A stretch of 64,000 bases of DNA from an uncultured Cryomorphaceae bacterium (GTDB lineage: Bacteria > Bacteroidota > Bacteroidia > Flavobacteriales > Schleiferiaceae), in contig CAJVWI010000006.1 of NCBI GenBank assembly GCA_913009655.1, forward strand, positions 1 through 64,000, written 5' to 3'. Positions 1 to 64,000 of this stretch are shown here, one piece after another; position 1 is the first letter of the stretch, and each line of letters begins with the position of its first letter. The notes below the pieces were generated by a model. That model worked only from the letters and a program-made list of their open reading frames with translations. It was not told the origin of the DNA and ran no database searches. The position numbers were made by a program, and so were the translations under genes.

Positions 1-85
1 ACTCTATCGCCTTGATTACAAGAAGTTAAATGAACACTCAAAAGCAATAATGAGAATGGTAGAACGAAATTTTTCATCTAACTAA
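1..85 (+). CDS. C-terminal tail of a truncated gene, unknown
   Basis: The frame starting at base 2 is open from the window edge to TAA at 83-85. The 27 visible residues (LYRLDYKKLN at the start, RMVERNFSSN at the end) form a charged, helix-like tail with normal protein composition. The other two frames stop earlier. The gene faces the minus-strand kelch gene, so the pair is convergent. Too little is visible to name a family, and chance openness over 27 codons is possible. Confidence 0.4.
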   Translation, partial: LYRLDYKKLNEHSKAIMRMVERNFSSN

Positions 86-121
86 GATAGAGATATGCCT
101 CTTATGAGATTTTAATGACAT

Positions 122-1309
122 TTAATGCTGTATCATAACCTTTGTCGTTTTAAGTATGTCATCTTTAGAGAAAAACTGAACGAAGTAGACACCCTGATCT
201 AAATTTTTCACATTCATCTGTTTTAACTCTGCCTTGCAAGATTTAATAACTTGGCCTAGAGTGTTAATTAAAACAACCTCGGATAAAGGTTCGGCAAATT
301 CCCAAGAAATATAGTTTTTAGCCGGATTTGGATAGAGGTTGATACTTCCCAGTACTTTTTCGTCAAAACCAACCGTAGCAGAGGCTATATCAAAACTTAA
401 TAAATCGTTTGGATAATTGCTCGAACTATTTACTCCTCCAAAAAAAAAGACCTCATTATTAATCACAAAACTTCCTGGCGCCCATCTGCTATTCCCTGGA
501 TGAGGCTGGAATTCAAGCCAAGTGTCATTTGCTGGATTGTAGCGCCACATTTCTCCGGTATCCATAGAACTATGATCGTCGCCATCTCCACTTAATATGA
601 AGCCGTAGCCATGCATATTGAACTGAGTACCCGCAACTCTTCCTTCTCCAGGAAATTGATTCATTGTCGTCCATGTGTTAGAGATGGTATCTAATTTATA
701 CCAATCTTTAAATATTGTTGGACCACCATGACCCAATCCAACAAATACTTCACCCCCTGCATTAAACATATAAGGATGGTGACGGCCAAGACCTGGTAGA
801 TTGGCCATTTGTGTCCAAGTGTCATCGTCAATACGGTACAACCACCAATCATTTTTATCACCAGTCAAATCGTTTCCTAGTCCAACATATATACGATTTC
901 CCATTGAAATCATCGCCGGGTGTTTTCTGCTAGAGCAACCGCAATCAGTAAGTTGAGTATAAGTTCCATTTGAAGGGTCGAAACTCCAAAAATCTTTGAG
1001 ATAAGCAGTGTCCGTTGCTCCAAAGCCTAAGTATGCTTTGCCGCTTGCTACTGTTCCAATTCCATAACTCCTGGCTAAACCGGGAAAATCAGATAAAACA
1101 TTCCAAGTGTCACTAATAGGGTTATACTCAAACGCATCGTCAGTTGGTTGACCAGTGGAATCTGTTCCCGTAATAGCATACCCTTTTCCGTTCAATGCAA
1201 ATGAAATTGGATGATGTCTACCAGCAGGTGCATCTGCTTTCGCCACCCAAGATTGGGCATCGGTAACGAAACTTACAATTAATGCGGATAGAATTATTAA
1301 TTTTTTCAT
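122..1309 (-). CDS. Secreted kelch-repeat protein with T9SS type A sorting domain
   Basis: A 395-residue protein that starts with a signal peptide (MKKLIILSALIVSFVTDAQ). The body, about residues 22-315, contains kelch blades, seen as repeated patterns such as GKGYAITGTDS, NRIYVGLGND and NEVFFFGGVNSSS, each followed by WxY/D-type strands (NDTWTQMANLPGLGRHH). This predicts a beta-propeller. From about residue 325 (LYPNPAKNYISWEF) to the end is a typical Por secretion-system C-terminal domain closing with GVYFVQFF and a basic tail. Such proteins are exported by the T9SS and released or anchored at the surface. Ligand unknown. It appears monocistronic. Confidence 0.88.
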   Translation of the reverse strand: MKKLIILSALIVSFVTDAQSWVAKADAPAGRHHPISFALNGKGYAITGTDSTGQPTDDAFEYNPISDTWNVLSDFPGLARSYGIGTVASGKAYLGFGATDTAYLKDFWSFDPSNGTYTQLTDCGCSSRKHPAMISMGNRIYVGLGNDLTGDKNDWWLYRIDDDTWTQMANLPGLGRHHPYMFNAGGEVFVGLGHGGPTIFKDWYKLDTISNTWTTMNQFPGEGRVAGTQFNMHGYGFILSGDGDDHSSMDTGEMWRYNPANDTWLEFQPHPGNSRWAPGSFVINNEVFFFGGVNSSSNYPNDLLSFDIASATVGFDEKVLGSINLYPNPAKNYISWEFAEPLSEVVLINTLGQVIKSCKAELKQMNVKNLDQGVYFVQFFSKDDILKTTKVMIQH

Positions 1310-1369
1310 TTCGTGAATTTAAGCTTAAAGACTCTAGCCAGGGTTTAAGAGATGTCAGAATACTTATTA

Positions 1370-1795
1370 TTATCTATATATTGCTCGAATAGAATGATTA
1401 GCCCCAATGGGAGCTATTCGAATCTCATTGTTTTGTAGATCCAATATATCAGCAGAACCTCCAATATTATTTGATGATTGATCTGACCATGAAGACAAAC
1501 GGATCCAGTATGCATCTTCATTCATTTCGAGCAGTGAGTCCTTATAAACCATCATTACTTTCGCCTGTTTTATTGATGGTAGATCCCAACGTGGACCCAG
1601 TGCCTGAGCATATGTTCTCGCTTGGAAATAATCCATTGGCTCTGGAAAATCGAACTGCGCAACCCAGAAATGTCCAGGAATTAGTTTGGGTTCTCCTGTA
1701 ACCATAAGGTTTGAAGATGATGGTGAAGACTCTGGTATTTTTCTGCATGAGACAATTACCAAAGCATAAAAAAAAAGAATTGTAAGATTTCTCAT
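1370..1795 (-). CDS. Small outer-membrane-type lipoprotein, unknown function
   Basis: I place the start at ATG 1795, because MRNLTILFFYALVIVSC then forms a clean lipoprotein signal with the lipobox cysteine as residue 17. An in-frame ATG at 1837 would add 14 residues and spoil the signal. The mature part (about 125 residues) has a stretch RWDLPSIKQAKVMM followed by YWIRLSSWSD. This resembles the layout of DUF1566 / C-type-lectin-like sugar-binding folds (a W-x-LP segment, later a W-S strand), but the match is by eye only. No operon partner is evident apart from the same-strand small membrane gene at 1855-2043. Confidence 0.65.
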   Translation of the reverse strand: MRNLTILFFYALVIVSCRKIPESSPSSSNLMVTGEPKLIPGHFWVAQFDFPEPMDYFQARTYAQALGPRWDLPSIKQAKVMMVYKDSLLEMNEDAYWIRLSSWSDQSSNNIGGSADILDLQNNEIRIAPIGANHSIRAIYR

Positions 1796-1854
1796 GGATC
1801 TAATTAATACATTTCTAATAACACTTTCTGTTACCATTTAAGCGGAGTGGTATT

Positions 1855-2043
1855 TCAATTTGATTTTTTAAAGAGTAAGTCATAACCCCAATAGCCGACA
1901 ATGAGAAGAAATACCCAAATTTCAAATATTGAGTTACTTGCTCCTATATTCATTCCTAGAAAAAGACAAATTAATGACCATAGAATTACCCTCCAAAAGG
2001 GTTGTGACTTTTGATTGAGAAAGAACTGTTTTATTTTATTCAC
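1855..2043 (-). CDS. 62-residue membrane protein, unknown
   Basis: Two hydrophobic segments are visible (about residues 17-35, VILWSLICLFLGMNIGAS, and 40-56, IFEIWVFLLIVGYWGYD), separated by a short polar turn. The N-terminus is basic (MNKIKQFFLNQKSQ) and the C-terminus is KKSN, so it is probably a double-span inner-membrane protein with both ends cytoplasmic. It lies 28 bases downstream of the HMA/MauE-like gene on the same strand and could be cotranscribed with it. No family recognised. Confidence 0.5.
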   Translation of the reverse strand: MNKIKQFFLNQKSQPFWRVILWSLICLFLGMNIGASNSIFEIWVFLLIVGYWGYDLLFKKSN

Positions 2044-2071
2044 TTTCTTTTTTTAAGAGCGCTTTAAAACA

Positions 2072-2800
2072 CTAAGCAAATAAAATGATTATCGCCATTG
2101 TAATCATAATAGCATTTTCAATAAGTGTTGCTTCGGTCATTGGCAATTTTAGTGTAGTTCCCAAGCAAGCGCATTGAATGGACTTTTTATCTAAAAGTGT
2201 TTTTATTACTCCAATCGTAGTGATTCCTAGAATAACAAGCGTAATAATTACTGCCACGTTAATTTTAACTCGCATTAAAAACATTAAGCCTAAAGAAATT
2301 TCTATGAAAGGATAAACCCTTCCATAAACTGGAATCACTTTTGCCAAAGGGTCATACATACTAAACGATTCAGTAAATCCTTTTAAATCTAACATCTTAA
2401 AAAAACTAAACGCAATAAAGAATAGGCCCATAAAATCTAACATTATTGCATTAATATCCGGATTTTTAGAATGCATTAAAATACTTGCAATTGATATATA
2501 TAAAAAGATAATCAATAAAGGTTGCAATTGTTGCAGCTTCGATTTTTGCTTTATTTCATCCCGAGAAAGGGATGCCATTTGAAAATCATTTTTGTCATCC
2601 TTTTCCGAAAGTAAATATTTTTCAGGCAAAGCTTTTTTAAGAGCTTCTATAGGAACTTTACTACTCATCGCAACTTCAACTTCCGCTTTGTCCAGGTTAA
2701 CGCTAACATTGGTAACGTTATCCAAATTGCCCAAATATTTCTCTACCGAAGCTTTACAGCCTCCACAGGTCATTCCTGTAATGTCATACGTATGGATCAT
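2072..2800 (-). CDS. Heavy-metal-associated domain fused to MauE/DoxX-like membrane domain
   Basis: A 242-residue protein. Residues 1-70 form an HMA fold with the metal-binding motif GMTCGGC (Cys12, Cys15), as in copper chaperones and the N-termini of P-type ATPases. After a charged linker come about four transmembrane helices (residues about 96-240) with an internal MYDPLAKVIPVYGRVYPFIEISLGLMF pattern (split here: MYDPLAKVIP then VYGRVYPFIE). That pattern, and a late Cys pair CAC in KSIQCACLG, are typical of the MauE/DoxX-like family. A likely role is binding soft metal ions (Cu, Zn or Hg) at the membrane or membrane redox chemistry on thiols. The direction of transport cannot be read from sequence. 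Confidence 0.8.
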   Translation of the reverse strand: MIHTYDITGMTCGGCKASVEKYLGNLDNVTNVSVNLDKAEVEVAMSSKVPIEALKKALPEKYLLSEKDDKNDFQMASLSRDEIKQKSKLQQLQPLLIIFLYISIASILMHSKNPDINAIMLDFMGLFFIAFSFFKMLDLKGFTESFSMYDPLAKVIPVYGRVYPFIEISLGLMFLMRVKINVAVIITLVILGITTIGVIKTLLDKKSIQCACLGTTLKLPMTEATLIENAIMITMAIIILFA

Positions 2801-2948
2801 GGTTAGGGCAAAGATTATTAATATCGAATTCTCGAAGTTTATAAAATTAGTATTTATTTGGTTAAACTAAACTTTAGTTTCTTTCCAATCAGATACTTCT
2901 GTGACCTTAAAATATGTCCATAGCAAATAATTTGATTAAATTTAAGGA

Positions 2949-3455
2949 ATGCAGTTTATCAACTCACAGAGTAAACGAAAATTCAAAGTTTTAAAAGACC
3001 AAAAAGAATTTTTTTTTGGAGTTCAACCTAATTGGTATTCGTCAAGAATTGAATTTAGATTTGAAGATAAATCCTTTGAAATAAGGAAAAATAATTTTTG
3101 GGGGACATCCTTTGAATGCCTTATTAATGGTTTAATAATTGCAGAAATGTCGCTGATTTGGAGAAAAGAAAATACAATTAAGTTTAAAGAAAAAATTGAT
3201 GATGAATTTCAAGAATATCAATTAAGAAGCAAAAGGTCTAAAGGTTGGCTATCACCCGATAAGGTATATACTCTAACAAATAAATTAAATTCACCAGTCC
3301 TGAAAATTAATTTTTCCTATAAGAAATTTTGGAAAGAAGAAATACACCTAGAATTTATTGACAAGGAAAATTATGCTCTTATGATGTGCGCAATGTTTAT
3401 CATAAGGCAAAGGCAAGATGCTGACGGAGCTTCTTCAGCATTTGCTGCTGGATAG
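2949..3455 (+). CDS. Hypothetical protein, 168 residues
   Basis: No signal peptide or membrane segment. The sequence is rich in basic, aromatic and beta-strand-like stretches (RKFKVLKDQKEFFFGVQ, FEIRKNNFWGTSFECLING), suggesting a soluble beta-rich fold of the LURP-one/tubby-like kind: short strands separated by turns, then one late helix (YALMMCAMFIIRQRQD). It ends in a flexible GASSAFAAG tail. That fold comparison is a guess. The codon use and AT content match its neighbours. It is divergent from the HMA gene and convergent with the FKBP lipoprotein. Confidence 0.6.
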   Translation: MQFINSQSKRKFKVLKDQKEFFFGVQPNWYSSRIEFRFEDKSFEIRKNNFWGTSFECLINGLIIAEMSLIWRKENTIKFKEKIDDEFQEYQLRSKRSKGWLSPDKVYTLTNKLNSPVLKINFSYKKFWKEEIHLEFIDKENYALMMCAMFIIRQRQDADGASSAFAAG

Positions 3456-3569
3456 CCTCCAGGATCAAATTAAAGACTTTTCACTCTGAGTTAAAACGGT
3501 AATTTGAGAGAACTATTTCTCTTACATCGAAATTGCACTAAAGATTAAGTATTCTAATATGCAGAAATA

Positions 3570-3623
3570 ACGTCTCTAAGATTGGGAGTTACTATTCAAC
3601 ATTTAAAAGGAGACGTAATCTTA
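3570..3623. other. Two overlapping, mutually exclusive 7-bp pairings
   Basis: ACGTCTC (3570-3576) is fully complementary to GAGACGT (3610-3616), and the adjoining TAAGATT (3577-3583) is fully complementary to AATCTTA (3617-3623). The order A-B-A'-B' means the two stems cross, so only one can form at a time. The stretch lies between two convergent genes, where 3' ends are expected. It could be a folded 3' end or chance. Confidence 0.25.
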
Positions 3624-3639
3624 AAGAGTTTCTTTCTAC

Positions 3640-4080
3640 CTAGTCCACATTTAGCAAGGTCACCTCAAAAATCAACACCGAATTTGCTGGAATGCTTCCA
3701 ACAGCTTGATTTCCATAGCCCAAAGCCGAAGGGATAAGTAAAATACCAGAACCCCCTTCACTAAACAAAGGAATTCCCTCTTGCCAACCTTGAATAACAT
3801 TTGTCAAAGGAAATGTTATTCCATCCACACCGGACTGGTCGAAAATTGTACCATCTGTTAATGTTCCTTTATATGCTACTGTTACAATAGAATTACTGTT
3901 TGGCACTTTACCATTTCCGTAACTATTTATTATAAAATATAAACCACTTCCTGTTGGTTCAGCATTTAAGTTATTATCAGCAATATACTGAAGAATTATA
4001 TCGTCATCTAGCTCACCATAGGTACAACTGCTGACAATAAATATTGAGGAAAGCAATGTTAAAAAAAATAATCTTTTCAT
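3640..4080 (-). CDS. FKBP-type peptidyl-prolyl isomerase lipoprotein
   Basis: A 146-residue lipoprotein. The signal ends at the lipobox Cys19 (SIFIVSSC). The FKBP core runs from about residue 60 to the end with the family hallmarks VAYKGTLTDGTIFDQS, VIQGWQEGIPLFSEGG, LLIPSALGYG and IPANSVLIFEVTLLNVD. It catalyses cis-trans isomerisation of Xaa-Pro bonds and probably helps fold exported proteins in the periplasm or at the outer membrane. Most substrate-binding aromatic positions (Y, F/D, W, Y, F) are present, so it is probably active. It is transcribed alone, towards the convergent gene at 2949-3455. Confidence 0.9.
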   Translation of the reverse strand: MKRLFFLTLLSSIFIVSSCTYGELDDDIILQYIADNNLNAEPTGSGLYFIINSYGNGKVPNSNSIVTVAYKGTLTDGTIFDQSGVDGITFPLTNVIQGWQEGIPLFSEGGSGILLIPSALGYGNQAVGSIPANSVLIFEVTLLNVD

Positions 4081-4221
4081 ATCTCTAATATAGGTATATC
4101 CTCATTTCTCAAATAAGAATATTTAAGCATATTAACTCAATAAATAATACGTATAGAAAAAACTTTTTTATGACAATAAATCACTCCGTATCTAGCTGTT
4201 TAATGGAATAATTTATTTAAT

Positions 4222-4302
4222 TCACTTACGTCTCAAATAGTTCACAACTCTGACGATTAAGACGACTGCAGAGATTATTATAGTCCAAGATAATATTTTC
4301 AT
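4222..4302 (-). CDS. Possible 26-residue single-span membrane peptide
   Basis: ATG at 4302 opens a 26-codon frame encoding MKILSWTIIISAVVLIVRVV followed by NYLRRK and TGA. One hydrophobic helix is followed by a basic tail, the layout of many bacterial small membrane proteins. It lies in a 787-base gap between larger genes, 97 bases downstream of the 31-residue Lys/Ala frame on the same strand. An open frame this short can arise by chance in AT-rich DNA. The hydrophobic-then-basic pattern is the only support. Confidence 0.35.
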   Translation of the reverse strand: MKILSWTIIISAVVLIVRVVNYLRRK

Positions 4303-4399
4303 AACTTTAATAAAAAGAGAAGGTAATAAGGAATTGTCACTGGAAAAAACCTAGTTTCAAAGTGACAATACCTTGTTGTTTTTTACTTCACTTATGAGG

Positions 4400-4495
4400 T
4401 TAGGCCTTCTTTGCTTTTTTTTCAGCTTTTTTCTCTTTTGCCGTTTTAGTTGCCACTTTTTTCACATTTTTTTTAGCATCCTTACCTTTTCCCAT
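4400..4495 (-). CDS. 31-residue Lys/Ala-rich basic peptide
   Basis: ATG at 4495 to TAA at 4400-4402 encodes MGKGKDAKKNVKKVATKTAK followed by EKKAEKKAKKA. Almost half the residues are lysine, with alanines spaced so that an amphipathic, nucleic-acid-binding helix is likely. The MGKG start recalls the tiny ribosomal protein THX and other short basic Bacteroidota proteins, but the rest does not match the THX pattern (no RRGKI or YG segment). The Lys codons are a mixture of AAA and AAG and the Ala codons vary, so this is not a simple DNA repeat, which supports a real coding sequence. Function unknown. Confidence 0.5.
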   Translation of the reverse strand: MGKGKDAKKNVKKVATKTAKEKKAEKKAKKA

Positions 4496-4867
4496 GATTG
4501 TGTGTTTTTATTTTAAAAAGTCACGCCTAAGTAGCGAGACATTATCATACTCAAGATAGACCATTTAGACGGAAACATATCCTATGGATGGAAATCAATT
4601 CGATTTATAGTTTAATAAAGATTTCGAAATTTGAGATAATAGTTAATTAAAGGCTTAGTTTGCAGCAAACCAGATACTTACAACTATCTTAAATATGTTT
4701 GTAAGATGGAGCTATCCTTTAGGCTCATACCAACTCAAAGTAATCGCTTTACTTGCGTTATGGTATTCTGTTTTAACTTTTTTCTTCTTTTGATTGAGAA
4801 CTGTACTCCTATTTCAAATAAGACACTCAAGAATAAATAAAAGAGGCTTCCGAGGTGGTGAAGCTTT
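4496..4867. other. Gene-poor spacer with an inverted repeat
   Basis: This stretch between the Lys/Ala peptide and the ion channel has no convincing gene. It contains one perfect 7-bp inverted repeat, CTTACAA (4677-4683) and TTGTAAG (4699-4705), with a 15-base loop. A plus-strand frame at 4695-4793 could encode a 32-residue hydrophobic peptide but has no other support. Confidence 0.4.
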
Positions 4868-4869
4868 TT
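4841..4869 (-). terminator. Weak hairpin after the ion-channel gene
   Basis: GCTTC (4846-4850) pairs with GAAGC (4860-4864) across a 9-base loop. Read on the minus strand it is followed by CTCTTTTATTTATT. The stem is short and overlaps the stop codon, so this is only a candidate terminator. Confidence 0.3.
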
Positions 4870-5557
4870 ATTGCTTTTTAGAAATCTTTTTTTTATTTAT
4901 TTCTTCAACATAGGCAGCACTGATTAATCCTGCAGGAATAGCTACTAATCCTATACCAATAAAGGCTAAAGAGGAAGCTATTAGTTTTCCCATACCTGTG
5001 ACTGGGTAAATATCACCATATCCAATTGTTGTAAGTGTTGCTACAGCCCACCATATTGATTGACCCATATCTGAAAAGACCTCCGGCTGTGATTCATTCT
5101 CCGCGTAAAACATGAGTATACCAGTAAATACAACCGCTATGAAGCTTGTAAATAGTGTTATTCCCACTTCAACTATTACTGAGCTAACAACAGAAATAAG
5201 TGTATTGACCGCTTTATTATGCCTTGCGATTTTAAAAATACTCACTAACCTGACCAATCGTAAAACTCTTATCGATCTTGAGTCTATTGTTATTAAAAAT
5301 GGTAAAAGGAAAGGTACTATTGCTAATAAGTCAACAATTCCAAAGAAAGAGAAAACATAAGTTCTCCAGGAGCCTTGGCGCACTGACTCTATCACACGAT
5401 AAACATACTCACACAAAAAGGCAATATATGTTACGCTTTCAAATAGGTTCAAATATTCCCCATATTTTGAGTTAAACTCCTGAAATGACTCAGCAATTAT
5501 TGCGGCAACACTTAGTAGGATTAGAGCATATATAGCTTTATCAAATAAGTTTCTCAT
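4868..5557 (-). CDS. Voltage-gated-type potassium channel
   Basis: A 229-residue channel subunit with the six-helix Kv plan: S1 (about 8-24), S2 (41-58), S3 (66-88), an S4-like segment with regularly spaced basic residues (Arg94, 97, 100, 103, Lys109, Arg112), S5 (about 125-151), pore loop and S6 (190-215). The selectivity filter TIGYGD (177-182) is intact, so K+ selectivity is expected. Four subunits should assemble in the inner membrane. No cytoplasmic RCK/TrkA-N domain follows S6; the chain ends in a short basic tail. It may act in osmotic or membrane-potential control. Monocistronic. Confidence 0.9.
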   Translation of the reverse strand: MRNLFDKAIYALILLSVAAIIAESFQEFNSKYGEYLNLFESVTYIAFLCEYVYRVIESVRQGSWRTYVFSFFGIVDLLAIVPFLLPFLITIDSRSIRVLRLVRLVSIFKIARHNKAVNTLISVVSSVIVEVGITLFTSFIAVVFTGILMFYAENESQPEVFSDMGQSIWWAVATLTTIGYGDIYPVTGMGKLIASSLAFIGIGLVAIPAGLISAAYVEEINKKKISKKQ

Positions 5558-5634
5558 TCGTCAAAGATAGTTATTACTTAATCTTTCAAATCACGTACTT
5601 CTTGGCGTACGACTACTAGCCATGGTTTTGGAGC

Positions 5635-6303
5635 TTAAACTTCCTTTAATTTCTTTGCCCATATTATGCTCTCAAATCGATAATATTCCCAAGTACCCAA
5701 TATTACAAGATTTCTAAATTTAGATATAGGCTCTAAGAAAAAACCAATAATTCTAAGAAATAATGGGCTGTAACCATCCTTAGAAAAAATAATTTCAAAA
5801 CCATTTTCTAATAAATACTGTTTTAATTCTTGGTGATTGGGTGGTTGTAAATTATGAGTTTCGTCGTCAAAATAATTTAAACATCCACGCCGGTTGGGGA
5901 AATCAATCGTTTTTGAGGACGGAAAGGACATAAATATTTCTCCATTCATTTTCAAACAAGAGATCATCGCGTCTAATGTCTCCTTAGGATTGTTACAATG
6001 TTCTATGTTATGAGATGATAAAACCGCATCAAAAATATTCTTGAAATCACTTATTTTCTTATGGAAATGCTCAGGAGTTGTAATTATATAATTGTCTGCA
6101 AGATTAGGCTTATCCTGATTGTAGTCCTGAATATCAATCCCGGTGTATTTACAAAAAGGCAATAAACTCTTTATTCTAAAAGGGGAATTATTACCGCAAC
6201 CCACATCAAGTATTTGAGGATTTTCATTTTGTGACATCAAGAACTTTATTTTACCATTAGGACGTAAGAATAAAGAAGAGTTTTTTAAAAAAAAAATATT
6301 CAT
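5635..6303 (-). CDS. Class I SAM-dependent methyltransferase
   Basis: A 222-residue protein with the SAM-binding motif I ILDVGCGNNSPF (31-42), an acidic motif II region (YTGIDIQDYNQD), a catalytic-domain strand FDAVLSSHNIEHCNNPKETL and the typical LKMNGEIFMSFPSSKTIDFP strand 5 region. The fold is that of the Methyltransf_11 family. The late CLNYFDDETHNLQPPNHQEL segment is common in methyltransferases next to glycan or O-antigen genes, but no such cluster is present, so the substrate is unknown. The poly-lysine/phenylalanine N-terminus makes the exact start uncertain; the ATG at 6303 is used. Confidence 0.8.
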   Translation of the reverse strand: MNIFFLKNSSLFLRPNGKIKFLMSQNENPQILDVGCGNNSPFRIKSLLPFCKYTGIDIQDYNQDKPNLADNYIITTPEHFHKKISDFKNIFDAVLSSHNIEHCNNPKETLDAMISCLKMNGEIFMSFPSSKTIDFPNRRGCLNYFDDETHNLQPPNHQELKQYLLENGFEIIFSKDGYSPLFLRIIGFFLEPISKFRNLVILGTWEYYRFESIIWAKKLKEV

Positions 6304-6502
6304 TTTACTTTAGAGATGTTTACAAAAATCAATTACCGTAATGGAGGACTTTAAGACTTCTACTTATTGACATCTTTTTAAATTCAATTAGGTAATCCTA
6401 GAGACTCAAATATACTTTAAATGTATTTAATCACTCTTCAGGGAAATGAATCGTAGCCGAGGGAGTTAAAATATATCCAGGGTTTTACCGATGGTGTAGT
6501 AA

Positions 6503-6961
6503 TCAATCCAAGAATTGGATTTGTTTACCTAAACCCATCTTTATTTTGTTTAAATCAAACTGGTTTAATAAATCTTCTCCATAGTCATTAACATCTATAG
6601 AAAACACTTCCTGTAAACCTTTATATTCATCTAATTTATTAAATAAAAATGTCTCATTCTCCATTGATTCAATGAGTTGAAGATCAATAGCATCCTCTGT
6701 TTCACGGTCAATTAATGAACCCAGTGCCCTGGAGAAAGTAAACTCGATAAATGCAAATTCTGGATCACCAATAAGATCTCCATTTTTTAATTCTTCGATG
6801 ATCAAATTCTCTTCTGATCGATTTCCGTTCCAAATACATGAGAGTATATATATCACTCCAGTATAAGAATTACCATCTTTATCTCTGAAGTCATCGACTC
6901 TCCTATTGAAGCCGTAATAGCCATGATTTTCTATGTGTATAAGGTGCTGTTTTAAATCCAT
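6503..6961 (-). CDS. Hypothetical acidic cytoplasmic protein
   Basis: A 152-residue soluble protein rich in Asp and Glu, with no signal peptide or transmembrane segment. It starts MDLKQHLIHIENHGYYGFNRR. The middle, LIIEELKNGDLIGDPEFAFIEFTFSRALGSLIDRETEDAIDL, is mainly helical (positions about 56-97). The composition and isolated position suggest an immunity- or SMI1-like accessory protein, but no toxin gene sits beside it and I do not recognise the family. A run of 169 bases with no gene separates it from the divergent esterase gene. Confidence 0.55.
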   Translation of the reverse strand: MDLKQHLIHIENHGYYGFNRRVDDFRDKDGNSYTGVIYILSCIWNGNRSEENLIIEELKNGDLIGDPEFAFIEFTFSRALGSLIDRETEDAIDLQLIESMENETFLFNKLDEYKGLQEVFSIDVNDYGEDLLNQFDLNKIKMGLGKQIQFLD

Positions 6962-7130
6962 GCTGCAATATAGACTGCGTTTAATCGCTTGCAGGTCTAT
7001 TTATTTACTGGCCAAGTAATAATTTCTATAACATGAATTAATAAAATATGAATAGAAACAATTGGATTTTAATAAACCTCAGAATAGATTTGGCATTGGA
7101 TTTGATTCTTTTTAACTAAAATATTGGCTA

Positions 7131-8261
7131 ATGATAAAAAAAATAATACTGTTATTGTTCTTGAGTATTTCACTTATGACAAATGCTCAATACTCAACAT
7201 TTAATCATGGTGGTCTAAATAGGGAGTACATATATCATGAGCCATTAAATCTAGCTGCAAATTCTCCGCTCATATTTGTTATGCATGGATATTCTGAAGA
7301 TGCTTCAACAATCGAGTGGTATTCCGGATTTAATGCAATAGCTGATAGTGTGGGATTTGCAGTTTGCTATCCTAGAGGAATAAATGACTTTCTCGGAAAT
7401 CGATTTTTTAATGTAGGATATGACTTCCATATTGGCATTGAAACCGTTGATGACCTGAGTTTTTTAGAGGCATTAGCAACTCACCTACAAACCATTCATG
7501 GCTTAGATTCTAATCGGACATATGCTACTGGACTTTCCAATGGAGGCGACATGTGCTACAAAATTGCTTGCCAAGGTAGTGGTGTTTTTAAAGCGACTGC
7601 GGCAGTAGCAGGAATGATGTTGGAAGACATTCAAGACAGCTGCACCAATAATATATCTATACCCATTTTAGAGATTCATGGCACAGATGATAATGTAACT
7701 TATTATGATGGAGACATGAATAATACCGGTGGATGGGGAGCGTATGCAGCTATAGATACGATGATGTTTTTTTTTGCAAATAGAAATAGCTATACATCTT
7801 TTCAATCGTTAAACTTACCTGATATTAATTCATCTGATGGCAGCACTGTTACTTGCCTAAAATATACTAATCCCTCAAATTGTAATGATGTTTGGCTTTA
7901 CAGAGTTGTTGGCGGAGGGCACGACTGGCCCGGGTCGTTTGGAAATATGGATATCAATTCAAGTGTAGAAATTTGGAATTTCTTTCAAACCGTCTATTGC
8001 AACGGATTTACGATTATCGATGAGGGTTCACAATCAGAATTTTTTAATTTTTTTCCAAATCCATTTAATAATATTCTAAATATTAACATATCCAAAGAAG
8101 CCACTATCGAATTGTTCAATAATAATGGGAGTAAAATAAAAGAGATTATTTGCTCAGAAAGATCGGTTTCTATTGACCTATCTGACTTATCAAGTGGGAT
8201 TTATATTTTAAGGGCGACAATAAATAAAAAACAGATAACAAAAAAAATAATAAAGCAGTAA
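7131..8261 (+). CDS. T9SS-secreted esterase, PHB-depolymerase / LpqC family
   Basis: A 376-residue secreted alpha/beta hydrolase. Signal peptide 1-19 (LSISLMTNAQ). Oxyanion region IFVMHGYSEDAS (48-59), nucleophile elbow GLSNGG (134-139, Ser136), probable acid Asp186 in IHGTDDN and catalytic His264 in GGGHDWPG. From residue 306 (FFPNPFNNILN) to the end is a T9SS type A sorting domain with LSSGIYILRA and a basic tail. Families of this type hydrolyse polyhydroxyalkanoate oligomers, feruloyl or acetyl-xylan esters; the exact substrate is not readable. A close paralogue lies at 17100-18236. Cell location: secreted or surface-anchored. Confidence 0.88.
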   Translation: MIKKIILLLFLSISLMTNAQYSTFNHGGLNREYIYHEPLNLAANSPLIFVMHGYSEDASTIEWYSGFNAIADSVGFAVCYPRGINDFLGNRFFNVGYDFHIGIETVDDLSFLEALATHLQTIHGLDSNRTYATGLSNGGDMCYKIACQGSGVFKATAAVAGMMLEDIQDSCTNNISIPILEIHGTDDNVTYYDGDMNNTGGWGAYAAIDTMMFFFANRNSYTSFQSLNLPDINSSDGSTVTCLKYTNPSNCNDVWLYRVVGGGHDWPGSFGNMDINSSVEIWNFFQTVYCNGFTIIDEGSQSEFFNFFPNPFNNILNINISKEATIELFNNNGSKIKEIICSERSVSIDLSDLSSGIYILRATINKKQITKKIIKQ

Positions 8262-8310
8262 AAACCTATTTCTATCATCCCGTATTTAACAAATACATAT
8301 ACATTTTACA

Positions 8311-8691
8311 ATGATAAATAGACTAATAATCTTTGCTACAGTAATAGCAATGACATCTTGTACCAAAGTAGAAACGACAAATCAAGGAGTTGTAATACGA
8401 AATAAATCGTCTAAAGATATTGTATACCATGCTCAATTTGAACAGAATACCTACTACGACACTATTTTAAGCTTGAAGACTGGAGGATATTCCTTTCCCC
8501 TTTTTGAGGGACACATTGAGCCTGAAGTAATATTCCCTTTGCATCATTTGAAAATTTATTCTTTAGAAAATGAGGATACAGTAAGATCTAGGTTAGCTCC
8601 AATGCCCTTGGATTCAACACCTACTGGGTATTATGACTGGAATATCATGAGCTACACATACATTTATGAGATTACTGATTCCATTCTATAA
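8311..8691 (+). CDS. Small lipoprotein, unknown
   Basis: A 126-residue lipoprotein whose signal ends at the lipobox TSC (Cys17 in MINRLIIFATVIAMTSC). The mature part has alternating polar and hydrophobic strands (GVVIRNKSSKDIVYHAQFEQ, TILSLKTGGYSFPLFEG) consistent with an Ig- or lipocalin-like beta fold. It follows the esterase by 49 bases on the same strand and may be cotranscribed. No family recognised. Confidence 0.6.
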   Translation: MINRLIIFATVIAMTSCTKVETTNQGVVIRNKSSKDIVYHAQFEQNTYYDTILSLKTGGYSFPLFEGHIEPEVIFPLHHLKIYSLENEDTVRSRLAPMPLDSTPTGYYDWNIMSYTYIYEITDSIL

Positions 8692-8827
8692 AGCTGAATG
8701 AATAATGAGTTTTACCTTGAAGGAAATGTAAGTTATAACTCTATCTGCCACCTTTCATGCGTAAATCATACAGTTATAGGCATGGGTAAGGAATTAATAG
8801 GGTATAAATATTAACTACATTTAGTTT

Positions 8828-9160
8828 ATGAAAAATTTCTCACTATTTCTTTTCATGGTTCTCCCCAATATCTTGTTTTCTCAAAAGATATTTTCAACTG
8901 AATATTCATCTCAATCTGACATAAATGTATTTGTAGTTGATTACGAATCACAATCAGATTTAAAAGTATTTAAAGTAGATTATCCATCTCAGTCTAAGGG
9001 AAATGAAGGATTATGGCATTTTGTTGAATATTCATCTCAATCGGACAAGAAAATTTATTTTGTCGATCACAAATCTCAAAGTGACTTAAATATCTTTTTT
9101 GTCGATTATAAATCTCAAAGCGGTTGGAAGACTAATTCCAAGAGACATCTTCTTTATTAA
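8828..9160 (+). CDS. Secreted SQS-repeat protein, probable 7(1) septoil-knot (DUF6150-like) domain
   Basis: A 110-residue exported protein (signal MKNFSLFLFMVLPNILFS, about 1-18). The rest consists of six short strand-turn repeats built on Y-x-SQS-D-x(2)-VF-x-VDY (YSSQSD, YESQSD, YPSQSK, YSSQSD, HKSQSD, YKSQSG). A non-repeat insert, GNEGLWHFV, follows the third repeat. This pattern matches the small Bacteroidota family I know as DUF6150 / Septknot, proteins predicted or shown to form a 7(1) torus knot. That identification is from memory of the repeat pattern. The role is unknown. A bulged-stem terminator follows at 9173-9206, so the gene is monocistronic. Confidence 0.75.
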   Translation: MKNFSLFLFMVLPNILFSQKIFSTEYSSQSDINVFVVDYESQSDLKVFKVDYPSQSKGNEGLWHFVEYSSQSDKKIYFVDHKSQSDLNIFFVDYKSQSGWKTNSKRHLLY

Positions 9161-9172
9161 TATTTTTAAATA

Positions 9173-9206
9173 AGACACTGCGAATAATGCAGTTCCGTCT
9201 CTTTTA
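9173..9206 (+). terminator. Intrinsic terminator after the SQS-repeat gene
   Basis: AGAC-ACTGC (9173-9181) pairs with GCAGT (9189-9193) and GTCT (9197-9200), with a 3-base bulge (TCC) and a 7-base loop, then CTTTT. It sits 12 bases after the stop of the SQS-repeat gene. Confidence 0.55.
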
Positions 9207-9314
9207 TTATAATAAAAAGTCTTAAATCAATAAATATGGCAATAGATTGACCTAATATTGTGTGAGAAAATAACCAAGTAATTATTTCTAATTTTCTCAT
9301 AATAATAAAACTCT

Positions 9315-9962
9315 ATGAAAAGTCTACATGCTCTAGTATTGGGAGCTACTGGCGCAACTGGTCAAAAAATTGTTAACCTTTTATTACAGGACGATGCTTA
9401 CAGTAAAGTTTCGATTTTCGTAAGAAAAAAACCAAACATTGGACATAGTAAATTAATCGTACACGAAATAGATTTTTCAAGTCTTAAAAATTACAAGAAA
9501 TTAATTAATGGAGATGTTCTTTTCTCCGCACTTGGAACTACTAGAAAAGAGGCGGGAAGTATAAAGCAACAATATTTAGTAGACTATACTTATCAGTTTG
9601 AATTTGCCAAAATAGCGTCGGATAATGGAGTAAGTAATTACTCATTGGTTTCATCAACTGGAGCTAATGAAAATTCTTTTTTTTTCTATCCAAAAATTAA
9701 AGGAAAACTTGAAGAATCGATAAAGAAGCTAAAGTTTAAAAGTATTCAAATTTTCCAGCCGCCAATGTTAATTAGACCCCCGGAATTAATGAGAGAATCA
9801 GAAAAGAATGGTATAAGGTTTTTAACGAAATTAAATAAAATCGGAATTCTAAAAGCTCAAAAACCTTTATCAGTATCAATTCTTGCTAAGAAAATGATAA
9901 TTGAAAATAAATTAAATAAAACACTAGAAATAAAGACCTACAGACCAACAGATATTCTTTAG
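9315..9962 (+). CDS. NAD(P)H-binding oxidoreductase, HTATIP2-like SDR
   Basis: A 215-residue atypical short-chain dehydrogenase. The dinucleotide-binding loop GATGATG (10-16) follows strand one (HALVLG), then FVRKKPN ends strand two with an Arg that favours NADP(H). VLFSALGTTRKEAGS and NYSLVSSTGANENSFFFYPKIKGKLEE hold the SxxxA..K positions typical of the HTATIP2/NAD(P)H-binding epimerase-like group. The Tyr of the classical YxxxK motif appears as YPKIKGK. Substrate unknown. Isolated gene on the plus strand, with no obvious operon partner. Confidence 0.75.
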   Translation: MKSLHALVLGATGATGQKIVNLLLQDDAYSKVSIFVRKKPNIGHSKLIVHEIDFSSLKNYKKLINGDVLFSALGTTRKEAGSIKQQYLVDYTYQFEFAKIASDNGVSNYSLVSSTGANENSFFFYPKIKGKLEESIKKLKFKSIQIFQPPMLIRPPELMRESEKNGIRFLTKLNKIGILKAQKPLSVSILAKKMIIENKLNKTLEIKTYRPTDIL

Positions 9963-10065
9963 CAAACCGACAGAGGATAACTTATTATTTCAACAAAGAT
10001 GTTTAAAGCTAATGCTAGTGTATATTTCAGAATACATTTTATTAATAATTCATTAAATAAACGTT

Positions 10066-10248
10066 TCATTTTAATAGTTTAGCTGACTTGGTTAAATACT
10101 GAACTGCAGCTATATCCTCTTCTTTCAAATCAGAGACTTCTACTAACAAAAAAGCCACGTATATACCAGGCTTATTATTGATTTTAAAATCCATTGTATT
10201 TTGATCATACATATGATGCATGGGCTTGAGATTATTATTGTCAAGCAT
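10066..10248 (-). CDS. Possible 60-residue hypothetical protein
   Basis: ATG at 10248 opens a 60-codon frame, MLDNNNLKPMHHMYDQNTMD... to KSAKLLK. The centre, INNKPGIYVAFLLVEVSDLKEEDIAAVQYL, looks like a real strand-helix unit with an acidic helix (DLKEEDIAA), and the codon use is ordinary. It sits alone, divergent from the SPFH lipoprotein gene. The Met-rich N-terminus offers several possible starts. No family recognised; a chance frame cannot be excluded. Confidence 0.35.
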   Translation of the reverse strand: MLDNNNLKPMHHMYDQNTMDFKINNKPGIYVAFLLVEVSDLKEEDIAAVQYLTKSAKLLK

Positions 10249-10383
10249 ACTTTTTTTCGATTTAAAGGAGATATTACACCTTTGTCATATTTGATATTAA
10301 GAATACATTATACCTACTTAAGTTAATCGTACTTTTAAACTCTTGAAAAGTGAAAAATTTACGAAAATTAAAAAATAATTAAG

Positions 10384-11190
10384 ATGAAAAAAGAATTAAC
10401 ACTAGTAATGGCTTCAGTGATAGTACTAAGTTCATGCGCAACAGTGGATAGTGGACATAAAGGAGTCCGAGTATCATGGGGCGGAGAAACTGATATGACT
10501 CAAGTATACACTGAGGGACTTCATACTGGAGTAATGTATTTAATTGATAATATGGTTGAATATGATGTTAGAGAGAAAACCACAGTTCAGCGATTTGAAT
10601 TTAATGATAAAAACAATATGTCAACTGTCGTTGAATTATCCTTAGACTATAGTTTAAATCCAGAGAAAGTTAATTTTTTGCATACCAAAATAACAGATGT
10701 TGACGTCAAAATTTTAAAAACATTGAAATCAGCAGGTAAAGAAGTTGTCCCGCAATATTCCGCAATAGAATTGAACATATCTAAAAGAACGGAAGCCGAA
10801 GCAAAATTAGCGCAAATTATAGCTGACGAACTTCCTGAATTTTATATTGAATTTAAACGATTACAAATGACGGATGTCGATATACCAGAAGCTGTTGCAA
10901 ACCTAGCAGAAGAAACAGCAGTACAATTAGGACGTAATGAATTGGCAAAGAAGAAAGAGGCCGAGCAAACAGCTTTAGCAAAAGCTGCAGTAGCGAGATC
11001 TAAAGGATTATTTGAAGCAGCTGAATATGATGTGAAAACTAAAAAGTTGATGTCTCAACCTGCGGTATTGAAACTATATCAAGCTGAAACAGATAGGCAA
11101 TGGGCAATACAAGGAAAATCTAAATATGGTAACAACAATGTATTTGGAGCCGGTGTATCTGTTCTAAAAGGACTAAACCAGCCTAAATAA
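10384..11190 (+). CDS. SPFH (prohibitin/Band 7) domain lipoprotein
   Basis: A 268-residue protein. Lipobox Cys18 (VIVLSSC) ends the signal. The SPFH domain covers about residues 20-190: GHKGVRVSWGGETDM, EGLHTGVMYLIDNMVEYDVREKT and the KRTEAEAKLAQIIADELPEF..LQMTDVDIPE region match prohibitin order. The last third is a charged coiled coil rich in Ala, Lys and Glu (NELAKKKEAEQTALAKAAVA). SPFH proteins form large ring-shaped scaffolds on membranes. Being a lipoprotein, rather than a transmembrane-anchored form, it would face the periplasm or outer membrane. A strong terminator follows at 11249-11286. Confidence 0.85.
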   Translation: MKKELTLVMASVIVLSSCATVDSGHKGVRVSWGGETDMTQVYTEGLHTGVMYLIDNMVEYDVREKTTVQRFEFNDKNNMSTVVELSLDYSLNPEKVNFLHTKITDVDVKILKTLKSAGKEVVPQYSAIELNISKRTEAEAKLAQIIADELPEFYIEFKRLQMTDVDIPEAVANLAEETAVQLGRNELAKKKEAEQTALAKAAVARSKGLFEAAEYDVKTKKLMSQPAVLKLYQAETDRQWAIQGKSKYGNNNVFGAGVSVLKGLNQPK

Positions 11191-11248
11191 CAAAGAGAAC
11201 AATAGCCCTTTTGGGAAGTAGGTCTTAAGTTTATTTCATGAATTAGAA

Positions 11249-11286
11249 AAAAACCCTGAATTATTCATATAATTCAGGGTTTTTTT
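11249..11286 (+). terminator. Strong intrinsic terminator
   Basis: AAACCCTGAATT (11251-11262) and AATTCAGGGT with following T (11271-11282) form a 12-bp stem with an 8-base loop, flanked by AAAAA and TTTTTT, so it could work in both directions. It ends the SPFH gene. Confidence 0.85.
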
Positions 11287-11476
11287 ATTGAATATTCAAA
11301 TATGAATGACACTATTTCCTGGAAAGATGGCAATGCCCAAGGTGTTGCTTAAAACATTTTATCGACTGAATTATTTACCTAATTATAATATAATTCAAAA
11401 AAACACGGTAAATCGTTTTAGGAGATTCAACCCTTATTGTTTGAACTCTATTTTAAAATCAAAACACTCTTTCCTA

Positions 11477-11764
11477 TCAGCACTCTTTATGTGTTCTGTC
11501 AATAAAATTTGCTAATTTAAAATCTAATAAAGAAACACCATTACAATCATGTGTCGTAAGCTTTATGTCCAAGATATTGTATGCGTTTGTCCATTCTGGA
11601 TGATGATTTAAAGATTCGCATTCAATAGCAATTTTATTCATGGCGAGCATGCAGTCTTTGAAACTATCAAATTCAAGGCTCACTTGTAATTTATTGTTCT
11701 TAAACCTCCAATCAAGTAAAGACTTTAATTTATTCTTTATTTCGGGATCTGTTAATTTTTTCAC
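11477..11764 (-). CDS. Pterin-4a-carbinolamine dehydratase (PCD/DCoH)
   Basis: A 95-residue protein, the usual length for bacterial PCD. The active-site signature is intact: E-x(3)-HHPEW-T-N-x-YN-x-L-x-I-x-LTTHD, with His54, His55, Pro56 and His72, followed later by D81. The N-terminal helix and WRFKNNKLQVSLEF strands also fit. The enzyme dehydrates 4a-hydroxytetrahydropterin, regenerating tetrahydropterin after aromatic amino-acid hydroxylation. No phenylalanine hydroxylase is in this window, but fumarylacetoacetase (37 kb), which acts later in tyrosine breakdown, is. Stand-alone gene with a 181-base spacer upstream. Confidence 0.9.
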   Translation of the reverse strand: MKKLTDPEIKNKLKSLLDWRFKNNKLQVSLEFDSFKDCMLAMNKIAIECESLNHHPEWTNAYNILDIKLTTHDCNGVSLLDFKLANFIDRTHKEC

Positions 11765-11945
11765 TACTGTAAGATAAAATAATATTATTCCTGAAGGATT
11801 CAGAAAATGGTAAGGTTTTTTTTACTTGATTTATTTGTAAATAAGCGTCATCAATAAATATTGATTGAAATGTTTTTTATTAAATTCATTATCGTTAATT
11901 GGCTCTTGTTTCCTGCGTGAGGTATCTATTAAGTCAAAGAATTTA

Positions 11946-13025
11946 TCAGACCCCTAGTTTCCTTAGAAACAAGAAATGAGATTTAATAGCACCATATAAG
12001 GACAATACATTATATCTGTAGTTATAGTCTAATGCTACTTTTTGTACCACTGGAGAAATTACAGGATAAATTGTATGAGGTAGATTTGGGAAAAGGTGAT
12101 GTGCAGCATGACAATTAAACCCACCAAATATGAAGGTTGCAATTTCACTTTTAGGATGATAATCCATAGAAGTCATTAATTGATGTTCAGAAAAGCTATA
12201 AGGCAAAAAACCATTTATATCTGTCTTAGGAAACTCGGTCTCCATTGTGAAGTGAGTGGTTATTAAGGTGTAAATAAAAATATTGGAACCTATTGCTAAC
12301 ATTATAAAATAAGACAATAGAATTTGACCTAAACTGAATTCCAGTAAATAAAAAGGAAGTATTACTATGTACGCAAAATAAATAGTTTTGACTAAAACCA
12401 ATTCCAGAGTATACCAAAAAGGATAATTTTGATTTTTAAGATTAGCCAAATTTTTCTTATTCAAGTAGACGAAATCCTTAGCAAAAATCCATATAGCTAG
12501 ATATAGAGTATAAAGAAATGGCGAATATATATGTTGGTATTTCATATACCATCTTTTTTGATGATTTGGTGAAAGCCGAATCAATGGATTGTCGTCAATG
12601 TCAGCATCACAGCCGTCAACATTTGAGAAAAGGTGATGAGAAGATAGATGTCTTATTCTCCATAATCTAGCACTTATACCTTGCGAGTTAAACGTAAAGT
12701 GAAAAATCAAATTATTGACCCATTTCTTCTTACTAAAAGTCCCATGACAAGCATCATGTGAACTATTAAAAGCCAATAGAGTTCCAAAAATGCTAATAGC
12801 TGAATAATTAAGAATCAACCAAAAAAGATTATTTCCATATGGATTTAAAAACAATGTTAAAATGGAGCTGCTAAAGAGTAGTAAGTATATGATCAGTTTC
12901 AACCATAGCAACATTTTTGCATAAGATATTTGGGAAGCAGAAATTGAATCATAAACCTCTTTATTTAATTTCTTATTAAAGTTATTGTCATCTCTTTTAA
13001 AAAAAATATGATCCCCTTCTTTCAT
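11946..13025 (-). CDS. Membrane fatty acid desaturase (acyl-lipid/acyl-CoA)
   Basis: A 359-residue integral membrane di-iron desaturase. All three histidine boxes are present: HDACH (90-94), HLSSHH (126-131) and HAAHH (306-310), the last in NCHAAHHLFPNLPHTIYP. Hydrophobic stretches before and between them give four or more spans (about 40-60, 68-88, 155-170, 215-255). The layout matches the linoleoyl-CoA / front-end or delta-9-like Bacteroidota group; regioselectivity cannot be told from sequence. It would raise membrane fluidity, for example in the cold. Monocistronic; a divergent small lipoprotein gene lies upstream. Confidence 0.88.
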   Translation of the reverse strand: MKEGDHIFFKRDDNNFNKKLNKEVYDSISASQISYAKMLLWLKLIIYLLLFSSSILTLFLNPYGNNLFWLILNYSAISIFGTLLAFNSSHDACHGTFSKKKWVNNLIFHFTFNSQGISARLWRIRHLSSHHLFSNVDGCDADIDDNPLIRLSPNHQKRWYMKYQHIYSPFLYTLYLAIWIFAKDFVYLNKKNLANLKNQNYPFWYTLELVLVKTIYFAYIVILPFYLLEFSLGQILLSYFIMLAIGSNIFIYTLITTHFTMETEFPKTDINGFLPYSFSEHQLMTSMDYHPKSEIATFIFGGFNCHAAHHLFPNLPHTIYPVISPVVQKVALDYNYRYNVLSLYGAIKSHFLFLRKLGV

Positions 13026-13212
13026 AGATATTGAATTAGTATATCAACTCAAAGGTGACCAAATAAAATTTGTAAAGTCAATTACAATTTGCAAAAACAA
13101 AAAATAGATAATTAAAATTGTCTTATGATGATTTTCAGCGTAGATAAAAATGTTTAGACAACACTTTGGAATGAAAATTGGTAACAGTAGATTAGAATTT
13201 ATATTACATCCA

Positions 13213-13524
13213 ATGCAACCATTGAAACTATTTATTTTTTTTGCCATGTTATCATTAATTGGCACCTCTTGTGAGAAATTTGGCGAGGCAAGCCAAAATT
13301 GTATAACAGTTTCAGGACAAATCGAAAAACAGGAGGTCACAAGTTACCAGTATGGGACACATACCATTGGAGATTATGCAATAAGAAGCAATGTTTATGA
13401 CCTTGATCAATTCATTCTAGAACCTATTGTTCTTATTGAAGGATGCAGAATAAACGGCTACCAAAACGGAGCAGTTGAGGGTGGTCCGGATTATCTAGAA
13501 GTTACATCAATCGCAATTCAATAA
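13213..13524 (+). CDS. Small lipoprotein, unknown
   Basis: I use the ATG at 13213 because MQPLKLFIFFAMLSLIGTSC forms a lipobox signal with Cys20. An upstream in-frame ATG at 13150 would add 21 residues without a purpose. The mature chain (about 84 residues) contains ITVSGQIEKQEVTSYQYGTH and ILEPIVLIEGCRINGY, suggesting a small beta fold. Two cysteines remain in the mature part (the NC of ASQNC and the EGC) and could form a disulfide. No family recognised. The gene lies between a divergent desaturase and a convergent hypothetical gene. Confidence 0.6.
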   Translation: MQPLKLFIFFAMLSLIGTSCEKFGEASQNCITVSGQIEKQEVTSYQYGTHTIGDYAIRSNVYDLDQFILEPIVLIEGCRINGYQNGAVEGGPDYLEVTSIAIQ

Positions 13525-13571
13525 ATAATTTAGTTACTTAATCACTTCTAAAGAAATACGGATAAAGTAGT

Positions 13572-13997
13572 TTATGAGATGCTTTGAGATTGAGAAAATT
13601 CCAACTTCAAACGTAACATTTTTTTTATAAAAACATCGTTCTCGGTCCAACTTTTTTGTTTGTTAAATTGCAAGTATTCTCCATTTCCGTGAATAGTGAA
13701 GAAGTCCCCATTGAAGATGCTTAATCTATAGAACGGAATGGTCCACGCAAACACATCAAGCCCTTGATTAATGTGCACAATAATACCTTGAGGACGGATT
13801 TCAATACTTCCATATTGAATACCTGCAACCTTTAATTTTATGTGGTCCATATTAGCGCTCAAATTCTCTATAATCAAACGCCGAGAACCTACACCACCTA
13901 GTTTTAATTTTCCCATTAAAGAATAGGGATTGCCCATTTCTGAATTAATAAGGTCATCCCTCTCTTTGTCTTTATATGAAATATTGTACAGTCCCAT
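13572..13997 (-). CDS. Hypothetical protein, 141 residues
   Basis: A soluble, beta-rich protein without a signal peptide: MGLYNISYKDKERDD, then GKLKLGGVGSRRLIIENLSANMDHIKLKVAGIQYGSIEIRPQG (positions about 29-70), where many short strands alternate with glycines, and a basic C-terminal part KMLRLKLEF. No family recognised. It begins 9 bases after the stop of the 58-residue membrane protein at 14007-14183, so the two look like a two-gene operon and may act together at the membrane. Confidence 0.55.
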   Translation of the reverse strand: MGLYNISYKDKERDDLINSEMGNPYSLMGKLKLGGVGSRRLIIENLSANMDHIKLKVAGIQYGSIEIRPQGIIVHINQGLDVFAWTIPFYRLSIFNGDFFTIHGNGEYLQFNKQKSWTENDVFIKKMLRLKLEFSQSQSIS

Positions 13998-14006
13998 AAA
14001 AATTGA

Positions 14007-14183
14007 TCAATTACTTAGGTCGGTTAATTTTTTTCTTCTTTTGTTAAATAATCTCATGACAATTAAAATAATAGCAATTAAAATCAATGGCCAGATTACT
14101 TTTGGGGTGACAATTGAGTAAGCAATACTCACGATTAATAAGATATGAAACTCGTATCTTCTATTAATATTTAAGATTCTCAT
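14007..14183 (-). CDS. 58-residue double-span membrane protein
   Basis: ATG at 14183 to TGA at 14007-14009. Start MRILNINRRYEFHILLIVSI, then two hydrophobic helices (about residues 13-27 and 30-45, the second being VIWPLILIAIILIV), and a strongly basic end RLFNKRRKKLTDLSN. The positive-inside rule puts both termini in the cytoplasm. The frame ends just before the start of the 141-residue gene on the same strand, which supports it as a real first gene of a two-gene unit. Function unknown. Confidence 0.6.
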   Translation of the reverse strand: MRILNINRRYEFHILLIVSIAYSIVTPKVIWPLILIAIILIVMRLFNKRRKKLTDLSN

Positions 14184-14272
14184 AGATTAAGTTTAAAAAA
14201 TAGCATTTCACTTAATACATAAAGAACACTTATTAAGATAATTTAGTTCTAAAAAATGAACAGAATAAAAAA

Positions 14273-14500
14273 ATGAGAAGTTTTAAAAAAAAGCTGTTTT
14301 TCAAAAAAAGAAAGTTCAATCAAGACGCCGATTTAATCTCAAAAATCTGCAACCAGTGTGAAGAATGGAAATTATCCTCTGAGTTTATTCCAAATAAAAG
14401 TTTAATGGATGGTTTTTCTGACAATTGTGAAGATTGTCAAAATAATAGTACATCTAAATTAAAAAGTATGGACAGCTTGATAAACAAAAATGGGTTCTAA
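14273..14500 (+). CDS. Small zinc-ribbon protein
   Basis: A 75-residue basic protein. CNQCEEWKLSSEFIPN (residues about 26-41), then DNCEDCQ (about 50-56), gives a CxxC-x(n)-CxxC zinc ribbon. Its middle (W-K-L-S-S-E-F-x(8)-D-G-x(3)-N-C) resembles the small zinc ribbons found alone or in front of HNH-type nucleases and phage proteins. There is no nuclease domain here. The very basic N-terminus (RSFKKKLFFKKRKF) suggests nucleic-acid binding. Plausible free-standing gene; no partner visible. Confidence 0.6.
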   Translation: MRSFKKKLFFKKRKFNQDADLISKICNQCEEWKLSSEFIPNKSLMDGFSDNCEDCQNNSTSKLKSMDSLINKNGF

Positions 14501-14578
14501 AAGAAATAATAATAGAGTCTTTATTTTTTTTCAATCGTAATTAAAAACAATGAATTAATTTTAAAGAAAAATATTAAA

Positions 14579-15106
14579 ATGATTAAATATATTCTGCCGC
14601 TAACAATTCTCATTTTTAGCATGTCATCATGTGGTTCTGACGAATCTGAGAACAAGGAATTAGAGGAAGCAAAAGTTACCACGGAGAAGAAGCCAAAAAC
14701 AACTCGAAAACGCAGTAGAAGGTCAAGAAGAGACTCTCTCTACACCGAAGTAAGCCCAGGAAATACTGAGACAAAAAAGTCTGTTCAAGTAGTTAGTAAA
14801 AAGGATGGTATGAACCTTGCCTATTTCACTTCCGGTCAGTTAAAAAGCGAAGTTTTTTATAAAGATGGAAAAAAAGAGGGTTCTGGAAAGTGGTATTTTA
14901 AATCCGGGCAATTAAAATACGAAGGCAACTGGAAAAATGGCCGACAAGATGGGGTTGAAAAAGCATATTACGAATCTGGACAGCTAAGACAAGAAGCAAA
15001 CCTAAAAGATGGAAGAGCTCAGGGTATATATAAAGAATATTCCGATACAGGAGAACTGTTGGTTCACATGAAGTATGAGAATGGTGAATTAATAGACCTT
15101 AAATAG
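14579..15106 (+). CDS. YwqK/MORN-repeat lipoprotein
   Basis: A 175-residue lipoprotein (Cys18 in IFSMSSC). A disordered linker rich in Lys/Arg/Glu/Thr (about 20-62, with KPKTTRKRSRRSRRDS) leads to three clear repeats: YFTSGQLKSEVFYKDGKKEG, YFKSGQLKYEGNWKNGRQDG and YYESGQLRQEANLKDGRAQG, plus a partial fourth (YSDTGELLVHMKYENGEL). These are MORN-like YwqK repeats. Such proteins are sometimes annotated as antitoxins, but in Bacteroidota they are commonly surface or periplasmic proteins, and no toxin gene lies next to it. Role unknown. Confidence 0.8.
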   Translation: MIKYILPLTILIFSMSSCGSDESENKELEEAKVTTEKKPKTTRKRSRRSRRDSLYTEVSPGNTETKKSVQVVSKKDGMNLAYFTSGQLKSEVFYKDGKKEGSGKWYFKSGQLKYEGNWKNGRQDGVEKAYYESGQLRQEANLKDGRAQGIYKEYSDTGELLVHMKYENGELIDLK

Positions 15107-15198
15107 TTCCTTTTAAATCTATGAATGGATTTTATTGAATGCTATTCTCTTGCATTTATAATACGTATTTATAAATTTAAATAGATTAATTTCAGCAC

Positions 15199-16167
15199 AT
15201 GAAAAATGTGATATTCCTGATTTTATTTATGAGTATTTATAGCTGTAATAAACCGGATAGTCCACAAGACGAAAATTATTATTCCAGCGGAAAGCTTATC
15301 CCTAGTAATTCAATTTCAGCCTGGTTTGATAGGTATCTTGATGTGCATGGTATAAGATTGCTCGCAGCAGGAGAAGTTGGTGGTCAGGATGCTGTTCCAG
15401 ATGAATGGGTACGTAAAACAGCTCAACTTTTTAAGTTACTAATTGATAAGAATGGTAATGGAATTGATACGAATGCTCAAAAAAATATGATTCGGATACT
15501 TAGAGGGCAAATTGGATTTCATCGAGGGTTAAAATCAGGTCAGAGAATAGCCTATGGAGGAGGAGATTCTTATACCCCAAATCCACTAACAGATCAAGGA
15601 AGAAAGCAATATCAGGGACTTGTGGGTATAGAGAACTCTATGGTTCTTGATGACATGGTTTGGTATAAAAATGTGGATAGCCCAAATACTGGAGATGACG
15701 ATATCAACGAAGTTTTGGAACACACATTGCATACTCTTCACATGACAGGAATTAGAGGTGCTGTAGATGGATCTTTTTATGATCTCAATAGCAATTCTGA
15801 AGATGATGACATTAGTGGAACTGCATTGTTTCTTGCAATGAAACAAGCCATTGATAGTAATATGTTCAATCCTGATTATGGAAGTTTTAATTCTCCAGAT
15901 AGCTGGCCCCTTCTTTTAAAAGAATACCAGTACTTGTTAACTTTTGGCATGTGGGAGTTCGGTACTGAATTTTGGGAAAATGGTTCACTTGCACCAGAGT
16001 GGAACAATCTTATGCGAACCCCTCAAGGCATACTTGAAAATAACCCATTGGGGCACACTTTATTTAACACCTATTTTGCTCCGATAATATCTAAGCCTAA
16101 AGTCAATGTGCTACGCTCAATGTTTCAAGATAATGATGGCGGAATGTCTGGATATGTTTCCGATTGA
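15199..16167 (+). CDS. Lipoprotein with EHxLH motif, putative metal-dependent hydrolase-like
   Basis: A 322-residue lipoprotein (lipobox Cys16, MKNVIFLILFMSIYSC). Early part: YLDVHGIRLLAAGEVGGQDA then VRKTAQLFKLLIDKNGNGID, a calcium-loop-like DKNGNGID. Centre: EVLEHTLHTLHMTGIRGAVD, where EHxxLHxxH recalls a zincin metal site, although not the classical HExxH. C-terminal part: LLLKEYQYLLTFGMWEFGTEFWENGSLAPEWN, rich in Trp and Glu. It resembles hypothetical lipoproteins from marine bacteria with a D-x-N-x-D-G element. Enzyme activity is not established. It may be cotranscribed with the next small gene (30 bases on). Confidence 0.55.
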   Translation: MKNVIFLILFMSIYSCNKPDSPQDENYYSSGKLIPSNSISAWFDRYLDVHGIRLLAAGEVGGQDAVPDEWVRKTAQLFKLLIDKNGNGIDTNAQKNMIRILRGQIGFHRGLKSGQRIAYGGGDSYTPNPLTDQGRKQYQGLVGIENSMVLDDMVWYKNVDSPNTGDDDINEVLEHTLHTLHMTGIRGAVDGSFYDLNSNSEDDDISGTALFLAMKQAIDSNMFNPDYGSFNSPDSWPLLLKEYQYLLTFGMWEFGTEFWENGSLAPEWNNLMRTPQGILENNPLGHTLFNTYFAPIISKPKVNVLRSMFQDNDGGMSGYVSD

Positions 16168-16197
16168 AAAAATATACAGAACTAGTTAAATATTAAA

Positions 16198-16413
16198 ATG
16201 AGAAAAGAATTTAAAATTGAAGTAGTTACAGAAGGAGCGCTTGGAACAATATTTCTAGGGGCTAGCAGTCTCCCAATAAAAAAAATGGAAGCTTTGATGA
16301 ATCGATACGGCCAGCAAGGCTGGGATGTTTCTTTCCAGTTAATTGAACATAGACGATTATTGTTATTCTGGAATAGAGAGTCTGCAGTTATAACGTTTTC
16401 AAGAAATATTTAA
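16198..16413 (+). CDS. DUF4177-like small protein
   Basis: A 71-residue protein with the layout of the DUF4177 family: a beta strand at the start (EFKIEVVTEGALG), then a helix MEALMNRYGQQGWDVSFQLIE in which the YGxxGWxV pattern is the family's hallmark, then a strand LLLFWNRESAVITFSR. Fold: a small alpha-beta unit. Function unknown for the family. It follows the EHxLH lipoprotein by 30 bases, so the two are probably cotranscribed. Confidence 0.65.
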   Translation: MRKEFKIEVVTEGALGTIFLGASSLPIKKMEALMNRYGQQGWDVSFQLIEHRRLLLFWNRESAVITFSRNI

Positions 16414-16589
16414 CTCAAATAGTTTCAGAATTATATACTCTTTGCAATTACTGTAACAACGGTAAATAGACGAGATCAACAGTTTGAATGATAAATCGCT
16501 AGAAAAAGGTGATATTAAATTTCACCAGCCTATTGCAAATTGGATCCATCTCGAATATATTTGTTCCAAGTGTAATATCATATAAAACT

Positions 16590-17024
16590 ATGCCTTCAAT
16601 TAAACATTTATTCCACATTAATGCACCGGTAGAAAAAGTATTTAAAGCTTTATCCGATGCAAATGATCTATCAAAATGGTATACCTCAATAGTCAATGGA
16701 AAGGTGAAATTAAATAGCGTAATAACCTTTGAATTTGTTAATCTAGCGTCTTTTAAATTTAAAATAGTGGAATTTATAGAAGGAAAATCAATTCACATGG
16801 AGTGTATTGAATCCCCATGGGACAATGTTGGTCATGTATCTAAATATGATCTAGATCGTAACGAGGATAAAACACGTGTTCGTTATACTTATGAAGGTTT
16901 CTCTGAAATGGATGACTCTTATGCAGGAATGAATTTTAGCTCAGGGAAATACCTCGAGAGCTTAAGACAGTTTTGCCAAACAGGAATTGGTGAGGCCTTC
17001 GGCTCAGATCATTATCGTTCATAG
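16590..17024 (+). CDS. START-like / AHSA1 domain (SRPBCC) protein
   Basis: The ATG at 16590 starts MPSIKHLFHINAPVEKVFKA, which puts the family's first strand at residue 3. An upstream in-frame start at 16509 would add 27 residues of unlikely sequence. The rest fits an AHSA1/SRPBCC domain: VEKVFKALSDANDLSKWYTSI, FKFKIVEFIEGKSIHMECIE, and the long C-terminal helix YLESLRQFCQTGIGEAF. Such domains form a deep cavity for hydrophobic ligands or help Hsp90. The ligand is unknown. No operon partner is obvious. Confidence 0.8.
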   Translation: MPSIKHLFHINAPVEKVFKALSDANDLSKWYTSIVNGKVKLNSVITFEFVNLASFKFKIVEFIEGKSIHMECIESPWDNVGHVSKYDLDRNEDKTRVRYTYEGFSEMDDSYAGMNFSSGKYLESLRQFCQTGIGEAFGSDHYRS

Positions 17025-17099
17025 AGTTTCTATTACTTATTTCTTAATCTTTGGTTCTGAATCAGATTAATTTTTATCCAATAGCTTAATTTTATTACT

Positions 17100-18236
17100 A
17101 TGAGAATCAGATTTTTCCTGACTTTAAGCATACTAATTTGTTGTATTTCAAATTTAAAAGCTCAAAACTATTTAACACGTTCAATTCAATATGCCGGTCA
17201 AACAAGAGTTTACAGTATTTATGTTCCGAGTAGTGTAAGTACATTGACAGATATTCCCTTAGTTTTTAATTTCCATGCAGGAAACGGGACTAGACTAGAT
17301 CAGATTACCCTTTCAGACATGAGTGCTCTCGCTGACACAGCGAATTTTATTGCATTATACCCTCAGGCCTTGCCTGACCCCAATGACGGTGGCTCAAAAA
17401 ATTGGCTGCATAAAGATCCATCAACAATCGATGACATATACTTTATAAGTGCTCTTATTGATTCTGTTTCTGCAGATTACCCAATTGATTCAAACCGAAT
17501 TTATGCATGCGGATATTCTCTTGGTGGAGAGTTTGCTTATGAGATTGGCTGTAGGCTCAATCATAAAATTGCCGCAATCGCTGCTGTAGCCCGAACTATG
17601 CAAACCAATCAAATAAATAATTGTTCGCCTACGAAACCAACAGGAGTTATGACTATTATTGGAACAAATGACCAATATAATGGGCTTTCTTTTGGAGGAA
17701 TTCAATATTATGTCTCGGCCAACGACGTTCATAATTATTGGGCAAATAATAATGTTTGTGATACAACTCCATTAATTACGCAATTACCTAATATTGACCC
17801 TTCTGATGGAAGCACTGTTGAGCGGCACTCATGGGAAAATTCTAATGGCTGTATTTATGTTGAGCACCTTAAAGTGCTCGGTGGTGGCCATGACTGGCCG
17901 GGATCCTTTGGAAATATGGATATTAATTCAACTAATGAAATTTGGAATTTCGTATCCAAATTTGATCTTAACGGACGAATTGGGTGTAACAGTACTAGCG
18001 AAAATGAGTTAACCTCTTACCCTACTGATTTAGCGATATTTCCGAATCCTTTTAAGGAGGATATTCAAATCCAGTTTAACGATCATCTTGGAGAGGAATA
18101 TAAAATATATACTGACTTTGGAAAATTAGTGTATCAAGGGAAATTAAGTTCAGAAAGTCTTAATTTAAGTAATTTGAAATCAGGACTCTATATTTTTCGA
18201 ATTCAAGAAAATGTGATAAAAATCGTAAAAAAGTAA
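17100..18236 (+). CDS. T9SS-secreted esterase, PHB-depolymerase / LpqC family (paralogue)
   Basis: A 378-residue secreted alpha/beta hydrolase, paralogous to the gene at 7131-8261. Signal 1-21 (ISNLKAQ). Oxyanion region FNFHAGNGT (57-65), nucleophile elbow GYSLGG (138-143, Ser140), acid region IGTNDQ and catalytic His in GGGHDWPGSFGNMDINS, a 17-residue block identical between the two paralogues. The C-terminal T9SS sorting domain begins near LAIFPNPFKEDIQ. Probably hydrolyses an ester polymer outside the cell. The nucleophile elbow differs (GYSLGG versus GLSNGG), so the two enzymes may prefer different substrates. Confidence 0.87.
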   Translation: MRIRFFLTLSILICCISNLKAQNYLTRSIQYAGQTRVYSIYVPSSVSTLTDIPLVFNFHAGNGTRLDQITLSDMSALADTANFIALYPQALPDPNDGGSKNWLHKDPSTIDDIYFISALIDSVSADYPIDSNRIYACGYSLGGEFAYEIGCRLNHKIAAIAAVARTMQTNQINNCSPTKPTGVMTIIGTNDQYNGLSFGGIQYYVSANDVHNYWANNNVCDTTPLITQLPNIDPSDGSTVERHSWENSNGCIYVEHLKVLGGGHDWPGSFGNMDINSTNEIWNFVSKFDLNGRIGCNSTSENELTSYPTDLAIFPNPFKEDIQIQFNDHLGEEYKIYTDFGKLVYQGKLSSESLNLSNLKSGLYIFRIQENVIKIVKK

Positions 18237-18271
18237 TTTTTGTTAAAGATGTAGGAGTTCTAATAAAAATG

Positions 18272-18631
18272 CTATAAATCCGGTACCTGTTGATCTTTTG
18301 GAATATCATCATTTATCTCACAAATGTTTTTTTTACCAAATATTTTGTAACGATTACGAGAAATAAAGAAATAAAACTTTCTTAAAATAATGTTCGGAAT
18401 TAAGCTCAAAATATGAGAAATTTTTTTTTGTACTCCTCCCATATCTCTCCAAATCATTAAAACGGCTTTTTCAGCCTTAAATATCTCTCCATCTCGACTG
18501 TAAATAACATACTCCAGGTTATTATCAAGACTGGTCTTACCATAGCTAAATAGATACGGTCTTCTTCGATATAGGTATTTAATTAAACCATTACATAGAT
18601 TACAATGTCCGTCGATATATATAATTTTCAT
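18272..18631 (-). CDS. DCC-family thiol-disulfide oxidoreductase (DUF393)
   Basis: A 119-residue protein whose start MKIIYIDGHCNLCNGLIKYL carries the DUF393 signature DG-x-C-x-LC (Asp7, Cys10, Cys13). The middle RDGEIFKAEKAVLMIWRDMGG and the end of the fold follow the family. The family name comes from the DxxCxxC (DCC) motif; members are thioredoxin-like and may be redox-active. This copy has both cysteines, so activity is possible. Stands alone. It converges with the paralogous esterase gene. Confidence 0.85.
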   Translation of the reverse strand: MKIIYIDGHCNLCNGLIKYLYRRRPYLFSYGKTSLDNNLEYVIYSRDGEIFKAEKAVLMIWRDMGGVQKKISHILSLIPNIILRKFYFFISRNRYKIFGKKNICEINDDIPKDQQVPDL

Positions 18632-18702
18632 TCGTTAGAGCTATTTAAACTCAAAGATATAGACGGTTAAACCGTTTAATTGAAATATCATTTTTAAATG
18701 AA

Positions 18703-18728
18703 AAGAGCCTTGCTATCGCAAGGCTCTT
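18703..18728 (-). terminator. Intrinsic terminator of the TonB receptor gene
   Basis: A perfect 11-bp stem, AAGAGCCTTGC (18703-18713) with GCAAGGCTCTT (18718-18728), and a 4-base loop. On the minus strand it is followed by TTCATTT and lies 34 bases after the stop of the receptor gene. Confidence 0.75.
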
Positions 18729-18761
18729 AACACAAATATTAATTTTTCCGTTAAATAAAGT

Positions 18762-20726
18762 TTAGAACTTTAAGCTCAATCCAGCTCTAATTTGCCTTCC
18801 TGCTTGATATATATCTAATGCTCTGGCAAGTGAAAGATGGTGCGCATAAGCAACATCTGTGGCATTTAGAATCTCAACATTCCAAGAAAAATTTGAGGAA
18901 ATTTCTCCTGTTAGTGTTGCAGACCACAAACCGTAAGAAGGGGTTGCTCCTTCGAGGAATCTCTGCTCTGTTAGAGAAAGTCTATTCTGCTCCGCATAAA
19001 AGTCGTAATGAATTTCTGCATGAAACTTTTCAGGGATTATTTTAAATAGCAAGTGACTAGATACTCTACCTGGCGCAATAAAAGGCAATGCCAAACCATC
19101 TAAGTCGTTCGCCACTGTGAGTGAAGCCACGCTGTGGAAATGGATACGATCAGTTGGATTCCAACCGAATCTACCTTCAAGTCCATATAACAGGGCATCT
19201 TTTTGAAGGTAATAAAACCTCCATTCCCCACTATCGTCATTTGGACTAGTGTGAATAAAATCATTATAAAATTGATAATAAGCACCAACCTGAAGATTAA
19301 ACACCTTACTATTATAACCAATGTTGACTTCACCGTTAAGGAGCGTTTCAGGTGTTAAATTGGAATCTCCAACCTCAAATCTTCCTGCACCGATATGCGT
19401 CCCATATGCAAATCTCTCCTCGAGTTGTGGGCCCCTCGTTCCATAAGAAATTCGAGATTGAATGTCCAAATTTTTATTGAGTGAATGCACCCAATTTAGA
19501 AGAAATGACGCCCCTGAAAAGCCACCAATCTCTCCTCTCAAACCTGCAGATGTCTTATTTTTTCCTTTGGTATTACTGATATGGGCAAACAAAGCAGACT
19601 GAAACTGATTTTTATTTGGATATATGGTCTCCTCAGCATCCGCTCTATTCTGCAAAGATCTAAATTGTTGTTGAGCCCCAAGAGTTAATAAACCATTATC
19701 AGATACAGCTTTTTGTATTGAAGTTGTTTGCGTAGCACTGATTAAATTAAATCCTATATGAGGACCTTCTTCCTCATGACCCGGCTCATCTCCTGGCTCG
19801 TCTTCATCTTCATGATGCTCTTCAAACTCTGCACGAGAAGCCGACTGAAAACCAGTAATATTTCTTAAAACCCAATTACCGAACTTTCTATCTGATTCCC
19901 ATGAAATATTTGCATTTCTGACCTGCTGATCACCGTGCTCTTCCTCTTCATGACCCGGCTCGTCGCCTGGCTCATCATCATGATCATGACCACCTTCAGG
20001 CATTCCTAGAGTTCTAGCGACAAGAGAAGTTTTGAGTTTATGATTTGACTCCCCTGATTTAAACTCAGAAAGAACTCTAACTGATGCGGTACGACTGTGA
20101 GATCCATGAACAGTATCTCCATCTCCATCGATATATTCTGGATTTGCTCCAAAATACGCACCAGCATAATAAATTCCTTTTCCTGACCCTACATAATCAT
20201 ATTGACCACTCAACGGGGATCCGTTTGTACCTCCAAATAATTTGAAGGCGTTTGAGTTACCAGACTCTAAAGGTCTTAGATCCGAAAAATAAAGGACCCC
20301 TCCCATCGCATCTGTACCCAAGGCTAAGCTATTTGGGCCTGGAAGAATTTCTACATGATCAATTCCGAGAAGAGGAAAATCAAGACCATGATCAGCGCCC
20401 CCTTGCAAATTATCATACCTCCAGCCTTGATAAGCTGTCACAGTACGATATCCACCGAGACCACGGATAACAGGTTTCATTGTATGATCCCCAATACTCA
20501 TTAACTGAAGACTAGGGGATTGACGGGTCATATTAATCAAAGCAGAAGGGCCCTGGTCCGAAAGCGTCTTGGTTGGAACTGCAAGAATATTTGTGCTAAA
20601 AAAATTAGGGTTGTGTGAAATTCCTTCAACGGTAGCTTCACCCAGCTCTATAAAATATGTTTTTGATGAGTCTACCTGAGCCAATACAGATATTGGAAGT
20701 AACATCATCCAAATGAAATGTTTCAT
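18762..20726 (-). CDS. TonB-dependent outer-membrane receptor with His/Asp/Glu-rich loops, probable zinc or metal uptake
   Basis: A 654-residue receptor: signal 1-16 (PISVLAQ), plug domain about 35-155 (SPSLQLMSIGDHTMKPVIRGLGG, with the VIRGLGGYR and NSLALGTDAMGGVLYF signatures), then a beta barrel ending LSLKF, a typical C-terminal aromatic. Two acidic-His tracts lie in extracellular loops: residues 247-267 and 303-323, sharing an identical EPGDEPGHEEE block. Such loops are typical of ZnuD-like zinc receptors. A His-rich small gene lies just upstream on the same strand. I infer zinc or a similar divalent metal as the cargo; a siderophore or cobalamin is less likely given these loops. Confidence 0.85.
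   Translation of the reverse strand: MKHFIWMMLLPISVLAQVDSSKTYFIELGEATVEGISHNPNFFSTNILAVPTKTLSDQGPSALINMTRQSPSLQLMSIGDHTMKPVIRGLGGYRTVTAYQGWRYDNLQGGADHGLDFPLLGIDHVEILPGPNSLALGTDAMGGVLYFSDLRPLESGNSNAFKLFGGTNGSPLSGQYDYVGSGKGIYYAGAYFGANPEYIDGDGDTVHGSHSRTASVRVLSEFKSGESNHKLKTSLVARTLGMPEGGHDHDDEPGDEPGHEEEEHGDQQVRNANISWESDRKFGNWVLRNITGFQSASRAEFEEHHEDEDEPGDEPGHEEEGPHIGFNLISATQTTSIQKAVSDNGLLTLGAQQQFRSLQNRADAEETIYPNKNQFQSALFAHISNTKGKNKTSAGLRGEIGGFSGASFLLNWVHSLNKNLDIQSRISYGTRGPQLEERFAYGTHIGAGRFEVGDSNLTPETLLNGEVNIGYNSKVFNLQVGAYYQFYNDFIHTSPNDDSGEWRFYYLQKDALLYGLEGRFGWNPTDRIHFHSVASLTVANDLDGLALPFIAPGRVSSHLLFKIIPEKFHAEIHYDFYAEQNRLSLTEQRFLEGATPSYGLWSATLTGEISSNFSWNVEILNATDVAYAHHLSLARALDIYQAGRQIRAGLSLKF
19767..19799 (-). 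repeat. Copy 2 of the acidic-His block in the receptor
   Basis: Encodes EPGDEPGHEEE (residues 310-320), identical at protein level to residues 252-262 (19941-19973). The two copies are 58 codons apart and differ at several third positions, so the duplication is not recent or is constrained at protein level. Confidence 0.7.
19941..19973 (-). repeat. Copy 1 of the acidic-His block in the receptor
   Basis: Encodes EPGDEPGHEEE (residues 252-262), which is repeated at residues 310-320 (19767-19799). Both lie in predicted extracellular loops together with clustered histidines (GHDHDD just before, EHHEDED before the other copy). Confidence 0.7.
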
Positions 20727-20869
20727 CTTTAAAAAATTTGAAATAATAGTTATTAAATAATTAAATTCTGACTTTCACAAAGTATTCTTATTGAAAATTG
20801 AATACTCCGGCTACTGAAGCTTTATTTAAAAAAAAACTTCAATTCCAGGGAAAGAAATATTAAGAAAAC

Positions 20870-21202
20870 TTATATAATAACAGGGGGACCTCTCAAATAG
20901 TAATGAGTATTTCGACTCTTGAAATGGTCGCTATTGGATACTTCAAATACTCTTTCCTCAAAAACTATTAGTGGCAGCTCTAAAAAATGATTTTTCCAAT
21001 CCGAGAGCAACAAACTCGCATCTATCCAAGAACATGATTCTTTCGCCTCATGAAAATGAATATCGAAATCGTCACAAGCTATATTTTCTTCATGGTGATG
21101 GTGAAGAAGATGAATAGACGGTTCTACAATTCTTAGGAGAAATGTAGAAAAAGCAACAACAAAGAATAAGTGTCTAAACAATTTTTTTGCTTTATTAGGC
21201 AA
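20870..21202 (-). CDS. Small His-rich exported protein paired with the TonB receptor
   Basis: A 110-residue protein with a basic start (MPNKAKKLFR), a hydrophobic segment (about 11-25, HLFFVVAFSTFLLRIVE) and a His cluster SIHLLHHHHEEN (29-40), followed by CDDFDIHFHEAKESC. Cysteines 43 and 57 flank HFH. It ends with a proline-rich RGPPVII. Such small His-rich proteins often precede zinc TonB receptors in Bacteroidota and may bind or buffer the metal in the periplasm. It is 143 bases upstream of the receptor on the same strand and probably part of the same transcript. Confidence 0.6.
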   Translation of the reverse strand: MPNKAKKLFRHLFFVVAFSTFLLRIVEPSIHLLHHHHEENIACDDFDIHFHEAKESCSWIDASLLLSDWKNHFLELPLIVFEERVFEVSNSDHFKSRNTHYYLRGPPVII

Positions 21203-21218
21203 TAAATATAATCCACAG

Positions 21219-21226
21219 CAAATTTA
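21219..21226 (-). promoter_or_regulatory. Candidate -7 box (TAnnTTTG) for the His-rich / TonB pair
   Basis: The minus-strand sequence TAAATTTG matches the Bacteroidota -7 consensus, 17 bases before the ATG at 21202. No good TTG lies at the expected -33 position. An imperfect inverted repeat (21232-21257) lies directly upstream. Confidence 0.4.
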
Positions 21227-21231
21227 GGTAT

Positions 21232-21257
21232 GATACTTGATTAAACACTCGAGTATT
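21232..21257. promoter_or_regulatory. Imperfect inverted repeat between divergent genes, possible operator
   Basis: GATACTTGA (21232-21240) and TCGAGTATT (21249-21257) match in 7 of 9 paired positions across an 8-base spacer. It sits between the His-rich gene (minus) and the TTG-started lipoprotein gene (plus), beside a candidate -7 box. A metal-responsive repressor site (Zur-like) would fit the context, but the sequence is not a recognised Zur box. Confidence 0.3.
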
Positions 21258-21277
21258 AAAAAATAAATATTTTTATC

Positions 21278-21973
21278 TTGAAAAAGTTAGCATCCATTCT
21301 CATTTTAGGTTTAACAGTTGCCTCATGCACCAGCAATTTGAATAACTTGAACGAAGAGGCCTTTCATGGACGATGGTCATCTCATGTTAAATACAATGAG
21401 ACAATTTCTACTGATGTTGATTTTTCTGTTGATTCAATTACGGATTTAATCTTCTTAGAAGAAATGACCCTAGTTCGATATGAACTGAATGAGAAGAATG
21501 AAAGAATGCCCTCAACAGACTTTGCGGATAGAAGCACACCAGACAGAGACGTTATCCGCCAAAAGGTTATCGAACTCCTAGAAACTAATAGTACTTCCGT
21601 TGGACAATGGGTAAATCTTTCTGAGACTTATGAATTTAAATCGGAAAATACTAATCATGTGGTGATTTTCGAACAATCAAATTCAGGATTTGATTATCGC
21701 CTATTAGATGTAACAATAAATTCGGGGCTAGAATCTGAACAAATCGGTAAGAAACTTCAATATTATGCTCCAACGGGATGGACAGATTTTCAAGACAACC
21801 CATTCTTATTAATTAAATCTGTCAGAAAAAGCAACCGCATAGAAATGGAATCTGAAACTGCAAAGAGATATGATTTCAGGATGAATCCTGGACTGGGGTC
21901 AACTGGTCCTTTTAATATATCCGGTATAAAAACTGAAAGTACACTCTGTACCATTGAGCTTAGAGCTCTCTGA
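21278..21973 (+). CDS. Lipoprotein with TTG start, unknown
   Basis: The only plausible start is TTG at 21278: TTG AAA AAG TTA... gives MKKLASILILGLTVASC, a proper lipoprotein signal (Cys17). No ATG lies upstream before the divergent gene. The 231-residue chain begins NEEAFHGRWSSH, has a repeated Phe/Tyr-x-Trp pattern, and one long beta-rich region (TYEFKSENTNHVVIFEQSNSG). The early HGRWSS and mid-chain strands recall lipocalin-like domains, but I do not recognise a family. Divergent from the metal-uptake gene pair. Confidence 0.6.
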   Translation: MKKLASILILGLTVASCTSNLNNLNEEAFHGRWSSHVKYNETISTDVDFSVDSITDLIFLEEMTLVRYELNEKNERMPSTDFADRSTPDRDVIRQKVIELLETNSTSVGQWVNLSETYEFKSENTNHVVIFEQSNSGFDYRLLDVTINSGLESEQIGKKLQYYAPTGWTDFQDNPFLLIKSVRKSNRIEMESETAKRYDFRMNPGLGSTGPFNISGIKTESTLCTIELRAL

Positions 21974-21993
21974 GGCTTTGATCCTTAACCCCC

Positions 21994-23046
21994 CTACCCC
22001 ATTTTCCTTTCAGAAATTATAGACCTGTAAATCTTGTAGATTTTAGGAAATGTAAGTTTGAAGGATATGCCATTTACAATTAAAATTGCCACCAGGTTAA
22101 CTGCAGCAATTAAGATCATAATTGAAAATTGTGTTGAACGGACCAGCAATAGATAGCTTGAAAGATATATCACACTACCAATAATCACTTTAGTTAGAGT
22201 GATTTTTGATTCAATTCTTAAAGTTTTTGGTATCTCAGGAGTCTGATGTTCAGGTCCAAGGAATAGTAATTGTAACCCTCGTATAATCCCAAAATTTTTA
22301 AAATTATTTATCAATTTTTTAAAAAAGAATAATTGAATATTTAAAAAATCTTTATGAGGTATTGGGGCGGTCAAGCCATATTTAGGTTTTTCATCAAGGG
22401 GAGCGTATGTTTTAAATATTTTATCCCAAATTATGAATACACCGCCATAGTTGCGATCTAAATATTTAGAATTACTCCCATGGTGAACCTTGTGATGGTC
22501 TGGCATCACAAATATTTTTTCCAAAATAGGAATTGAGGATATAAATTCCGTGTGAAGATAAAATTGATAAAATGCGTTTAAATAGATAGAAATAATAACG
22601 AATTCTATTGGAAAACCAAGTAGAATAAGGCTTGAATACATTGTCGTTCTTACGATAAATCCTAAAGGACTAAGTGCAAAGTTTACACTCAAGTTGTACT
22701 CATTACTTTGATGATGTATCAAGTGCATTCCCCACACTAGTGATATTCGGTGGCATGTTACATGAAACACATACCATATAAAGTCTATTGCTATGAAGGT
22801 TAAGACAAAAGTCCATGCGTTGGAGGCGAATTCATCGATAATCGAATAATTCAAAGTTCCATTAAGGAGTATAAGGCCTTTTTCGGTAAGGTATAGACCG
22901 ACCAATCGATCAAAAAAACCTAAAGACATATTTAAAGCTGTTTGATCCAAAGTAATCTTAGCTTTTTTCTTGAATAAGAAATAAAACTCTAAAACAAAAA
23001 AGAATAAACCAATAGGGACAATTATGAATAATAAACCAAGAGTCAT
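21994..23046 (-). CDS. Sterol desaturase / fatty acid hydroxylase superfamily membrane enzyme
   Basis: A 350-residue multi-span protein with the four-histidine-cluster signature: HVTCH (95-99), HLIHH (108-112) and HHKVHH (184-189) after LEKIFVMPDH, typical of the di-iron FA_hydroxylase domain. Helices lie before, between and after (about 4-26, 78-95, 125-165, and two near the C-terminus). The family covers sterol C-4/C-5 oxidation, fatty acid 2-hydroxylation, alkylglycerol monooxygenase and carotenoid hydroxylation. The FMPDHHKVHHG wording resembles the alkylglycerol-monooxygenase-like bacterial group. The substrate is not assignable. Confidence 0.85.
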   Translation of the reverse strand: MTLGLLFIIVPIGLFFFVLEFYFLFKKKAKITLDQTALNMSLGFFDRLVGLYLTEKGLILLNGTLNYSIIDEFASNAWTFVLTFIAIDFIWYVFHVTCHRISLVWGMHLIHHQSNEYNLSVNFALSPLGFIVRTTMYSSLILLGFPIEFVIISIYLNAFYQFYLHTEFISSIPILEKIFVMPDHHKVHHGSNSKYLDRNYGGVFIIWDKIFKTYAPLDEKPKYGLTAPIPHKDFLNIQLFFFKKLINNFKNFGIIRGLQLLFLGPEHQTPEIPKTLRIESKITLTKVIIGSVIYLSSYLLLVRSTQFSIMILIAAVNLVAILIVNGISFKLTFPKIYKIYRSIISERKMG

Positions 23047-23238
23047 GAACTAAATTCTAGATAATGGATTAAGAATATCAATTTTATGAAATTTTTACAC
23101 CAAATAGAAATTAAAATCTACTAAAGGAATCAAATGTTTTAATAAAAATTAATAAGCCTAGATATAAAGTCAATAAATTAATATTTGAATTATTCATTAT
23201 TCCGCGAATAATCAGAATAAGAGACTGTCAAAAATTAA

Positions 23239-23481
23239 TTAAATATTTTTTTGATTCTTTGATTTGAAACGAATAGCAGGGCTTATGCTCTTATGTTTAG
23301 TTACTCTTCCTTTGACTCTTTCTCTCCACATCTTAAAAGAAGACTCTTTCATATTCTCTCTCATTATTTTTCTCACATCATTCTCCTTAAGACCGAATTG
23401 AAACTCAATTGCCTCAAATGGAGTTCTATCCTCCCAAGCCATTTCTATAATTCTATCAATTTGAACTATTGTAAACTTCAC
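23239..23481 (-). CDS. DUF2805 / TIGR03643 family protein
   Basis: An 80-residue protein that matches the family closely: the start IVQIDRIIEMAWEDRTPFEA, then IEFQFGLKENDVRKIMRENM and FKMWRERVKGR. The helix-turn-helix-like pattern (RTPFEAIEFQFGLKENDVRKIM) suggests DNA binding. The family function is unknown, though it is widespread in Bacteroidota and Proteobacteria and tends to sit near photoreceptor and repair genes. Here it is monocistronic and divergent from the GDSL lipoprotein gene. Confidence 0.8.
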   Translation of the reverse strand: MKFTIVQIDRIIEMAWEDRTPFEAIEFQFGLKENDVRKIMRENMKESSFKMWRERVKGRVTKHKSISPAIRFKSKNQKNI

Positions 23482-23547
23482 CTCTAAACAAATTTATTAT
23501 CTGCAGTTATAATATCTTAGTACTAAGATAAATCCTAGATAACTGAT

Positions 23548-24288
23548 ATGAAAAATCTATTCCTTGCTTTTCTGATAATTCTCACATCTTGCGACAAAAG
23601 CACTCCTCCTGAAAGTGAACCTATTAATAAGATTATGTCGCTTGGGGCTTCTCGAGTTGAGGGAAATAAACCAAATTTCACTGGCCCTTTGTTAGCTGAT
23701 GAATTTGTAAGTTTTAGATATGATCTATGGAAAAACATAGTTCAAGACGGATGGCAATTTGATTTTATTGGATCTGAATTTGATTACAGCGATTATCCTG
23801 ATTTTAATAATCTATCTTTTGATGGCGACCATCAAGGAAATAGTGGGTTCACAGCAGAAGACATTGCCATAGGTATCGAAAGCTGGCTTGAAGAAACAGG
23901 AGCTTCAGATGTTGTATTATTTAGCTCCCCAGGGGGTAATGACGCTCTACTAAACATGCCCTACAATGCCATAATTGAAGATATTAAATATATCATTGAT
24001 GCATTGCAAGCATCAAATCCAGAGGTAACGATCTTATTAGAACAGATGGCTCCTGCACATTCAGACGACATGACAACAGAGCTTACCACCTACATTAATG
24101 ATCTTCATCAAGATATATTGTTAATTGCTTCAAACAAAACAACTTCAACATCCCAAGTAATAGCGATAGATATGTTTACCGGTTTTAGTGATGCCATGCT
24201 TGCAGATGACGTACATTACAATGGACTAGGGGCAAAGTTTATTGCAGATCGGTATTACTCTGTCCTAATCAATTTTCTAGAAGGATAG
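23548..24288 (+). CDS. SGNH/GDSL-type hydrolase lipoprotein
   Basis: A 246-residue lipoprotein (Cys15 in FLIILTSC). Block I is KIMSLGASRVEG, with Ser in place of the GDS nucleophile region (LGASR). Block II region GDHQGNSGFTAED and block III VVLFSSPGGNDALLN (the G-x-ND motif) are present. Block V is LADDVHYNGLGAKFIAD (Asp-x-x-His). These match esterase/lipase SGNH folds. The N-terminal block has Ser but the order L-G-A-S-R deviates from GDSL, which is common in this family. Probably an esterase acting on carbohydrate or lipid esters. Confidence 0.8.
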   Translation: MKNLFLAFLIILTSCDKSTPPESEPINKIMSLGASRVEGNKPNFTGPLLADEFVSFRYDLWKNIVQDGWQFDFIGSEFDYSDYPDFNNLSFDGDHQGNSGFTAEDIAIGIESWLEETGASDVVLFSSPGGNDALLNMPYNAIIEDIKYIIDALQASNPEVTILLEQMAPAHSDDMTTELTTYINDLHQDILLIASNKTTSTSQVIAIDMFTGFSDAMLADDVHYNGLGAKFIADRYYSVLINFLEG

Positions 24289-24328
24289 CTATAAATTAAA
24301 TCCCATCACAACCTGAGCTTAAAGAAGT

Positions 24329-24400
24329 CTACGCGCAAGAACAATCTGAACCACAAGAACAACTTGAGCCGCAATTACATTTATCACAGTTACAATCCAT
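24329..24400 (-). CDS. 23-residue Cys-rich peptide, metallothionein-like
   Basis: ATG at 24400 to TAG at 24329-24331. The peptide is MDCNCDKCNCGSS followed by CSCGSDCSCA: eight cysteines in 23 residues (positions 3, 5, 8, 10, 14, 16, 20, 22), spaced as CxC, CxC, CxC, CxC pairs. The rest is Ser, Gly, Asp, Asn, Lys, with no aromatic or hydrophobic residue. This is the composition of a metallothionein, able to bind about two to three Zn/Cu/Cd ions if all thiolates take part. Cys codons are TGT and TGC mixed. The frame is free of stops across the whole spacing. No promoter is visible. It lies between the GDSL lipoprotein and a methyltransferase gene. Confidence 0.55.
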   Translation of the reverse strand: MDCNCDKCNCGSSCSCGSDCSCA

Positions 24401-24555
24401 TTTTCTAATGTAAGCATTTAAATTTTATTAATTGAGCCTAAATCAATAATAATAAAATCTTAATCGCTTATAATTCAACATTTTATAATTAGAGTGATAT
24501 CATAATTATGATGAGATTTAAAAGCATTAAATTCGCCTAATAAATAATATTACTC

Positions 24556-25449
24556 TTGAAATATCTATATCATTTTATAAATCCCATGAACTGGTGGAGA
24601 GCCTCCCAATTCAAAAAATCAAATGATAAATATGATAAATCCAGTTATGATCTAGAGTTAAACCTTTACTCAAAACTTTTAAAAAACGATATGCTTCATT
24701 ATGGGTATTTCCAAAACCCTGATATAAAACCTGAAGACATATCGATAAAACAAATTGAAGATGCTCAGGTTTTATATTCTCAACAAATAATAAACCAAAT
24801 AAAGCGAAAAAATGAATCCATTCTTGATGTTGGTTGCGGAATGGGAGGTCTTGCAAAAATCATCAATGAAAAAAACCTTAATGTCGAGGTTCTAACTCCA
24901 AATAAAAATCAAATTGACCATATTCAATCCAAGTACCCTGAATTAAAATTCTACCATTCAAAGTTTGAAGACATGAATACGAGTGAGTCTTACGGAACGG
25001 TAATTCATTCAGAATCTCTTCAGTATATAGATCTCGACGAAGCTTTTAAAATGGTTGAAATCATTATTAATTCCGGAGGTCAATGGATTATCACGGACTA
25101 CTTTAGAATAAATTCATCGGGAATCAATAAAAGTGGTCATAAGTTGCATGATTTTCTGAAGAAAGTGGAAGAATATGGATGGAAGATCACCTTTCAGCAA
25201 GACATAACAGGTAATGTGATGCCAACGTTAAAGTTCATAAACATGTACGCTGAGAGATTTTTATTTCCCTTAAAGCATTTTGCCTTTGAAAAACTACGGT
25301 TTAAGAATGCAAAGCTATTTTTCATGACAAAGTTAATTAGAGATTCAATGGAAAGAAAAATTCACAAAGAAATGGCTTCAGTTGACATCAAGCAGTTTCA
25401 AAATGAAAAGAAGTATCTACTTTTTGTCTTGGAAAAAAAATCTAATTAA
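24556..25449 (+). CDS. SAM-dependent methyltransferase, CFA-synthase-like
   Basis: A 297-residue protein. The only fitting start is TTG at 24556 (MKYLYHFINPMNWWRASQF); no ATG gives the same N-terminal hydrophobic/aromatic segment. SAM motif I is ILDVGCGMGGLAKI (about 93-106) and motif II NVEVLTPNKNQID. The later SEDLQYIDLDEAFKMVEIII layout (as ESLQYIDLDE) and a long helical C-terminus follow the cyclopropane-fatty-acyl-phospholipid synthase / ubiE-like group. No zinc ligands for a CFA domain are clear. Substrate: possibly a lipid or glycan. Upstream context (a Cys-rich peptide) gives no hint. Confidence 0.75.
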   Translation: MKYLYHFINPMNWWRASQFKKSNDKYDKSSYDLELNLYSKLLKNDMLHYGYFQNPDIKPEDISIKQIEDAQVLYSQQIINQIKRKNESILDVGCGMGGLAKIINEKNLNVEVLTPNKNQIDHIQSKYPELKFYHSKFEDMNTSESYGTVIHSESLQYIDLDEAFKMVEIIINSGGQWIITDYFRINSSGINKSGHKLHDFLKKVEEYGWKITFQQDITGNVMPTLKFINMYAERFLFPLKHFAFEKLRFKNAKLFFMTKLIRDSMERKIHKEMASVDIKQFQNEKKYLLFVLEKKSN

Positions 25450-25462
25450 TTCACAGCTCATC

Positions 25463-25723
25463 TCAATATTTACACCAATCAAAATCCGCATAGGAATTAT
25501 ATTCTCCCCCATTACTAAAAGCATACAGCCCCAAGTAAGCTCCCGTGTATCCGTGACTTAAAAGAATGTCATTTCCAACTTTGTGAAAATCCTGAAATGT
25601 CTTACCATTATCAGATGAATATTGAAATATATAATCATCACCAATCGAATTCAACTTCAATATTACTTCCCCATTAAAATCATTTAGAAAGTTTCTAATT
25701 ATGGACCATTCAAAGATATAAGA
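25463..25723 (-). pseudogene. Remnant of a GH43-type glycoside hydrolase C-terminal domain
   Basis: The minus strand is open from just after a TAA (25724-25726) to TAA at 25463-25465, with no ATG. The frame reads SYIFEWSIIRNFLNDFNGEV, then ILKLNSIGDDYIFQYSSDNG, and ends GAYLGLYAFSNGGEYNSYADFDWCKY. The end (GAYLGLYA...NYADFDW) and the YSSDNGKTFQ strand match the beta-sandwich domain (DUF1349/beta-xylosidase-like) that closes many GH43 enzymes. The rest of a GH43 gene is absent upstream, where a 130-base AT-rich spacer begins. A TTG at 25660 is the only late start codon. I call it a decayed gene fragment. Confidence 0.55.
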
Positions 25724-25806
25724 TTAAAAAAATGACTAAATTCAATAGTTAATCGATTTTTACTCAACTAGAGCTAAATTTGGTTTCCAATAAAAATCTT
25801 TAGTCC

Positions 25807-26487
25807 ATGCAGTTTAAGAACAGCTCTTTTCCCAATCTGATATTTAAGAAGTCCCATGTTTTGGTTGCTTTTATTATGCTATTTTCTTTAAATAGTATAG
25901 CGCAGCAAAGATCTGTACTTGAAAAGAAAAAGGGCTTCCGTGAAATTAAACTAAGAGCAAATATTAGTGACTACAACTTTATGACTCAAGCTAGTGACGA
26001 AGGCCTTCGTTTTAGTTTGGAATTTATAGATAATGATCAAGAAAATATAATCACCGAAGAACGAAAGTTTGAAAATATAAATTTGAAATATGACGAAGTA
26101 GAGGTCTATTCAGTAAATCCTGGCACAGAGAATTATCAAGTAATTGACGGAGGAACAATTGCAAAAATTTTTGTGTCAACTATAAATTCACATATTTATA
26201 AAATAACATTATTTGCAGAATCTTCGTCTACAGTTATTCCGCGAATGTTTAAGACTGTTTTTGGTTACCCTAAATTTTCTACAAATGTTGAAAAAGGTCA
26301 CTTTGATAGATATATCTGGGGAGGCAGACACACAGGACTCGTAGTTACTGCAGTACTAGACAATGAAAAAACAAAGAGAATCGGGTATCGAATAGTATAC
26401 ACTGATTTTAAGCTTCAAAACGAAGTGCGCAATCTTGAAAAAGTAGAGCAACAAAAAAAACTTCAAGAAATTAGAGATAGGTATTAA
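25807..26487 (+). CDS. Exported hypothetical protein, 226 residues
   Basis: A signal-like hydrophobic segment (about 15-32, KSHVLVAFIMLFSLNSIAQ) precedes a soluble beta-rich region. The middle NLKYDEVEVYSVNPGTENYQ and the last part, ending in a charged coiled coil NEVRNLEKVEQQKKLQEIRDRY, are not recognisable. The final helix is strongly alpha-helical with heptad-like hydrophobics. It abuts the phzF-like gene (3 bases apart), so they probably form an operon. No function assignable. Confidence 0.65.
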   Translation: MQFKNSSFPNLIFKKSHVLVAFIMLFSLNSIAQQRSVLEKKKGFREIKLRANISDYNFMTQASDEGLRFSLEFIDNDQENIITEERKFENINLKYDEVEVYSVNPGTENYQVIDGGTIAKIFVSTINSHIYKITLFAESSSTVIPRMFKTVFGYPKFSTNVEKGHFDRYIWGGRHTGLVVTAVLDNEKTKRIGYRIVYTDFKLQNEVRNLEKVEQQKKLQEIRDRY

Positions 26488-26490
26488 GTC

Positions 26491-27288
26491 GTGCACATCA
26501 AGCTTTATCATGTAGATTCATTTTCTGATAAACTTTTCAAAGGAAACCCTGCGTGCGTAATATCATTAGAAAAATGGCTATCTGATGATTTATTATTAAA
26601 AATAGCGAAGGAAAATGCACTCCCAGAGACTGCGTTTTTTATTCAGGATAAGGATAAATTTCAACTTAGATGGTTTACACCCGATATCGAAATGGACCTA
26701 TGCGGTCACGCCACCCTGGCTGCTGCCTATTGCATAAAAGAAATTCATAAATACACCGAAAATAAAATTCTCTTTAAAACGTTAAGTGGTGAGTTAACAG
26801 TTATCAAAAAAAATGACTTTTATGAACTCAATTTACCCAGCAGAATGCCCTCAAAATCATCATTACCCAACGAAATTCAGCGTGCTTTAAACATTCAGCC
26901 CAAAGAAATCTTCAAATCCAGGGACTTATTATTGGTCTATGATTCGCAAAAAGAAATTGAAAGTATCGTTATTGATAGACAAGAGTTTGATAAAATTAAT
27001 TTAGGAACTGGCGGAGTTATTGTGACTGCCAAAGGAGAAAATTGTGATTTTGTTTCACGATTTTTCACACCACAAGCAACAATTTTAGAGGATCCCGTAA
27101 CAGGCTCAGCACATTGCAGTCTAACTCCATTTTGGAGCGAGCGATTGAAAAAAAATAAACTTATTGCAAAACAGCTATCATTACGATCAGGAACTCTTTA
27201 TTGCAAGGATATCGGCGACAGAGTTCTAATTTCAGGAGAAGCAAGACTATTTTCAACAGGTGAAATTATTTTAGAACATCCGTATTGA
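26491..27288 (+). CDS. PhzF-family epimerase/isomerase
   Basis: A 265-residue protein with GTG start at 26491, which gives the family's usual beginning (HIKLYHVDSFSDKLFKGNPA). Motifs: catalytic Glu in ENALPETAFFI, DLCGHATLAAAYCI, and DPVTGSAHCSLTPFW, all typical of PhzF/YddE diaminopimelate-epimerase-like folds. Despite the name (phenazine biosynthesis PhzF), most members act in other metabolism. No phenazine genes are nearby. It closely follows the exported gene upstream, with which it may be cotranscribed. The following 283 bases lack a gene before the terminator. Confidence 0.88.
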   Translation: MHIKLYHVDSFSDKLFKGNPACVISLEKWLSDDLLLKIAKENALPETAFFIQDKDKFQLRWFTPDIEMDLCGHATLAAAYCIKEIHKYTENKILFKTLSGELTVIKKNDFYELNLPSRMPSKSSLPNEIQRALNIQPKEIFKSRDLLLVYDSQKEIESIVIDRQEFDKINLGTGGVIVTAKGENCDFVSRFFTPQATILEDPVTGSAHCSLTPFWSERLKKNKLIAKQLSLRSGTLYCKDIGDRVLISGEARLFSTGEIILEHPY

Positions 27289-27520
27289 CGCTTCAAATAA
27301 AGCAGTTTACTTAGCTGCTAAGGGGCTTACCTTAATTCGTATAGCAATTAATTTATTTTTCTGTTCGCAGGTTTTGTTGATATGGATTGGGAAACAGTAA
27401 GGGTTGCTTAAGCGATTCATATTTTTCATGGTATAGCGACCTTAAGTGGCTTAATGATATTTTTACGGTTCATGACTGGAAAAGTAGAGGTAAAATATAC
27501 TTTACGCATTTTATCGCAAT
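27289..27520. other. Gene-free spacer after the PhzF gene
   Basis: No supported gene. One plus-strand frame at 27385-27571 has protein-like residues (YFSWYSDLKWLNDIFTVHDW) but no good start and is cut through by the terminator at 27521-27553. It may be a decayed fragment or chance. Confidence 0.35.
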
Positions 27521-27553
27521 AAAAAAGCCCGCTCGATTGAGCGGGCTTTTTTT
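27521..27553. terminator. Strong bidirectional terminator
   Basis: AAAAAAGCCCGCTC (27521-27534) and GAGCGGGCTTTTTT (27539-27552) form a perfect stem with a GATT loop. Flanked by A-tract and T-tract, it can serve the PhzF transcript and the minus-strand SnoaL-like gene. Confidence 0.9.
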
Positions 27554-27571
27554 ATTTAGTATTTAATTGAA

Positions 27572-28105
27572 TCAACTATTTAAATATTGAAACATGGCAG
27601 AGAAATCGCCGTAGACCATATTTATAGAAATCTTACCTTCATCATTAAAATCAAACGACTCATACAGTTTAATAGTCGCCTCTTTTGGCTCCTTTGAATC
27701 CGCTCCTTTACTTGTTAACCTCCATTCGCTGTAATGTCTAACAGACCCGTTTGGTTCTCCTGTTTCACCAAATACTCCAGGAAGAAGAACTGGCTCACTT
27801 ATCATCTCAGCATTGTAATTGGCCCAGAAGTCAGTGCGTGCGTCGATGAAATCGTTAAGAGAAATAGTATCATCTTTTGCTAAGAAAGCAGTATTCAGTC
27901 GATAAAAATCTTTGGCAAACATTGAATAATCAGCAGTTTCAGTTTGTAATGCATCAAGATACCTTCTAACTGTTTCACAATTATTATTGAATTTGTCCTC
28001 TAGAATCATTGATGCATGAGCATGGCCATCATCATGAGAAGACTCATTCTGGCATGAAATACCAAATAAGCAAATAGCCGATATGGCTAGGATAGTTTTT
28101 TTCAT
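27572..28105 (-). CDS. NTF2/SnoaL-like lipoprotein
   Basis: I use the ATG at 28105, giving MKKTILAISAICLFGISC, a lipoprotein signal (Cys18). The ATG at 28162 would add 19 residues with no signal. The mature chain begins with the His-rich DDGHAHAS and then carries a SnoaL-type cone fold: ETVRRYLDALQTETADYSMF, and strands such as NGSVRHYSEWRLTSK, ATIKLYESFDFNDEGKIS. The ligand or enzyme role is unknown. It is divergent from the tandem NTF2 protein at 28286, to which its domain pattern is distantly similar. Confidence 0.7.
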   Translation of the reverse strand: MKKTILAISAICLFGISCQNESSHDDGHAHASMILEDKFNNNCETVRRYLDALQTETADYSMFAKDFYRLNTAFLAKDDTISLNDFIDARTDFWANYNAEMISEPVLLPGVFGETGEPNGSVRHYSEWRLTSKGADSKEPKEATIKLYESFDFNDEGKISINMVYGDFSAMFQYLNS

Positions 28106-28285
28106 AGTTACTCGGGTTTTATTAGACCACAATAGTAAAAATAATCTTTTAGATAAGGGCATTTAAAATTTTTCTTTAATATAAATCAATAAACTTATTT
28201 TTCATTAACCCCTGTTTTACGGGTTTATAATTTTTCATCCAGATATATTTTTTAATCTTTATGATCAAATTTTTAAATTAATAAA

Positions 28286-29191
28286 ATGAAAAACTTAATA
28301 ATTATAATGGCTCTAGCTCCCCTTGCAGCATTGGCCCAAACAAAAAGCGGTACTGTTTACTCAAGTCATCCAGCTTTAGACGCAGTAGAGGCAATGAATA
28401 GAGCATTTGTGAATGGAGACTCTAAAACATATGCAACCTACTTTTCACCAGATGTAAAAATTTATTCCATTGGAGAAACTGAACCAACAGATTTAAAGCG
28501 TGATTTAGAGATTACAGAATGGTGGAATAAGAATTTCAATATAACGATCTCAAGATCTGAAGGAGTGAATCCTGATGTAATCAAATACAAGGGAGATAAA
28601 AAAGGTGTTTGGGTCATGGACTGGACAGAATTTTTGGCGATCAATAAGACCTCAGGAGATACAGTAAAAACATGGTTTCACGATGAATATTTTGTGAATA
28701 ATGAAAATAAAATCACAAGATGGTTTCAGTACTTTGACGGAGATGACTTAAGTGCCCAAGTTCAGAATTCATTTGGTGCACACAGAAATGGAAGAGTCTA
28801 TGATGAACACCCCTTAATCGACAAAGTTGAGTCATTGACTAAAGCGTATGAAACTGGAGACGTTGACAAAATGGCTTCTTATTTCTCAAAAGATGCTAAA
28901 TTTTATCGTAAAGGAGGAGGAGACTTTGAACCATATGATGAAGTATCTCTAGAGGAGCGTGTTACAATATGGAAAAAAGAGATAACGGCGAATCCTAAGA
29001 GAATTATGGAAGAGTATGGCTACCCTGATGCTATCCGATACGAGAAAGGAGATGGAGGATGGGAAGTCCTTTCATGGTGGTATCATGTAGGCATTAATAA
29101 AGAAGGCAAAGAGGATCGCACCTTTATCCACTTAAGTCATAGTTTTAACGATGAGGGGAAAATATCCAGAGAAGTTCTTTGGGTAGAGTAG
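28286..29191 (+). CDS. Exported protein with two tandem NTF2-like domains
   Basis: A 301-residue protein (signal 1-17, MALAPLAALAQ). Two homologous cone-fold domains follow: YSSHPALDAVEAMNRAFVNG... (about 24-155) and YDEHPLIDKVESLTKAYETG... (about 160-301). Both copies have the same layout, including a W-rich strand (VMDWTEFLAI vs EVLSWWYHVGI), Asp/Glu-lined inner residues, and an HDEYFVN / HLSHSFNDEGKIS end strand. This reads as an internal duplication in SnoaL-like families. Substrate unknown. It is divergent from the related SnoaL-like lipoprotein gene, 180 bases away. Confidence 0.78.
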   Translation: MKNLIIIMALAPLAALAQTKSGTVYSSHPALDAVEAMNRAFVNGDSKTYATYFSPDVKIYSIGETEPTDLKRDLEITEWWNKNFNITISRSEGVNPDVIKYKGDKKGVWVMDWTEFLAINKTSGDTVKTWFHDEYFVNNENKITRWFQYFDGDDLSAQVQNSFGAHRNGRVYDEHPLIDKVESLTKAYETGDVDKMASYFSKDAKFYRKGGGDFEPYDEVSLEERVTIWKKEITANPKRIMEEYGYPDAIRYEKGDGGWEVLSWWYHVGINKEGKEDRTFIHLSHSFNDEGKISREVLWVE

Positions 29192-29208
29192 TAACTCTAA
29201 CAAATAGG

Positions 29209-29235
29209 AAAAAGCCCGCATTTGTGAGGCTTTTT
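29209..29235. terminator. Bidirectional hairpin between tandem-NTF2 and rluF genes
   Basis: AAAAAGCC (29209-29216) pairs with GGCTTTTT (29228-29235) with an 11-base loop. It is short but ends two convergent genes. Confidence 0.6.
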
Positions 29236-30156
29236 TCATTTCCGATTGTTTCTTCCTCCACTAACATTTTTCTTGGATTTGAAAACTTTGGACTTCGATT
29301 TAACACTATCAGATCTGTAACCCATATGTGATTTACTTTTTTTGCTGATATACTTATTTTTAGATTCTAAGGTTTTGCCGCTGTTGCTCTGATCTTTGGT
29401 TTTTCTTTGTCCACTTTTAGTTTTTTCAGCTTCAGAATCGGAATTTTCTGTAGCAGAATAAATAAAGTCAATCTCCGCACTTGTGGCACTTCTCCACTCT
29501 CCTACTTTTAGCCCAACATTAGAGATTCCCATTATTTTAATACGCTCTAACTTTTTCACCTCGTAACCAACATATTCGCACATTCTTCGAATTTGCCTAT
29601 TTAATCCTTGAATCAAGTGAATTCTAAAAACAAATGGACCTTCCTTTTCAATCTTACACTTTTTTGTAGTTGTTCCAAGCATTGGGATACCATTTCGCAT
29701 CTGTTCCAAAGAAGAATCAATGATCGGCTTATCTACCGTGACCAAATATTCTTTTTGATGCTTATTCCCAGATCTTAAGATTTTATTTACAATGTCACCA
29801 TCATTGGTTAAAAATATCAGACCTTGAGAATCCTTATCAAGGCGCCCCACAGGAAAAATTCTTTCGGGATAATTTACAAAGTCAACAATATTTTCTTTGA
29901 CACCTTTCTCCGTAGTACTTGTAATGCCTACCGGTTTGTTTAAGAGAATAAAAATTGGTTGAATATCAACTTCAGCATCTAGAGAAAAGCCGTTTACCAT
30001 TACCTCATTTCCGGAATAAACAAGGTCTCCTACCCGCGCCTTTCTTCCATTTAATTTGACCTGACCCTTTTCGATATAAGTGTCGGCTTGCCTTCGACTA
30101 CAATAACCAGCTTGGCTGATAAATTTATTTAATCTGGTCCCCTTTAAGTTAGGCAT
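29236..30156 (-). CDS. rluF: Pseudouridine synthase, RsuA/RluF-type, with a Lys/Ser-rich tail
   Basis: The start is taken at ATG 30156 ([20 protein letters not shown]), where the S4 RNA-binding domain begins; upstream ATGs at 30258 and elsewhere add 34 non-homologous residues. S4 covers about 5-55. The catalytic domain follows, with the [17 protein letters not shown] active-site block (Asp nucleophile), and a later [13 protein letters not shown] block typical of the RluF/RluB group. It isomerises uridine to pseudouridine in 23S rRNA. After about residue 230 comes a low-complexity Lys/Ser tail of about 70 residues ([20 protein letters not shown]). Such a basic tail adds RNA contacts in Bacteroidota homologues. 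Confidence 0.82.
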
Positions 30157-30269
30157 GTCACAAATATAAGCTTGGTTCATTGGGGTTTTGAACCACCCTA
30201 TGTTTCTATCAAAAAAAAAGGCACTCATTTCAGTAAGCGCCTTTATCCGTTGAAACATTCAACCCCAAC

Positions 30270-31373
30270 TCAATTCACAATAGGACGAACCTTTTTCTGA
30301 ATAATATTAAATCCTGTACTAATTCCTATTCTCCATGAGTTCCCTTTAGCAGGAGGAATAGCAAAAAAGTTAAGCGGAAAATTCATCTTTCCAGATTTAA
30401 AGGTTTTACCTACGGCAAGCATAAGACCAGAAGATAACTTAAAGTCACCTCGGCTATCAATTCTTTCAATTATAGTTTGATCATTTGAATTATTTGATAG
30501 TATGAAGTCATTGTTAGAATCAATATAGCCTTTAGCTAAGGTTGTTCCAGTAATATTTGGACCAATCGCAAATTCCCAACCACTTCTTGAGTTACGCATT
30601 CCCATTAATGCGCTTACACTAGGAACAATTCTACCGTATTCTATTCCTGCAACCATAGGTATAGCCTCAATTAACGCTTGAAAGTCTCCACTATTGATAA
30701 AGACTTGCTCAAACTGAAAACCAAAAGAAAACATACTTGGGGCCCAATAATCAAAGCCTCCAGGATCACTAGACAACAAAATCTTAGCATTTTTACCAGT
30801 AATAACGGTGTAACCTAGCCTAGGCCCTGTGTTGTTAATAGCCTTTGTATCCGGGTTATTTAACATGCTTTCATATTCCTCACTGACCGTTAGTTTTCTC
30901 ATGGTCTCCTCATCATTTGGAATATTGAATAGAGTATTTATTGTTAATTCAGTCATAGCCATTGACTGTTCAGGAATATCTAGGAAGAGGTTCGAAGCTG
31001 AACTTGAAAAACGACCTGTTTTCACATCAAATAGTCGGAAGGTATACGATACCAAAAGACCAAGCTGATCCAGGCTTCCAGTAAGGATAAAATCGCAATC
31101 CAACCTCTTTCCGATGTCAGCTAGACATATTTTTGAAAAACAACCTTTTAAATTAACAGAATCTCTTTGACTTATGTATTCGATATCATATTTATCAACT
31201 ACTTCATATGTGTTGATCCGAATTAAATCAACTATTGCCTTTTGAATAATTTGATTGGCATCTACCAAATCATAATTACGCGTATCGAAATCCAATACCG
31301 CTACACTGACTTCCTGAGCTTTTGAATTCAATGCGATAAGGCAAAAAATTACTGAGTATAATATCCCTTTCAT
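30270..31373 (-). CDS. CsgG-like protein with a beta-barrel-like C-terminal part
   Basis: A 367-residue exported protein (signal 1-19, ALNSKAQ). Residues about 20-155 match the CsgG/DUF2380 start: VSVAVLDFDTRNYDLVDANQ, VVDKYDIEYI, CLADIGKRLDCDFILTGSLD and YTFRLFDVKTG. CsgG-like proteins form secretion pores or assembly platforms; the GSLD strand is typical. The C-terminal half (YGRIVPSVSALMGMRNSRSG, then GDFKLSSGLMLAVGKTF) has alternating hydrophobic strands like an outer-membrane or periplasmic barrel. It is cotranscribed with or close upstream of rluF (114 bases), but functionally unrelated. Confidence 0.65.
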   Translation of the reverse strand: MKGILYSVIFCLIALNSKAQEVSVAVLDFDTRNYDLVDANQIIQKAIVDLIRINTYEVVDKYDIEYISQRDSVNLKGCFSKICLADIGKRLDCDFILTGSLDQLGLLVSYTFRLFDVKTGRFSSSASNLFLDIPEQSMAMTELTINTLFNIPNDEETMRKLTVSEEYESMLNNPDTKAINNTGPRLGYTVITGKNAKILLSSDPGGFDYWAPSMFSFGFQFEQVFINSGDFQALIEAIPMVAGIEYGRIVPSVSALMGMRNSRSGWEFAIGPNITGTTLAKGYIDSNNDFILSNNSNDQTIIERIDSRGDFKLSSGLMLAVGKTFKSGKMNFPLNFFAIPPAKGNSWRIGISTGFNIIQKKVRPIVN

Positions 31374-31408
31374 CTTAAAAAAAATTTATAATTAAAGTAT
31401 GCATCAAA

Positions 31409-31434
31409 AGTCAAGCTACTATTTAGACTTGACT
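31409..31434. promoter_or_regulatory. 7-bp inverted repeat between divergent genes
   Basis: AGTCAAG (31409-31415) and CTTGACT (31428-31434) with a 12-base spacer, in the intergenic region of the CsgG-like gene and the beta-helix lipoprotein gene. It could be an operator or chance. Confidence 0.25.
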
Positions 31435-31652
31435 AATTGATTTTTCTTAAAAGCTAACTTTATTTTACGGATTAGGACTAAATAACTTTAAAACCTGATA
31501 AAAAACTGCATTTATTTATATAAATATTAAATCTATGGTATTAGAAAACAAGACTTTAATATCAAATATTTAACATTTTATTAAAAATATGGTAACATTC
31601 ATCGTCTACGTTTGCCTTGTTAATTAATCTAATCCGCATCAAACATAGAATC

Positions 31653-32843
31653 ATGACAGATAAACTTAAACGATACGCTATTCTTTCAATCGTTAGTCTA
31701 GCTTTGGCTTCTTGCGACACATCAACTGTAGACCCTGTTGATCCAACAGATCCAAATCAAGTTGATGGGTTGAAAGTTATATCATCTAATATCACTTCCA
31801 ATACGACTTGGTACTCAGATACTATTTATCAATTGGGCTCAAGAGTTTCCGTTACCTCTGGAGTTACCTTAATAATTGAAGCAGGCACTGTGATTAAAGG
31901 TGAGGCAGGATCTGGCTCCAATGCTACGGCCCTAGTTATTTCAAGAGGCGCTAAGATTATGGCTAGAGGCACCGTCTCGGCACCCATCGTTTTCACCTCC
32001 GTAGCTGACGAATTGTCTCCTGAAAATATAGCATCTGGTAATTTTGCAAGTCCAAATCTTGAGCCTACTGTCAATGGACTTTGGGGCGGTCTTATCATTT
32101 TAGGCAATGCCAAAATATCTGCTTCTAATACCACTGGTGACGTATCTGAAGTTCAAATTGAAGGGATTCCTACATCTGATTCAAATGGACTCTATGGAGG
32201 CACTGACGATATGGATAACTCTGGAGAGATAAAATATGTATCAATTCGTCATGGTGGAGCAAATATTGGATCTGGGAATGAGATTAACGGGCTAACCATG
32301 GGAGGAGTTGGATCAGGTACATTAATTCAAAATGTAGAGGTTGTTGCAAATCAAGATGACGGATTCGAGTGTTTTGGAGGAACAGTAAACCTTAATAATA
32401 TTGTTTCATGGAATGTCGGAGACGATGGATTTGACACCGATCAGTCATGGGCAGGAACCTTAGATAACTTTATAATTATAAGCCCTGACGGACATTGTTT
32501 TGAGTTAGACGGGCCGGAAGGAAACTATAAAGCCAGTCATACAATAAAAAATGGGCATGTCATAGCAAATGGAGATAATCAATCCGGAGATTTAATTAAT
32601 ATAGACGATAATTCCAGAGTCTCTTTACAAGATATTTATTTTATGGATGTTCTACCAGGACAACAAATCAACAGAGTAACGGCTTCTGATGTATCCTATT
32701 CTGGTATTGTTCTAGATGTTGACACTGTAGACAAATATGTAAATGGAACAGTTCCAGCAGGAATTACTGCAGGACAAACTCCAAAAGCAGACATAAATGT
32801 ATTCTCATGGACATGGGCGCAAAGTGCTGGTGTAATTAAATAA
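31653..32843 (+). CDS. Right-handed beta-helix lipoprotein, partner of TonB receptor
   Basis: I use the ATG at 31653, giving MTDKLKRYAILSIVSLALASC with the lipobox cysteine as residue 21; a TTG at 31617 would add 12 residues. The mature protein starts with a Pro-rich DPVDPTDPNQVD linker and then repeated short strands typical of a parallel beta helix (VTLIIEAGTVIKGEAG, ISRGAKIMARGTVSA, GLWGGLIILGNAKI, and later NVEVVANQDDGFECF). These Bacteroidota lipoproteins are often wrongly named multidrug transporters. Its position, just upstream of a SusC-like receptor, suggests they handle a common ligand. Confidence 0.75.
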   Translation: MTDKLKRYAILSIVSLALASCDTSTVDPVDPTDPNQVDGLKVISSNITSNTTWYSDTIYQLGSRVSVTSGVTLIIEAGTVIKGEAGSGSNATALVISRGAKIMARGTVSAPIVFTSVADELSPENIASGNFASPNLEPTVNGLWGGLIILGNAKISASNTTGDVSEVQIEGIPTSDSNGLYGGTDDMDNSGEIKYVSIRHGGANIGSGNEINGLTMGGVGSGTLIQNVEVVANQDDGFECFGGTVNLNNIVSWNVGDDGFDTDQSWAGTLDNFIIISPDGHCFELDGPEGNYKASHTIKNGHVIANGDNQSGDLINIDDNSRVSLQDIYFMDVLPGQQINRVTASDVSYSGIVLDVDTVDKYVNGTVPAGITAGQTPKADINVFSWTWAQSAGVIK

Positions 32844-32891
32844 TTAGAGCTTTCTGGCAATGTTAAAATTATGTTATTAAAAAGTTAAATC

Positions 32892-32922
32892 AATGCCCAC
32901 GCTCTTGTGTGGGCATTTTTTA
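32892..32922 (+). terminator. Intercistronic terminator between the lipoprotein and receptor genes
   Basis: AATGCCCAC (32892-32900) pairs with GTGGGCATT (32909-32917), 8-base loop, then TTTTTATG. It may give more lipoprotein than receptor by partial termination, or mark a separate promoter for the receptor. Confidence 0.75.
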
Positions 32923-32954
32923 TGAGACTTTTGTCTAACTAAATTGATTTTATA

Positions 32955-35855
32955 ATGAGAGCTTTATGTTTGTTTATTTTATTTTCGACTTCACTTCATC
33001 ATTTGAATGCACAGAATGGCATGATAAGTGGCACAGTCATAGATAGAGAAACTGGAGAAACTATTATTGGAGCAACTGTCCAATGCCAAACATGTAACTC
33101 AAATACCGCTACCGATCTTGATGGGAACTTTACATTATCAGCTAAAGCTGGTGATCATACTGTAGAAGTTAGTTATTTCTCATACAAGACATTAAGACTT
33201 TCAAACGTCAAAGTCTCATTGGATGAAGTACACTTAACTGGTAAACTTTATTTAATTGGTGAAGATAATTTGAAATTAGATGAAGTTATAATTTACGCTG
33301 AAGTCTCAAAAAATACGGAGACAGCACTTCTAACTTTAAAGAAGAAGTCTACTCAAATAATTGATGGTATTTCAGCATCTAAAATATCTCAGATCGGTGA
33401 TGGCACTGCTGTTGAAGCAGCAAAAAGAATCACAGGGGTCTCCATAGAGGGTGGTAAATATATTTATATTCGAGGTCTAGGAGATCGCTATTCTAAAACA
33501 ACTTTGAACGGTATGGATATACCGGGTTTGGACCCCGATAAAAACACTATTCAAATGGATATTTTTCCGACCGATTTAATTAGCAATATTGTCGTTAGTA
33601 AATCATTTTTGGCAAATGAACCTGCAGATTTCACAGGGGGATTATTAAATGTAGAAACCAAGGCATTTCCTGACAAGAAATTATTCAAACTAAGTATGTC
33701 AAGCAGCTACAACCCTTCCATGAACTTAAATTCTGAATTTATAAGCTATAGTGGTGGATCAACAGATTTCTTGGGATTTGACGACGGAACAAGGAGACTA
33801 CCCGATCTTGCAAGAAGTAACAACATACCTACTCCTATCTCGGGTGCATCTGAGGCACAAGTTAATTCATTTGTTAAAAGTTTTAATCCAAATCTTGGGA
33901 CTATAAAGCAACTAAGTCTTTTAGATTTAGGCGTAGGCATTTCAATTGGAGATCAATGGCAATGGAAAAAGAGAACAAATTCCAATGGCGAGATTCCTAA
34001 ATTAGGCTACATTTTTTCAATGTCATACAAATCCAGTTATAACTATTATGATGATGTGTTTTACGGAGAATATCAGCGCTACAGAAATGCTGACTCACTT
34101 AATCTGCGATACGCAAACAAACAGCAAGGAGCTCTAGGTGAACATAATGTCTTACTAGGAACACTAGCAGGCATTGCCTACAAGACAAACCACAGTAAAA
34201 TTCGTGTAACATTAATGCACTTGCAAAATGGAATAAGTCGTGCTGGTAATTTTAACATTGACAATAACGGAGAAGCCGTTGGTCAATCTGGATATATTGC
34301 AGCCTCAGACAATTTAGAATATAACCAGCGATCATTGACAAATCTATTAATAAATGGCAACTTCGTTAAACCAGAAAAAAATATTAAAATAGATTGGAGA
34401 ATCGCCCCTACTCTATCGCTTTCCAATGATCCAGACATAAGAAAAACTGCTTTTACCTTTGAGGGTGATACTGCATTCAGTGCTGGCGCTGGCGGTAACC
34501 CCTCAAGAATTTGGAGATCATTACAAGAAGTCAATATCCCTTCTCGATTAGACATTATAAAAAAACTAACCTTTTTCAATGAACCTTCTAAATTAAAGTA
34601 TGGATTAAGTAACACCTTCAAAGAAAGATCTTATGAAATTTTATTCTTCGACATGCAGTTTTTCGGATCCCAGAATTGGGAAAGTGCAGACCCTCAAAAG
34701 ATCCTTAATCTTGACCAAATATATCCCAATTCCCCAAACCGGATTTATTATCAATCAGGAAACAATTCCCCAAACCCCAATAAGTACAGATCAAACAGCA
34801 ATACAGCGGCTACTTATGTTTCCAGTGAATTTGAATTAAACATAAGATTAAAAGGGATAGTGGGCATTCGCGCGGAACACTTTATTCAAAGACATACAGG
34901 ACGAGATCAAGCATTTGCTAGTGGAGATATAAATGGGAAAAACTTGCAAAATGAAATAGTCCTTCACGCTTTGGACTTTTTTCCGTCTGTTAATTTCATC
35001 TATTCATTAAATGAAAATCAGAACTTGAGATTTTCAGGAACAAGAACGATTGCCCGACCATCGTTTAAAGAACTATCTTTTGCTCAAATCGCTGACCCCA
35101 TAACAAATAGAATTTTCAATGGTAGTTTTTTTAATTATACAGCATGGAGCGGAAATCTGGTTGAGACATATGTTAATAATTTTGATTTTAGATGGGAGAA
35201 GTACTTGAAACGAGGACAACTGTTTTCAATAAGTGGTTTTTTCAAAGACTTCTCTAACCCTATAGAAATGGTTAGAATTGCAGAACAACAAACAAGTACT
35301 GAATTTCAACCAAGAAATGTAGGCAAAGGGAAAATGATTGGAGCAGAAATAGAGTGGAACGCAAGCTTAAACTCTATATCTAATTACTTTGAAAATATTT
35401 TCTTTAATGGAAATATAACCTTAATTAATTCCTCATTGAAAATGAGTGCTGTAGAATACAATTCAAGAAAAGATTATGAAAGGGCTGGTGAAACCATAAA
35501 AGAAACTAGGCAAATGGCGGGTCAATCTCCTTTTGTTATTAACTCCGGACTCTCATATTATGGAGCTAATAATAAATCCAATTTTGGAATATATTATAAT
35601 GTCAAGGGACCAACATTAAACATAGTTGGATTAGGGCTATTTCCCGACATATATACAATGCCATTTCACTCACTAAACGCAAGTTTGTCATCTCCGTTTG
35701 GAGAGAAGAAACGAAATGAAATTAAAATACGTGTTAGCAATCTATTAAATGATGATGCTTTGCATACATTCAAATCTTTTCAAGCGAATGATGAAGTTTT
35801 TAGCAAATACCTTCCCGGATTCAGCATTAGCATTGGTCTGACTTTTAATCTTTAA
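32955..35855 (+). CDS. TonB-dependent receptor with carboxypeptidase-regulatory-like N-terminal domain
   Basis: A 966-residue receptor: signal 1-19 (SLHHLNAQ), a CarboxypepD-regulatory-like domain about 22-105 ([20 protein letters not shown], the DLDGNFTL strand), then the plug ([40 protein letters not shown]) and a long barrel to a terminal aromatic (IGLTFNL). Typical of SusC-like and related Bacteroidota receptors. It is missing a SusD partner; the upstream beta-helix lipoprotein may play that part. Cargo unknown. It overlaps the end of glyA by 4 bases, convergent. Confidence 0.82.
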
Positions 35856-37123
35856 ACAAAAAGAGGCTTATCTGACATCATTGATATAACTTTTTTACCG
35901 ATCGAGTCTAATTTCGAATGATCTTCAGATGAAGAAATCACTTCGTCCAAATAACCTACAATTATCTCCATATCCTTTTCAACAAGACCTCTACTTGTTA
36001 CAGCGGGGGTTCCAAGGCGAATACCACTTGTAACAAATGGTGATTTATCATCAAAAGGAACCATATTCTTATTTGCTGTTATGTGGGCCTTGACTAAAGC
36101 TGACTCGGCTAGTTTTCCCGTCACATTTTTATTTCTTAAATCTATAAGCATCAGATGATTGTCGGTGCCTCCTGAAATTATCTCATACCCCCTATCCACC
36201 AATGCCTTTGCCATAGCCTGTGCATTATTCTTAACTTGGACCATATAATTAAAGTACTCATCGGTTAACGCCTCTCCGAAAGCGACAGCTTTACCTGCAA
36301 CAACATGCTCTAAAGGACCTCCTTGAATTCCCGGGAAAACAGACATATCAAGTATATGAGACATTTTTCTTACAATTCCTTTCGGGGTTTTTAAGCCCCA
36401 TGGGTTATCAAAATCCTTTCCCATCATTATAATCCCGCCTCTTGGGCCACGCAATGTCTTGTGTGTTGTGCTAGTGATTATGTGGCAGTGAGGCATAGGG
36501 TCATTTAAGATACCCTTAGCAATTAGGCCAGAAGGATGGGATATATCAGCAAGCAATAATGCTCCTACACCATCAGCTATTTCACGAAATTTTGCATAAT
36601 CTATATCTCTGGAATAAGCGGAGGCTCCACATATAATCAACTTTGGCTTTTCTATGTCAGCTTTTTCTTTAATCTTTTCGTAATTAATTAGCCCTGAATC
36701 TCTATCAACCCCATAAAAAACAGCTTTATATGTTTTTCCCGAAAAATTCACGGGAGATCCATGAGTTAGATGACCCCCATGACTTAAGTCAAATCCCATG
36801 ATAGTATCTCCAGGGTTTAAACATGCCAAATAAACAGCAGCATTCGCTTGAGAACCGCTATGAGGTTGAACATTTACATACTCAGCATCGAAAAGGTCAG
36901 ATGCCCTATTGCGAGCTAAGTTTTCTATTTCATCCACAACCTCACATCCACCGTAATACCTTTTACCAGGATAGCCTTCCGCATATTTGTTTGTCAAAAT
37001 TGACCCCACAGCTTCCATGACTTGAGGACTAACGTAATTTTCAGAGGCAATTAGTTCTATACCTTGAGTCTGGCGCTTACGCTCCTCTGAAATGAGATTA
37101 AAAATTGTTGAATCGTGTTCCAT
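35852..37123 (-). CDS. glyA: Serine hydroxymethyltransferase
   Basis: A 423-residue PLP enzyme of normal length. Key elements: [20 protein letters not shown] at the start, [11 protein letters not shown], the PLP lysine in [15 protein letters not shown], and [20 protein letters not shown]. It interconverts serine plus tetrahydrofolate with glycine plus 5,10-methylene-THF, feeding one-carbon metabolism, which also involves folD in this window. It is divergent from the fumarylacetoacetase gene, with a 36-base gap that must contain both promoters. Confidence 0.97.
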
Positions 37124-37159
37124 AATATTGGCTGTAACTTGCGTCTAAAATTAAGGCAA

Positions 37160-38452
37160 ATGACCCATGTGATTGATTCAAAGACCGAGAGTTTTTTACC
37201 AGTTTCTCAACAATCAGATTTTCCTATTCAAAACATCCCTTTTGGTGTTGGTAGATGGATTGATGGGAAGGTGGTGTGTTTAACTAGAATAGGCGGCACA
37301 GTTATTAACCTCTCAATACTGGAGAAAAACAATCTATTCTCGGACTGCGATCTTAACGAAAACACATTTGGAAAATCCAGTTTGAATGATTTTCTGACTC
37401 AGAATAAAAGCACCTGGCGATCCGTCCGCGCTGCGATTTGTAATCTTTACACAAAGGGAAACAGTAAGTATGAGAAAAATTCAAAACTTAGAAATCTAGC
37501 AGAATGGAATGCCTCCGAAATACTAATGTCTCTGCCTGTAGAAATCGGTGATTACACGGACTTTTATGCTTCAAAAGAACATGCGACTAATGTTGGGTCA
37601 ATGTTTCGAGATCCCAAAAATGCCTTACTTCCAAATTGGTCTCACCTACCGGTAGGATATCATGGAAGGAGTTCAACAATATTTTCAACACCTAAAGAAA
37701 TTAATAGACCAAATGGTCAGACAAAAAAACCGAGTGAAGATTTTCCTGTTTTCGGACCTTCTCAAAAGATTGATTTTGAATTAGAGGTTGGGTTTGTGAC
37801 AGGAAATGGTCCAAGAAACGGCGATTCTATATCCGTAGAATTAGCAGAAGATTCTATTTTTGGATTGGTTCTTCTTAACGATTGGTCTGCAAGAGATATT
37901 CAGCAATGGGAATATGTTCCACTTGGTCCATTTCTAGCAAAAAACTTTGCCTCTTGTATATCACCATGGATAATTACTTTGGATGCCTTTGAGCCTTTTA
38001 GATCCGATAGACCAATACAGAACAACCCAGAACCTCTTCCTTATCTTCAGCAACCGCTAAATAGAGCTAATTTCAATATTGAACTTCAAGTAGGGATAAG
38101 ACCAGAGGGATCAGAAGAAACTATTATTTGTGAAAGTAATTTTAAACATATGTATTGGTCAATAGCACAGCAACTAGCGCATCATAGTATAAATGGATGT
38201 ATTATTAATGCAGGAGACTTAATGGGTTCAGGGACAATATCGGGACCATCAAAAGGTTCATATGGGTCTATGCTTGAAATATCTTGGAACGGAAAGCACC
38301 CTATCAAATTGCCCAATGGTAAGACTCGCTCTTTTATAGAAGATAATGATACGATTATCCTGAGAGGATCTGCAATAAAAGATGATTTAAAAATAGGTTT
38401 TGGAGAGTGTGTGTCTAAAATTATTCCATCTAAACCATGGAAAAGGAAGTAG
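37160..38452 (+). CDS. Fumarylacetoacetase (FAH)
   Basis: The ATG at 37160 (MTHVIDSKTESFLPVSQQSD) fits the family N-terminus; the in-frame start at 37115 would overlap glyA. Motifs: NIPFGVGRW, PNWSHLPVGYHGRSSTI, EVGFVTGNGP, LLNDWSARDIQQWEYVPLGP, the KNFASCISPWIITLDA block, and the metal-binding acidic residues in DFELEVGF and NDWSARD. It cleaves fumarylacetoacetate to fumarate and acetoacetate, the last step of tyrosine/homogentisate catabolism. Its end overlaps the RSH gene start by 16 bases (CCATGGAAAAG), so translation is probably coupled. Confidence 0.93.
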   Translation: MTHVIDSKTESFLPVSQQSDFPIQNIPFGVGRWIDGKVVCLTRIGGTVINLSILEKNNLFSDCDLNENTFGKSSLNDFLTQNKSTWRSVRAAICNLYTKGNSKYEKNSKLRNLAEWNASEILMSLPVEIGDYTDFYASKEHATNVGSMFRDPKNALLPNWSHLPVGYHGRSSTIFSTPKEINRPNGQTKKPSEDFPVFGPSQKIDFELEVGFVTGNGPRNGDSISVELAEDSIFGLVLLNDWSARDIQQWEYVPLGPFLAKNFASCISPWIITLDAFEPFRSDRPIQNNPEPLPYLQQPLNRANFNIELQVGIRPEGSEETIICESNFKHMYWSIAQQLAHHSINGCIINAGDLMGSGTISGPSKGSYGSMLEISWNGKHPIKLPNGKTRSFIEDNDTIILRGSAIKDDLKIGFGECVSKIIPSKPWKRK

Positions 38453-40641
38453 TTGACTATCAGAAAATTATTAGGTCTAAGTACCGAAAACTGCTCAGGC
38501 TAGCTGAAAAGCGTGGTGGAGACAAAGAAGATTTGTCCCTTATCAGGAAAGCATATAAAGTATCTGCAGACGCACATAAAGGAGTTTTTAGAAAGTCTGG
38601 AGAACCATATATAACTCACCCTTTAGAGGTGGCATTAATTGTATCAGAAGAAATAGGTTTAGGTCCAAAATCAATTGCAGCAGCATTATTGCATGATGTT
38701 GTTGAGGATTCTGAGTATACAAATGACCAAATCTCCCATATGTTCGGAGAATCAATAGCATATATAGTTAGTGGCTTGACTAAGATTCAAGGAATATTTG
38801 ACAATCAATCATCCTCTATGCAGGTTGAGAATTTCAGAAAGCTTCTATTAAGCATAAGTGATGATGTTAGAGTCATACTTATTAAAATGGCAGACAGATT
38901 GCATAATATGAGAACCCTTGAAGATGTGCATTATGCCAAACAGTTAAAAACAGCAAGTGAGACTCTATATATATTTGCTCCCCTAGCACACAGGATGGGT
39001 CTTTACTATATCAAGAGTGAGTTTGAAGACTTGGGCCTCAAGTATACCGAGCAAGATGTTTATAAAGAAATTGCAGAAAAACTTGATGACTTTGAGCAGA
39101 ATGATTCAGATTATCTAAAACGTTTTAGCTCAGACATCTATAGTCTTTTAAGCTCTGAGGCTTTTGATTTTTCTATTAAAACCAGGACAAAAGGGATATT
39201 CTCGATACGAAGAAAAATGATTAATCAAGGTATTTCATTTGAAGAAGTATATGATAAATATGCACTGCGAATACTTTTAGATGCCGGCCCCAAAAGAGAA
39301 AAGGGAGAAATTTGGAGAGCTTATTCGATAATAACAAGTGTTTTTAAAGCAAACCCGAGAAGATTAAGAGATTGGATCACCTCCCCAAAGGCAAATGGTT
39401 ATGAATCTCTTCATATAACTGTTATGGGGCCCGAAGGGCATTGGATAGAAATTCAAATTCGATCAAATAGAATGGATTTAGAAGCTGAACGAGGATATGC
39501 CGCTCACTGGCGTTACAAGGAAGACGATTCTGGAAATACTGCTCTAGACGAATGGCTAAGTACGATTCGTGAAAATATTGAAAATCAAGAAGGTAATGCC
39601 CTTGACTTTGTCGATAAGTTCAAGCTTCAACTCTTTTCCGAAGAGATATTCGCCTTCACTCCACAAGGCAAAATGCTAACCCTACCAAAACACTCAACTC
39701 CAATCGACTTTGCTTTTGAAATTCATACAGATCTTGGAATGAAAATTCTAGGAGCAAAAGCGAATGGGAAATTAGTTCCATTGTCTTATGAACTTCAAAG
39801 TGGAGATCAAATTCAAATTCTCAGCAGCGACTCTCAAACTCCCAATGAGCAATGGATAAATTGGGCAGTTACACCAAAAGCTAGGACAACAATCCGTCAT
39901 TTTATTAAAAATGAAGAAAAAAAGTCCGTTGACAGAGGGGAAAGACTTCTAAGGCGAGTGATGAAAAAAGCCAAATTTGACTGGAATCAAAGCCGAGTTC
40001 AAAGAATGCTTAATCATTTTGGAATTAACGCTCCAAGCGATCTTTACTCGAGGTTTGGATCCGGGAAATATCACGGCGAACATATAAGGAATTTTATTCA
40101 AGAAGAAAGCGGAAGCTTTTATCAATATTTAAGAAAAAGGTTTAAACCTAAAGCTTCAAAGCTTCGGGATGTAAGCATTGATTCAGGAAGAATTGTATTT
40201 GGACCGGATTCCGTCATTCTCGACCATGACATGTCCGAGTGCTGCCGTCCAATACAAAATGATCCAATATTCGGATTCATTGAAGATGATGGGATTAAAG
40301 TACACCGAACAGATTGCCCAGAAGCTATTAATCTGCAAGGACGGTTTGCAGAAAAAGTTATAGTTGCACAATGGGCAAAAAATGCTTCTGGCGACTTCAA
40401 TGCCACTCTGAAATTTTCAGGTGTCGATTCAAGTGGTTTGCTTTTAAAGGTGTCCCAAGTTATTTCAAATGAAATGAATATGGACATCATAAGCTTGCAT
40501 ATAAATGGGTCAGAAGGAGTTTTTAGTGGCACTATTTCTGTAAGTGTATCAGACCGGAGACAATTAAGTCAATTAGCAACAAATCTAAGATCCATAAAGG
40601 GTATTGACATAGTAGAGCGAGAAGTCAACAAAGTTAAATAG
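38437..40641 (+). CDS. spoT: RelA/SpoT bifunctional (p)ppGpp synthase-hydrolase
   Basis: A 734-residue RSH protein of normal length. HD hydrolase domain: HPLEVALIVSEE and LLHDVVEDSEYT (H-D intact), so (p)ppGpp hydrolysis is likely. Synthetase domain: RTKGIFSIRRKMINQGISFEEVYDKYALRIL, GYESLHITVMGPEGHW, and EIQIRSNRMD (with the catalytic Glu), so synthesis is likely too. Then the TGS domain (IFAFTPQGKMLTLPKHSTPIDF) and C-terminal ACT (FNATLKFSGVDSSGLLLKVS). It controls the stringent response. Its coupling to FAH is by overlap only; the functions are unrelated. Confidence 0.95.
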   Translation: MEKEVVDYQKIIRSKYRKLLRLAEKRGGDKEDLSLIRKAYKVSADAHKGVFRKSGEPYITHPLEVALIVSEEIGLGPKSIAAALLHDVVEDSEYTNDQISHMFGESIAYIVSGLTKIQGIFDNQSSSMQVENFRKLLLSISDDVRVILIKMADRLHNMRTLEDVHYAKQLKTASETLYIFAPLAHRMGLYYIKSEFEDLGLKYTEQDVYKEIAEKLDDFEQNDSDYLKRFSSDIYSLLSSEAFDFSIKTRTKGIFSIRRKMINQGISFEEVYDKYALRILLDAGPKREKGEIWRAYSIITSVFKANPRRLRDWITSPKANGYESLHITVMGPEGHWIEIQIRSNRMDLEAERGYAAHWRYKEDDSGNTALDEWLSTIRENIENQEGNALDFVDKFKLQLFSEEIFAFTPQGKMLTLPKHSTPIDFAFEIHTDLGMKILGAKANGKLVPLSYELQSGDQIQILSSDSQTPNEQWINWAVTPKARTTIRHFIKNEEKKSVDRGERLLRRVMKKAKFDWNQSRVQRMLNHFGINAPSDLYSRFGSGKYHGEHIRNFIQEESGSFYQYLRKRFKPKASKLRDVSIDSGRIVFGPDSVILDHDMSECCRPIQNDPIFGFIEDDGIKVHRTDCPEAINLQGRFAEKVIVAQWAKNASGDFNATLKFSGVDSSGLLLKVSQVISNEMNMDIISLHINGSEGVFSGTISVSVSDRRQLSQLATNLRSIKGIDIVEREVNKVK

Positions 40642-40644
40642 AGG

Positions 40645-41256
40645 CTAAGGCAACCCAATATATTTATGAGTTTGTAATGACAACCTCCATTTAGGTTTTT
40701 TTTCTAAAAATTGAATTATGGCTGGTAGAATATGTTCTCTTTTACTCCATTCAGGTTGTAGAAAAACTTGGCACTTCTCTCCAACCATTTCGGCATGTTT
40801 TTCAGCCCATTTTAAATCATCTAAATTGTAGACTATCATTTTAAGCTCGTCAGCTCTTTGGTACCATTCTTTAAGAGGTGGTTTATTCTTTTTAGGAGAC
40901 AAACAAACCCAATCCCAATTACCAGAATATTTATATGCCCCTGACGTCTCTAAATGGACTCTTTTTTCCATTTGATTAAGAGACTGAGTTATAGTTGTCA
41001 TATCCCACATTAAAGGTTCACCACCAGTAATTACGACCGTTCTATCATTAGAATCTATTTGTTTTAAAATATCTGGAATAGCAGTGAGCGGATGCTTTTT
41101 AGGATCCCATGACTCTTTCACATCGCACCAATGACAACCTACGTCGCAACCTCCAATCCTCAAAAAATATGATGGGAGTCCAGTATGGGCACCTTCACCC
41201 TGAATTGTACGAAAGGCTTCCATAAGCGGAAGAGCCTCACTTTTAATCTCTCCCAT
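40645..41256 (-). CDS. queE: 7-carboxy-7-deazaguanine synthase
   Basis: A 203-residue radical-SAM protein. The cluster motif is GCDVGCHWCDVKESW (a CxxxCxxC-type arrangement with the Bacteroidota DVGCHWCD wording), preceded by MEAFRTIQGEGAHTGLPSYF, a hallmark of QueE. The GGEPLMWDM motif binds SAM. It rearranges 6-carboxytetrahydropterin to 7-carboxy-7-deazaguanine for queuosine and deazapurine synthesis. The preceding step, QueD, is encoded at 51644-52051. It overlaps folD by 14 bases and ends the ffh-folD-queE operon. Confidence 0.93.
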   Translation of the reverse strand: MGEIKSEALPLMEAFRTIQGEGAHTGLPSYFLRIGGCDVGCHWCDVKESWDPKKHPLTAIPDILKQIDSNDRTVVITGGEPLMWDMTTITQSLNQMEKRVHLETSGAYKYSGNWDWVCLSPKKNKPPLKEWYQRADELKMIVYNLDDLKWAEKHAEMVGEKCQVFLQPEWSKREHILPAIIQFLEKKPKWRLSLQTHKYIGLP

Positions 41257-42100
41257 CCGCAGCTAAAAGAGTATTCATTAATAAACCAACCCTAGTCATT
41301 AAGCCCACCCCGCCTGGAACAGGGCTAATAGCAGAAACAATATCCTTGACCGAATCAAAGTCAACATCACCATGAAGTTTTCCGGACACTCTATTTATCC
41401 CAACATCAATAACTACTGCTCCGTCCTTAATGAAATTTTTATTAATAAAAGAAGGCTTTCCAATTGCTGCAATTAAAATATCAGCATTTTTAGTTACTTC
41501 TTCAAGATTTTTAGTTCTTGAATGAGTTAAAGTGACAGTAGCGTTGCCAAATTCTATATTTGAACTTAATAATATAGACATTGGAGAGCCGACAATATGA
41601 CTACGTCCAATAACAACAGCATTCTTACCCGTTGTCTCAATACCGTAGAACTGCAGCAAGAGCAATATTCCGTATGGCGTAGCAGGAAGATATGTTTTAA
41701 GACCCAGAGCCATACGACCTACATTTTCAGGATGAAAGCCATCAACATCTTTCATTGGGTCAATGGCCAAAAGAATTTCTTTTTCATTTATCCCATTAGG
41801 CAAAGGAAGTTGAACTATATATCCATGAATTTCAGAATTCGAATTAAGCATCTGGATATTTTGAATCAACTCTTCTTGCAGAACATCATCTTTTAGATGA
41901 ATAAGAGTCGATTTGAAGCCAACTTCTTTACAATCTCTCACCTTACCTCTTACATATGCGGATGATGCTGGGTCATCTCCAACAAGTATTGCCGCTAAAT
42001 GAGGGGCGCTTTTACGTTCAGCTAGTCGCTTCTTGACCTTGATTTGAATCTCTTTTTTAAAAGAGACTGCAGCCTCTTTTCCACTTAAAATAATTGCCAT
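41243..42100 (-). CDS. folD: Methylenetetrahydrofolate dehydrogenase / cyclohydrolase
   Basis: A 285-residue protein of normal length, with the YVRGK substrate motif (SAYVRGKVRDCKE), QLPLPNG, DGFHPENVGRMALG, PATPYGILLLL, and the NADP-binding VIGRSHIVGSPMS, ending PVPGGVGLMTRVGLLMNT. It oxidises 5,10-methylene-THF to 5,10-methenyl-THF and hydrolyses it to 10-formyl-THF. It works downstream of GlyA. It starts inside the stop of ffh (TAATG) and overlaps queE, so the three genes are cotranscribed and translationally coupled. Confidence 0.96.
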   Translation of the reverse strand: MAIILSGKEAAVSFKKEIQIKVKKRLAERKSAPHLAAILVGDDPASSAYVRGKVRDCKEVGFKSTLIHLKDDVLQEELIQNIQMLNSNSEIHGYIVQLPLPNGINEKEILLAIDPMKDVDGFHPENVGRMALGLKTYLPATPYGILLLLQFYGIETTGKNAVVIGRSHIVGSPMSILLSSNIEFGNATVTLTHSRTKNLEEVTKNADILIAAIGKPSFINKNFIKDGAVVIDVGINRVSGKLHGDVDFDSVKDIVSAISPVPGGVGLMTRVGLLMNTLLAADGRD

Positions 42101-43434
42101 TACCTAAGGTTATTTTTCATCATATTCATCATTTTACTTTGTCCACCTTTCCCTTGCATAACTTTCATCATTTTACTCATATCATTAAACTGCTTAACTA
42201 GTTTGTTAACATCAGCAACGGTTCTACCACTGCCCTTTGCAATTCTGGCACGCCTCGTGCCGTTCAAAACAGATGGATTAGACCTTTCCGATGGGGTCAT
42301 TGACTTTATCATTGCCTCTATGTGTTTGAATGCATCATCAGGAATATCAATATTTTTCATAGCTTTCCCAACGCCAGGAATCATACCCATCAAATCTTTA
42401 ACAGAGCCCATTTTTTTTATTTGACCAATCTGCTTAAGGAAATCGTCAAACCCAAATGAGTTACTAGCTATTTTTTTGGAGAGCTTTCTTGACTCATCTT
42501 GATCAAAAGATTCTTGTGCACGCTCAACAAGGGAAATGACATCACCCATTCCGAGTATCCTATCTGCCATTCTACTTGGGTGAAAAACATCAATTGCCTC
42601 CATCTTTTCACCTGTACCAATAAACTTTATTGGCACTTTCACAACAGAACGAATTGATAGAGCTGCACCTCCTCTTGTGTCACCGTCAAGTTTGGTAAGA
42701 ACTACTCCAGTATAATTTAGGGCCTCATGAAAAGTTTTTGCTGTAGTCACTGCGTCCTGACCCGTCATTGAATCCACAACAAAAAGAGTTTCTTGAGGTT
42801 TCAGAGCATTGTGAATAGAGGAAATCTCTTGCATCAAAGCATTATCAATAGCTAAACGCCCAGCCGTATCTACTAATAAATAATCATAACCCTCATCCTT
42901 TGCGACTTTTTGAGCCATAGATGCTATTGTAATTGGGTTTTTCTCTTCAGGTAACGAAAAGACCGTCAATCCAATTTGTTTACCTAGTGTGTTTAATTGT
43001 TCTATAGCGGCAGGCCTGTATACATCGCAAGCGGCAAGAAGAACCTTTTTCCCCTTTTTTTGATGCAGCAGAAAACCTAATTTCGCAGTAAAGGTGGTCT
43101 TTCCAGATCCCTGAAGCCCTGCCATTAAAATTGTGTTCAGTCCATTATCTGAAGAAATATCATGGGAAGTTTCTCCCATTAATATTGACATTTCATCTCT
43201 AACGATTTTGATCATCACTTGACCGGGCTCGACAGCCTTGATAACATCTTGACCTAAAGCGCGAGCTTTTATTGTATCTGTAAAATCTTTAGCGATCTTG
43301 TAATTCACATCAGCGTCAACAAGAGCCCTTCGAATATCTTTAATCGCTTCAGCAATGTTAATATCCGTAATTCTACCCCGACCGCTAAGGCGATGAATCG
43401 CCTTATCAATTTTTTCACTTAAACTATCAAACAT
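42100..43434 (-). CDS. ffh: Signal recognition particle protein (SRP54)
   Basis: A 444-residue GTPase. N-domain (about 1-85), G-domain with Walker A (MAGLQGSGKTTFTAKL), DTAGRLAID and TKLDGDTRGGAAL, and a Met-rich M-domain (about 300-444: MGSVKDLMGMIPGVGKAMK, then KMMKVMQGKGGQSKMMNMMK) that holds 4.5S RNA and signal peptides. It delivers ribosomes making membrane proteins to FtsY. First gene of the ffh-folD-queE operon, with a TAnnTTTG box at 43455-43462. Confidence 0.97.
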   Translation of the reverse strand: MFDSLSEKIDKAIHRLSGRGRITDINIAEAIKDIRRALVDADVNYKIAKDFTDTIKARALGQDVIKAVEPGQVMIKIVRDEMSILMGETSHDISSDNGLNTILMAGLQGSGKTTFTAKLGFLLHQKKGKKVLLAACDVYRPAAIEQLNTLGKQIGLTVFSLPEEKNPITIASMAQKVAKDEGYDYLLVDTAGRLAIDNALMQEISSIHNALKPQETLFVVDSMTGQDAVTTAKTFHEALNYTGVVLTKLDGDTRGGAALSIRSVVKVPIKFIGTGEKMEAIDVFHPSRMADRILGMGDVISLVERAQESFDQDESRKLSKKIASNSFGFDDFLKQIGQIKKMGSVKDLMGMIPGVGKAMKNIDIPDDAFKHIEAMIKSMTPSERSNPSVLNGTRRARIAKGSGRTVADVNKLVKQFNDMSKMMKVMQGKGGQSKMMNMMKNNLR

Positions 43435-43454
43435 TTCTTGACTGATTTATCTAA

Positions 43455-43462
43455 CAAAGTTA
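43455..43462 (-). promoter_or_regulatory. Candidate -7 box (TAnnTTTG) for the ffh operon
   Basis: TAACTTTG on the minus strand, 20 bases before the ffh start, matches the Bacteroidota -7 consensus perfectly. No TTG stands at the best -33 distance, so confidence is limited. Confidence 0.45.
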
Positions 43463-43604
43463 ATAGATACAAATCTGACCATTTTATAAATAATCAATTT
43501 TATACAGATGATATTCACAAGAATAATTTAAATTAATAATCCTTCAATAAAATTGTATTTTCGACTCCATCATCACACCTAAACCAAATAATAGAAAATA
43601 AATC

Positions 43605-44606
43605 ATGTACAACTCTCAAATAATAGGTCTTGGACACTATCTACCCCAAAATTCTGTTAGCAATGATGACTTAAGCAAAATCATGGATACAAGTGACGAG
43701 TGGATTCAAGAAAGGACTGGTATATTAAGTCGACGATGGGTTGATTCTGAAAATAAAATGAGCTCTTCCGAAATGGGATATAAAGCATCACTGATGGCCA
43801 TTAAAAATGCAGGAATAGATAAAAATGAGATTGATCACATCCTCTTTGCAACCATTTCACCCGATTACTATTTTCCTGGCAATGGAGTTCTTGTTCAAGA
43901 TTTACTGGGAGTTGGAACAATAGGAGCTACAGACATCCGAAATGCATGCAGCGGTTTTATTTATGCTCTAAGTATTGCAAATGCATACATTCAAACTGGT
44001 CTTTACAAAAACATTTTAGTTATTGGTTCAGAATTGCAGAGTCCTGTTCTTGACAAGACTACAAATGGCAGAGACTTGAGTGTTATTTTTGGAGATGGTG
44101 CTGGTGCAGCTGTGATTTCAAGATCTGATAATCAAAGCAAAATTTACAGTACACATTTGCATAGTGAGGGTAAGAATTCTTTAGAGCTTTCAATGAAAGG
44201 TCCTTCTGTGATTCATGGCATGACTGAACTCAAAACAAATACCGCAAATCCTCAACTTTTTTCTCCGTATATGAACGGTCAAATGGTTTTCAAAAATGCT
44301 ATAGTCAGATTTGAGGAAGTAATTAAAGAAGCTTTAAATAAAAACGAATTCACAATTGAAGACGTTAATTGCCTCATTCCTCATCAAGCAAACCTCAGAA
44401 TATCTCAATTTATTCAGAAAAAACTTGGACTTAAAAACGAGCAAGTATTTAACAACATTCAAAAATATGGTAATACCACTGGTGCTTCAATACCCATTGC
44501 ATTTAGTGAAGCTGTTGAACAAAAGCGCATTAAAAGAGGAGACCTGGTTTGCTTGGCAGCATTTGGATCGGGATTCACCTGGGGGTCAGCTCTTTTGAGA
44601 TATTAA
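43605..44606 (+). CDS. fabH: 3-oxoacyl-ACP synthase III family protein (KAS III)
   Basis: A 333-residue thiolase-fold enzyme with the FabH catalytic triad: Cys115 (DIRNACSGFIYAL), His260 (LIPHQANLRI), Asn290 (YGNTTGASIP). The first segment MDTSDEWIQERTGILSRRWV is typical. It condenses an acyl-CoA with malonyl-ACP to start fatty acid synthesis; FabH-like paralogues also make polyene or pigment precursors. Because a second fabH-like gene is common in Bacteroidota, it need not be the housekeeping copy. It is followed 16 bases later by the ABC cassette, possibly cotranscribed. Confidence 0.9.
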   Translation: MYNSQIIGLGHYLPQNSVSNDDLSKIMDTSDEWIQERTGILSRRWVDSENKMSSSEMGYKASLMAIKNAGIDKNEIDHILFATISPDYYFPGNGVLVQDLLGVGTIGATDIRNACSGFIYALSIANAYIQTGLYKNILVIGSELQSPVLDKTTNGRDLSVIFGDGAGAAVISRSDNQSKIYSTHLHSEGKNSLELSMKGPSVIHGMTELKTNTANPQLFSPYMNGQMVFKNAIVRFEEVIKEALNKNEFTIEDVNCLIPHQANLRISQFIQKKLGLKNEQVFNNIQKYGNTTGASIPIAFSEAVEQKRIKRGDLVCLAAFGSGFTWGSALLRY

Positions 44607-44621
44607 ATATTTATATTTAAT

Positions 44622-45239
44622 ATGTTAAGTAGTTCCGCAATAGAGTCAAATCTCAATGGCTCATCTATAACATTTCCTAGCATAAGTATTCCAAAAGGAG
44701 AATTACTGCTATTAAAAGGTTATTCTGGTTCAGGGAAATCAACTTTTCTTCACTCAATAGCGGGGCTAGTACCCTTATTAAAAGGGCACATAAGAATAAA
44801 AGGGCACGGTGAAATTAGTGAGAATATTGTCCCTAAAAACTGGCGAAACAATGCAATAACAATTATTCCACAAAGACCATTATTCTGGCAATCTTTAACG
44901 GTAATTGAGAACATTAAACTTTGCGAATGGTCAAAAGGAATCGAATCAGGACACAGTGAATATATTTTAGAAAAATTAGGGATTATTGATTTATCTAAAA
45001 GGGCGGTAAATAAACTAAGTTTGGGACAGCAGCAAAGACTCAGCGCAGCAAGAGCTTTAATGTCAAAAGCTCCCGTTGTATTAGCTGATGAACCGACGGC
45101 AGCGTTGGATGAACAGAACACCCATATCATGATGGATTTACTCAAAGAACATCAGTCTAAAACTGGATGTTCAATTTTAGTTTCAAGCCATGACAATCGT
45201 CTCGACTCAATAGCCGACCAAATGGTAAAATTGCAATGA
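44622..45239 (+). CDS. ABC transporter ATP-binding protein
   Basis: A 205-residue ATPase with Walker A GYSGSGKSTFLHS, Q-loop ITIIPQRPLFW, signature LSLGQQQRLSAARAL and Walker B PVVLADEPTAALD. It is of the LolD/MacB type that works with FtsX-like permeases. It overlaps the permease gene by 4 bases (ATGA), the same cotranslation pattern seen in metal-linked cassettes. Role: energises the FtsX-type permease at 45236, perhaps to move a lipoprotein or metallochaperone. Confidence 0.9.
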   Translation: MLSSSAIESNLNGSSITFPSISIPKGELLLLKGYSGSGKSTFLHSIAGLVPLLKGHIRIKGHGEISENIVPKNWRNNAITIIPQRPLFWQSLTVIENIKLCEWSKGIESGHSEYILEKLGIIDLSKRAVNKLSLGQQQRLSAARALMSKAPVVLADEPTAALDEQNTHIMMDLLKEHQSKTGCSILVSSHDNRLDSIADQMVKLQ

Positions 45240-46399
45240 AATCTTTTTATTTTGCATGGAAAGCCATATGGAAAAGACGGAGTAGCACTGTTTTTATATC
45301 TTTAATTTGGGCCACAGGGCTGTTGGGTTTCGCAACTATTCAAAGGTTGAATAATGGTGTTTCAAATACTCTTCGACTTCAATTGGAGAATACAGATCTT
45401 CTTCTCTCCGCAAAGGGCTCACCTACTAAATCAATTCTTGCTAATGTCTTTCATCTAAATAATCCAAATGGGAATATATTAAAATCAGAGGCGGAGAAAG
45501 TTATTGCCAATTATAATTTGAAAAATGTCAGACGTATAGCTTATGGAGATAATTATAAGGGATTCAGAATCTTAGGATGCGACAGTGCAACATGGAATCA
45601 TATAAACTATTTGGAGATAAAGGGGAATCTCCCTAAGGAAGATAACGAAGTAATAATAGGCCGCAATGTTGCACAAAAAACAAAACTTAAAATCGGAGAT
45701 GAGTTTCATGGCACCCATGGAATAATGGGACATGATCACAACCACAAAACCACATCTTACAAAGTTTCAGGCATCATCTATTCTATCACACCATCTTGGA
45801 ACCGTCTAATAATTGGTAGCATAAGCTCCGTTTGGAAAGCTCATAGTCATTCCGACTCAAGCTACACTGCTGTTTTAGCTCGAATAGATAATCCACTAGA
45901 AAAACTCTTAATTCCCAAAAGAATTCAAAAGAATTCCTCAATAATGTCCATATCTCCGGCTTTCGAGATTAACAACGTCTTAAGCTGGATGAACCAAAGC
46001 ACTAAGGTATTTAGTAGCATTTCATTTTTATTTCTAATAACTGCCGCTTTAATAATGTTTTTTCTGCTGCAGTCTCATATTAAAGAGCGACTAAGTGACT
46101 ATGCATTACTTAGAGCATTTGGAGCATCATGGTTGAAAATCGCAAAAGTTGTTCTGTGGCAGAATATTATTTTAGGAGGCTTCGCTATTCTATTAACCTA
46201 CATTGGACTTGCTGCTATTTGGTTTGGTCAACACAACTCAATCGCATTGAGTGAAATCCTTCAAAAAGAAGTTTATTGGAACCTTTCAAATGATATAAAA
46301 TGGATATTTGGATGCATTGCCTTGTCAATTTTAACTTCTATTGGACCATGGATATGGTTACAAAGAATACCTTTGCATCGTGCGCTGGTTGATTCTTAA
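45236..46399 (+). CDS. FtsX/MacB-type ABC permease with a His-rich periplasmic loop
   Basis: A 387-residue permease: one N-terminal helix (about 16-36), a large periplasmic domain, then three helices (about 258-280, 302-325, 353-372). The periplasmic part carries HGTHGIMGHDHNH (His158, 161, 166, 168, 170). In zinc-linked cassettes of other bacteria the matching permease has a similar H-x-H-x-H stretch, which supports metal handling. The cassette has no lipoprotein gene; DUF3299-like and dihydroorotase-like genes follow. Its 3' end runs over the next gene's start region. Confidence 0.85.
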   Translation: MKSFYFAWKAIWKRRSSTVFISLIWATGLLGFATIQRLNNGVSNTLRLQLENTDLLLSAKGSPTKSILANVFHLNNPNGNILKSEAEKVIANYNLKNVRRIAYGDNYKGFRILGCDSATWNHINYLEIKGNLPKEDNEVIIGRNVAQKTKLKIGDEFHGTHGIMGHDHNHKTTSYKVSGIIYSITPSWNRLIIGSISSVWKAHSHSDSSYTAVLARIDNPLEKLLIPKRIQKNSSIMSISPAFEINNVLSWMNQSTKVFSSISFLFLITAALIMFFLLQSHIKERLSDYALLRAFGASWLKIAKVVLWQNIILGGFAILLTYIGLAAIWFGQHNSIALSEILQKEVYWNLSNDIKWIFGCIALSILTSIGPWIWLQRIPLHRALVDS

Positions 46400-46832
46400 A
46401 TCTGTATTTCTTTTCTTGATCGTGATTTTAACATGCTCATTTACAATCGCATTGCCAATAAAAGTATCATGGAAAATGTTGTCAAGCACGACTTTTTTGG
46501 AGTATTATGAGGAATCTAAAGGTATTTGGACTCTTGAAGGGATATTTTCAAATCCTATTGACGAACTAAATGGCATGCAAGTTTCAATTACAGGATATGT
46601 TTTACCATTAGATATAAAGGAAAGTAGTTATGTGCTTTCGGCATATCCCTATAGTTCATGTTACTTTTGTGGTGGTGCTGGACCTGAAAGTATAGTTGGA
46701 TTAAAAATAACTGATTTAAAAAAAATCATCAAAACAGACGCTGTAAAAACCTTTTCCGGAACCCTAAAGCTTGAAAAACGTCCAAAAAATGGATTTTATT
46801 TTACTTTAAACAACGCAAGATTAGAAAAATAA
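46380..46832 (+). CDS. DUF3299-like exported protein
   Basis: I place the start at GTG 46380 (VRWLILKSVFLFLIVILT, a signal-anchor-like segment). An ATG at 46341 would overlap the permease much more. The chain has ISSTTFLEYY-like strands (as LSSTTFLEYYEESKGIW), ITGYVLPLD, and YSSCYFCGGAGPESIVGL, whose CxxC(GG) motif is the DUF3299 hallmark, then LKLEKRPKNGFYFTLNNA. In several proteobacteria DUF3299 genes follow an ABC ATPase and an FtsX-like permease in zinc-responsive clusters, the same order as here. It probably acts in the periplasm. Confidence 0.75.
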   Translation: MRWLILKSVFLFLIVILTCSFTIALPIKVSWKMLSSTTFLEYYEESKGIWTLEGIFSNPIDELNGMQVSITGYVLPLDIKESSYVLSAYPYSSCYFCGGAGPESIVGLKITDLKKIIKTDAVKTFSGTLKLEKRPKNGFYFTLNNARLEK

Positions 46833-46833
46833 G

Positions 46834-48087
46834 ATGAAATTAATCCTTCCTAAGGTTATAATAACCGACCCAAGATCTCCACATAATGGGGAGCAAAAAG
46901 ATATTATGATAAAAGATGGTCAAATAACTGCCATAGCTGATAATATTGAGAAAATTGAGGGATATGCAATGCTTGAGTCATTCCGTGGTAGATGGATTAG
47001 CCCAGGATGGGTTGACACGCGGAGCAGATGCGGAGAACCTGGCTTTGAGCAACGTGAAACTTATCTTAGTCTTTCTTTTGCGGCATCTAACGGTGGGTAT
47101 ACAAATGTTGCGGTTCTGCCCTCAACTAATCCGACAAGAGACTCTAGACCACATATTGAATCTCTTATTCAATCCACAGAAAATCTTGACGTTAATTTTT
47201 TACCCCTTGGATCCATTAGTAATAATCTAAAAGGTGAAAAATTGAGTGAGATTTTTGATATGCAAATAGCTGGAGCCGTTGGATTTTCCGATGACAAGAA
47301 TCAAATCAAAAATCCTAATCTCTTGCAACTTGCTTTGCAATACTCATCTGACCTAAATACCAGCATCCAAACATTTTGCCATGAAACTGAACTATCTCCC
47401 GAGGGGCAAATACATGAGGGAGACATAAGTGCTAATAATGGCCTTTGCCCAATTCCTGCTTTATCAGAAATTCTAAGAATTAAACGAGACATTAGCATTC
47501 ATGAATATACTGGAGGAAAACTACACATAACAAGCGTGAGTACTGCAGAAGGAGTTGATTTAATTCGCGAAGCAAAAAAGACTCAACAAGGATTAACTGC
47601 TGATGTATCAGTCGCTAACTTGATTGGAACCGAAAATGATTTAGAAGACTTTGATTCTACTTATAAAACATTGCCACCACTGAGGTCTGAATCAGATAAA
47701 GAAGCTCTCTGGAGAGCTCTATTAGACGGGACAATAGATATTATTGCAAGCGATCATAATCCAATGGACATAGAATCAAAAGATTGTGAATTTGGAAGAG
47801 CTAAGTTTGGAGCTGCAACGATAGAACACTCCTTTGCCTGGTATCGTGCTGTAAACCCTAGCCAAGAAGCATTGAACAAATGGATAGAGGCCGTATCGCA
47901 TAACCCCAGAGAGCTTTATAACCTAGGACAATGCGTGATAAAAGTTGGATGTCCTTCCGATTTTACAATTTTTGCTAATGATGGAAGTGTTGTTAAAAAG
48001 AAATCAAAAGGAATTAATGTTCCCAAATGGCCACAAAATGGAAGAGCTGTAGGAACAATTTTAAATGAGAATATTATTGAATTGTAA
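46834..48087 (+). CDS. pyrC: Dihydroorotase-like protein lacking metal-binding histidines
   Basis: A 417-residue amidohydrolase. It follows the dihydroorotase fold: the GWVD (60-61) start strand, EPGFEQRETYLSLSFAASNGG, VLPSTNPTRD, HETELSPEGQIHEGDIS, LHITSVSTAEGVDLIREAKK, YKTLPPLRSESDKEAL and ASDHNPMDIESKDCEFGRAKFG. However, the D-x-H-x-H motif reads D61-T-R63-S-R65, and the later metal histidines (HLST-type and HHL-type) are replaced by SVS and ANL. It is probably not an active zinc dihydroorotase but a structural homologue, a pattern also seen in other Bacteroidota. Confidence 0.85.
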   Translation: MKLILPKVIITDPRSPHNGEQKDIMIKDGQITAIADNIEKIEGYAMLESFRGRWISPGWVDTRSRCGEPGFEQRETYLSLSFAASNGGYTNVAVLPSTNPTRDSRPHIESLIQSTENLDVNFLPLGSISNNLKGEKLSEIFDMQIAGAVGFSDDKNQIKNPNLLQLALQYSSDLNTSIQTFCHETELSPEGQIHEGDISANNGLCPIPALSEILRIKRDISIHEYTGGKLHITSVSTAEGVDLIREAKKTQQGLTADVSVANLIGTENDLEDFDSTYKTLPPLRSESDKEALWRALLDGTIDIIASDHNPMDIESKDCEFGRAKFGAATIEHSFAWYRAVNPSQEALNKWIEAVSHNPRELYNLGQCVIKVGCPSDFTIFANDGSVVKKKSKGINVPKWPQNGRAVGTILNENIIEL

Positions 48088-48850
48088 TTTTTAAGCCATC
48101 GTAAGCCAAATAATACCCTTCAGGCAATGAACTATTAACGTCTTTATCTAATCCCAGTTGATGGCTAGCATGGGTTAAATACACTTCCGGAACATTCATG
48201 GATTTGGCAAAAGAAACAGCTTCATCTAAAGAAAAATGTGAAACATGTTTTGACTTTCTCAATGCATTAAGGACAAGTACTTTTGATCCTAATATTTTCT
48301 TAGATTCCAGGTGAGAGATCCCTGAGATATCCGTAAGGTAGACAAAATCTCGAATTCTAAATCCCATTACTGGCCATGTTCCATGCTCGGCTAAAATTGG
48401 AGTCCATATCTCCTCTCCAATTTTAAAATTCTCATTTGGATTAATATCTATTATTTCAAAACATGGGGAACCAGGGTATTTCTCTGCTGAGAAAGCATAA
48501 GAAAACTGCTCTTTTAGACGATCCGCAACTCTTTTAGTGCAATAAATGGGCATATCCAATTTGGTCTTAAAATTAAACGGACGGACATCATCCAATCCAG
48601 CAATATGATCCATATGTTCGTGAGTCAAGACCACAGCGTCAAGTTGTTGGCATTTAGATCTAAGCATTTGCTGACGAAAATCCGGACCACAATCAATAAC
48701 CACAGAGCAATTTCCACTTTTTATTAAAACAGAACTTCTAAGACGTTTATTTTTTACCATCGTTGATTGGCAAACCTCACAACCGCAGCCTATTACAGGA
48801 ACCCCTTGAGAGGTTCCTGTACCCAAAAAGTCAATTTTTAGAGAATTCAT
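48074..48850 (-). CDS. MBL-fold metallo-hydrolase, PhnP/lipoate-like
   Basis: A 258-residue protein. It begins DFLGTGTSQGVPVIGCGCEVCQS, where the GCGCxxC is typical of the PhnP-like group. Zinc ligands: HEHMDHIAGLDDVRPF (HxHxDH), the VIDCGPDFRQQ strand, and late HGTWP and VYLTHASHQLG histidines. PhnP-type enzymes cleave cyclic phosphate esters; many Bacteroidota members are of unknown substrate. The end overlaps the dihydroorotase-like gene by 14 bases, convergent. Confidence 0.88.
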   Translation of the reverse strand: MNSLKIDFLGTGTSQGVPVIGCGCEVCQSTMVKNKRLRSSVLIKSGNCSVVIDCGPDFRQQMLRSKCQQLDAVVLTHEHMDHIAGLDDVRPFNFKTKLDMPIYCTKRVADRLKEQFSYAFSAEKYPGSPCFEIIDINPNENFKIGEEIWTPILAEHGTWPVMGFRIRDFVYLTDISGISHLESKKILGSKVLVLNALRKSKHVSHFSLDEAVSFAKSMNVPEVYLTHASHQLGLDKDVNSSLPEGYYLAYDGLKITIQ

Positions 48851-48877
48851 GCTACAAATTTAAACTACCTTTACCCA

Positions 48878-50290
48878 ATGGAAGACCTGGTATTGTCTGC
48901 TGCGCAGAAATCTCTCCGAGTAAATCTAAATTCCGATATCTATGGTTCATTCGCAGAAATAGGAGCGGGTCAAGAAACTGTTCGACAATTTTTTCGAGCA
49001 GGAGGTGCATCAGGAACAATAGCTAAGGCAATGAGTGCTTACGATAAAGACTTCTCTGACGCCATCTATGGTTTAGAGAATGATGGTCGCTATGTTACTG
49101 AAAGTAGACTTCGTAAAATGATCCACCATGAGTATAAACTTCTAGAAGATAGACTTCACAGGGAAAAATACCCAAAGAAAAGATACTTTGCGTTTGCAAA
49201 TACAGTGGCGACAATAAATTTCACTAAAACGTTTAAGGGCCATGGATGGATTGGCATTCGTTATCAAACTTCAGCAGAAAAACTCCCAAATGAAGTAATT
49301 CTTCACGTTAGACTTCATGAAAGCGACCCTAAACACCAGCAAGAAACTATCGGGAATATTGGGGTCAACTTGATTTACGGGGCCAATTTCCTTTTTGAGG
49401 ATCCTAAGGAATTGCTCCAGAGTCTTTATGACGGCATTGATAAAACTGCTGTTGAAATTGACTTGATAAATTTTTCAGGGCCAGATTTTATTCAAGTTGA
49501 TAATCGCGTTATGTCCCTGCAGTTGATTAAAAACGGCTTCACAGATGCTGTAATTTTTGGACCTGAAGGACAGAACTTATTGCCAGCAGAATTACTCTAT
49601 AAAAAAAATGTTTTGGCTATGCGTGGCAGTTTTCGACCTGTGACAAAAGTCAATATGGATATGATTAAGAAAGGATATAGACAGTTCATAAAATCTAAAA
49701 GAGTAGAAAAGGAAAAGCTTGTCGTTCTTTTTGAAATCACCCTAAATAACCTCTTGGCAGATGGTGGATTAGATGAACAGGACTTCTTGGATCGAGCTGA
49801 AATACTTTGTAGTATCGGTCAAACTGTTCTTATTTCAAATTATCAGGAGTATTATAAGCTAGTTGATTATTTTTCAGGTTTCACTAAGAAACGTATTGGA
49901 TTAATTATGGGAATACCTAGTTTACAAGAAATATTTGAAGAAAAATATTACAGAGACCTAAATGGAGGAATATTAGAAGCGTTTGGAAAAATATTTTCAA
50001 AAGACCTGGTTATTTACGCCTACCCGTTTAAAGATAAAGGAATGAAAGAGCCAGCTACGATAAAAGATGTTGCTATGCATCCCAGATTCAGACCTGTTTT
50101 TGATTACCTTTTTTACAACAGAAGAATGCGAGATATCGAAGACTACGACCCGGAAATATTAGGCATTTGGAGCAGGAAAATATTAAGTAAAATACGTAAT
50201 GGACAAGGTGACTGGGAGAAATCTTTACCTACATATGTAGATACAATTATTAAAAAGAAGGGTCTTTTTGGTTATAATTCAAAATCTTAA
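48878..50290 (+). CDS. Conserved Bacteroidota protein of unknown function (often labelled nicotinate-nucleotide adenylyltransferase)
   Basis: A 470-residue cytoplasmic protein with strongly conserved-looking blocks: LRVNLNSDIYGSFAEIGAGQ, TVRQFFRAGGASGTIAKAMS, AYDKDFSDAIYG, RYFAFANTVATINF and GWIGIRYQ. I recall this family in Bacteroidota annotated as a nicotinate-nucleotide adenylyltransferase, but the classical (H/T)xGH nucleotidyltransferase motif is not visible, so that label looks doubtful. It contains a FEITLNNLLADGGL stretch and a domain with YPF (IYAYPFKDKG). No membrane segments. Function open. Convergent with the photolyase gene. Confidence 0.65.
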   Translation: MEDLVLSAAQKSLRVNLNSDIYGSFAEIGAGQETVRQFFRAGGASGTIAKAMSAYDKDFSDAIYGLENDGRYVTESRLRKMIHHEYKLLEDRLHREKYPKKRYFAFANTVATINFTKTFKGHGWIGIRYQTSAEKLPNEVILHVRLHESDPKHQQETIGNIGVNLIYGANFLFEDPKELLQSLYDGIDKTAVEIDLINFSGPDFIQVDNRVMSLQLIKNGFTDAVIFGPEGQNLLPAELLYKKNVLAMRGSFRPVTKVNMDMIKKGYRQFIKSKRVEKEKLVVLFEITLNNLLADGGLDEQDFLDRAEILCSIGQTVLISNYQEYYKLVDYFSGFTKKRIGLIMGIPSLQEIFEEKYYRDLNGGILEAFGKIFSKDLVIYAYPFKDKGMKEPATIKDVAMHPRFRPVFDYLFYNRRMRDIEDYDPEILGIWSRKILSKIRNGQGDWEKSLPTYVDTIIKKKGLFGYNSKS

Positions 50291-51594
50291 ATTTTAGATA
50301 GACCCTCTTTATAAACTCTTAATGCCCTTTCTCTAGCCCATTTATGATCTACAATAGGTTTCGGATAGTTTGGAGAATATAGCTCCGGCACCCATTTCTC
50401 TACATAAGCTTTACCCTTATCAAACTTTTCAAATTGACTAGTAGGGTTAAAAATTCTAAAGTAAGGAGCCGCATCACAACCACTACCACTCGCCCACTGC
50501 CAACCCCCAACATTACTGGCAAGATCAAAGTCCAAAAGTTTCCTAGCAAAATAGGCTTCTCCCAATCTCCAATCATGAAGAAGGTGTTTGGTTAAAAAGC
50601 TTGCTACGACCATTCGAACCCTATTATGCATAAAACCGGTATTATTTAACTCTCTCATTCCGGCATCTACCATTGGGTATCCAGTATTACCATTACACCA
50701 GGCTTCAAATTGCTCCTTATCAAAAACCCAGTTTATTTTATCATATGCTGGTTTTATTGCTTTATCAATTGAATGTGGATTATGAAAAAGAACCATCTGA
50801 TAAAAATCCCTCCATATCAATTCCGATACAAAAACTTTATTGTTATCAAGGGCCAATTTAAGGAGTGACCGAATCGATATCGTTCCAAATCTGAGATGAA
50901 TCCCCAAATGAGAAGTTCCATTTTTAATTGCCGGAAAATTTCGAGACTTTTCATAATTTTTAATTACTCCTACATCCGGTAAACGACTGGGCACAGGAAG
51001 GTCTGACTCATTAAAACCCATCGTTTTTAAAGAGGGAAAAGGGTAATTATTGATCCCGAGAGTATGCCAGGAAATGTTTTCAATGGAACCATTTTTAAAA
51101 CTGTAATTCGATTCTCTTAATTGATCTAACCATTTTCGGGCGTAAGGAGAGTAAACAGAATAAGGTGTTCCATCATTTTTTACTATTTCATTTCCTTCGA
51201 ATATTACGTGATCTTTTGCATCGAAAAAACTTTTTCCGCAGTCAATATATAGTTGTGCAATTTCTTTATCTCTTTTTATTGAATATGGCTCATAATCACG
51301 ATTCAAGTATAGACCGTCAATATCTGAGTGATTTTTAAGTAAGGCCTTATTTATTGATATTGGATCCCCATAGAAAACCCATAATGATGAACCATTATTT
51401 CGAAGCTCAGCATCGATTTTCTTTAACTCATTATAAATAAATGTGACCCTGGCGTCAATTTCATCTTCAAGTCTATCAAGTATATTTTTATCAAAAATAA
51501 AAATACATTGTACATCACTACCAGAAGATTGCGCCAATTTTAGCGCACTATTGTCTTTGAGCCGTAAATCACGCCGAAACCAATGCAATACCAT
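50287..51594 (-). CDS. phr: Class I DNA photolyase / cryptochrome (deoxyribodipyrimidine photolyase)
   Basis: A 435-residue flavoprotein. N-terminal antenna domain MVLHWFRRDLRLKDNSALKL; FAD-binding C-terminal domain with SELIWRDFYQMVLFHNPHSI, GYPMVDAGMRELNNTGFMHN, HDWRLGEAYFARKLLDFDLA and GWQWASGSGCDAAPYFRIFNP. These match CPD photolyases that repair UV dimers with blue light. The overlap with carotenoid and light-regulator genes on the same strand puts it in a photoprotection unit. It follows queD by 49 bases. Confidence 0.93.
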   Translation of the reverse strand: MVLHWFRRDLRLKDNSALKLAQSSGSDVQCIFIFDKNILDRLEDEIDARVTFIYNELKKIDAELRNNGSSLWVFYGDPISINKALLKNHSDIDGLYLNRDYEPYSIKRDKEIAQLYIDCGKSFFDAKDHVIFEGNEIVKNDGTPYSVYSPYARKWLDQLRESNYSFKNGSIENISWHTLGINNYPFPSLKTMGFNESDLPVPSRLPDVGVIKNYEKSRNFPAIKNGTSHLGIHLRFGTISIRSLLKLALDNNKVFVSELIWRDFYQMVLFHNPHSIDKAIKPAYDKINWVFDKEQFEAWCNGNTGYPMVDAGMRELNNTGFMHNRVRMVVASFLTKHLLHDWRLGEAYFARKLLDFDLASNVGGWQWASGSGCDAAPYFRIFNPTSQFEKFDKGKAYVEKWVPELYSPNYPKPIVDHKWARERALRVYKEGLSKI

Positions 51595-51643
51595 AAAAAT
51601 CAGTTTATTTATAAATACTTAGCGAGTTATCTAATAAAAATAT

Positions 51644-52051
51644 CTAAACACCGTATTCTACAAAATTTCTTGGCGTTTCGTACAATTTTATTTTTAAGGA
51701 TAATTCAGAATTAAAACATGGCCTTAACCAATCATATATAACCTTAGAGATATTTTCCGCACTGGGGTTCAAATTTTTAAATATGGGTACGTCTAGATTT
51801 AAGTTTTTATGATCTAATCTACTTTCTACATTTAATTTGATAATATCCGACAGCTCTTTCATATCAAAGACGTATCCCGTGGTTGGATCAATTTCACCGG
51901 TTAAACTGACGATTAATTCATAATTGTGCCCATGAAAATTAGAATTATTACATGGCCCAAAATATTCTTTATTTTTTGCGTCACTCCAATCCGTTACATT
52001 GAGACGATGTGCCGCATTAAAATGAGCATGGCGACTAACTTTAGCTTTCAT
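51644..52051 (-). CDS. queD: 6-carboxytetrahydropterin / 6-pyruvoyl-tetrahydropterin synthase
   Basis: A 135-residue PTPS-family protein. Zinc histidines in RHAHFNAAHRL and NFHGHNYELIVSLTG, a catalytic Cys in GPCNNSNFHGH, and the Glu in KLYETPRNFVEYGV. In bacteria this enzyme usually makes the QueE substrate for queuosine. The sequence also resembles the eukaryote-type PTPS (CNNPNFHGHNYE), so biopterin synthesis is possible. It overlaps idi by 4 bases, an arrangement I recall from Flavobacteriales genomes. A pterin might serve the neighbouring photolyase antenna; this is speculation. Confidence 0.88.
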   Translation of the reverse strand: MKAKVSRHAHFNAAHRLNVTDWSDAKNKEYFGPCNNSNFHGHNYELIVSLTGEIDPTTGYVFDMKELSDIIKLNVESRLDHKNLNLDVPIFKNLNPSAENISKVIYDWLRPCFNSELSLKIKLYETPRNFVEYGV

Positions 52052-52578
52052 AATGAAAAATAATTTATGTATTCGTTTAATATGATTTTAAACCATTCGG
52101 TATAACGTTCAGGAAATTTATCTATATCCAAGGACAGCTCATTGAGTGTAACCCAACGCACTGCTTCAACTTCTTCTTTATCGAAAGAAAAGTTATAATC
52201 ATCTATAAACCCTGATAAAACATGATCTAATTCATGTTCAATTAGCCCGTTATTAAATTCTGCCCTGTATGTGAAAGAAAATGATTTCTCTAACTTGAGA
52301 TCAAGGTCCATTGGAATTCCTAATTCCTCTCCTAATCTTCTATTAGCTGCTTCAACTAGCCCTTCTCCCTTTCTTGGATGTGAGCAACATGAATTTGTCC
52401 ATAAAAGAGGGCTGTGGTATTTCGAAAATGACCTACGTTGAAGAAGGGTCTCACCGCGAGAATTAAATAGAAAAACTGAAAAAGCGCGATGAAGTACACC
52501 CTTTTGATGAGCTTCCATCTTTTCCATTTCTCCTATATCTTGATCCTCTGAGTTAACCAAGACAACATAATCTTTCAT
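52048..52578 (-). CDS. idi: Isopentenyl-diphosphate delta-isomerase, type I
   Basis: A 176-residue Nudix-fold isomerase. Hallmarks: the catalytic cysteine in TNSCCSHPRKGEGLVEAANR, the Nudix-like RRLGEELGIPMD block, and HELDHVLSGFIDD. It interconverts IPP and DMAPP, feeding carotenoid (crtB) and quinone synthesis. It lies 1 base after crtB on the minus strand and overlaps queD, so all are in one operon. Confidence 0.94.
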   Translation of the reverse strand: MKDYVVLVNSEDQDIGEMEKMEAHQKGVLHRAFSVFLFNSRGETLLQRRSFSKYHSPLLWTNSCCSHPRKGEGLVEAANRRLGEELGIPMDLDLKLEKSFSFTYRAEFNNGLIEHELDHVLSGFIDDYNFSFDKEEVEAVRWVTLNELSLDIDKFPERYTEWFKIILNEYINYFSL

Positions 52579-52579
52579 C

Positions 52580-53416
52580 CTATAGTAAATTAAGAATATG
52601 TCTCACATAACTACTTAAGAAAAGTCTATACTTTTTACTGTTCTTAATTCTAATCCTAGTTTTAAAAATAGAGCCCGAAGCCGTGCCCATAATCTTTTTA
52701 AATAATGAATAATAATACATATAGGCAATATATACTCCAAACCGTGTGCCTTTTGGTAATTTCAAAATACCCTCATATCCATTTCTAAAATCTACGGCAA
52801 TATCTTTTTCAATCGATCTTTTTGCATCATCATTGAAGTCTGAAAAATTAATACTTGGAAAATAAGTTCGTCCTAAGAGATTATAATCAGCACTTATATC
52901 TCTTAAAAAGTTAATCTTTTGAAAGGCGGCCCCTAATTTCATGGCATATGGAGTTAAATCTTTATACTTGGATTCATCTCCATCAACAAATATCTTCAAG
53001 CACATTAACCCAACAACTTCCGCACTGCCAAGAATATATTTTTCGTAGTCTTCCTGCTCGTAATGTCTATCCTCTAAATCCATCTCCATTGAAGTTAGAA
53101 AGGTCTCAATCAAGGACTCATCAATTTTATATTGATTTACAGTCTGTTGAAAACTATGTAAAACAGGATTTACACTAATCCCCTCCTTAATTGAGAGACG
53201 TGTTTCTTTCCAAAACCGCTTTAACAACGTTTTCTTGTCAAAGCCATGAAAAGAGTCGACTATTTCATCTGCAAGCCTAACAAAACCATATATATTGTAA
53301 ATAGAAGCTCTATACTTTTTATCTAAACCAAGAATGCCCAAGGAAAACGAAGTGCTATAAGCCCTAGTTATTAGCCTTGATATTCCAAAAGATGTTTTAT
53401 GGTATAACTCAATCAT
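52580..53416 (-). CDS. crtB: Phytoene synthase
   Basis: A 278-residue squalene/phytoene synthase with the two Asp-rich motifs: VRLADEIVDSF (D50-x3-D54) and FLRDISADYNLLGRTYFP (D-x3-D). The N-terminus YSTSFSLGILGLDKKYRASI (ARTFSL-like) is typical. It condenses two geranylgeranyl diphosphates to phytoene. Next to crtI (5-base gap) and idi (1-base gap). No crtY, crtZ or crtW lies in this window, so the end pigment is not readable here. Confidence 0.94.
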   Translation of the reverse strand: MIELYHKTSFGISRLITRAYSTSFSLGILGLDKKYRASIYNIYGFVRLADEIVDSFHGFDKKTLLKRFWKETRLSIKEGISVNPVLHSFQQTVNQYKIDESLIETFLTSMEMDLEDRHYEQEDYEKYILGSAEVVGLMCLKIFVDGDESKYKDLTPYAMKLGAAFQKINFLRDISADYNLLGRTYFPSINFSDFNDDAKRSIEKDIAVDFRNGYEGILKLPKGTRFGVYIAYMYYYSLFKKIMGTASGSIFKTRIRIKNSKKYRLFLSSYVRHILNLL

Positions 53417-53421
53417 ACAAA

Positions 53422-54894
53422 TTACTTATCCTTCAAAGGAAAATCTTTTTCAATCTTATGAGCAACAACTTCACCGCTAATAATACACGGAGGAACACCT
53501 GGGCCAGGAACTGTTAGTTGACCCGTGAAATAAAAATTATCAAGTTTCCCTTTCAGACTGGGCTTAAAGATAGCGGTTTGATCGAGAGTGTTTGCTAATC
53601 CATATGCGTTACCCTTGAAGGAATTGTAATCTTTCACAAAATCACGATAAGCATAGTCTTTTTTCATCACTATATGATTTCTTATATCCATTCCGGTATG
53701 AGTTAACAAGCGCTCGGAAACTAAGTTAAAATAATGATCTAAAACTTCATTGGTATCCTCCATCCCTGGAGGTGTAGGAATTAATATAAAGAGACTTTCT
53801 TGCCCCTCAGGCGCTGCACCCTTATCGGTCTTAGAAGAAGCCGATACATAAAACAAAGGCTTCTCGGGCCAACGAAGGTCAGTGTAGAGGGCATCAGCGT
53901 GATCATCAAAAGAGGCATCAAAAAAAAGTGAATGATGTTCAATTCCAGGAATAGGTTTATCCAAACCAATGTAATATAAAATGCTAGAAGGAGCCATTTT
54001 TCGTTTCTCCCAATACTTTTTCGAGTATCGTCTATATTTTTGATCTAAAAGGTTCTGTTCAACATGGGCATAATCAGCAGAGGCTACAACAACATCACAT
54101 TCATGTGTTTGAGATTGTGTAATAACTCCAGAAACAGAATTGTGTTTATATTCAAAACCCTTAATCTCAGAATCAAAAATAAAATTCACTCCTTTTTCCT
54201 GAGCAAGTTTGTAAAAGCCCTCTACGACTGAAAACATTCCACCTTTTGGGTACCATGTCCCAAGAGACATATCAGCATAATTCATTAATGAATAAAGTGC
54301 GGGGGTATTACTAGGAGTCGCTCCAAGAAATAAAACAGGAAATTCCAATAGAGCTTGAAGTTGAGGGTTAGAAACTACCTTTTTAATACTCGATCGGATA
54401 TTAGTTAATAATTCCAATTGAAACAAGCCTTTTAAAATTCCCATGTCGGCAAATTCAAGAACAGAGAGAGATGGCTTTCGAACAAAATTATCAATACCAA
54501 CTTTATATTTAAATGAGGCATCTTTTAAAAACTTCCTTAATTTTATAGCAGAACCAGGTTCTAATCGTTCAAAGAGAGCCTCAATTCCGCTCATGTCGGA
54601 AGGCAAGTCCATCACTCCATCAGCAAAAAAAACGCTGTAAGATGGGTCTAATCTAAGAAGATCGTAATAGTCACTTGGGGTTTTTCCAAAATCCGAGAAA
54701 TATTTTTCAAAAACATCAGGCATCCAGTACCAGGAAGGACCCATGTCAAAAGTAAAACCTGAATCATTGAGCTGTCTTGCTCTACCCCCAGGACCAGAAT
54801 TTTTTTCAATTACATCCACTTGGTACCCTTTTGAGGCCAAATAAGTTGCTGTACTAAGACCAGAAAATCCTGCACCAATAACGACGGCTTTCAT
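53422..54894 (-). CDS. crtI: Phytoene desaturase
   Basis: A 490-residue FAD-dependent oxidoreductase with the N-terminal dinucleotide motif VIGAGFSGLSTATYLASKGY, the DVIEKNSGPGGRA block, and the CrtI C-terminal signature GQLTVPGPGVPPCIISGE. It desaturates phytoene stepwise (to lycopene in four-step forms). Downstream of the ECF sigma gene by 22 bases and upstream of crtB, it is the first structural gene of the carotenoid operon. Confidence 0.95.
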   Translation of the reverse strand: MKAVVIGAGFSGLSTATYLASKGYQVDVIEKNSGPGGRARQLNDSGFTFDMGPSWYWMPDVFEKYFSDFGKTPSDYYDLLRLDPSYSVFFADGVMDLPSDMSGIEALFERLEPGSAIKLRKFLKDASFKYKVGIDNFVRKPSLSVLEFADMGILKGLFQLELLTNIRSSIKKVVSNPQLQALLEFPVLFLGATPSNTPALYSLMNYADMSLGTWYPKGGMFSVVEGFYKLAQEKGVNFIFDSEIKGFEYKHNSVSGVITQSQTHECDVVVASADYAHVEQNLLDQKYRRYSKKYWEKRKMAPSSILYYIGLDKPIPGIEHHSLFFDASFDDHADALYTDLRWPEKPLFYVSASSKTDKGAAPEGQESLFILIPTPPGMEDTNEVLDHYFNLVSERLLTHTGMDIRNHIVMKKDYAYRDFVKDYNSFKGNAYGLANTLDQTAIFKPSLKGKLDNFYFTGQLTVPGPGVPPCIISGEVVAHKIEKDFPLKDK

Positions 54895-54916
54895 AAATGT
54901 TGTGAAATAAAATTAA

Positions 54917-55441
54917 CTAATGGGATTCCTTCAATCTCTGAACCATTTTTTTCCGGGCAAGGAAGATACGGCTTTTGACAGTCCCTAATGGAATGTTCAT
55001 CTTCTCTGCTATTTCGTCGTATTTGTAACCATTAAAATGCATCATGAAAGCCTCAAGATAGGATTTTTCAATGGTTTCTATATTTTCTAGAATGGTATTC
55101 AAGTTCAGTGAAGAGTCTGCCTCAGTTTCCGGATCAGAAGTAATTGAACCAAGTATGAATTGATTCTCGGTATCGTCTGTGTAGGTATTTTGGCTTCTCT
55201 TTTTTCTGTAATTATTGATGAAGGTGTTCCTTAAAATTGTGTAAAGCCAACCCCTCAGGTTAGTGCCTTCTTTAAATTTACTTTCGTTTTTTAAGGCTTT
55301 GAGAAATGTTTCTTGTATTAAATCCTCAGCATCTTCTGAATGATGCGTCAATTTCAGGGCCAATGACCTCAAGAAAGACTGGTGTTGATGAATTTGAAAA
55401 CCAAAAGTATCGGAGAGAAGCATAGTTTCTTTGTTTAACAT
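54917..55441 (-). CDS. ECF-type RNA polymerase sigma factor, probable carotenoid-operon regulator
   Basis: Region 2 (FLRSLALKLTHHSEDAEDLI, NLRGWLYTILRNTFINNYRK) and region 4 (YDEIAEKMNIPLGTVKSRIF) are those of a sigma-70 ECF factor. The longest frame has ATG at 55462, but that would lie upstream of the inferred -7 box (55450-55457), so I exclude it. ATG 55441 is used here; ATG 55423 (MLLSDTFGFQIHQ) is equally possible and leaves a better leader. No anti-sigma gene sits beside it. It heads the crtI-crtB-idi-queD-phr unit, downstream of the MerR/B12 regulator gene. Confidence 0.85.
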   Translation of the reverse strand: MLNKETMLLSDTFGFQIHQHQSFLRSLALKLTHHSEDAEDLIQETFLKALKNESKFKEGTNLRGWLYTILRNTFINNYRKKRSQNTYTDDTENQFILGSITSDPETEADSSLNLNTILENIETIEKSYLEAFMMHFNGYKYDEIAEKMNIPLGTVKSRIFLARKKMVQRLKESH

Positions 55442-55449
55442 ATTCCACG

Positions 55450-55491
55450 TAAAGGTAAACAAAATCCTATTTGAACAATGAATATGTTCAA
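55450..55491 (-). promoter_or_regulatory. Sigma/crt promoter with overlapping inverted-repeat operator
   Basis: On the minus strand, a TTG (55476-55478) and TACCTTTA (55450-55457, 7 of 8 matches to TAnnTTTG) are 18 bases apart. The -33 TTG lies within the perfect 7-7-7 inverted repeat TTGAACA-n7-TGTTCAA (55471-55491). A regulator bound to the repeat would cover the -33 element, as expected for repression by a CarH-type protein. Confidence 0.55.
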
Positions 55492-55534
55492 TTATTTTGG
55501 CTAAACATCAAACAGCTGAAGGTTAAATACCTGA

Positions 55535-56437
55535 TTAACAGATGATTTTCGATTGTAAATCTTTACTCAGCGAACGAACATCTTCTGATATATGGATTTG
55601 TGAAACATTAATGCGAGGTGCCCAATCATGAGTTCCAATCCCAGTTACAAATAAAGGTGTACCATCAAGCTCGTTTGATAGCTCACGCCAATAAAGATCT
55701 CTATTGTCATGATCCGGGCTTGTTGTCCAAATTGAAACAACTCCTTTCCATTTCTTCTTATCACGGAAAAGAGGTTTTATGAAGTCCAATGGAACTGACT
55801 GCCCCAGATATACTACTGCCTCTCCCTGCATTTTGAGGATAAAATGGATGTAGAGAAGACCTATCTCATGCATCTCTCTTTCGGGCAGGTAAACTATAAA
55901 CCCAGGATTACTTTTAGATGCTATTTTTGCTGGAAGCCTATCAAGAGCGGAATAAATTTTTTGTTTTATGAGATTACTTGAAAAATGTTCGTGAGCAACT
56001 CCTATAGCATCAGTTTGCCATAAAACGCCGAGCTGATATATAAATCCACCTACTAGTTTTGAAAACGTTTCTTTCTCCCCTATTTTTTTTATACTATCAT
56101 CTAAAATACCAGTAAATAAAGGCTCATCTAGATCTATTGTTGCTCTAATTAATCTTGAAATTTGAGAGGGGAAGTGACTTGCCGTCATAGCTAAGTCTTG
56201 AACACAGTCATTCATTGCTTCACCTGTGAGTTTGGCTACTTTGCTGATACGCCAACCTTTGTTCACTAACACCGATATGTTGAGCAATTTTTTTAAATCA
56301 TCATCAGAATATCGACGAATATTGGTTTTACTTCTCTTTGGAAGGATAATGGAATAACGCTGCTCCCAGATCCTTAAGGTGTGAGCCTTAATACCAGTTA
56401 AATGTTCCAGATCTTTGATACTGTAACTTGTTTTCAC
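55535..56437 (-). CDS. MerR-family regulator with B12-binding domain (CarH/LitR-like photoreceptor)
   Basis: A 300-residue protein with GTG start at 56437. Residues 4-75 form a MerR winged helix (YSIKDLEHLTGIKAHTLRIW, WEQRYSIILPKRSKTNIRRY). Then comes a four-helix bundle with Trp140 and Glu150-His151 in WQTDAIGVAHEH, the W-x9-EH signature that caps adenosylcobalamin in CarH. The cobalamin domain holds E188-x-H190-x-x-G193 (EREMHEIG), the His that ligates cobalt in the E/DxHxxG motif. Light breaks the Co-C bond and releases DNA. Located beside carotenoid and photolyase genes, so light-induced pigment control is expected. Confidence 0.88.
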   Translation of the reverse strand: MKTSYSIKDLEHLTGIKAHTLRIWEQRYSIILPKRSKTNIRRYSDDDLKKLLNISVLVNKGWRISKVAKLTGEAMNDCVQDLAMTASHFPSQISRLIRATIDLDEPLFTGILDDSIKKIGEKETFSKLVGGFIYQLGVLWQTDAIGVAHEHFSSNLIKQKIYSALDRLPAKIASKSNPGFIVYLPEREMHEIGLLYIHFILKMQGEAVVYLGQSVPLDFIKPLFRDKKKWKGVVSIWTTSPDHDNRDLYWRELSNELDGTPLFVTGIGTHDWAPRINVSQIHISEDVRSLSKDLQSKIIC

Positions 56438-56443
56438 AATTCA

Positions 56444-56455
56444 ATTAACGTTAAT
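56444..56455. promoter_or_regulatory. 12-bp palindrome before the MerR/B12 regulator gene
   Basis: ATTAACGTTAAT is a perfect 12-base palindrome that lies 6 bases before the GTG start of the regulator. It could be an autoregulatory operator. A TGTTCA half-site, as in the sigma promoter repeat, is found nearby at 56466-56471. Confidence 0.4.
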
Positions 56456-56463
56456 AATAAAAA

Positions 56464-56492
56464 TTTGTTCAGTCTCTAACGTGCTACATTTG
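56464..56492 (+). promoter_or_regulatory. Promoter of prfC (TTG-n17-TAnnTTTG)
   Basis: TTTG at 56464-56467 (TTG 56465-56467), a 17-base spacer, then TACATTTG at 56485-56492, a perfect Bacteroidota -7 box. The prfC ATG is at 56509, leaving a short leader. The -33 element includes the half-site TTGTTCA shared with the sigma/crt operator. Confidence 0.7.
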
Positions 56493-56508
56493 CATCCAAA
56501 TTTAATTT

Positions 56509-58092
56509 ATGGTGAAAATATTCGAAGAAATTCTACGTAGACGCACATTTGGAATAGTATCCCACCCGGATGCGGGAAAAACAACATTAACGGAAAAACT
56601 CCTTCTTTTTGGCGGTGCAATTCAAGAAGCTGGAGCTGTAAAGAGTAATAAAATAAAAAAAACTGCTACATCGGATTTTATGGAAATCGAGAAGCAAAGG
56701 GGTATTTCTGTAGCAACTTCTGTAATGGCGTTTGAATATTTGGACAGACACATTAATATTTTAGATACCCCTGGCCACCAAGATTTTGCTGAAGACACCT
56801 TCCGCACACTCACCGCTGTAGATTCAGCTATCGTAGTTGTGGATGTTGCCAAAGGTGTAGAAACTCAAACTGAAAAGCTTGTAAATGTTTGCAGGATGAG
56901 AAAGACTCCAATAATGGTATTCATTAATAAACTTGATAGAGAAGGACGAGATGGATTTGATTTATTAGATGAGATCGAAGCAAAATTGGGATTGAAGCTA
57001 TGTCCCTTGTCATGGCCAGTTGGAATGGGGGCAGAATTTCAGGGAGTATATAACATTTGGAACTCTAGCCTACTTCTTTATGAAGGCAGCAATAAACAAA
57101 AAATTGAAAAATCATTTTCCATAAATGACTTAGGTAGTTCAGATTTAGAAAATCGAATTGGAGAGAATGCAGCAAATACCCTTCGAGATGAAATCGAACT
57201 CATTAGAGGTGTATATCCAAAATTTGACAAAAAGGCATATCTAGAAGGTGATTTATGTCCTGTTTTCTTTGGTTCTGCTCTCAATAATTTTGGGGTAAAA
57301 GAACTTTTAGATTGCTTCGTTGAAATCGCCCCTTCCCCTCAACCCAAAATGTCTATTGAACGATTGGTCGATCCAACCGAAAATATATTTAGTGGATTTG
57401 TTTTTAAAATACATGCTAATATTGACCCGAATCACAGATCCAGAATTGCTTTTGTAAAAATTGTATCGGGGGAATTTCAAAGAAATAAAAACTATTTTCA
57501 TGTTCGAGAGAAAAGACAACTAAAATTCTCTAGCCCCTTGACATTTTTAGCTAGCAAAAGAGCTATTGTAGAATCTGCATTTCCAGGCGACATTATAGGA
57601 CTCCCAGACACAGGCAACTTCAGAATAGGTGATAGCCTTACCTCAGGGGAAGAACTTAATTTTAAAGGCATCCCTAGTTTCTCTCCTGAGCATTTTCGTT
57701 TCATCAATAATGCAGATCCTTTAAAATCAAAACAATTAAGCAAGGGGATTGACCAATTAATGGATGAAGGTGTTGCCCAACTTTTTACTCTTAAATCCAA
57801 TGGTAGAAAAATCATAGGAACCGTTGGAGCTCTTCAATATGAGGTTATTCAGTATAGATTAGAACATGAATATGGAGCCAAGTGCAGTTATGAGAATTAC
57901 AGCGCACATAAAGCGTTGTGGATTGAATCAAAGAATGAAAAACAACTTGAAGAATTTTTAAAATTCAAATCACGATATACAGCAGAAGATAAATTTGGTA
58001 GAATAGTCTTCTTTGCGGACTCTTCTTTTGGGCTACAAATGTCCATTGAAAAATTTGACAAACTTGTTTTTCACGAAAAATCTGAATATTAA
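56509..58092 (+). CDS. prfC: Peptide chain release factor 3
   Basis: A 527-residue translational GTPase. G1 SHPDAGKTTLTEKLL, switch II DTPGHQDFAED, G4 NKLDREGRD, and RF3-specific blocks such as KRQLKFSSPLTFLASKRAI and FSPEHFRFINNADPLKSKQL. It recycles RF1/RF2 from the ribosome. It faces the light-regulator gene (divergent). Convergent with fabI by 3 bases. No link to the neighbouring light genes beyond position. Confidence 0.96.
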   Translation: MVKIFEEILRRRTFGIVSHPDAGKTTLTEKLLLFGGAIQEAGAVKSNKIKKTATSDFMEIEKQRGISVATSVMAFEYLDRHINILDTPGHQDFAEDTFRTLTAVDSAIVVVDVAKGVETQTEKLVNVCRMRKTPIMVFINKLDREGRDGFDLLDEIEAKLGLKLCPLSWPVGMGAEFQGVYNIWNSSLLLYEGSNKQKIEKSFSINDLGSSDLENRIGENAANTLRDEIELIRGVYPKFDKKAYLEGDLCPVFFGSALNNFGVKELLDCFVEIAPSPQPKMSIERLVDPTENIFSGFVFKIHANIDPNHRSRIAFVKIVSGEFQRNKNYFHVREKRQLKFSSPLTFLASKRAIVESAFPGDIIGLPDTGNFRIGDSLTSGEELNFKGIPSFSPEHFRFINNADPLKSKQLSKGIDQLMDEGVAQLFTLKSNGRKIIGTVGALQYEVIQYRLEHEYGAKCSYENYSAHKALWIESKNEKQLEEFLKFKSRYTAEDKFGRIVFFADSSFGLQMSIEKFDKLVFHEKSEY

Positions 58093-58094
58093 AA

Positions 58095-58910
58095 TCACTC
58101 TCCATCCATAAATTGATCTAGAACATCTTGACTAACTCCAGTCATGCTAAACCCACCATCATGAAAAAGGTTTTGCATAGTTACCCGCCTAGTTAAATCG
58201 GAGAATAATGTAACGCAATAATTTGCACAATCCTCGGCGGTGGCATTACCTAGTGGGCTCATTTTTTCAGCAAAATTTAAAAACCCCATAAAACCTTTCA
58301 CACCACTACCTGCAGTGGTAATAGTTGGAGATTGAGATATTGTATTGACTCGAACATTTTTCTTTAAACCATAATGATAGCCGAAACTTCTTGCTATAGA
58401 CTCTAAATAAGATTTATTTTCAGCCATATCATTGTAGTCTGGAAATGTTCTTTGTGCAGCCATGTAAGTTAATCCCAAAACAGAACCCCATTCATTTATA
58501 GCATCCATTTTATAGGCGGTTTGAAGAAGTTTGTGAAAACTAACCGCAGAAACATCCCAACCTTTATTCAAGAAATCATAATTTAAGTCAGTGTAAGGCC
58601 TGTTCTTCCTGACATTAACAGACATTCCAATGCTGTGTAGAATAAAATCAACTTTTCCATTAAAATGATCTAAGGATTTCTCAAGTAAATTTTGAAGATC
58701 TTCTAAACTTGTAGCATCGGCACCTATTACCGGAGCATCAATCGCTTCTGCTAATGAATTGATTTCTCCGAGACGCATCGCCATTGGAGCATTAGTTAAA
58801 ACTATTTTAGCCCCTGCTGCATGGCAATGCTCTGCAACTTTCCAAGCAATAGACTCGCTATTGAGAGCTCCGAAAATTATTCCATTTTTCCCTTCTAATA
58901 AAGTCTTCAT
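58095..58910 (-). CDS. fabI: Enoyl-ACP reductase [NADH]
   Basis: A 271-residue short-chain dehydrogenase. Start KNGIIFGALNSESIAWKVAE carries the FabI dinucleotide motif; ILHSIGMSVNVRKNRPYTDL lines the substrate; and YNDMAENKSYLESIARSFGY holds the Tyr-x6-Lys catalytic pair, followed by RVNTISQSPTITTAGSGV. It makes the last reduction in each fatty acid elongation round, the target of triclosan. Next to recN (28-base gap) on the same strand. Confidence 0.95.
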   Translation of the reverse strand: MKTLLEGKNGIIFGALNSESIAWKVAEHCHAAGAKIVLTNAPMAMRLGEINSLAEAIDAPVIGADATSLEDLQNLLEKSLDHFNGKVDFILHSIGMSVNVRKNRPYTDLNYDFLNKGWDVSAVSFHKLLQTAYKMDAINEWGSVLGLTYMAAQRTFPDYNDMAENKSYLESIARSFGYHYGLKKNVRVNTISQSPTITTAGSGVKGFMGFLNFAEKMSPLGNATAEDCANYCVTLFSDLTRRVTMQNLFHDGGFSMTGVSQDVLDQFMDGE

Positions 58911-58938
58911 ATATTTTTTTTCTAGTTACAAATCTCGG

Positions 58939-60588
58939 TTAATTTTTCAAAAGAAACCTAGCTTGAGCCAATGCTGCTTCTGACATACTCTTTCCAGCCA
59001 AAAGTCTTGCTACCTCCTCTACTCGACTTTCACCCTCCAAGGAAATTAAACCGGTTCTTGAATTACCTCTATCTAAGTACTTATCGACCTTCCAATGATT
59101 ACTCCCTGCTGCTGCAACTTGAGGAAGGTGGGTAATAGCTATGACTTGAGAGTACTTTCCCATACTAGTGAACATTTCCGCCACTTTAGCCGCTGTACTT
59201 CCAGAGACACCGCTATCAATTTCATCAAAAAGTATAGTTTCGAGACCTTTACCTCGAACGAATAAACTCTTTAAAGCAAGCATTAGTCTATTTCTTTCAC
59301 CACCACTAGCCACTTTCTCAACATGTTGCATTTGTTGATCAGCATTTGCAGAAAATAATAGAGAATATTTAAAGGTTCCATATATCGCGGGATCGTCTAA
59401 AGGTTCACTAATGATTGAGAACAATGTTTTATCCATATTTAAATCACCCAAGGCCTCTTTAACTTTTCTTTCAATTTCTGAAAATAAATCTGATCTTTTT
59501 AAATGAAGTTCACTTCCTGCCTGAATCAATTTGGTCTTCATTGAGTCAATTCTCTCACTTAATTTTATTTTTAAAGAACTCTGAAGTTCATACAACTCAA
59601 GTTTTTCAGTCCATTGATCTCGCATTTTTAGTAATTCCCCGAGGGAGCCTGCTCGATGTTTTCTTAACAATTCTTCGATTAAGCTTAATCTCGCCTCAAC
59701 AGTGGATAATCTTTCTGGGTTTGATTCTATTCTCTCAGATAAGCTCTCTAATTCTTGCATAACTGACTGGAACAAATCTTGAACTGCTCCGGATTCTTCG
59801 CGCAAAGAATTAAAAAATTTAGATCTTTGCTTTAACCGTTCAAACATTGTGACCCATTGAGACAAATCATCATTTAACCCGGGATTATTATCTGTTTTTT
59901 GTCTGATTTCATTAATCATAACATTAATATCTTCAGAGCCAGACAATACATTTAACTCTTCACGCAACTCCTCTTCCTCATTTAGGTAAAAGTTTGCCGA
60001 ATGAACTTCATCCAAGACGTAGGAAGTATAACTTGCGTCAAAATTATTACCTAATTTTTCTTTAAGTTCAATTAAATCTGAATTCGATTTTTTAAATTCT
60101 TTCAGTGCTGAATTAAATGAATCACGAGAAGCTTCGAGACCACCATAGCTATCAAAGAAATCAGCGATAAATTTAGGATCCTTAAAAAATGTAGTATCCC
60201 TCTGGCTATGAATATTTATTAACTCCTCAGAAAGCCTTTTCAAATCTTCTAATTTTACAGGGCTATCATTAATAAAAGCTCTTGATTTTCCATTTTGAGA
60301 TATTTCTCTGCGAAGCGTGCTTTCTTCCATAAAATCCCAATCTTCTTGACTAAAACGATCCTTCCATTTTTTAGGGTCCAATTGAAATTGCGCCTCAACA
60401 ACACATTTTTTTCCATCAAGAGCTAACTTCTTTAAATCGACCCTGCCACCTAGAGCTAATTGCAACGCGCCTAACAATATTGATTTACCGGCACCTGTTT
60501 CACCAGTAACAACTGTCAATCCAGGCTTAATTGTCTGGTTTAGGCTTTCTATTAAGGCGAAATTTTGGATGTACAGACTACTTAGCAT
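58939..60588 (-). CDS. recN: DNA repair protein RecN
   Basis: A 549-residue SMC-like ATPase. Walker A VVTGETGAGKSILLGAL near the start, long coiled coils (about 150-370, with the charged helices around EELINIHSQRDTTFFKDPKF), and C-terminal signature VASGGERNRLMLALK plus Walker B TILFDEIDSGVSG, QVIAITHLPQVAAAG. It joins broken DNA ends for double-strand break repair. It follows the DUF4835 gene by 27 bases in a typical Bacteroidota gene order. Confidence 0.95.
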   Translation of the reverse strand: MLSSLYIQNFALIESLNQTIKPGLTVVTGETGAGKSILLGALQLALGGRVDLKKLALDGKKCVVEAQFQLDPKKWKDRFSQEDWDFMEESTLRREISQNGKSRAFINDSPVKLEDLKRLSEELINIHSQRDTTFFKDPKFIADFFDSYGGLEASRDSFNSALKEFKKSNSDLIELKEKLGNNFDASYTSYVLDEVHSANFYLNEEEELREELNVLSGSEDINVMINEIRQKTDNNPGLNDDLSQWVTMFERLKQRSKFFNSLREESGAVQDLFQSVMQELESLSERIESNPERLSTVEARLSLIEELLRKHRAGSLGELLKMRDQWTEKLELYELQSSLKIKLSERIDSMKTKLIQAGSELHLKRSDLFSEIERKVKEALGDLNMDKTLFSIISEPLDDPAIYGTFKYSLLFSANADQQMQHVEKVASGGERNRLMLALKSLFVRGKGLETILFDEIDSGVSGSTAAKVAEMFTSMGKYSQVIAITHLPQVAAAGSNHWKVDKYLDRGNSRTGLISLEGESRVEEVARLLAGKSMSEAALAQARFLLKN

Positions 60589-60615
60589 AATGGGTAAAAA
60601 TTACTTTAAAGTCAT

Positions 60616-61518
60616 TTAGCGACCCATATTTAAATAGTTATTTGAATTAGAGGGATCCATAGCCTGAAGGTCCTTTATTAATTCTTCAGACTGATAATTT
60701 GGACCACCACTGTAAACTTGGCGAATCTCATTGGATTTTGTATCAAAAAACCACTGTAACAAGAAACTATTAGGTTGCTTATCATGTATTAGTTTTAGTC
60801 GCTGTATGGTTGAGCGCATCAATTCTTTAGCAGCAATTTGCTGAGCTGGATCGAACAGCTTATCAACTCCCAGTCTATGATAATCGTACCAAATGGATAT
60901 AAAATCAGAATTAGCAGGGTTAATTATATCTTCAATTATCCAATGACGGTTAAGATTGTTTTTGAATCTATCCCATCCACCACCGGCTCCTGCTGATGCT
61001 GCATTGGCTGCAATAACTTGAGCTTGAGAAAAATAACTATTTTGTTTTGGACTAAAAGAGGAAGCGTCTAATCCTAACGCGACGTAACAATAGAAAGAAA
61101 CAATCGATGTCAGATTGCTTGAATACCTACCAATATTGAACTCTAAGACAGTATTTGATCTATAATTAAAAGTTAAGTCTGCATCTTGAATCAGAAGCGT
61201 AGGCGATTGATAGTCAGACATATATACTGGGCGTGCAAATTGGAGCTGCAAATTCCCAGACATGTTAGCAGAACTTGGATCATAATTAGTTATTGTAAAT
61301 ACCATAGAACCTCTTATTTTTTCAGTTTCTTCATAAGAAATTTGGGTCCATGCCTGCTGATTAATGAAATTTCTTAAAGCCGTCTCTAAGTCACTAAATA
61401 TTTGTCGATCATTAGTTTGTACACTAGGAGCTTGAACCTTAACGTCAACCATAAATTCCTGAGCAACCAGGTTGCCGAGAAAAAAAATCGTAAGAAATAA
61501 TGAATATAAAATTTTCAT
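60616..61518 (-). CDS. DUF4835 family exported protein
   Basis: I use ATG 61518 (MKILYSLFLTIFFLGNLVAQ, a signal peptide), since it gives a 4-base ATGA overlap with the coaBC end; the in-frame ATG at 61542 would add 8 residues. The chain follows DUF4835: QEFMVDVKVQAPSVQTNDRQ, IFSDLETALRNFINQQAWTQ, the NMSGNLQLQFARPVY region, and VALGLDASSFSPKQ. The family is Bacteroidota-specific and sits between coaBC and recN. Its role, probably in the cell envelope, is unknown. Confidence 0.9.
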   Translation of the reverse strand: MKILYSLFLTIFFLGNLVAQEFMVDVKVQAPSVQTNDRQIFSDLETALRNFINQQAWTQISYEETEKIRGSMVFTITNYDPSSANMSGNLQLQFARPVYMSDYQSPTLLIQDADLTFNYRSNTVLEFNIGRYSSNLTSIVSFYCYVALGLDASSFSPKQNSYFSQAQVIAANAASAGAGGGWDRFKNNLNRHWIIEDIINPANSDFISIWYDYHRLGVDKLFDPAQQIAAKELMRSTIQRLKLIHDKQPNSFLLQWFFDTKSNEIRQVYSGGPNYQSEELIKDLQAMDPSNSNNYLNMGR

Positions 61519-62732
61519 ATTTTGGAATGCTTTTTTATCCAATTTAAAAGCTCTACTGCCATTAACTCTTTTGATAACAGCGGCCAGTTTTCATTTCCAT
61601 CTTTCGAAACTAAGGATATGATATTAGTCTCTGAATTCATTCCTGCTTTTTTCTGGTTAGCATAATTTAAAACGATAGCGTCAGCTTTTTTTAATTTTAG
61701 CTTACGAAATGCCTCTTCTTCTCCATTGATCGTCTCCAATGCAAAGCCTAAAACATATTGACCCTCCATCTTATTTTCTCCAACTTCTGCCAATATATCT
61801 GGATTTAACTCATATTTAATAGAATCTAATCCCATATCTCTCTTTTTCATTTTCTGTTTGAAACTATTCTTTGGACGATAATCTGAAACCGCCGCCGCAC
61901 CAATGTATATATCTGACTCTGACCAAATACTCATCACTTGATCCCGCATCTCTAATGCCGTTAAGACAGGCTTATAAGTGACATTTTCCATACCCGCTAA
62001 ATGATAATGGGAAGGGCCATGAACCCAAGTGACAATTGCACCCCGATCAACCAGAGCCTTTATTAATGCGACACCTGTTTGCCCAGAAGAGTTATTACTT
62101 AAAAATCTCACAGGATCAATTGCTTCTCGAGTTGGACCGGAAGTTAAAACAACTTTTTTCTGATACCAGAATTCATCTTTTAGTAAATAGGAGCGAATAG
62201 CGAAATACATATTATCCGGCTCAGCCATTCTTCCAGGCCCAACTAAACCGCTTGCTAAGTCCCCAAATGGAGAAGGAAGAACAGTTTGCCCCCATTTATT
62301 TAATAGGTTTAAGTTACCCTGATTAGCTTGGTTTTCAAACATATCGAGATCCATTGCTGGAGCCCAGAATATTGGAGACTTTGAAGACAAAAGAGTAGCA
62401 AGTAATAAATTATCACAAATACCGTTCACATATTTACCAATGGTGTTGGATGTAGCAGGAGCTACCAAAATAATATCCGCCCATTCTGCCAATTTAACAT
62501 GATTATTCCATGATAACTTACCTGAAACATTGGTCACGAAATCCATCTCCACAGGATTCTCTGAGAGGGTAGCAAGCACAAGTGGGCTTACGAATTCTTT
62601 AGCACTGTGAGTAACGACAACACGGACGTTAGCTTCAGACTTTCGCAATTGTCTTACAAGAAATGGAATTTTATAAGCAGCAATACCGCCTGCAACTCCT
62701 AAAAGTACACGCTTACCCCTTAGGGTGCTCAT
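61515..62732 (-). CDS. coaBC: Phosphopantothenoylcysteine decarboxylase / synthase
   Basis: A 405-residue fusion. CoaC half: VAGGIAAYKIPFLVR, the catalytic His in WNNHVKLAEWADIILVAPAT, and PAMDLDMFEN (the P-x-M-N-type motif, here with Asp). CoaB half: TSGPTREAIDPVRFLSNNSS, GAAAVSDYRPKNSFKQKMKK and the later VLGFALETINGEEEA. It makes 4'-phosphopantetheine from phosphopantothenate and cysteine, on the way to coenzyme A. It overlaps rpoZ by 4 bases and the DUF4835 gene by 4 bases. Confidence 0.95.
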   Translation of the reverse strand: MSTLRGKRVLLGVAGGIAAYKIPFLVRQLRKSEANVRVVVTHSAKEFVSPLVLATLSENPVEMDFVTNVSGKLSWNNHVKLAEWADIILVAPATSNTIGKYVNGICDNLLLATLLSSKSPIFWAPAMDLDMFENQANQGNLNLLNKWGQTVLPSPFGDLASGLVGPGRMAEPDNMYFAIRSYLLKDEFWYQKKVVLTSGPTREAIDPVRFLSNNSSGQTGVALIKALVDRGAIVTWVHGPSHYHLAGMENVTYKPVLTALEMRDQVMSIWSESDIYIGAAAVSDYRPKNSFKQKMKKRDMGLDSIKYELNPDILAEVGENKMEGQYVLGFALETINGEEEAFRKLKLKKADAIVLNYANQKKAGMNSETNIISLVSKDGNENWPLLSKELMAVELLNWIKKHSKI

Positions 62733-63067
62733 GCATCAGTATTATCTTGCTCAGGATAACGATTGTATATTTTACCGTCTAACCATTCGTGAACCGCCAT
62801 TGCATGGGGCTTTGGGATCGCCTCGTACTGTTTAGAAAATTCTATTTGCTCCCGGTTCTCAAAAACCTCTTCCAATGAATCTGTAACAGAACGAAAATCT
62901 TCTAATTTTTCATTAATCTCAGCACGAATTCCTTCATTGATCTGCTCAGCTCTGCGAGAAACTATAGAAATTGACTCGTATATATTATTTGTATCACGGT
63001 CCAACTCATTAAAATCTAAAGTCTGCGTAGTCTTACTTGCGAGTAAATGATTCTTATCCATGGTCAT
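62729..63067 (-). CDS. rpoZ: RNA polymerase omega subunit, Bacteroidota type
   Basis: A 112-residue protein resembling the Bacteroidota omega (Rpb6-like): NNIYESISIVSRRAEQINEG then IRAEINEKLEDFRSVTDSLE and the late YEAIPKPHAMAVHEWLDGKI. The N-terminus with DFNELDRDTNNIYES fits the family. Omega helps RNA polymerase assembly and stabilises beta-prime. It overlaps coaBC by 4 bases and lies 47 bases after the bamD stop on the same strand. Confidence 0.88.
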   Translation of the reverse strand: MTMDKNHLLASKTTQTLDFNELDRDTNNIYESISIVSRRAEQINEGIRAEINEKLEDFRSVTDSLEEVFENREQIEFSKQYEAIPKPHAMAVHEWLDGKIYNRYPEQDNTDA

Positions 63068-63114
63068 TCATAATTTGAAATGCGAAATTACGATTCTTTT
63101 TCTAAAAATGATTG

Positions 63115-63918
63115 TCAGTTTTGAGAAATGTCCTTTTTCGTAAATGCCTGTGTTTTTTTATAAGCAGATTCAACTTCTTTTGTCAAGATACTTTCCGGAA
63201 AAGCATCACTAAATTCCAGATATGCTGTTGCAGCTTCTTTATAACGTTCCCTTTTAAGATTTTCAATAGAATTCTTTGCCAATTCATATGCTGACTTAAA
63301 TCTAAGCACCATAGCTTCTTCTCTAAAAGGAGAGTCGGGATATTCACTTAACATTACGTTAAAGGATGTTACTGCACTTGAGAATTGCGCACGATGAAAA
63401 TAACCCTTTGCGATATCAAATGATTTCTTTTCCAATCTTTCGCGCAAATCATCGATTAAATCATTGCACTCATAGGCTCTTTTTGCCTCTGGATGAGAAT
63501 TTATAAATAATTGCAATTCATCTATGGCCTTATAAATATATGCTGGATCAAGACTGGAACTCGGGGATTCAAGATAGTAGCAGTAGGCCGCAAGATAAGC
63601 GGACTCTTCAGAAAAAGGATGACTTTGAAACGTTGTTGAAAATCTTTTAAAATGGTATCCTGCTAAAATATAATCTTTTTGCCCGTACAGTGTCAGCGCA
63701 TAATATTTATAAACTTCTTGAGCACGATTTGTCCCTCTAAACGAGGACATGAGCTCATCTAAAAGTGGAAATGCCTTATTGAATTGATCTTCTTCAAAAT
63801 AAAGAATTGCCTTCTCAAATTTAAATGAAGCATCGTTACTCTTTAAAACTTTTTGATAATCACCACATGAAACGATCAAAAAGATGGAAAAAAAAGTCAG
63901 AAACCTATAAAAAACCAT
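63115..63918 (-). CDS. bamD: Outer membrane assembly lipoprotein BamD
   Basis: A 267-residue lipoprotein (Cys18, IFLIVSC). After the start GDYQKVLKSNDASFKFEKA it contains TPR-like helical repeats (AILYFEEDQFNKAFPLLDEL, YYALTLYGQKDYILAGYHFK, AKGYFHRAQFSSAVTSFNVM). BamD works with BamA to insert beta-barrel proteins, here including the TonB receptors in the window. First gene of the bamD-rpoZ-coaBC-DUF4835-recN run. A TAnnTTTG box lies 5 bases before its ATG. Confidence 0.93.
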   Translation of the reverse strand: MVFYRFLTFFSIFLIVSCGDYQKVLKSNDASFKFEKAILYFEEDQFNKAFPLLDELMSSFRGTNRAQEVYKYYALTLYGQKDYILAGYHFKRFSTTFQSHPFSEESAYLAAYCYYLESPSSSLDPAYIYKAIDELQLFINSHPEAKRAYECNDLIDDLRERLEKKSFDIAKGYFHRAQFSSAVTSFNVMLSEYPDSPFREEAMVLRFKSAYELAKNSIENLKRERYKEAATAYLEFSDAFPESILTKEVESAYKKTQAFTKKDISQN

Positions 63919-63923
63919 AGATA

Positions 63924-63931
63924 CAAAGGTA
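63924..63931 (-). promoter_or_regulatory. Candidate -7 box (TAnnTTTG) directly before bamD
   Basis: TACCTTTG on the minus strand matches the -7 consensus, but it ends only 5 bases before the bamD ATG, so it would make an almost leaderless transcript or points to a start further downstream. No clear -33 element. Confidence 0.3.
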
Positions 63932-63950
63932 GCTTATGAAACGATACTTT

Positions 63951-64000
63951 TTAGTTGCTATTTTCCCTTATTTCATCGACCTCTTTTGCGATTAAGCTTT
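63951..64000 (-). CDS. 3' end of a further gene, possibly dapA
   Basis: The minus strand is open from the window edge to TAA at 63951-63953, reading SLIAKEVDEIRENSN before the stop. In many Bacteroidota dapA (dihydrodipicolinate synthase) stands directly upstream of bamD, and a helical C-terminus of this kind would suit it. Only 15 residues are visible, so the name rests on gene order alone. Confidence 0.35.
   Translation of the reverse strand, partial: SLIAKEVDEIRENSN

Follow-up and report, generated by a model that had tools for sequence, protein, structure and literature searches.

A conserved 23-residue frame with eight cysteines in a Flavobacteriales lineage: a predicted minimal metallothionein-like peptide

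The reading frame and its gene neighbours

In the stretch of 64,000 nucleotides that we analyzed (the window), a gene of 23 codons and a stop codon occupies positions 24329–24400 on the minus strand. Read from 24400 to 24329, it runs from ATG to TAG and is translated as MDCNCDKCNCGSSCSCGSDCSCA, whereas the matching frame on the plus strand contains two stops. A preliminary description of this DNA had reported a 23-residue peptide with eight cysteines without naming a strand; translation of the minus strand reproduced both the length and the positions of the cysteines (3, 5, 8, 10, 14, 16, 20 and 22), which form four CxC pairs (3–5, 8–10, 14–16 and 20–22). The other residues are Met, Asp, Asn, Ser, Gly, one Lys and one Ala. 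Metallothioneins are defined as very short proteins with about one-third Cys, CxC or CC motifs and few or no aromatic residues, and the peptide has this composition: 8 of its 23 residues are Cys, all arranged in CxC pairs, and neither an aromatic residue nor His is present. The window contains 804 ORFs with a length of at least 20 aa, and more than two CxC motifs were found in this frame only. We also generated 100 second-order Markov versions of the window, and none of the 101,429 ORFs that they contained had four CxC motifs; likewise, none had a Cys fraction of 8/23. The peptide is not explained by chance.

Upstream of the peptide, a divergent intergenic region of 155 nt (24401–24555) lies between its ATG and the TTG of a SAM-dependent methyltransferase gene (24556–25449, plus strand; Methyltransf_25 and CMAS above the Pfam cut-off), so placed that the two genes are head-to-head, and the promoters of both are presumed to be located there. 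On the other side, a GDSL-like hydrolase gene (23548–24288, plus strand; GDSL matches below the Pfam cut-off) is convergent with the peptide, with 40 nt between the two stop codons. We counted five promoter-like sites in the interval 24200–24700, compared with 3.0 ± 1.7 in shuffled sequences, which is the chance level; a sigma-70-like site on the minus strand (24478–24449) is also at the chance level, and the scan of this interval detected no terminator-like site. No metal regulator or exporter family was found among the ten neighbour proteins scanned (18.7–28.2 kb).

Two relatives of the window's genome (G000), designated G011 and G013, bear the peptide, and the head-to-head arrangement with the methyltransferase gene is present in all three genomes. 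The methyltransferase of G013 (L003, 481–1371) is 66% identical to that of the window, and that of G011 is a 64-residue fragment at a contig end with 88–89% identity. On the peptide's other side, G000 and G011 have the GDSL-like hydrolase gene and G013 has an ammonium transporter gene (PF00909 match, 1.1e-112), both of which run toward the peptide. Because the transporter gene takes the place of the GDSL-like gene in G013, the latter falls outside the conserved unit. Most genes in the window between 18.8 and 40.6 kb have counterparts in the same order, but inverted, on contig C6 of G013; the GDSL-like gene and those at about 31.4–35.8 kb lack counterparts there, and C6 in turn carries the ammonium transporter gene and two small genes that are not whole in the window.

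Several minor features of this region were also observed. The apparent start of the methyltransferase gene is TTG at the same position in the window (24556) and in G013 (L003, 1371), and an internal ATG (24586) is not conserved in G013. A 65-aa frame at 25463–25660 (minus strand) matches the end of a GH43_C2 domain; its counterpart in G013 is a portion of a family-43 glycoside hydrolase of 569 aa (L043, 10517–12226), which suggests that a glycoside hydrolase gene has apparently decayed in the window. Similarly, small frames at 27307–27566 match pieces of a 149-aa ORF of G013 (L043, 7853–8302; no Pfam match) and its antisense, apparently representing another gene remnant. The divergence between window positions 18762–24288 and L044 of G011 is mosaic: protein identity is 98% for both the TonB-dependent receptor and the GDSL-like hydrolase, 64–81% for three genes between them and 95% for the DUF2805 gene. 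This pattern suggests recombination within the genus.

Conservation of the frame and distribution of its carriers

The preliminary description had proposed conservation of the frame in relatives and its substitution pattern as checks, and both came out in favour of a gene. The frame recurs at the same locus in G011 and G013 with ATG and stop intact. The G011 protein is identical, and the two differences over 72 nt are synonymous changes at third positions (TGC/TGT and GCG/GCT); in the same two genomes, two in-frame codons just 5΄ of the ATG differ in sense. The G013 peptide, MGCNCDNCNCGQSCSCGSDCSCC, shares 19 of 23 residues (83%) with MDCNCDKCNCGSSCSCGSDCSCA, retains all eight cysteines and has a ninth at its C-terminus. 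No protein sequence other than these two was found and, as the DNA of G000 and G011 is almost the same at this locus, there is in essence one pair for independent comparison.

For this pair, G000 and G013, 19 of the 72 nt differ, and 12 of the 19 differences are at third positions (binomial P = 0.007). The pattern is of the coding type, with 8 codons changed synonymously and 4 non-synonymously; by the NG86 method, dN was 0.18 and dS was not computable. When the 19 changes were placed at random, under a neutral model in which start and stop were held fixed and no transition bias was included, an open frame with four or fewer residue changes was obtained in none of 200,000 trials, and all cysteines survived in 18 of 200,000. 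The flanks of the frame (155 nt upstream in G000 and 129 nt in G013, and 100 nt downstream) aligned no better than shuffled sequence. This comparison shows, at the level of the DNA, that the eight cysteines, the ATG and the stop were preserved through a divergence that erased the similarity of the surrounding non-coding DNA.

As a control, we considered 26 ORFs of 20–60 aa that lie outside larger genes in the syntenic block. Seven had a tblastn match in G013 at E ≤ 0.01, and identity above 80% was found for the peptide frame only (over 22 of 23 residues); the search was run uncorrected for composition, a setting that favours Cys-rich frames. The second-strongest match, at 27426–27509, is antisense over a stretch homologous to the 149-aa ORF of G013. 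The +1 frame is also open across the 72 nt in all three genomes; however, 11 of its 23 residues are shared by G000 and G013, against 19 of 23 for the peptide frame, and its start in G000 is absent from G013. Taken as a whole, the sequence comparisons argue strongly for a real, conserved coding frame. We rejected a convergent origin of the G013 match as implausible, given 83% identity at the same head-to-head position, and we rejected an RNA element, given the lack of an Rfam match and the third-position bias of the changes.

The peptide was found in 3 of 60 genomes searched, including the window's own, by a procedure whose first pass could miss relatives with other spacing. All three belong to the same genus, of which 22 genomes were covered; the G011 assembly is 79% complete, and the peptide is close to the end of its contig. 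With a two-row profile, the true carriers numbered three among 88 genomes of the family, where 9 genomes gave a match of any kind at E ≤ 1, and three among 395 genomes of the order, where 16 did so at the same threshold. Among 395 genomes of the phylum, 6 matched at E ≤ 0.1, and one of these, the window itself, is a true carrier. The genomes of the order and of the phylum were drawn from larger groups. The other matches, in 6 of the 9 family, 13 of the 16 order and 5 of the 6 phylum genomes, were rejected; they have at most one CxC per matched stretch, and several are interrupted by stops or fall within, or antisense to, longer frames. Each rejected match was inspected at the match, except L022–L025, four further copies of the L018 match (G282), which were scanned for CxC only. 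A scan of GTDB r220 contigs based on two short patterns returned one true match, on CALKDS010000061.1 from an uncultured Flavobacteriales bacterium; a match in Yinghuangia (L027) was discarded as a single CSCGSDC inside a longer frame. None of 45 pattern matches in viral contigs was confirmed as a relative, and no relative of the peptide was found in phages and plasmids.

At E ≤ 1e-20, the methyltransferase gene is present in the three genus genomes that carry the peptide (3 of 22); it was also found in 2 of 88 genomes of the family (E ≤ 1e-40) and 2 of 391 genomes of the order (E ≤ 1e-30). A like restriction applies to further genes of the block: the fatty-acid hydroxylase is 76 and 81% identical in two genomes, compared with 34–38% in five others, and the PhzF-family gene occurs in G000 and G013 only (2 of 22 genus genomes), the G011 contig ending before its position. 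The three carriers therefore resemble a small clade with a block in common. Since these other genes are also close only within the trio, the co-occurrence of peptide and methyltransferase carries little weight and does not by itself link the two functionally.

Relation to described metallothioneins and predicted function

We compared the peptide with described metallothionein families. No Pfam or NCBIfam model matched it above the cut-off; no NCBIfam model appeared at all, and the sole Pfam line was Metallothio_5 (PF02067; E = 0.11, 13 bits against a cut-off of 25). The SmtA-type family (PF02069, Metallothio_Pro) matched neither the peptide nor any of the 22 genus genomes, and was detected in 1 of 14 control genomes, the positive being Synechococcus elongatus. 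SmtA-type metallothioneins have His ligands. SmtA, BmtA and PmtA resemble the peptide in being bacterial and Cys-rich, and their known members bind metal, but they are about twice as long (a 51-position profile), and PMC10612145 describes a GATA-type zinc-finger fold for them.

In a phmmer search of the PDB, the closest solved structure by sequence was a cadmium metallothionein (6qk5, E = 0.28), and the Neurospora metallothionein (1t2y) was not returned. By BLASTP, the latter is identical at 8 of 9 residues over CNCGSSCSC (E = 5e-4, as a single pair), with a second alignment of 18 columns at E = 0.047. The fungal family-8 copper metallothioneins to which it belongs (Neurospora crassa and Agaricus bisporus) resemble the peptide in size, small polar spacers and absence of aromatic residues; however, they have seven cysteines, mostly in CxC pairs (25 residues in 1t2y), with the spacing CxC-x5-CxC-x3-CxC-x2-C, compared with CxC-x2-CxC-x3-CxC-x3-CxC in the peptide. 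The peptide thus has neither the seven cysteines nor the spacing of the Neurospora type, and full-length similarity is lacking. The likeness is confined to nine low-complexity residues, between a fungus and a bacterium, and is what many CxC-rich peptides would show against known metallothioneins. Convergence on a low-complexity layout is therefore likelier than homology, judging from the alignments.

The metallothionein of the fungus Heliscus lugdunensis has 24 residues and prefers cadmium, and the copper metallothionein of Mycobacterium tuberculosis, named MymT, has about 53 residues. The former is described as small and as having eight cysteines (PMC13107397), like the peptide, to which we liken it by description; the latter is mentioned as a bacterial copper metallothionein (PMC10612145), and we set it apart, again by description, as longer and from another lineage. 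According to PMC4755600, the Neurospora metallothionein, at 26 residues, was once considered the shortest of all. By sequence, the peptide is a member of no described family among those compared here (Pfam, NCBIfam, SmtA-type and Neurospora-type).

Our preferred reading, which we consider likely, is that of a real gene of very small size encoding a minimal metallothionein-like peptide, with metal binding predicted. This reading is probable from composition and selection on every Cys, all eight cysteines having been kept in both G011 and G013. On these two grounds, the suggestion of a minimal metallothionein in the preliminary description stands as the best-supported function of what is, by all indications, a conserved coding frame; its argument from a nearby receptor is weak (see below).

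Four other readings were weighed. The frame might encode a selected small protein that uses its cysteines differently, as a delivery chaperone for a single client, as a redox or sulfide-trapping peptide, or as an iron-sulfur cluster donor. The cysteines would be conserved whatever the metal, and the data do not fix the ligand; nevertheless, CxC throughout with small polar spacers is the metallothionein layout, usual in metallothioneins and not in single-site chaperones or CxxC redox proteins, and we regard this possibility as improbable.

A very short frame that has its own upstream region and is dominated by Cys codons could also be a translated and selected regulatory leader, sensing the supply of cysteine or metal and thereby controlling a downstream gene. 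Cysteine-attenuation leaders exist, and the next larger gene on the same strand is the DUF2805 gene in both arrangements of the locus. Metal-sensing upstream frames are known as well, as described for CruR (PMC9426467). However, the DUF2805 gene begins about 0.85 kb further on in the window, and in either arrangement the peptide is followed by a gene on the opposite strand (GDSL-like in G000 and G011, ammonium transporter in G013), so no regulated same-strand gene lies directly downstream. Because this neighbour is convergent and differs among carriers, the peptide is not the leader of the directly downstream gene. Moreover, no Rfam element or terminator-like site was found at the locus and the peptide lacks a RAPP/RGPP arrest motif, which leaves a leader very unlikely.

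The chance that the peptide is instead the precursor of a ribosomally made, modified product, methylated by the head-to-head methyltransferase or cross-linked through its cysteines, appears to be similarly slim and, if anything, slimmer. The methyltransferase does adjoin the peptide in every carrier and shares its distribution within the genus; however, genomes that have other block genes in common would be expected to show such co-occurrence in any case. Peptides of the MNIO or bufferin type have a leader region and an adjoining gene for the modifying enzyme, whereas here one residue follows the Met before the first Cys, leaving no leader region. The ten neighbours (18.7–28.2 kb), the G013 ammonium transporter and the window PhzF protein were scanned and gave no match to MNIO, radical-SAM, lanthionine or YcaO families. 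The methyltransferase, the only candidate modifying enzyme, is similar to methyltransferases of the cyclopropane-synthase, N-methyl- and small-molecule types. Finally, that the frame is not a gene but a chance Cys-rich intergenic frame is scarcely tenable: the narrow distribution (3 of 22 genus and 3 of 88 family genomes) and the open +1 frame would be compatible with it, but frame, start, stop and every Cys are kept with coding-type substitutions between flanks that cannot be aligned, and nothing alike occurred among the simulated ORFs.

On the metallothionein reading, the best interpretation is a predicted minimal cytosolic thiolate buffer for Cu(I), Zn or Cd. Proteins of this class bind several d10 metal ions in thiolate clusters, and metal usually induces their expression. 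The peptide would be transcribed from its own promoter and, as it has no signal sequence, would probably be made in, and remain in, the reducing cytosol. Since it offers no side chains for a core, it would fold only on metal, an unstructured thiolate ligand wrapping round a metal-thiolate cluster. Eight thiolates would suffice for two tetrahedral divalent ions (Zn or Cd), or three if thiolates are shared. For Cu(I), the capacity might be about six ions, by analogy with the Neurospora peptide, whose seven cysteines are accompanied by an uptake of six Cu(I) according to PMC13107397. Formation of such a cluster would buffer excess or transient metal. We further consider it moderately probable that the peptide represents a bacterial metallothionein family not included in Pfam or NCBIfam, with 23 residues and eight Cys, which arose in one small-genome lineage of Flavobacteriales and converged on the smallest fungal copper metallothioneins in size and layout.

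If the peptide binds metal, a bacterial metallothionein can be just 23 residues long, among the shortest natural metallothioneins, and a bacterium has independently arrived at the same layout as the smallest fungal copper peptides. Being accessible to chemical synthesis, it would then also serve as a model for minimal metal-thiolate clusters. Frames this small are passed over by gene callers, which suggests that, if the reading is true, such peptides have been overlooked in bacteria and that there is reason to seek other Cys-rich frames below annotation length. In the literature on metallothionein together with bacteria, small proteins, small reading frames or Bacteroidota, the titles and abstract openings examined contained no such peptide, which does not show it to be unreported.

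The TonB-dependent receptor and the frame that precedes it

A TonB-dependent receptor with His-rich loops is encoded at 18762–20726 on the minus strand. Its NCBIfam matches are all below the cut-off and include ZnuD (61.6 bits against 950) and haem receptors. The preliminary description had taken this nearby His-rich receptor to favour metal buffering by the peptide; this turned out to be a weak argument, as the receptor is present in 17 of 22 genus genomes (E ≤ 1e-60), compared with 3 of 22 for the peptide. The genome G018 is a case in point. Its receptor is the next closest after those of the three carriers (88% over 511 of 653 residues) and is likewise preceded by a small ORF, but the genome gave no match to the peptide. 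The 12.3 kb around the G018 receptor contain no frame with three or more CxC motifs, and the 7.6 kb from the small ORF to the contig end contain no ORF of at least 60 aa that matches ORFs of the window or of G013 (E ≤ 1e-6). We therefore rejected a specific link between peptide and receptor; the receptor lends the region a metal flavour and has no specific link to the peptide.

Directly upstream of the receptor gene, on the same strand, lies a His/Cys-rich ORF of 110 aa (20870–21202, minus strand) that ends in YYLRGPPVII and has no Pfam or NCBIfam match. In 14 of the 17 genomes of the genus that have the receptor, such an ORF carries an RGPP motif (RAPP in G017) among its 12 C-terminal residues; the motif was absent from the scans of G002, G003 and G004, the G002 receptor being split over two contigs, with its second piece (L062) outside the scan. 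RAPP/RGPP is described in PMC12992588 as a motif of translation-arrest peptides, in frames upstream of TonB receptors, and CruR of Bordetella, to which we liken the 110-aa ORF, is described in PMC9426467 as a metal-sensing upstream frame. These features suggest that the 110-aa ORF is probably a metal-sensing translation-arrest frame, which may be more consequential at this locus than the peptide itself.
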